DNA of 20,135 bases, taken from a virus. This document shows positions 1-20,135 of the stretch, piece by piece (the stretch's first letter is position 1; every line of letters starts with the position of its first letter). The stretch is from the IMG/VR virus record IMGVR_UViG_3300046756_000296, positions 1-20,135 of that record. One strand, given 5' to 3'. The notes beneath the pieces were generated by a model, which was not told the origin of the DNA, searched no databases, and saw only the letters and a program-made list of their open reading frames with translations. Position numbers and translations under genes: made by a program.

Positions 1-1291
1 AACACTTATCAAATAAACAGAATGATAGAGCATCCCACAATGATGATTTACCACTTGCATTTGGAGCGAAGATTCCATAAGCACCTTTCATTTGACTGAA
101 ATCTATTACATTATTTTCACCATATGAAAACATATTAGAGAACTCAAATGTTTTTGGTTTCCATATAATATTCTTCAGACCTGGTCGAGCTCCTAACTTA
201 TTGTTGATATCTTGATTAATACCACCAATAATCTCTAATTCTTCTTTACCAACCACATATCTATCCGATAGATAACCTTCTATAAGTTGGTTTTGAAATG
301 CGATATCTCTTACATTCTGAAGAACTATAGATGATGTTTGAGAACTATCCTTTGTATCAGCTAATACCTTCTGTATTGATACTTCTTGTACTTTTGTTTT
401 AGATTTTAACTCAGATAATATTTTTTTTAATTGAGATTGAGATGTATCTTTTGCTCTAATTCTCATTCGAGATTTGTTTGGTATCTTTGGATTACCAATT
501 ACCTTACCATCCTCAACATCAATGGTCACATACCCATAATCGTTGTGAATTGGAACGAATTCCGATTCTTTGGTTTGAACATCCCATACTAAGATTCCAT
601 GCTCAGGATACTTAGCTTCAGCATGATTCTGCATAATTGTAGAACCACAATACTTAATCGTACCCTCATCGTTTAGTGATTGATTTGGTACGTGAATATC
701 ACCTAATAGTACTAAATCGTATCCATCGAATGAATCTACTTTTACGTTTTTATTCTCTAATTGGAATCCGTATTCTGTTTTTACCTTATCGACAGGAGCA
801 TGATATAGAGCAATCTTATAATCACCATGTACCTCTTCAGATGGGATAATTTCCTTAGATTCCCCAAAAACCGATGAGTGTGAAAAGGAAATTCCACCCA
901 TCTTCCAAACTCCATCATCCTTCAGATAATGTAGATTAGGATGTCCTAATGCATTTACAATTGGTGATAACGCATCTAATCTATGTGGGTTATTTAAGTT
1001 AGCATCGTGGTTACCTGGTATCAAAATAGTTGGTAACATATCTGATAGAGATTTTAGAAATGTCTGTGTCATCTCTATAACCTCAGGAGTCATATCCGTT
1101 TTTGCGTGAACAATATCCCCACATAATACAATGATGGAATCATCTGTTTTTGTAGTGGAAATGTAATCATAAAGATGGGAAAACACTTCCCTATATTCTT
1201 TATGTCTTTTTAAATTTCTGATATGTACATCAGCTATGTGGTAAATCTTTTTGATTGTACCATCATACTTAATTCTCTTCGATTTTCTCAT
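1..1291 (-). CDS. SbcD-SbcC (gp47-gp46-like) fused recombination nuclease, partial
   Basis: Open reading frame of 430 codons with no stop, running off the left edge of the window. Residues ~14-250 are a calcineurin-like metallophosphoesterase of the SbcD/Mre11/T4 gp47 family: D21-x-H23, GD (58-59), GNHD (93-96), H164 and GDIH (197-200) are the expected metal-binding motifs. Residues ~250-345 would be the capping region, ending near the length of free-standing T4 gp47. Without a stop, residues ~376-430 then give the N-terminal head of an SbcC/Rad50/gp46 ATPase, with a YGENN-IDF strand and a Walker A A-P-N-A-S-G-K-S (409-416) followed by LWDALSFCLFDK. The first P-loop residue is Ala where Gly is usual. 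The family resects DNA ends during recombination-dependent replication. The start overlaps the primase stop as ATGA, implying translational coupling. I checked the frame codon by codon from the start to the edge. The ATPase coiled coil and C-terminal half lie outside the window. Confidence 0.88.
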   Translation of the reverse strand, partial: MRKSKRIKYDGTIKKIYHIADVHIRNLKRHKEYREVFSHLYDYISTTKTDDSIIVLCGDIVHAKTDMTPEVIEMTQTFLKSLSDMLPTILIPGNHDANLNNPHRLDALSPIVNALGHPNLHYLKDDGVWKMGGISFSHSSVFGESKEIIPSEEVHGDYKIALYHAPVDKVKTEYGFQLENKNVKVDSFDGYDLVLLGDIHVPNQSLNDEGTIKYCGSTIMQNHAEAKYPEHGILVWDVQTKESEFVPIHNDYGYVTIDVEDGKVIGNPKIPNKSRMRIRAKDTSQSQLKKILSELKSKTKVQEVSIQKVLADTKDSSQTSSIVLQNVRDIAFQNQLIEGYLSDRYVVGKEELEIIGGINQDINNKLGARPGLKNIIWKPKTFEFSNMFSYGENNVIDFSQMKGAYGIFAPNASGKSSLWDALSFCLFDKC

Positions 1292-2220
1292 ACACCTAAT
1301 AACTTATACTCCATTAACTTCCTTAGTGAAAGTAATTCGGTATTTTCTATCTTTTCATTAATATTTTTAAAACCCATATCTGATGGGTCTGAATCTTTTA
1401 GTTCAACGATGTGAACTCCCACTCCGTTATTCATAAGGGATTCTGCGAATCGGAGTGAGTTCTTAAAAGCATCTGAATCTAATGCTAGATATACACTTTT
1501 AACACCCTTACTAATTATTTTCTTTTGTAGTTCCGATTGTGGTGATTTACCAAACAATGGGATACTATTCATTCTAACTGCTATTGCATCAAATACTCCT
1601 TCACATATTACAATTGGTAAATCCCAATTAATAAACATCTCAAATCCCACCACATCTTTAGATACATCTGGATTCTTATGTTTAAATGTCGTATCGTAGA
1701 AACTTCTACCTACAAAATAATTTAACATACCATTCTCATCATACGATGGAACTATGATTTTATGTTTATACATACCCTCTTCACAATACCCCATTTGATA
1801 CTTTAAAATTTCCGAAGGTGATACCCCCCTTCTGTCAAGATAAGACAATGCGTGTTTTCTAATTACCGATGAGGATGGTTTCCACAATGGGATATATTCT
1901 TTAGGTAATTGAACTACCTTAGATTCTTCGGTAGTTGAATCTGTTTTGTATCTATACTTTCTACTGAATATGGAATTATGTTCATCCCAAATCTCCTTAG
2001 ATACTTTAAGTTTTCTAAATAGAGAACGAATTGATTTACCTTTCTCATCCGATATCCAACAATGCCAAGGGTTATCTGCATTAGAGTTTAACTTTATGTT
2101 TATCTCCAATTTAGGTTTATGATGATTCACAAATGGTGACCAAAAAGCATAGTTATCACCACTTGTTTTCTTAGATTTCCCTAAGACAGATTCTAGTAAA
2201 GAGAGTAGTCTTTCTTCCAT
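1288..2220 (-). CDS. DNA primase, T4 gp61/DnaG-type, with degenerate zinc ribbon
   Basis: Protein of 310 aa; T4 gp61 is about 342 aa. Residues ~20-70 occupy the place of the zinc-binding domain, with W-S-P-F-V-N-H-H at 27-34 and W-H-C-W-I-S at 52-57. Residues ~160-285 form a Toprim domain, with the acidic motif CEGVFDA (Glu plus Gly) and the metal-binding LDSDA, so the RNA-primer polymerase centre looks intact. The role would be primer synthesis for lagging-strand replication together with a replicative helicase that is not in the window. Three of the four zinc cysteines expected in this family are absent. No clear Shine-Dalgarno sequence precedes the ATG; the leader is a 30-bp AT-rich gap after endonuclease I. 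The stop overlaps the next start as ATGA. Its position between a resolvase and the SbcDC fusion supports a replication/recombination block. Confidence 0.85.
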   Translation of the reverse strand: MEERLLSLLESVLGKSKKTSGDNYAFWSPFVNHHKPKLEINIKLNSNADNPWHCWISDEKGKSIRSLFRKLKVSKEIWDEHNSIFSRKYRYKTDSTTEESKVVQLPKEYIPLWKPSSSVIRKHALSYLDRRGVSPSEILKYQMGYCEEGMYKHKIIVPSYDENGMLNYFVGRSFYDTTFKHKNPDVSKDVVGFEMFINWDLPIVICEGVFDAIAVRMNSIPLFGKSPQSELQKKIISKGVKSVYLALDSDAFKNSLRFAESLMNNGVGVHIVELKDSDPSDMGFKNINEKIENTELLSLRKLMEYKLLGV

Positions 2221-2250
2221 ATTGTTCTAAATATACAAAAAATATTTGAA

Positions 2251-2676
2251 TTAACCAAAGAATTTTACTTTTTCTTTTTCATCTATCCATTCTTGTGGGA
2301 TTTCTTTTTTAGCCCATTTGAATCCGTTCTTTTCACACCATTGTGCATATGTGGTTTTAGAACCTTTGTATATTTTTCCATTTGGAGATTGTAGTACGAA
2401 CCTTAAATCCATATCAGGATTCTGTTCTTTTATTAATAAATGTTTCTTTCTATCTTCAGGTAAGAACCATCCTTTTGATTCTATAAAGATATTATTAGGT
2501 AATCTGAAGTCAGGTTTGTAAGAATGAGTAGTTGCTGGAATTGTATATGATACTTCATGCTCTTCATACTCACCATCAATACCTTGTGATTTAAGCTGCT
2601 CATCTATGCGGGTTTCCAATCCACTTTTATGTCCCTTCATCTTTTGGATGTGAGACCAGTTTCCTTTTTTATTCAT
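2251..2676 (-). CDS. T7 endonuclease I-like Holliday junction resolvase
   Basis: Protein of 141 aa, close to the 149 aa of T7 gp3. It is a PD-(D/E)xK nuclease of the phage endonuclease I family, which cleaves four-way and branched DNA before packaging. Visible catalytic residues are E21, D56 (in Y-K-P-D-F), E66 and K68 (in F-I-E-S-K-G). Their spacing equals that of T7 E20, D55, E65 and K67. The family tail is also present: DRKKHLLIKEQNP, then YKGS, YAQWCEKNG and IPQEW. The start at 2676 has only a weak ribosome binding site; ATG codons a little further in (for example before K-G-H-K) are possible alternatives, but residues upstream of E21 resemble the family N-terminus. It lies 12 nt after the LamG protein with no terminator between, so it may be read through from the tail genes. 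Confidence 0.93.
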   Translation of the reverse strand: MNKKGNWSHIQKMKGHKSGLETRIDEQLKSQGIDGEYEEHEVSYTIPATTHSYKPDFRLPNNIFIESKGWFLPEDRKKHLLIKEQNPDMDLRFVLQSPNGKIYKGSKTTYAQWCEKNGFKWAKKEIPQEWIDEKEKVKFFG

Positions 2677-2688
2677 AACTTTTTATTT

Positions 2689-4566
2689 TTAAAAACCTTG
2701 TGGATTCCAAGTAAAGTTTCCATCTCGTCTTTTTTGTAACTTAATATTATGTTCCGTAGCTGGTTGTAGTGAACCTGTTCCAGGTGCACCAAATGGGCCA
2801 TCCATATCCAATCTAACTTTAATAGTTATATCAACATCGTTTCTGTTTTGAATGGCAGAACCTAATTTTCCAATTGCAAGTAAATCCCCTTGCTTATTAT
2901 ATAATCCTATTTCTGTAAAGTATGGAGCAAAATCTGAACCTGTTACGAATGGTTTTAAGAACATTTCTCTAATATCATTATTTTTTCTTAATGATACATT
3001 TGTACTAATATTAAATTCAGAAGCACCAACTTCACACATTACAACGGTTTCATATAATTTTTTAGTAGATTTCCACTTTGCAGTAAATCCAAGTCTACTT
3101 GAGTCGTAATCCCAATTTCCACCACCTACTAATATGTGTTTGTATTTTGGACGTGGGTCTGATACAACTACGATTCCATGATTGTAAAACACTTCACCTA
3201 CAATATCTTCTTGATATGCGGAACCTGTTAGGTAATCGTTAGATGATAACCCTTTTATCTCAGCTGAGGTTAATCCTTTTCTATAGTATCTAAATTCATC
3301 TAATGAACCAGATAGTGTATTAAATGATGATATCTCTGCTTCTTTACTTAAAGATTTGGGAGTTGTACCGTACCTACCTAAATCAGAAATGTACCTAGAA
3401 CCTAATAAAATATCATACTCATTCCAAATTTCTTTTACTTTTAAAGATGAAGAAGCTTCTTTAATACCATCTACCCACAGTTCTAAATTAGAACCCGTTT
3501 TGTTAAAACAGATGTGATGTGAATTACCATCATTTACTTTTGTAGATGAGGTTATTTCTGTTATTTTAGTACCACCACCAATACTTGCAACTACCTTACC
3601 ATTTGAATTAAAATTATTTTGATTGAAAACTTTTAAATCATATGGAAATATAGGAGTATTTAGATTACGTTGTCTATTTAAAGGTTCTCCTTTTTTAGTT
3701 GTGTAATCTTCTCTAAAAGTTCCATTTTTACTTATAAGCCAATTATAATCAGATGTTACATCAGATTGTGATACTGGCATATCAGTCCATATAGATATTG
3801 AATAATCATTTCCTTTTACAGGTGAATATCTTTTTTTATCATCTATCTTAATATATGAATTTGAACCATTAAATGATACTTTAGTTCCTGAATATACAGA
3901 GGATGTACCAGTCGTTTTAATTCCTGATTGATAGTTTAACTCTCTACCTACTGCGTGATTTTGATAACCACTTCTATCTTCTATCTTTGTATCAAATGAG
4001 CAGGAACGAGGTGTTACTTCATCGTTAAATCCCCAATATCCCATCAAATCACCAAACGGAACATATGAACCTGTGTTTAACGATTTATCAATTATGTAAC
4101 CATGATACTCATCAATCTTTCTATCGTACAACTCAACATACTCTACAAAATCATCTTGAGATTTATCTTCAATTATCACACTTCCAGGTAAAATACCATC
4201 ACCTAATCTATTATGTGGTATTGATATTATAGAAGCGGATGCGAATAAATCTCTTTCATTGTTAGGTCTATGTTTAAAGAATGTTTGATTTAATCCAGAC
4301 CACACTACCTTCTGCTCCTTACTACCTAAGAACGGAGTTGAGTTAGAATTTAGATTATCCAATTGAGTATTATCAGATACATTAGCACCTGCTATTGATT
4401 TTGATAAAGGAACTAATTCTTTATATAAAGGCGATACTCCTTTAAGTATGGATGTTTGATATATATCACTTCTGTAATCTATATCAGTTACTATCCACCT
4501 TTTATGGGAATTGAAAGGGTAGAGTTGTTGTCCACCGCCATTAATTGGTTTTAGTGCTTCTGCCAT
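2689..4566 (-). CDS. LamG-like jellyroll virion protein (tail fibre/adhesin candidate)
   Basis: Protein of 625 aa, beta-rich, without signal peptide or membrane segment. Residues 1-170 are a leader region I do not recognise. Residues ~174-445 fit a concanavalin-type LamG/Laminin_G_3 jellyroll: a MGYWGFND strand at 175-182, VSFNGSNSYIKI near 230-241, a H-H-x-C-F...LELWVDG segment at 350-367, and the closing GSLDEFRYYRKGLTSAEI near 419-437. Residues ~456-590 are a module shared with the C-terminus of the 362-aa protein, followed by a short Gly/Pro tail. LamG domains bind sugars or act as virion surface decorations, so a distal tail or receptor-facing role is inferred. The start is supported by AAGGA at 4574-4578. 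It sits after a terminator, so it probably has its own promoter. Confidence 0.72.
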   Translation of the reverse strand: MAEALKPINGGGQQLYPFNSHKRWIVTDIDYRSDIYQTSILKGVSPLYKELVPLSKSIAGANVSDNTQLDNLNSNSTPFLGSKEQKVVWSGLNQTFFKHRPNNERDLFASASIISIPHNRLGDGILPGSVIIEDKSQDDFVEYVELYDRKIDEYHGYIIDKSLNTGSYVPFGDLMGYWGFNDEVTPRSCSFDTKIEDRSGYQNHAVGRELNYQSGIKTTGTSSVYSGTKVSFNGSNSYIKIDDKKRYSPVKGNDYSISIWTDMPVSQSDVTSDYNWLISKNGTFREDYTTKKGEPLNRQRNLNTPIFPYDLKVFNQNNFNSNGKVVASIGGGTKITEITSSTKVNDGNSHHICFNKTGSNLELWVDGIKEASSSLKVKEIWNEYDILLGSRYISDLGRYGTTPKSLSKEAEISSFNTLSGSLDEFRYYRKGLTSAEIKGLSSNDYLTGSAYQEDIVGEVFYNHGIVVVSDPRPKYKHILVGGGNWDYDSSRLGFTAKWKSTKKLYETVVMCEVGASEFNISTNVSLRKNNDIREMFLKPFVTGSDFAPYFTEIGLYNKQGDLLAIGKLGSAIQNRNDVDITIKVRLDMDGPFGAPGTGSLQPATEHNIKLQKRRDGNFTWNPQGF

Positions 4567-4573
4567 ATATTAA

Positions 4574-4578
4574 TCCTT
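4574..4578 (-). promoter_or_regulatory. Shine-Dalgarno of the LamG protein gene
   Basis: The minus strand reads AAGGA seven nucleotides before the ATG at 4566, which fixes that start. Confidence 0.6.
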
Positions 4579-4586
4579 AGATTCTA

Positions 4587-4606
4587 CTATAAATATGGAT
4601 TTATAA
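4587..4606. promoter_or_regulatory. TATAAATA-type dyad, candidate late promoter/operator
   Basis: The plus strand carries an exact T4 late-promoter octamer TATAAATA at 4588-4595. Together with ATTTATA at 4599-4605 it forms a perfect inverted repeat with 7-nt arms and a 4-nt spacer. Read on the minus strand, the second arm gives TATAAATC (7 of 8 matches to the T4 late consensus), about 32-40 nt upstream of the LamG gene start. It lies just downstream of the terminator, where a new promoter for the 625-aa gene would be needed. Which strand is active cannot be decided from sequence alone. Confidence 0.4.
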
Positions 4607-4633
4607 TTTATTAATACTAAGCTTGATAAAATG

Positions 4634-4671
4634 AAAAAAAATGCCGTAAATATATTAAACACTTACGGCAT
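4634..4671 (-). terminator. Rho-independent terminator after the 362-aa gene
   Basis: On the minus strand a perfect 9-bp stem (ATGCCGTAA, 4671-4663, pairing with TTACGGCAT, 4649-4641) encloses a 13-nt loop and is followed at once by a run of seven T before a C. This is the standard intrinsic terminator layout for minus-strand transcription. It begins 24 nt after the 362-aa gene ends. The plus-strand side lacks a T run, so it should act in one direction only. Confidence 0.88.
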
Positions 4672-4695
4672 CTTAAATTACATATTTGTTAGTTA

Positions 4696-5784
4696 TTAAA
4701 AGTCTAATTTAACTTTTACTAAAACTTCATTTGAAAATGATTTTAGAATTGGTTTAGATAACTTAGCCACTGCCAATAATTCTTGTGAACTATTAAACAA
4801 TCCAACTGATGTTATGTATGATTTAGGATTGTTAGCAAATGATACTTGTCTAAACGCCCCATTTGAACCAGTTACATACGATGGGTTGTTTGAGAAGTTA
4901 TACTCACCATTCTTAGCTCTTACGAAATAGAATGTTGATTGTACTTTTTCTTCATTTCTAGCTTGGAATCCATATCTCGGTGCACCATCTACTCCACTAT
5001 ACGAACCACTAATTGATTGGAATAGTTTGTATGAGTTATCACCATTAACGTTAGAAGCAGTTACCGAACCAAAGTTTAGTGATGCATCTAAAGTATCACC
5101 GTTTAGAATAATAACACCTTGTTCAGGATATACAGCTCCGTAATAAGTTTTTGGTGAATAAACACCTCTATTAATAGAACCAGATACTAAGTTATATACT
5201 CTACCAACTTGTCCAGCTGATTGTTCTGTATCTGCAGAATCATCAATAAGTGAGGTAATTTCATTATCAGTATGTACTGAAACGTTAGAACCTGTATTGT
5301 ATTGTAATACTGCCGAACCACTTAGTTTAGCCAAATTTAATTGGAAGTTTCCAGGGTCAAGTCTATCTTTTAATCTAGCTCTGTTTAGATTAAGTGCATA
5401 TATTTGTTCTGATGCAACTGAGTTAAACTTAAATGTTCTTTGATTTCCAGGTAAAAGAATTTGTTGGTACTGTGAGTAGATTGCATTTGAAGGCGAATCT
5501 TCGTTTTGTCCCAATGAACCACTACCTGCGTTGTGTCCGTAAGCAATAGAGAACTGACTCTCATTTTGTGAGTTTGTCGAAATTCCGTTATATACTTCGT
5601 AGTAATATTGTTTTTGAGTAGATGATTGTGCTGATGAAGTATGGAATGAAGTTAACGTTCCCACGTTACCACTCCAAAGACCTCTAGTCACTCGTTCTAC
5701 ACCACCTTCGACAACATCCCCTACTTTGAATGCTGTGTAAACTCTTTTTGATGTATTAAACGAACCTGCTGGTAAAATTGCCAT
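4696..5784 (-). CDS. Virion structural protein with shared C-terminal module
   Basis: Protein of 362 aa, rich in Ser, Gly, Asn and Tyr, with no signal peptide or membrane helix. From memory, its N-terminal and middle segments (F-N-T-S-K-R-V-Y...G-L-W-S-G-N around 9-40, and the LNLNRARLKDRLDPGNFQL segment near 131-149) resemble structural proteins of uncultured marine myoviruses, for which I know no specific function. Residues ~215-362 form a module also found at the end of the 625-aa LamG protein; it ends in YITSVGLFN, LLAVAKLSKPI and VKVKLDF. The start is supported by AAAAGGA at 5792-5798. It follows the 220-aa gene after 23 nt, so the two are probably co-transcribed and end at the terminator at 4634-4671. 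A role in the baseplate periphery, neck or fibre is inferred from position only. Confidence 0.72.
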   Translation of the reverse strand: MAILPAGSFNTSKRVYTAFKVGDVVEGGVERVTRGLWSGNVGTLTSFHTSSAQSSTQKQYYYEVYNGISTNSQNESQFSIAYGHNAGSGSLGQNEDSPSNAIYSQYQQILLPGNQRTFKFNSVASEQIYALNLNRARLKDRLDPGNFQLNLAKLSGSAVLQYNTGSNVSVHTDNEITSLIDDSADTEQSAGQVGRVYNLVSGSINRGVYSPKTYYGAVYPEQGVIILNGDTLDASLNFGSVTASNVNGDNSYKLFQSISGSYSGVDGAPRYGFQARNEEKVQSTFYFVRAKNGEYNFSNNPSYVTGSNGAFRQVSFANNPKSYITSVGLFNSSQELLAVAKLSKPILKSFSNEVLVKVKLDF

Positions 5785-5791
5785 ATCTTTA

Positions 5792-5798
5792 TCCTTTT
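5792..5798 (-). promoter_or_regulatory. Shine-Dalgarno of the 362-aa gene
   Basis: The minus strand reads AAAAGGA seven nucleotides before the ATG at 5784, between the 220-aa stop and this start. Confidence 0.55.
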
Positions 5799-5807
5799 AA
5801 ATTTTTA

Positions 5808-6470
5808 TTATAATGTACCACCAATAGTGTTACCTACTGTAATATCTGGGTTGTTAGTTACTGATAGTGTAATTTCTTCTCTACCACCTGTTTCGTTTCC
5901 AACTATAATAACTCTAGTTGAAATATCTATGTTATCCGCCAATACTTTAGAAGTAATTGTGAATGTTTGATTTGTACTAATGGTTACACTTCTCTTATCT
6001 TCATTTGGTCCTACCGGGTCTGCATTATTTGCAATACCGTTTCCATCACCAATTATACTCGCGGCATCAGAGTTAATTAATGTTACAGTATATCCTAATG
6101 TTTCATTACCACCATTTTTAGTAGTTATCGTAACAACCTGATTGTTACCACCCTCTTCCAACGTTATAGCAGTTGGGTTTGGTAAAATCTGAGGAATACG
6201 GATTGTATTCTTCGGTAATGTTAATAGTTTGTACTTTAAAGAGTAACTTTCATCAGTTACTGCTTCAACAATCGGCATATTTTCAATAATGATTCCGTAG
6301 TAATCAGAACCGAGTGGATGTGCCGCATTCCACAATTCATAATCAACTTCATCATCTGCTAATGCAAACTGACTGATTACGAAAAAGTCTCTCCCTTTTG
6401 CCAACAGTTCTCTACCTTTTTTGGTAAGGATTGCATCTACTGTTATTGACGAATTATCTAAATATCCCAT
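5808..6470 (-). CDS. Conserved phage structural protein, MGYLDNSSITVDAILT-type N-terminus
   Basis: Protein of 220 aa. The N-terminal ~90 residues (start MGYLDNS, T-K-K-G-R-E-L-L-A, F-A-L-A-D-D-E-V-D-Y-E-L-W, H-P-L-G-S-D-Y-Y-G, I-E-N-M-P) form a block that I recall, without being able to search, as common to virion proteins of marine T4-like phages; its exact role is not known to me. Residues ~95-220 are Thr/Asn/Val-rich beta strands, possibly an Ig-like or other beta-sandwich domain (inference). The start is supported by AAAAAGG at 6480-6486. Upstream lies a 149-bp gap with repeated AT motifs, making this gene the likely head of a two-gene unit with the 362-aa gene. It could be a tail-completion or baseplate-connected protein. 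Confidence 0.75.
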   Translation of the reverse strand: MGYLDNSSITVDAILTKKGRELLAKGRDFFVISQFALADDEVDYELWNAAHPLGSDYYGIIIENMPIVEAVTDESYSLKYKLLTLPKNTIRIPQILPNPTAITLEEGGNNQVVTITTKNGGNETLGYTVTLINSDAASIIGDGNGIANNADPVGPNEDKRSVTISTNQTFTITSKVLADNIDISTRVIIVGNETGGREEITLSVTNNPDITVGNTIGGTL

Positions 6471-6479
6471 AATGTGTTA

Positions 6480-6486
6480 CCTTTTT
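6480..6486 (-). promoter_or_regulatory. Shine-Dalgarno of the 220-aa gene
   Basis: The minus strand reads AAAAAGG nine nucleotides before the ATG at 6470, and no alternative start lies nearby. Confidence 0.5.
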
Positions 6487-6503
6487 GTATTTTCTTTGTT
6501 CCC

Positions 6504-6514
6504 TTATAAATATG
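6504..6514. promoter_or_regulatory. TATAAATA-type motif upstream of the 220-aa gene
   Basis: The plus strand reads TTATAAATATG, containing the exact T4 late octamer TATAAATA at 6505-6512. The minus strand reads CATATTTATAA, ending about 34 nt before the 220-aa start. It matches the element at 4587-4597 in ten of eleven positions. A promoter or factor-binding role is inferred from recurrence and position; the active strand is unknown. Confidence 0.35.
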
Positions 6515-6572
6515 ATAAAAAATATTTTTAAGTTAATTTGACCTTTTAGTCTTATAATTTCTTTTCAACCAT

Positions 6573-6601
6573 TAATAAATATGAGGTTTCTAATAAATAT
6601 A
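6573..6601. repeat. Two further copies of the AT motif, 18 bp apart
   Basis: The plus strand has TAATAAATAT at 6573-6582 and again at 6591-6600, each followed by a purine-rich base pair (G or A). These differ from TATAAATA by one base. The 18-bp spacing places them about two helical turns apart, just after the stop of the 448-aa gene. They belong to the same family as the motifs at 6504-6514 and 4587-4597. The rest of the 6471-6619 gap is AT-rich and holds no gene and no convincing terminator. Confidence 0.4.
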
Positions 6602-6619
6602 GAATTTTATTTAAAAAAG

Positions 6620-7966
6620 TTAATTTCCTCTTCTAAATCTTTCAGAACCTCTTTTTCTTCTTTTAATAAAATCTTCTTCTGTTGGTGTACGTTTAGCTAA
6701 ACCACGTCTTATATTTACTAATTTATTTAATTTATTGTAATCTTTAAGAGGTTTATTGTCTTTAGGTACAATTATTAAAATATCATCTGGTTCTGTTTGA
6801 GCTTTTCTATCAAAATCAGATTCTTCACTTTCAACAATATCTCTATGTGGTACAATTTTTCTACCTAATTGTTTTTCAAATTTAGCGATTTCTCTACGTT
6901 TAGTTTGAACATCAGTTTCACCCCTAACATCAGGATTACGTTCCTGTTTCTCTTTCTGTTCTAATAATACATCACCTTCAAAAAAAGTTTGAACTTCTGA
7001 TTTTCTTAATCTATTTACTTTAAATTTAGTTTCCTCAGCTTTTCTTACTCTTTCATTCTTTAATCTTTCAATTTTTCTTTTTTGTAACTTAGCCTTTTCT
7101 TTTCTAATAACTTCTTTATCTTGTTGTATCTTTCGTCTATCTTTAATTCTCTGACTTTCGATTTCTTTTAATTCAGTTTCAGATGGTTTCTTTTTACCTG
7201 TAGTATTAATTTTACTAAACTCAGGATACTTTTCTTGCATTAATAACTGAAACTCTTTTTTTCTCTGAAGTATATCTGAATCAAATAATTCTCTTCTTTC
7301 AGTTTCATCTTCCAACGCATCATCTCTTTCACTTCTTCTTTCTTCTTCTATCTCTCTACGTTTAAGTTCTTCTTTTTCTAAACGGATTCGTTCTTCCTCA
7401 TCTTCTAATTCGGATGCCTTAACAACATCAACAGGTACTTCTTTTGTAACTACCTGCTCTTTATCTGTTATCTTATCAATTAAATCATCAGATGATGTTC
7501 TATCACTATCATCAATCTTATCAGTTCCAGTAATGTTTTGTGCAGTATCAACTTCCTTTTCTACTGTTTTGATTATATCATCAATTTCCTCTTCTGTTGT
7601 TTGAGGTTTTACAGGAGATAATGGTTTTGTATTTTCTTTTAAAGAATCTTTTAAAATTTCGTTTGTTGCATCAGAAACATTATCAATAGGTTTATCTATA
7701 CCTTTAGGAACATCTGTAGTTATAATTTCATTTAACGTTACATCCTCAACAAAATCACTACCCTTTGGCTCACTTACCTTAGATGGTTCAATTGGTTTAG
7801 TTTTACTAACTTCAGGCTCTTTTATAGCAGGTGGAAGTGGTGGTGAAACTCTTGGTGGAGTTACTACCGTTTCTTCCGTTACTGGTGGAGCTGGATTACG
7901 TGGTGGAACAGGTGGATTAACTCTACCTCTTCTACCTTTACCTTTACCTCTTCGTGTCTTAGCCAT
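6620..7966 (-). CDS. Pro-rich, highly charged coiled-coil-like protein of unknown function
   Basis: Protein of 448 aa with no enzyme domain that I recognise. Residues 1-15 are very basic (R-R-G-K-G-K-G-R-R-G-R). Residues ~17-63 are Pro-rich (P-P-V-P-P, V-T-P-P, P-P-L-P-P). Residues ~64-175 are acidic and Thr/Ser/Asp-rich, probably disordered. Residues ~180-345 have dense Glu/Lys/Arg with spaced hydrophobic residues, as in a long single helix or coiled coil. The C-terminus is basic (K-R-R-K-R-G-S-E-R-F-R-R-G). The start is a TAATG overlap with the stop of the 1837-aa gene, and AAGGAG at 7976-7981 supports it. The charged tail of the preceding protein has similar composition, so the two may interact, or one may derive from the other. 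Could be a virion-internal, linker or chaperone-like protein; position is the only guide. Confidence 0.7.
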   Translation of the reverse strand: MAKTRRGKGKGRRGRVNPPVPPRNPAPPVTEETVVTPPRVSPPLPPAIKEPEVSKTKPIEPSKVSEPKGSDFVEDVTLNEIITTDVPKGIDKPIDNVSDATNEILKDSLKENTKPLSPVKPQTTEEEIDDIIKTVEKEVDTAQNITGTDKIDDSDRTSSDDLIDKITDKEQVVTKEVPVDVVKASELEDEEERIRLEKEELKRREIEEERRSERDDALEDETERRELFDSDILQRKKEFQLLMQEKYPEFSKINTTGKKKPSETELKEIESQRIKDRRKIQQDKEVIRKEKAKLQKRKIERLKNERVRKAEETKFKVNRLRKSEVQTFFEGDVLLEQKEKQERNPDVRGETDVQTKRREIAKFEKQLGRKIVPHRDIVESEESDFDRKAQTEPDDILIIVPKDNKPLKDYNKLNKLVNIRRGLAKRTPTEEDFIKRRKRGSERFRRGN

Positions 7967-10900
7967 TAGTCACGTCTCCTTTTTGTTCTTCTATTTCGTT
8001 TCTCATTTTGTTTTTTACTTACTGGAATCTCTAATCGTCTTAACACCCTCTTATCGATTTCTTCTTCTTCTATAAAAGATTCTCTTTCTTCCATTGGAAG
8101 TTCGTTTAATTTTTGAATTAATTCAGAAGTTTGTTCTTTTTCAATTTCTTCTTTTCTCTCAACATTAATTGGTTGACCATCTAAGAATTTAACTTCTTCT
8201 GGTTCTTCTGGTTGAATGAATTTTTCTTCTTCTCGTACTTCTTTTTCTTCGATTTCTTTTTTAACAACAATTGGGTCGTTTACAACATCAAATTCATCTT
8301 GTCTTGCTGATTCTCTATTACTAATATCTTCTGAGTTTTGTAATCTTAAATCAAATTCAGCTCTTCGTGAGTTTTCTATTTGTTGTATTCTTGCAATTTC
8401 TCTACGGAACTTTTGAACTTCCGCTCTGTACTCCAATTCTCTTTGATATCTAATTTCTTCAGATATTTTTAAATCATCAACATTAATGGTAGCGATTCCT
8501 GTATTAGTATCTACATCTAAGTTTCCATCTTCAGCTGTTTGTGATGTATTGATTAGTACATTTGGGTCAGCTTCAAATATTTCTATTACAGGTTTACCAT
8601 CAGGAGTTTGTGTGGAATTTGTTGTCAATGAATCAGAACTCATCTTACAACCTAAATATCTTAAATTCTCAACTGCCAATGGTAGATTATCTGTTGATAC
8701 CTGTGATGGGGATAGAGATGATGAATATGATAATCCCATAGAAGCGGATACGGAAGAACTATAGAAGTAATTTGTAGTTCTTGCATATTGTGCATTTCGT
8801 TGGTTAATTATCGATGTTCCTAGTGGGTTGTAATTCCAACTACCATTTGAACCAGTAATCCAACCAACACCATATCCCACATCACCACCTTCTTTTGGTA
8901 TTAGTATATCAAACTTGTATGAAGATGGTTTATATGGAAGTTTTGCTCGAATTAATCCTCTTTCTTCTAAATCACTTTTTTCTACAAATATAGATTGAGT
9001 AACTCTAAATGATGTATTTAGTAAATAAAAATTACCATTTAAATCTTTTGGAGTAGACCATATATTTTGTTGGTCTTGTAACTGATATGTACCTGACATA
9101 CTTCTCTCAGTATCTACAACAATCGATGTTTTATGGGTTACATAATCTGCGGATTGTAGTAATGATTGTGTTAATGGAATTTCAGTATTGTGAGTTAAAT
9201 ATTCGGCTGATGAAGTAACATTTTGATTTAAATCAATTAATGTTTCATGTGTTAGATATTCGGCCGATTCTTTTATTGTATTTAAATCAAGTCGTAATCC
9301 ATACGTTAAGTATTCAGACTCAAAACTAGCAGTTGCTCTTGGTATGTATTTGCTTTTAAAATTATCGTAAGTAGGATATGTCATTATAAACTTAGGTGAT
9401 ACAGTACCACTTACTGTTGTGTTATAAGTAGGATACTCCATAAGAATATCAGGAGATGCCGTACCACTTATCGTTGTGTTATAAGTTGGAACAGTCCAAT
9501 CAGTTACGCTAGGTGAACCATATAATGATGCACTCAATGGAGTAATAAACATCTGTGGAACTTTATCTATAGGATTAACCGTAACCTCATACATAGGTTC
9601 GGTCTTAACAACTTTAACTTTAGATTTAACTTTAGGTCTTTCTAAGATATGTGGTTCAATTAAAATACCTGAGTTGTAATCAACCCTGGCTGGTACAGTT
9701 TGTCTAATCTGTTCAAATACAGAGAAATCATATCTTGCCAATATATCGATAGTACTATTGATTAAGTTCTTAGTACTATACTTTTTAAATACCTGTCTTC
9801 TTAAATAATCTAATTGTTCGTTTTGTTCTGTAAAACCTTCTCTACCATCTGGGTCTCCAATATAATCATCTATATCAAAATAACCTGTGTGGTTGTATAT
9901 ATCTTCATTGTACATTTTTGTAGCCGATAGATAAACACCTAATACATTGGAATCATTTGGAGCAGAATCAAACTTTGAAGTTTCTTTTCTTTCATCAACA
10001 TCTAACATTCCTCTTAATCTATTTGGCTCAACCCTTATCTTGTTGTTCATAATGTTGTTTGCTCCTGCCGATGGTACTTTTGTATGGTACTCTTCGGTTA
10101 CACCTCTTAAATCATCTGATTCAAAGTTGTGTAATGATGCGGATAATATCTGTCCATTTAATAGTGTGGATATTTTTTGATTAGGATGTTGTGATGGTTG
10201 TGAATCAGAAACATCTACACTCTTTAGTCTTGAATCAGGTAAAAATCTAAACTTTAAATCAAAGTAAGATGAGGTTTCTGAATTACCATGATATGATTCT
10301 CTTGCAAGAGTGTGTTCATCAATAACAATATCTTTTAATGGGTTTGCCCAATATCTTAATTCTTGTATAGAACCACTTAGATACTCAGTATTACCCCACA
10401 ATGATGGAGTATTATCTGTTGGGAAACTCTTACCTACAGTTAGTGTACCACTACCAGTCCACGCCGCGTTGTAAGATGGTTCGGTTGAACCTGTAATAAA
10501 GATACTTGCAGATTTATCTACAATAATATTATCTCTACGACTTCTACGGTAAATTAATTTATATTCATTATCTTGTGTAATATCATCTACTGATTTTTCT
10601 CTTTGAACAATCAATGTTCCCATCTTAGAATCAAATAAACTAACATTATTAATAGATGCTGATTTATAACCACTACTACCACTTAGGTAAAAATGTATAT
10701 TACCTTTCTTACCAGTTTTTGCGGTAGATAGAGATTCGTATAATACTCCGAAGTTTTTATCTTTATTTAAAACAGCAGTTGTTCTATTCTTATTTTGTTG
10801 AACTTGTAACTCAATCGTATCAATTGGGTTAGGGTCTCTGTTCAAATATGTGTTAGGGTCAATATCATTTACTTTATCAAATGGAACTTCCATATAATTA

Positions 10901-13479
10901 TCAGTATCAAATCTTAAATGATATACAAATCTTTCATGTTCCCAAAATTGTCGCTTATCTTCTATTACAGGCCCACCATATTCTCTGATTGATAAGAATG
11001 TTTGTGGAATACCATATGTAGATATTAATGCCTTTACAGCTCTAGCAGAACCTTTTGATTTAAGAAGATATGGTATATTGTTTACAATTCTTCTCCAAAT
11101 TTCATTTGTATATTGTTCTACTGGTTTGGCCGCCAATGAACCAGATTGTTGTGGGTTACCGTACTTATCTGTACCTAAAGCATAGCTCCAAAGTTCTTCC
11201 CTATCCTTACCATGTGTTAGTTTCCAACCCATTGATTTTGCCACATCATAAAGTAAGTTGTTCGGCATACCATCGTATGGATGTTCTTCTCTACTATTAA
11301 TAGATGTTAACTTTTTAACATACGCCCATGTGATATCAAAATGATGACCTATCATGTCAATAAACAATAAGTAATCAGCATTAAGTGTATCTTCACTTAT
11401 TGAAGCTGGTATTGTTTTGGTTAACCTTGCATCATTCATAGAATCAAAGTAACTAGCAGAATCAATTAACCCATTATAATGTGATATGGCCAATGATGAT
11501 GTTACAGAATATAAATTTACTGGTTGTGCACTATACTTCGGCCAAGGACTAATTGTAAATGCAGAAGAACTATAGTGTGTATATAGTGATGAAGATGGTT
11601 CGTTATACATCCAACGTTCCCATCCATCCATACCACTAACTACGTTATTTTTTCTTACTATAGATTGTGATATGTTTGTTAGTGCCTCAGTTCCACTTAC
11701 GGATTCTAAAGTTTTTATTCTACTTTCATACCCCTCTATCAATTCAACCTTATATTTAAAGTTATTTACTCTTTCTACTGCAGATGAATAATGTACAAAT
11801 TCTGAAAAGTCAGAATAGTTTACATTTATATTATTTTCAAATGATGAACTTATGTATTTATCTACTATCTGTTGAGATGTTGATAGGTTTGTATCTAATA
11901 AATCATTCCAACTTCTTAAATCAGTACCTACAGACTTACCATAAGTACCCATATCAATTTTAAAGTTAGGTTCGGAAAAGTTATCTTCTACTAATTTTTT
12001 AGAGGTTGGATATACTAATAGTTTTTCTATGTAAGAATCTCTTACTAGTCTCTCAATACGTGGTGTTTTGTTTTGTAAATCACCTCTTAATGGTTTGTAC
12101 AATTTTACTGTAACCGTATTAAGTTTTACATCTGGTTCTTCCTCTGTACCAGTGTTCTTAAAATTTGGATTATTATATTGTACTTCAGATGATATAGGAA
12201 CTCCTCTAAGTAATTTAGTGTAATCAGAATTAGGTCTTATTGGAAATCCCTTATCGTCATTACCAAATTCAAAATATTGTTGTTCTAATTTATCAAAAAC
12301 AGGTATCCATTTTAATTCTTCGTTATCATTAAAATCTAATACAAATTTTGAACCCCTACCTGTAGTTCTAAATTTTTTACTTATTTTCTGTGGTGAGATT
12401 GATACAAGTAATCTATCATTTAGACTATCTTTAAAAGAGGCTCTCTTATCTGAACCTTTATTTAAAATCGCACCATCTGAAACTATAGAAGGGTCTTTTA
12501 CCTGTGGATTTTTAATAATTTTAGATGTCTTGTTCGATACTTCTGTATTTGTAACATTTGTTTTACTACTACCAGCTACTGATTTTGTAGATGTTTTTGA
12601 GGTTTTTCCAAGAGCAGCATCCATAATTGCCTTACCAGCATCGGTTTGTAAAGCTTTCCCTAAATCACTATCATCAGTTGGTTTGAGTGGATTATCAAAC
12701 GATACTATACTTGGTGTTTGATTTGCATCTTCTACCTCTTCTACTATAATAGCACCTTCTACTTCAGAAATTTCTTCATCATCTATATATACTTCACACC
12801 AATACCCATCTAAATTTTGCATTGGATAGAATCTAGTTCTAATATTCTGATATTTATCTGTTGGGAAATCAACTTCTTCTAACTGATACCCTTCTCTTTC
12901 ATTTAAACTAAAATCAAACTGTGTAATTGCAGCTAAATCATTGTTTCCAAAATTTAAAACATACTGAATGTGTTCTGTATTACCATCTCTAAGTTCGGGT
13001 AACCCTAACCCATCTGAATATAGATTTTCGATTGCCTTCAACCCTTCGTAAGAGTCTACAGTACCATCTTTTTCGGAATCAATTACTAATTGTAATTCAC
13101 TCGCATCTGCAGATATATTTTCTATTTTTAACTTATCTGTTTGTTTATCTAAGAAATTGTAAACTACAGAAAAATTACCTTTTGATATATTTGATTGTCT
13201 TACATCTTTTTCAGGTGTTAGTAAAATATCATACGGTTGGCTGTTGTTACTATCAGCTTTGGTGTTTATTTCATATCTAAGTGATTTATCATTAGATTTT
13301 AATAGATTTTCACCTGAGTATATGTGATATTCTTGAGCTATTTGTAAATCACCCTCTTTTAAATCCGTTTGTATAGATTCAATTCTCTCTAAATCTTCAA
13401 TAGAATATATAGCAGGAGCATCTACTGGAGATTTGGATGTTACTACATCAGTTCCTTTTATGTAAATATCTAATGCCAT
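7966..13479 (-). CDS. Giant baseplate/tail-fibre-connecting protein (P2 gpI-like segment, LamG domain, tandem repeats)
   Basis: Protein of 1837 aa. Residues 1-250 are beta-rich and unrecognised; ~255-350 is a Ser/Thr/Lys linker. Residues ~700-840 (helical FIDMIGHHFDITWAYVK, then NNIPYLLKSKGSARAVKALI and STYGIP...IREYGGP) resemble baseplate tail proteins of the P2 gpI type, which attach fibres. Residues ~848-1085 fit a LamG-like jellyroll closing in LSGSIQELRYWANPLKD. Residues 1330-1463 hold seven ~19-residue repeats. Residues ~1665-1837 are a charged, coiled-coil-like tail ending in a basic cluster. No membrane segment is seen. The position two genes after gp6 is where T4 has gp7 (1032 aa), the long wedge protein, so a wedge-plus-fibre-anchor role is inferred, not shown. 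The start is a TAATG overlap supported by GGGAG at 13489-13493. Confidence 0.78.
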   Translation of the reverse strand: MALDIYIKGTDVVTSKSPVDAPAIYSIEDLERIESIQTDLKEGDLQIAQEYHIYSGENLLKSNDKSLRYEINTKADSNNSQPYDILLTPEKDVRQSNISKGNFSVVYNFLDKQTDKLKIENISADASELQLVIDSEKDGTVDSYEGLKAIENLYSDGLGLPELRDGNTEHIQYVLNFGNNDLAAITQFDFSLNEREGYQLEEVDFPTDKYQNIRTRFYPMQNLDGYWCEVYIDDEEISEVEGAIIVEEVEDANQTPSIVSFDNPLKPTDDSDLGKALQTDAGKAIMDAALGKTSKTSTKSVAGSSKTNVTNTEVSNKTSKIIKNPQVKDPSIVSDGAILNKGSDKRASFKDSLNDRLLVSISPQKISKKFRTTGRGSKFVLDFNDNEELKWIPVFDKLEQQYFEFGNDDKGFPIRPNSDYTKLLRGVPISSEVQYNNPNFKNTGTEEEPDVKLNTVTVKLYKPLRGDLQNKTPRIERLVRDSYIEKLLVYPTSKKLVEDNFSEPNFKIDMGTYGKSVGTDLRSWNDLLDTNLSTSQQIVDKYISSSFENNINVNYSDFSEFVHYSSAVERVNNFKYKVELIEGYESRIKTLESVSGTEALTNISQSIVRKNNVVSGMDGWERWMYNEPSSSLYTHYSSSAFTISPWPKYSAQPVNLYSVTSSLAISHYNGLIDSASYFDSMNDARLTKTIPASISEDTLNADYLLFIDMIGHHFDITWAYVKKLTSINSREEHPYDGMPNNLLYDVAKSMGWKLTHGKDREELWSYALGTDKYGNPQQSGSLAAKPVEQYTNEIWRRIVNNIPYLLKSKGSARAVKALISTYGIPQTFLSIREYGGPVIEDKRQFWEHERFVYHLRFDTDNYMEVPFDKVNDIDPNTYLNRDPNPIDTIELQVQQNKNRTTAVLNKDKNFGVLYESLSTAKTGKKGNIHFYLSGSSGYKSASINNVSLFDSKMGTLIVQREKSVDDITQDNEYKLIYRRSRRDNIIVDKSASIFITGSTEPSYNAAWTGSGTLTVGKSFPTDNTPSLWGNTEYLSGSIQELRYWANPLKDIVIDEHTLARESYHGNSETSSYFDLKFRFLPDSRLKSVDVSDSQPSQHPNQKISTLLNGQILSASLHNFESDDLRGVTEEYHTKVPSAGANNIMNNKIRVEPNRLRGMLDVDERKETSKFDSAPNDSNVLGVYLSATKMYNEDIYNHTGYFDIDDYIGDPDGREGFTEQNEQLDYLRRQVFKKYSTKNLINSTIDILARYDFSVFEQIRQTVPARVDYNSGILIEPHILERPKVKSKVKVVKTEPMYEVTVNPIDKVPQMFITPLSASLYGSPSVTDWTVPTYNTTISGTASPDILMEYPTYNTTVSGTVSPKFIMTYPTYDNFKSKYIPRATASFESEYLTYGLRLDLNTIKESAEYLTHETLIDLNQNVTSSAEYLTHNTEIPLTQSLLQSADYVTHKTSIVVDTERSMSGTYQLQDQQNIWSTPKDLNGNFYLLNTSFRVTQSIFVEKSDLEERGLIRAKLPYKPSSYKFDILIPKEGGDVGYGVGWITGSNGSWNYNPLGTSIINQRNAQYARTTNYFYSSSVSASMGLSYSSSLSPSQVSTDNLPLAVENLRYLGCKMSSDSLTTNSTQTPDGKPVIEIFEADPNVLINTSQTAEDGNLDVDTNTGIATINVDDLKISEEIRYQRELEYRAEVQKFRREIARIQQIENSRRAEFDLRLQNSEDISNRESARQDEFDVVNDPIVVKKEIEEKEVREEEKFIQPEEPEEVKFLDGQPINVERKEEIEKEQTSELIQKLNELPMEERESFIEEEEIDKRVLRRLEIPVSKKQNEKRNRRTKRRRD
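7976..7981 (-). promoter_or_regulatory. Shine-Dalgarno of the 448-aa gene inside the 1837-aa gene
   Basis: The minus strand reads AAGGAG nine nucleotides before the ATG at 7966, inside the last codons of the 1837-aa gene. With the TAATG overlap it allows both new initiation and termination-reinitiation. Confidence 0.65.
9091..9492 (-). repeat. Coding tandem repeats, seven units of about 57 bp (19 aa)
   Basis: Residues 1330-1463 of the 1837-aa protein divide into seven units starting at residues 1330, 1349, 1368, 1389, 1407, 1426 and 1445, with lengths 19, 19, 21, 18, 19, 19 and 19. The first units begin V/Y-P-T-Y (N-T-T-x-S-G-T-x-S-P in units 1 and 2); the later ones begin E/D-Y-L/V-T-H/Y with alternating hydrophobic residues. 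Units 1 and 2 are also similar at DNA level with an exact 57-bp period. Such repeats suggest an elongated beta-structured shaft. Confidence 0.8.
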
Positions 13480-15419
13480 TATATAATTCTCCCGTTACCG
13501 CTACGGATTTTAGCTCGTGCTGTGTGTCCTAATAATCTTAATAAATCTTTTTCTTCTCTACCACTAGAACGTTTTTCAATACACGCTTTCCAAGTACTTA
13601 CTGTTCTATTTACATTTGCCTTATTATCAGATTTTTCAGAGTTACTAACATAAGAACCACCAAATGTTGCTGAACCATCACCCTTTTCCCATGCTTGTTC
13701 CAAATCTCTTCGTACACCATTATTTCCAGTGTTTATAAGTGAGTTCTTACTAATCAACAATTCTAAATTTGCAGTTAGGTCGTAGTAATTTAATGTAACA
13801 TTGGAATTAGTTCCTGTTTCTGGAAGGTTAGCATTTTTAAATGGATTACCTGATAAGTAACCTGTACCACCATCTAAAATATCTTGAGCCGTTTGTGTAA
13901 GTACATCTTTTAATTTAGTCTCATCATTAGATGATGACCTGTTTCCTATTTTATCAAACCATGTGTTGTAACTTTTCTTATTCTGATACCCTCTTATTAT
14001 GTTAAGTTTAGCTAATGTATCTTGTGCAGCTTCCCATAGGTCATCTACTAACTCATCACCACCTCTCATATCGCTATCACTACCATAAAGAGCTATTAAG
14101 TTACCATCCATCATTTGATAATCAATTAATGCAGTTCCAAGTGGTGGAATATATTCTTCATAATAACTACCATTCCAGAAATAATCTTGACCAAGTATAG
14201 AATATGGTACTGCACTGTTACCACTATCTATTTGCCATTCATCCGCAGATGAATTAAATTTGTACAATACAGCACCACCACCAGGTGTACCAGTTAGGGC
14301 CCACCGTTTCTCATTAGGTGTTCCTTGTTGCATAAATGGTTTATATTTTACAAAGTCTTGAATTATTATTTTGTTTATATCGGATGTTATAAAACTTCCT
14401 GGAATTTTATAGGCCTTTCGTATATCACCATTCCATATTGTTTCGTTTACCCAACTAGGTTCAACGACTTCCATTCTACCATCTTTATAAAATATTTTAA
14501 ATCTTAACTGCCTCTCATCACCCTCAGTATCTAATTTCTGGAAGAGAACTTTTAATTCAGTATTTACTGACGTAAACATTTCTCTTATCTTTCTACCCTT
14601 GTGACGCCAGTATTGAACTAAAGTAGAATCAGCACCACCCACCTGAATGGATTCAAATGCATTTTCACCCACCTCACTATGAAATGGAAGATAAACAACG
14701 TTATCATTACCATCTTCACCTAATATTTTTTGTCTGGTTAATGCACCACCGTATTTATTTGTTTCTAAATACGCAATTGTACGTCTCTTATATGTATTAT
14801 CATTGTATAAACTATACTGATTCATACCTCTATCAATTTCTACACCACCTGGTTCTGGTGTGTAATCAAAGTCATCTCCAATTCGAAACCCCATAGGTTT
14901 ACCTAATCGTTCTGCAACAATGTGCCATAAGTGACCTTGTTGAAATGTGTAAAACTTACCTTCTTCAATATAAAAAATTGTAGATGGAGTTGTACCAATT
15001 CGTACCAACTCACCATTAAATGCTAATGGTGTTTCGTCTTCAATCTGGTCTAACTCTAATTCTGGAAATGATACACTATTAATAGACTTTACCTCAATAT
15101 CAATATCATCTATAGTTCGTGTAAACTGTTCAATATCATTATCCATAACTCTATTAAACTGTATTTTATTAAGTTGAGATTTAACAGCAGGAATTAAAAC
15201 ATTACCATACTGTGTGGCGGATGATTCTTTAAGCTTATTCTTTGGAAGTGTATATGATATAATTTGGTTAGACGAGTTTCTTCTAATTGGATTTAAATCA
15301 GGCTCAATTATATTTTGAGATTCTTCTGCAGAAAATCCAATTACTTTAACTTCTTCTCGCCTAGGGTTCGGTGTAGCTTCAGTTTGTTTTACTTTATTTT
15401 TTGATTTCTCTATTGCCAT
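13479..15419 (-). CDS. Large baseplate-region protein of unknown fold
   Basis: Protein of 646 aa. I do not recognise a named domain. The first ~45 residues are charged and probably flexible. Residues ~100-420 are aromatic and beta-rich, with motifs such as LAFNGELVRIG, FYIEEGKFYTFQQGHLWHIVAERLGKP (~150-175), YWRHKGRKIREMFTSVNTELKVLFQ and FWNGSYYEEYIPP. Residues ~455-646 look more helical, with a Gly/Asn-rich stretch, and the protein ends in a basic segment. No signal peptide, membrane helix or hydrolase motif is visible. It starts one nucleotide into the stop of the 676-aa gene (TAATG) and ends in the same way at the 1837-aa start, so the three should be made in linked amounts. In T4 this interval encodes wedge proteins gp7 and gp8; identity with either is not supported by visible sequence. 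Confidence 0.72.
   Translation of the reverse strand: MAIEKSKNKVKQTEATPNPRREEVKVIGFSAEESQNIIEPDLNPIRRNSSNQIISYTLPKNKLKESSATQYGNVLIPAVKSQLNKIQFNRVMDNDIEQFTRTIDDIDIEVKSINSVSFPELELDQIEDETPLAFNGELVRIGTTPSTIFYIEEGKFYTFQQGHLWHIVAERLGKPMGFRIGDDFDYTPEPGGVEIDRGMNQYSLYNDNTYKRRTIAYLETNKYGGALTRQKILGEDGNDNVVYLPFHSEVGENAFESIQVGGADSTLVQYWRHKGRKIREMFTSVNTELKVLFQKLDTEGDERQLRFKIFYKDGRMEVVEPSWVNETIWNGDIRKAYKIPGSFITSDINKIIIQDFVKYKPFMQQGTPNEKRWALTGTPGGGAVLYKFNSSADEWQIDSGNSAVPYSILGQDYFWNGSYYEEYIPPLGTALIDYQMMDGNLIALYGSDSDMRGGDELVDDLWEAAQDTLAKLNIIRGYQNKKSYNTWFDKIGNRSSSNDETKLKDVLTQTAQDILDGGTGYLSGNPFKNANLPETGTNSNVTLNYYDLTANLELLISKNSLINTGNNGVRRDLEQAWEKGDGSATFGGSYVSNSEKSDNKANVNRTVSTWKACIEKRSSGREEKDLLRLLGHTARAKIRSGNGRII
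13489..13493 (-). promoter_or_regulatory. Shine-Dalgarno of the 1837-aa gene inside the 646-aa gene
   Basis: The minus strand reads GGGAG nine nucleotides before the ATG at 13479, within the last codons of the upstream gene, supporting the chosen start. Confidence 0.6.
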
Positions 15420-17449
15420 TATCTAACCACTTTAAATACGTGTCCATCAAAATACTGTTGTCTGTTATCTCTATCGACTCTGAATTCCATATTATAGAAT
15501 CTCTCAGGTTGTAAAGTATTAAACCAAAAATCAAAATAGTTTCCGTTTGCATCACAACTTACTTTCGTATATGTTGTATCAAATGGAACTATAACTAAAT
15601 TAGTTTCAGCATCTCTTACTTGGTAATAAGTATTCTGTGGAAGATATTTAATTGTAGTATATGGGTTAGATTCCGAAAAACTTCTTTGTGGATATCGCTC
15701 TCTACCTACAATTCTAATTCTAGCTTTTGAATTTTCTTTATACTCTGATAGTAAATTCTTTGGATAGATTACAATATCATCTCCTGTTAATTCCAATAAT
15801 GAACCTGTTACGAATGATGAATCATCCCATTGAACTTCCAATGTAGGAACGTAAATTGTATGAGTATCATTAGAAAAGAATTTAGATGAGCCGTATCTAA
15901 TAGAACTACTTTCTTCTGCAATAGGTCTTTTGATTATAAATCCGTTGTTAGGTCGTGAACCATTTATCCAATCATTTACATAATCAGTAACATCAGCATT
16001 TAAATCCGTTGTGTATTTGGTAAACTTCTGAGAAACGTTTGTGTTACTTAATGATGCAGTGTACCATGTACCACCACCTTCATTTTTAAAGTATGAAGCT
16101 TCTGTTTGGGGTACAATTGGTAGTGAACCCGAATACGATATTCTAAAGTTATCAATAGACCCGGTAACTCCACCAGAACCACTTTGGAAATAAGTGTATG
16201 CGAATCTATAAGTACCCGATTTCGGTGGTGTAAATACAAGTGATTGAGTTGATGATGCTGTTATTTGACTCTGTAACCCTGTCACTTGTGAAGGATTCAT
16301 TTTTAAATCATTAACATCATACATTGTAAATCCAAACGATGGAAATGTTCCTAAATTGAGTTCTGATGTAATTGTATATTGTAAACTACTTTCTAAATGT
16401 TTTGAGTATTCAGCATCAGCACCAGCTATATTTCTTGCTTCTAATTGTAATTTAGAATTCTTTACACCTTGAAATGGTGTTGAATTATCAGTTCCCTTAA
16501 TTACGTTTCGTTGTACAAAACTTCCTTCATTAACTGAGAAGGTTTCCCATATTAAAGTATTACTATCTTTTTCTGTAACAAATACTTCATCAAAGATACC
16601 AGTTGTTGATTTAGAAGTACCTTCATTATCAAAAAATGTGAATCTTAATTTATGTTCACCTTCAGATGTAGTATTTAAATCAAATGATTGAGTAGAAGCA
16701 GTTGTAATATTACCTACCATATCTGTATATACATCTGAACCGTTGATTTGACCATCAGGTGTTTCTACTCTGAATTGTACATCTGTATAATCTTTTGGGT
16801 CTATTTGAAATTGAACTCCATATGTTTTAGCGTTTTCTAAATATAACGGAAATATCAAAGTAGTACCAGAAAAGTTAGATGCAGAAACAACCAACCTCTC
16901 ATCTTCTACGAACATAAAAGGAGAATTACCAGCAATATCGTTGATAGATTCTGTTAAAAATGTTGAACCTGTTCCATTCGCAAATGTTTGAGATAGTACA
17001 ATACCTTCTGTTGGGTTTGATGATACAGATGACCCATTGAAGATACTAGATGAATTTACATTCCAAATAGTATTACCATCTGTTGTTCCCCAATTACATC
17101 CAGTTTTGGTTATAGGAGTATGTAACCACTTACCAATACCCTCAGACCAACTTTGAGATATTGGAAATATATCTAATGAGTACTCTGATTGAACTTCATT
17201 TTCTTCGACAGATGTTAGATTTAGTTTGTATTTTATACTACCACTAATATCACCATCTACTATAGATTGTGATATTGATGTTAAATCAAATGTGGTTAAT
17301 ACCCTACTATTACCAACCCATATTGAATTTGTATCTTCATCATACAGTTTGGTAATTTCTAATATTTCATCTTTACCTGTGTTCTGATTCTTACGCAGGT
17401 TTGATTCGTATATCGTAGTATCTTTTTGTCCGTATATTCTATAAATCAT
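15419..17449 (-). CDS. DNRLRE-type (disaggregatase-like) virion protein with two inserted beta-sandwich modules
   Basis: Protein of 676 aa. Residues ~5-120 (D-T-T-I-Y-E, N-S-R-V-L-T-T-F-D-L-T-S-I, Y-K-L-N-L, F-P-I-S-Q-S-W-S-E-G) match the start of a DNRLRE/disaggregatase-related carbohydrate-binding-type domain. Its second half appears only at ~455-545 (GGGTWYT, N-A-D-V-T-D-Y-V-N-D-W, N-N-G-F-I-I-K-R, the THTIYVPTLEVQWDDS strand). Between them lie two similar beta-rich modules (~150-295 and ~297-440), each with an I-T-x-x-S-T-Q-S motif and a closing G-x-x-D strand. Residues ~548-676 form another beta domain (RIRIVGRERYPQRSF, NTYYQVRD, FWFNTLQPERFYNMEFRV). A role as a wedge-attached, possibly glycan-binding protein is inferred. 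It starts 10 nt after gp6 with a strong Shine-Dalgarno. Confidence 0.75.
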   Translation of the reverse strand: MIYRIYGQKDTTIYESNLRKNQNTGKDEILEITKLYDEDTNSIWVGNSRVLTTFDLTSISQSIVDGDISGSIKYKLNLTSVEENEVQSEYSLDIFPISQSWSEGIGKWLHTPITKTGCNWGTTDGNTIWNVNSSSIFNGSSVSSNPTEGIVLSQTFANGTGSTFLTESINDIAGNSPFMFVEDERLVVSASNFSGTTLIFPLYLENAKTYGVQFQIDPKDYTDVQFRVETPDGQINGSDVYTDMVGNITTASTQSFDLNTTSEGEHKLRFTFFDNEGTSKSTTGIFDEVFVTEKDSNTLIWETFSVNEGSFVQRNVIKGTDNSTPFQGVKNSKLQLEARNIAGADAEYSKHLESSLQYTITSELNLGTFPSFGFTMYDVNDLKMNPSQVTGLQSQITASSTQSLVFTPPKSGTYRFAYTYFQSGSGGVTGSIDNFRISYSGSLPIVPQTEASYFKNEGGGTWYTASLSNTNVSQKFTKYTTDLNADVTDYVNDWINGSRPNNGFIIKRPIAEESSSIRYGSSKFFSNDTHTIYVPTLEVQWDDSSFVTGSLLELTGDDIVIYPKNLLSEYKENSKARIRIVGRERYPQRSFSESNPYTTIKYLPQNTYYQVRDAETNLVIVPFDTTYTKVSCDANGNYFDFWFNTLQPERFYNMEFRVDRDNRQQYFDGHVFKVVR

Positions 17450-17455
17450 ATTATT

Positions 17456-17461
17456 CTCCTT
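17456..17461 (-). promoter_or_regulatory. Shine-Dalgarno overlapping the gp6 stop codon
   Basis: The minus strand reads TAAGGAG, in which the TAA stop of gp6 (17462-17460) provides the first bases of AAGGAG. It lies six nucleotides before the ATG at 17449 and is the strongest ribosome binding site seen in the window. Confidence 0.7.
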
Positions 17462-19439
17462 AGAAAGATTGAGTTACAACCTTACCCCTTATATCTACAT
17501 TAGGATACTTAACTTCAAATATAGCAGGGTCTTTAGGTGGATATATAATACCCAATCTAGTTGCCGGCTTTAAATCATATTTGTTTGGTGAATAGTTTCC
17601 ATTAAATTTATTAAATATTTGTAAACCACCTTCTCCATCAGAATTAGGTCGTGGTACTGTTTGAACTCCATCTACTTTATCTAATAAAACATAAACCTGT
17701 GATATGTTTATTGGTTGATTTACTTTCCAATTATCAATATTAAAGAAATCTTTTAGTGCGGCTATACACCTTAAAAGAACTTCATTAGAGTTGTAATCTG
17801 GTAAAGTTATTATATCAAAATTCATTGCAATGTTAACAATGTATGCATCTTTAATATTAACAGCATCGGTTAGGATTCTATAATAAGATAGATAATTTTT
17901 TAAATTGTTTTTAGTAGCAGGGTTTAACTGAGTTACCTTTTTATCCTTATCGTAACCTAATGTGTATAGGTTAAGAGCCAATGGATTTGGAGATTCTGTT
18001 TCAACGATTGTTGGTATAGGGTCGTTTGGTAATATAGCATGAGGTGAAAAACTTCCGTTACCTTTTGTTTCTATTTGGTAATCTTGTACTAAATAAGCTT
18101 TAGCAACAGAACCAAACTGAGGTGGTAATGCATAACATCTCATAATATAATCTTCTCTACTTACCGTTCTGTTCTGAGCTGCAAAATAGGCCATTGCATT
18201 ATTACGAATCTCATCTTCACTTTCTTTACTTCTACCACCAACAGCTGGTTCTGGATTTGTAACTGCCAATGAGTTTTGAATAAATCTTAAAGTATCTTGA
18301 TTTAGATTTATAGTATTATCATTTTCAAATACCCTACTATTAATCGATGTTAAATCTTTAGCAGGTACGTTATCCTCAACACCGTTACCAACTAAATATT
18401 CTACTGTAAGAGTTGTGTTTGATGGAGCAACACCATATGTTTTTGTATATAAAAAATTAGACGGGTCTATACCCTGGTCTAAATCACCTGAATTTTCATA
18501 TAAGGAAGAACCTACATTGTCAGGATTAGGAATTATCTCTTCATCTGCATTAGATGATATACCCGCTCCAAACTGTATAACCAATTCTGTTTCTGATTCG
18601 AATCGAGTTATAAATCTTTTAGGTACTCTTTTCAATTCCAATAAGAATGGAGTTTCTCCACTATATGGTTGTAAGTTAGTAGAGTTATCTTCATTATTTT
18701 CTATTTGTTCAAATACAGTATCCTGTGCTAAAAACGGAACTTCAGTCCAACTATCTCCATCATCATCCATTATGGATTTGATTTTAATTATTTTATCATC
18801 TGTTACTTTTATTTTATCATATATTCTAGGTGAATCAAATGTATATTGTTCTGATTTAACAGCACCACTTGATGCCTTAACAGATTTTTTTAATAAATAA
18901 TAAATAGGTTCGTTAGTGTTTTCATCAATCTGATAAACGGAAACTTCTGTTGGACTAAATGATGATGATACAGAAAAATCTACACCAAATTGGGTTGTAA
19001 ACTCTACACTTCCATTAGAATCAGAACCAACTTTCATTCCACTTGCAACTTTTAACGCATAATCAAAATCAGGTTTCACATTTACACCACTTCCTTTTGC
19101 TGGTACTAAATGAAATAAATCCAAATTAACAGATGCTGGACAAACGTTTTTTGGTTTATAACCATATGTTGTAGCTAGATTAAAAAGGTTTGCCTTTTCT
19201 TCTGCATTGGTTAGTAGAGATTCTCTCAACTGAGTATCTGTATAAAAGGATAATACATCACCTACATACGATGCCATTTCTATAAACATCATACCAGGTG
19301 AAGATTCATTAAAATCATTATAGGTGTTTGGGAAATAAGTTTTAGAAAAATCAACTAAGTTTTTTCTCAACTCCCCAAAGTCCTTACCTATAAGTTTTAC
19401 ATCCTTTTGGACTAAATCTGATTTGTTTGCCTTTGCCAT
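17460..19439 (-). CDS. 6: Baseplate wedge subunit, T4 gp6-like
   Basis: Protein of 659 aa, almost exactly the 660 aa of T4 gp6. The N-terminal ~100 residues carry the family signature: D-F-x-E-L-R-x-N-L at 20-28, NDFNESSPGMMFIEMASYVGDVLSFYTD across 41-68, a Glu-rich helix, then LATTYGYKPK at 88-97. The central T-L-T-V-E-Y-L-V-G-N-G-V near 343-354 and the region 400-452 (GGRSKESEDEIRNNA...R-T-V-S-R-E-D-Y...G-S-V-A-K-A) are typical of gp6 and baseplate J-like proteins. In T4, gp6 forms the iris-like ring that links the six wedges and drives baseplate opening. It is 8 nt after gp25, matching the T4 order 25-(26)-6 without gp26 in between. The start is supported by AGGAA upstream. Confidence 0.93.
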   Translation of the reverse strand: MAKANKSDLVQKDVKLIGKDFGELRKNLVDFSKTYFPNTYNDFNESSPGMMFIEMASYVGDVLSFYTDTQLRESLLTNAEEKANLFNLATTYGYKPKNVCPASVNLDLFHLVPAKGSGVNVKPDFDYALKVASGMKVGSDSNGSVEFTTQFGVDFSVSSSFSPTEVSVYQIDENTNEPIYYLLKKSVKASSGAVKSEQYTFDSPRIYDKIKVTDDKIIKIKSIMDDDGDSWTEVPFLAQDTVFEQIENNEDNSTNLQPYSGETPFLLELKRVPKRFITRFESETELVIQFGAGISSNADEEIIPNPDNVGSSLYENSGDLDQGIDPSNFLYTKTYGVAPSNTTLTVEYLVGNGVEDNVPAKDLTSINSRVFENDNTINLNQDTLRFIQNSLAVTNPEPAVGGRSKESEDEIRNNAMAYFAAQNRTVSREDYIMRCYALPPQFGSVAKAYLVQDYQIETKGNGSFSPHAILPNDPIPTIVETESPNPLALNLYTLGYDKDKKVTQLNPATKNNLKNYLSYYRILTDAVNIKDAYIVNIAMNFDIITLPDYNSNEVLLRCIAALKDFFNIDNWKVNQPINISQVYVLLDKVDGVQTVPRPNSDGEGGLQIFNKFNGNYSPNKYDLKPATRLGIIYPPKDPAIFEVKYPNVDIRGKVVTQSF

Positions 19440-19447
19440 TTAAGTTC

Positions 19448-19891
19448 CTATTCTATAGTTGCAGTTCCTGCGGAATCTACATATAATATTATTTGTTCGT
19501 TAGCACCTTGTTCTGTGACTCTAAAGTCTAATGTGATACCAACATAATTTCTATCCTCATCAGGTGTAACGTTTACCTTGTCAATAATTATGTAGGGAAG
19601 CCAGAAATTGATATCTTCTATAATACCAGATTCTAATCTTTGTTTTAAATCTAATGTTATTGGTTCAAATAACAATGCGTATATCTGAGAACCGAACTCA
19701 GGTTGAAATAATCTTTCACCTTTTCTCGTCAGTAACAAATTTTTTAAATTAGATATGGCTTGTTCTTCGGTTGAGTATGATAAATCAAATAACCCACCAC
19801 GTAGTCCAGAGAATGGTAATTTTATACCAACGGCCACATCGGGCTCAAAATCTATTGGATTGTAAAAATATTCTTTTCTCGCCTTAGCCAT
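19448..19891 (-). CDS. 25: Baseplate wedge subunit, GPW/gp25 family
   Basis: Protein of 147 aa (T4 gp25 is 132 aa). The family core is clear: T-R-K-G-E-R-L-F-Q-P-E-F-G-S at 55-68 followed by L-L-F-E-P at 73-77, then a helix and two strands. The E-P-x acidic motif is a hallmark of gp25/GPW proteins, which nucleate the sheath at the baseplate periphery in contractile injection systems. It begins 2 nt after the stop of the upstream gene, with G-rich AAAGGG a short distance before the ATG, so it is translationally close to that gene. It is followed by gp6. No unusual residues were noticed. Confidence 0.95.
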   Translation of the reverse strand: MAKARKEYFYNPIDFEPDVAVGIKLPFSGLRGGLFDLSYSTEEQAISNLKNLLLTRKGERLFQPEFGSQIYALLFEPITLDLKQRLESGIIEDINFWLPYIIIDKVNVTPDEDRNYVGITLDFRVTEQGANEQIILYVDSAGTATIE

Positions 19892-19893
19892 TT

Positions 19894-20135
19894 TTATCTA
19901 CCCTTTTTCTTTTCAATAGCTTTCATTAATTGAGAATAATCTTTTGTCATAGCTCCAACTGCGGCCGCTACTTGTTCGTTATTAGTATCAATCGGTTTAC
20001 CATCTATATCAGTAGTTGGTGCTACTGAGGTAGAACCATTATCCACCCATCGTTGTGCTTGATTAGACCCAAATTGAGAATCCATAGTTCTCCATTCGCC
20101 ATCATTCATTGTTTGATTTAACATTTCATTTAACA
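19894..20135 (-). CDS. C-terminal end of an unidentified protein, partial
   Basis: The reading frame enters the window from the right edge. An internal ATG at 20124 would give 76 aa, but the frame stays open upstream to the edge (codons for Leu, Asn, Glu precede it), so the true start is probably outside. Visible content is Asp/Asn/Gly-rich, then a helical end (E-Q-V-A-A-A-V-G-A-M, D-Y-S-Q-L-M-K-A-I-E-K-K-K-G-R). No domain is recognised. In T4-like genomes a baseplate hub protein such as gp5 or gp53 can lie upstream of gp25, but nothing here proves that. The stop is 2 nt from the gp25 start. Confidence 0.6.
   Translation of the reverse strand, partial: LNEMLNQTMNDGEWRTMDSQFGSNQAQRWVDNGSTSVAPTTDIDGKPIDTNNEQVAAAVGAMTKDYSQLMKAIEKKKGR

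Follow-up and report, generated by a model that had tools for sequence, protein, structure and literature searches.

The window, by which we mean the whole stretch of 20,135 bases analysed here from an IMG/VR virus record, carries at its left end a minus-strand frame of 430 codons without a stop, the 3' end of which is open at the end of the contig. A Pfam search of this one frame returns both Metallophos at residues 15-202 (E 1.2e-11) and AAA_23 at residues 385-429 (E 1.2e-7), while the PHROG matches are to SbcD (phrog_100) on its first half and to SbcC (phrog_77) on its second. The first-pass annotation had claimed a single uninterrupted frame running from SbcD into SbcC and, with both domains found in the same frame by Pfam and PHROG, the observation is confirmed. 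The residues it had named for the metallophosphoesterase motifs (D21, H23, G58-D59, GNHD at 93-96, H164 and GDIH at 197-200) are those found in the translation and alignments, its Rad50-type Walker A (GKS, 414-416) is present as part of APNASGKS, and the short linker that it placed between nuclease and ATPase comes to about 10 residues in the predicted model. The features of the locus are collected in Table 1.

Table 1. Features of the fused SbcD-SbcC gene and its upstream neighbours in the window.
Feature	Position	Strand	Basis
SbcD-SbcC (Mre11-Rad50) fusion gene, first 430 of about 1,056 codons	2..1291	-	Pfam, PHROG; full protein in contig L029
Calcineurin-like metallophosphoesterase (nuclease) domain, residues 15-202	686..1249	-	Pfam Metallophos; model match to 7dog_A
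Motif V GDIH, residues 197-200	692..703	-	Alignment to 1ii7; motif tables
Mre11-type capping domain, about residues 203-309 (limits approximate)	365..685	-	Model matches to SbcD nuclease and capping domain, 13..308
Two helices, residues 330-344 and 349-365, at the place of the Rad50-coiled-coil-binding helix-loop-helix of Mre11	197..304	-	Models; 3tho_B alignment over 14..369
Linker of about 10 residues, 366-375	167..196	-	Full-length model: helix to 365, first Rad50 strand 376-385
Start of Rad50/SbcC ATPase head, residues 376-430	2..166	-	Pfam AAA_23; full model against 7yzo_D from residue 377
Walker A APNASGKS, residues 409-416, with Ala in place of the usual first Gly	44..67	-	Translation, alignments
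DnaG-type primase of the SPO1 gp21.95 kind	1288..2220	-	PHROG, relation to gp21.95; stop overlaps fusion start
T7-type endonuclease I	2251..2676	-	Pfam Phage_endo_I, E 6.4e-54

The part of the gene lying beyond the window is available from a contig of another metagenome (L029), which is 99.97% identical to the window with 2 mismatches in 7,291 bases. A second metagenome contig (L002) has 4 mismatches in 4,692 bases, and both contigs cross the junction of the two halves ungapped. The whole fusion gene in L029 spans 6001-9168 and encodes a protein of 1,056 residues. The leftward extension for which the first-pass annotation had called is thereby supplied, with the coiled coil, a CxxC zinc hook (the single CxxC of the protein, residues 728-731) and the C-terminal ATPase lobe; the end soon after the Walker A that would have refuted its reading is absent, as the frame continues through the full length. 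What we take to be the C-terminal motifs are a signature TSGME (966-970), a Walker B ending in DE (997-998), a D-loop LD (1003-1004) and an H-loop H1030.

Structural modelling gave a mean pLDDT of 78.7 and a pTM of 0.46 for the full protein, and 76.6 and 0.70 for the part in the window, in which residues 369-430 are poorly modelled. In the full model, the head resembles E. coli SbcC (7yzo_D) from residue 377 on (Z 29.3, rmsd 3.8, 350 aligned), and the nuclease model matches S. aureus SbcD (7dog_A) over the span 13..308 (Z 24.9, rmsd 3.4, 274 aligned); T. maritima Mre11 (3tho_B) aligns to the model over 14..369 with a high rmsd of 8.4. The solved structures related by sequence are distant matches. 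The predicted models contain a capping domain and a helix-loop-helix of the SbcD/Mre11 type, and the metallophosphoesterase fold has all five SbcD/Mre11 motifs, except that the first His of motif V is Asp. As judged from the translation and these predictions, one and the same frame is shown to encode the nuclease and capping domain, the helices for Rad50 binding, the short linker, and the split ATPase head together with its coiled coil and zinc hook.

Since the window is a contig from a metagenome, the end of which truncates the gene, it could be argued that the fusion is an artefact of assembly or sequencing, arising from a missed stop or a frameshift between two ordinary genes. In a search of viral contigs for the two-domain architecture, as the first-pass annotation had suggested, a relative was encoded in 217 of 219 candidate stretches. 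The best 80 of these 217 were kept as a first set of 79 loci; a second set comprises the best 80 of at least 588 relatives found with the nuclease half alone as the query, so that an unfused SbcD could have been found. No stop occurs in the matched stretch in any of the 79 or the 80 loci, these being the best matches of the larger sets. The frame reaches its stop in 53 loci of the first set, at lengths of 1,046 to 1,057 residues except for one begun inside the gene (961), and runs off the contig in the remaining 26; in the second set 59 loci reach a stop, one at residue 747 and the others at 1,033 to 1,073, and 21 leave the contig. The single early stop (L167) lies near the hook, after which the protein continues in another frame; it is one locus of 159, a number in which the two sets share at least one contig (L018 and L115). 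No lone SbcD ending was seen among the best 80 of the at least 588 relatives of the nuclease half. Given these related loci, the ungapped agreement of two near-identical contigs over the junction and an isolate, Microcystis phage Mel-JY01, that carries the fusion as one annotated gene, the artefact is rejected, and we leave it practically no probability.

No plasmid relative close to the phage kind was found: 33 plasmid records match the ATPase part only, none over 80% of the query, and no match listed for the nuclease part was better than E 0.02. A short-pattern scan of cellular genomes returned at least three loci, all in metagenome-assembled genomes. Two loci, L091 and L092, carry the same fusion with a primase-size ORF overlapping its start on contigs binned with Candidatus Nitrosopelagicus and with a Chloroflexi genome; these are probably phage contigs in these bins, or else a hint of the host. 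In the 484-kb phage LR756508 (4950-9175 of the locus), an insert carrying a 305-aa ORF that matches a TnsA-like endonuclease interrupts the fusion gene just behind the GDIH motif, and no match to a group I intron near the gathering score of any family was found in the insert.

Upstream of the fusion, on the same strand, the primase is present in each of the 153 loci where this side extends for 1.3 kb or more, and in 146 of them it is no more than 200 bases away; endonuclease I lies upstream in 114 of the 134 loci with at least 2.2 kb; the overlap of primase stop and fusion start in the window is an ATGA at 1288-1291. The window also encodes baseplate proteins of the gp25 and gp6 types, the latter closest to those of Mel-JY01 (50%), Immutovirus (42%) and LR756508 (38%), and the annotation of Mel-JY01 includes RecA, a gp41-type helicase, a family B polymerase and a clamp loader. 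The setting of the fusion is a virus of bacteria, among T4-like myoviruses akin to Mel-JY01. A Shine-Dalgarno-like word precedes the fusion start in only 3 of 142 loci, perhaps a sign of a host, for example one of the Bacteroidota, in which this signal is seldom used. A 1,837-aa protein (7966-13479) with no PHROG match at E 0.01 is encoded among the baseplate or tail genes of the window, and no tRNA or Rfam family was found in the window.

The fusion is the sole AAA_23 protein in eight of eight long records (the complete Mel-JY01 genome and seven fragments), a count to be read with the fact that the AAA_23 search can miss, as phage pT24 has a fusion without such a match, and that the genomes represented by fragments may have a separate SbcC elsewhere; two of the eight have one extra small phosphoesterase. 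Immutovirus, a phage related by its baseplate protein and primase, has neither an AAA_23 protein nor a tblastn match to the fusion, which implies that the function of the fusion is not indispensable in that lineage. Beside the primase of Immutovirus (L086, 7369-8148), at the usual place of the fusion, lies a PD-(D/E)XK-type nuclease with a match just under the Pfam cut-off, and this putative exonuclease perhaps replaces the fusion.

Fused Mre11/Rad50 proteins have been on record since 2011, when Mimivirus R555 was described with twelve others; besides R555, the sources reported comprised a Bacillus phage, plasmids, bacteria, eukaryotes and marine scaffolds (PMC3175470). R555 and its homologs on marine GOS scaffolds formed one group there, and some of these scaffolds carried T7-type endonucleases and phage primases whose best matches included SPO1 gp21.95 (PMC3175470). 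The present protein resembles R555 and the GOS homologs in having the same domain order in one chain and an Asp at the position of Mre11 His206, and the window resembles the scaffolds in its gp21.95-type primase and T7-type endonuclease (PMC3175470); it looks like one of these scaffolds read further. The GOS sequences of 2011 are incomplete, unlike the fusion in L029, while R555, compared here by its published description, belongs to a virus of amoebae and is longer (1,351 aa), with a longer coiled coil.

The closest isolate is Mel-JY01, whose 1,066-aa fusion (WWT39521.1, 'AAA domain containing protein') is about 44% identical to the part in the window and has a primase nearby, although a 174-bp gene separates the two and a GIY-YIG-type gene replaces endonuclease I. 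Single frames of 1,202-1,326 aa with both halves occur in the Tenacibaculum phages pT24 and PTm1, Chryseobacterium phage MA9V-1, Sphingomonas phage PAU and the 735-kb phage LR756501; in the nuclease tree all five fall together with fusions of the window's kind, but they differ in a longer coiled coil, an identity of 23-27% and, in PAU, a His kept at motif V; no primase was noted beside these fusions in the stretches examined. In nearly all near relatives the first residue of the Walker A is Ala (AxNxxGKS), while these five keep Gly. The isolate fusions (Mel-JY01, pT24, PTm1, MA9V-1 and PAU) are annotated merely as AAA, metallo-phosphoesterase or DNA repair proteins, and PTm5 and MA9V-2 are among the matches of the same search. 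A review describes SbcC and SbcD as nearly universal in jumbo phages (PMC7824862).

Among unfused systems, T4 gp47/gp46 are a homologous nuclease and ATPase and likely do the same job, but are separate proteins, whose genes have 46.1 and 46.2 lying between, and motif V has His. In SPO1, the SbcC gp21.9 adjoins the primase gp21.95, of the same family as the window's primase, but it is unfused, lies five genes apart from the SbcD gp21.3, and motif V again has His. A plasmid of Deferribacter desulfuricans likewise encodes both halves in a single chain of about 1,200 aa, but that fusion has retained the motif V His and is placed with the unfused pairs.

Unrooted trees were built separately for the nuclease halves and the ATPase heads, with 31 and then 58 proteins. 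In both, a branch separates all the phage-type fusions from the nine unfused pairs, with support of 100/98 (nuclease) and 95/86 (ATPase) when 22 fusions were included, and of 99/96 and 94/87 with 48, the last just under the program's mark. The sample took in 17 of the 52 complete first-set proteins as representatives at 85% identity, a hand-picked 23 of the 59 stop-ending ORFs of the second set and only nine unfused pairs; it omitted the split LR756508 gene, L093, PTm5 and MA9V-2. A single origin of the phage-type fusions is favoured rather than shown, since the trees are unrooted, the unfused proteins few, and the program warned that several long branches meet; the 2011 report favoured several fusion events (PMC3175470). 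The position of the Deferribacter fusion among unfused proteins in both trees, together with its His, indicates an independent fusion. The first-pass interpretation was right as to a single-chain SbcD-SbcC fusion. Its proposed route, in which the stop separating genes 47 and 46 of a T4-type pair was lost, is unsupported: two small genes separate the pair in T4, both trees place the fusions away from the pairs of the T4 and SPO1 types and of E. coli, and the fusion has as its neighbours a primase of the SPO1 kind and an endonuclease of the T7 kind. A recent origin from a T4-type gene pair is likewise unsupported by T4 gene order and by the trees.

A peculiarity of the phage protein lies at its metal site. 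Asp198 of the window aligns to His206 of P. furiosus Mre11 (counted on the alignment to 1ii7), which we take to be a ligand of the second manganese. Motif V reads GDxH in 47 of 48 phage-type fused proteins, the exception being phage PAU (GHIH), and GHxH in all nine unfused SbcD proteins (T4, KVP40, S-PM2, P-SSM2, HTVC008M, SPO1, A511, Twort and E. coli); the Deferribacter plasmid fusion has GHYH. The simple pattern GDIH was found in 78 of 79 loci of the first set, the miss (L030) beginning inside the gene, and in 80 of 80 of the second. That the His typical of SbcD/Mre11 is absent gives no ground for excluding the protein from this family, because R555 also has an Asp, Asp242, at the position (PMC3175470). 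The residues D21, D59, N94, H95, H164 and H200 are kept in 48 of 48 fused proteins, and motif I is DxQ instead of DxH (Gln for His23) in 8 of the 48. As Asp replaces His206 at the second metal site, the metal preference or activity of the nuclease may differ, and the Asp together with the Gln in those eight could mean a changed or reduced nuclease. Fusion itself as the strict cause of the His-to-Asp change is rejected, since the Deferribacter fusion and phage PAU keep His.

Taken together, sequence and models make it probable that the gene encodes a complete single-chain Mre11-Rad50 (SbcD-SbcC, gp47-gp46) machine of a T4-like myovirus, for the processing of DNA ends in recombination. By analogy with T4 gp46/gp47, its function would most likely be ATP-gated processing and tethering of DNA ends for recombination-dependent replication. 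Two chains would pair via their heads and hooks, the heads would close over DNA on ATP binding, and ATP hydrolysis would give the nuclease access to the DNA end; the trimmed end could then start strand invasion by a RecA-type recombinase of the phage, as with T4 gp46/gp47 and UvsX. Fusion is predicted to fix a 1:1 stoichiometry and to tether the nuclease to the head, as follows from the architecture. The linker appears to be about as long as is needed to join Mre11 and Rad50 with docking unaltered: the argument made for the earlier fusions was a distance of 28 angstrom, spanned by 9-12 residues after the helix-loop-helix (PMC3175470), and the linker of the predicted model falls within this range. 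The fusion would be the only SbcC of the phage and, given the overlap of primase stop and fusion start, is probably translated together with the primase, the two being made side by side.

Other readings of the function have to be weighed against this. T7 endonuclease I degrades host DNA, an endonuclease I gene adjoins the fusion, and T4 gp46/gp47 are annotated as needed for host-DNA degradation as well as recombination, so breakdown of host DNA could be the main job in place of recombination-dependent replication; yet the fusion is coupled to a primase, the lineage has a RecA-type recombinase and the two jobs are compatible, and we regard this as unlikely. The Asp shared by nearly all phage-type fusions and R555 could also mean that Asp198 impairs the nuclease half, which would then act mainly in regulation or as a DNA-binding cap, with the tethering of ends left to the ATPase half. 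Such a loss seems improbable, as Asp is able to bind metal itself, D21, D59, N94, H95, H164 and H200 are intact in all 48 fused proteins, and a dead site would be expected to decay further. More improbable still is that an internal start or cleavage of the linker yields a free SbcC beside the fusion, the working enzyme being a mixed complex. Met387, just past the linker, is indeed invariant in 18 and 19 aligned proteins, but a start there would lose the first strand of the head (376-385), and none of 142 loci has a Shine-Dalgarno-like word before it, a weak point given how few have one before the true start.

Overall, the protein is a real and complete member of the viral Mre11/Rad50 fusions, a kind known since 2011; such a fusion is not unusual, as the same architecture is widespread among the candidate viral stretches and was published in that year (PMC3175470). 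What is new is the full anatomy of the phage protein, its setting, the way in which the phage fusions group together, and Asp as a marker at the metal site. In the open-access literature after 2011, no description of a fused phage SbcDC family or its Asp marker was found, and no open-access paper naming Mel-JY01 was found.

Mre11-Rad50 is a universal machine for DNA ends, the study of which needs two parts mixed at the right ratio. A natural single chain of about 1,056 residues, less than E. coli SbcC and SbcD summed, fixes this ratio and could possibly be handy for structural and single-molecule work, and the near-fixed change from His to Asp offers a direct way to test the role of the second metal. 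The R555-like sequences found in abundance in marine data, a puzzle in 2011, also gain a home, in T4-like phages with an SPO1-type primase. It is conceivable, though we lean somewhat against it, that the viral single-chain proteins of marine and freshwater phages and Bacteroidetes jumbo phages, with R555 included by its shared Asp, constitute one ancient, ever-fused lineage with a re-tuned second metal site. If so, fused and unfused forms would be two distinct types of Mre11-Rad50 and not one complex with a lost stop, and fusions in cells, that of Deferribacter among them, would have arisen separately.
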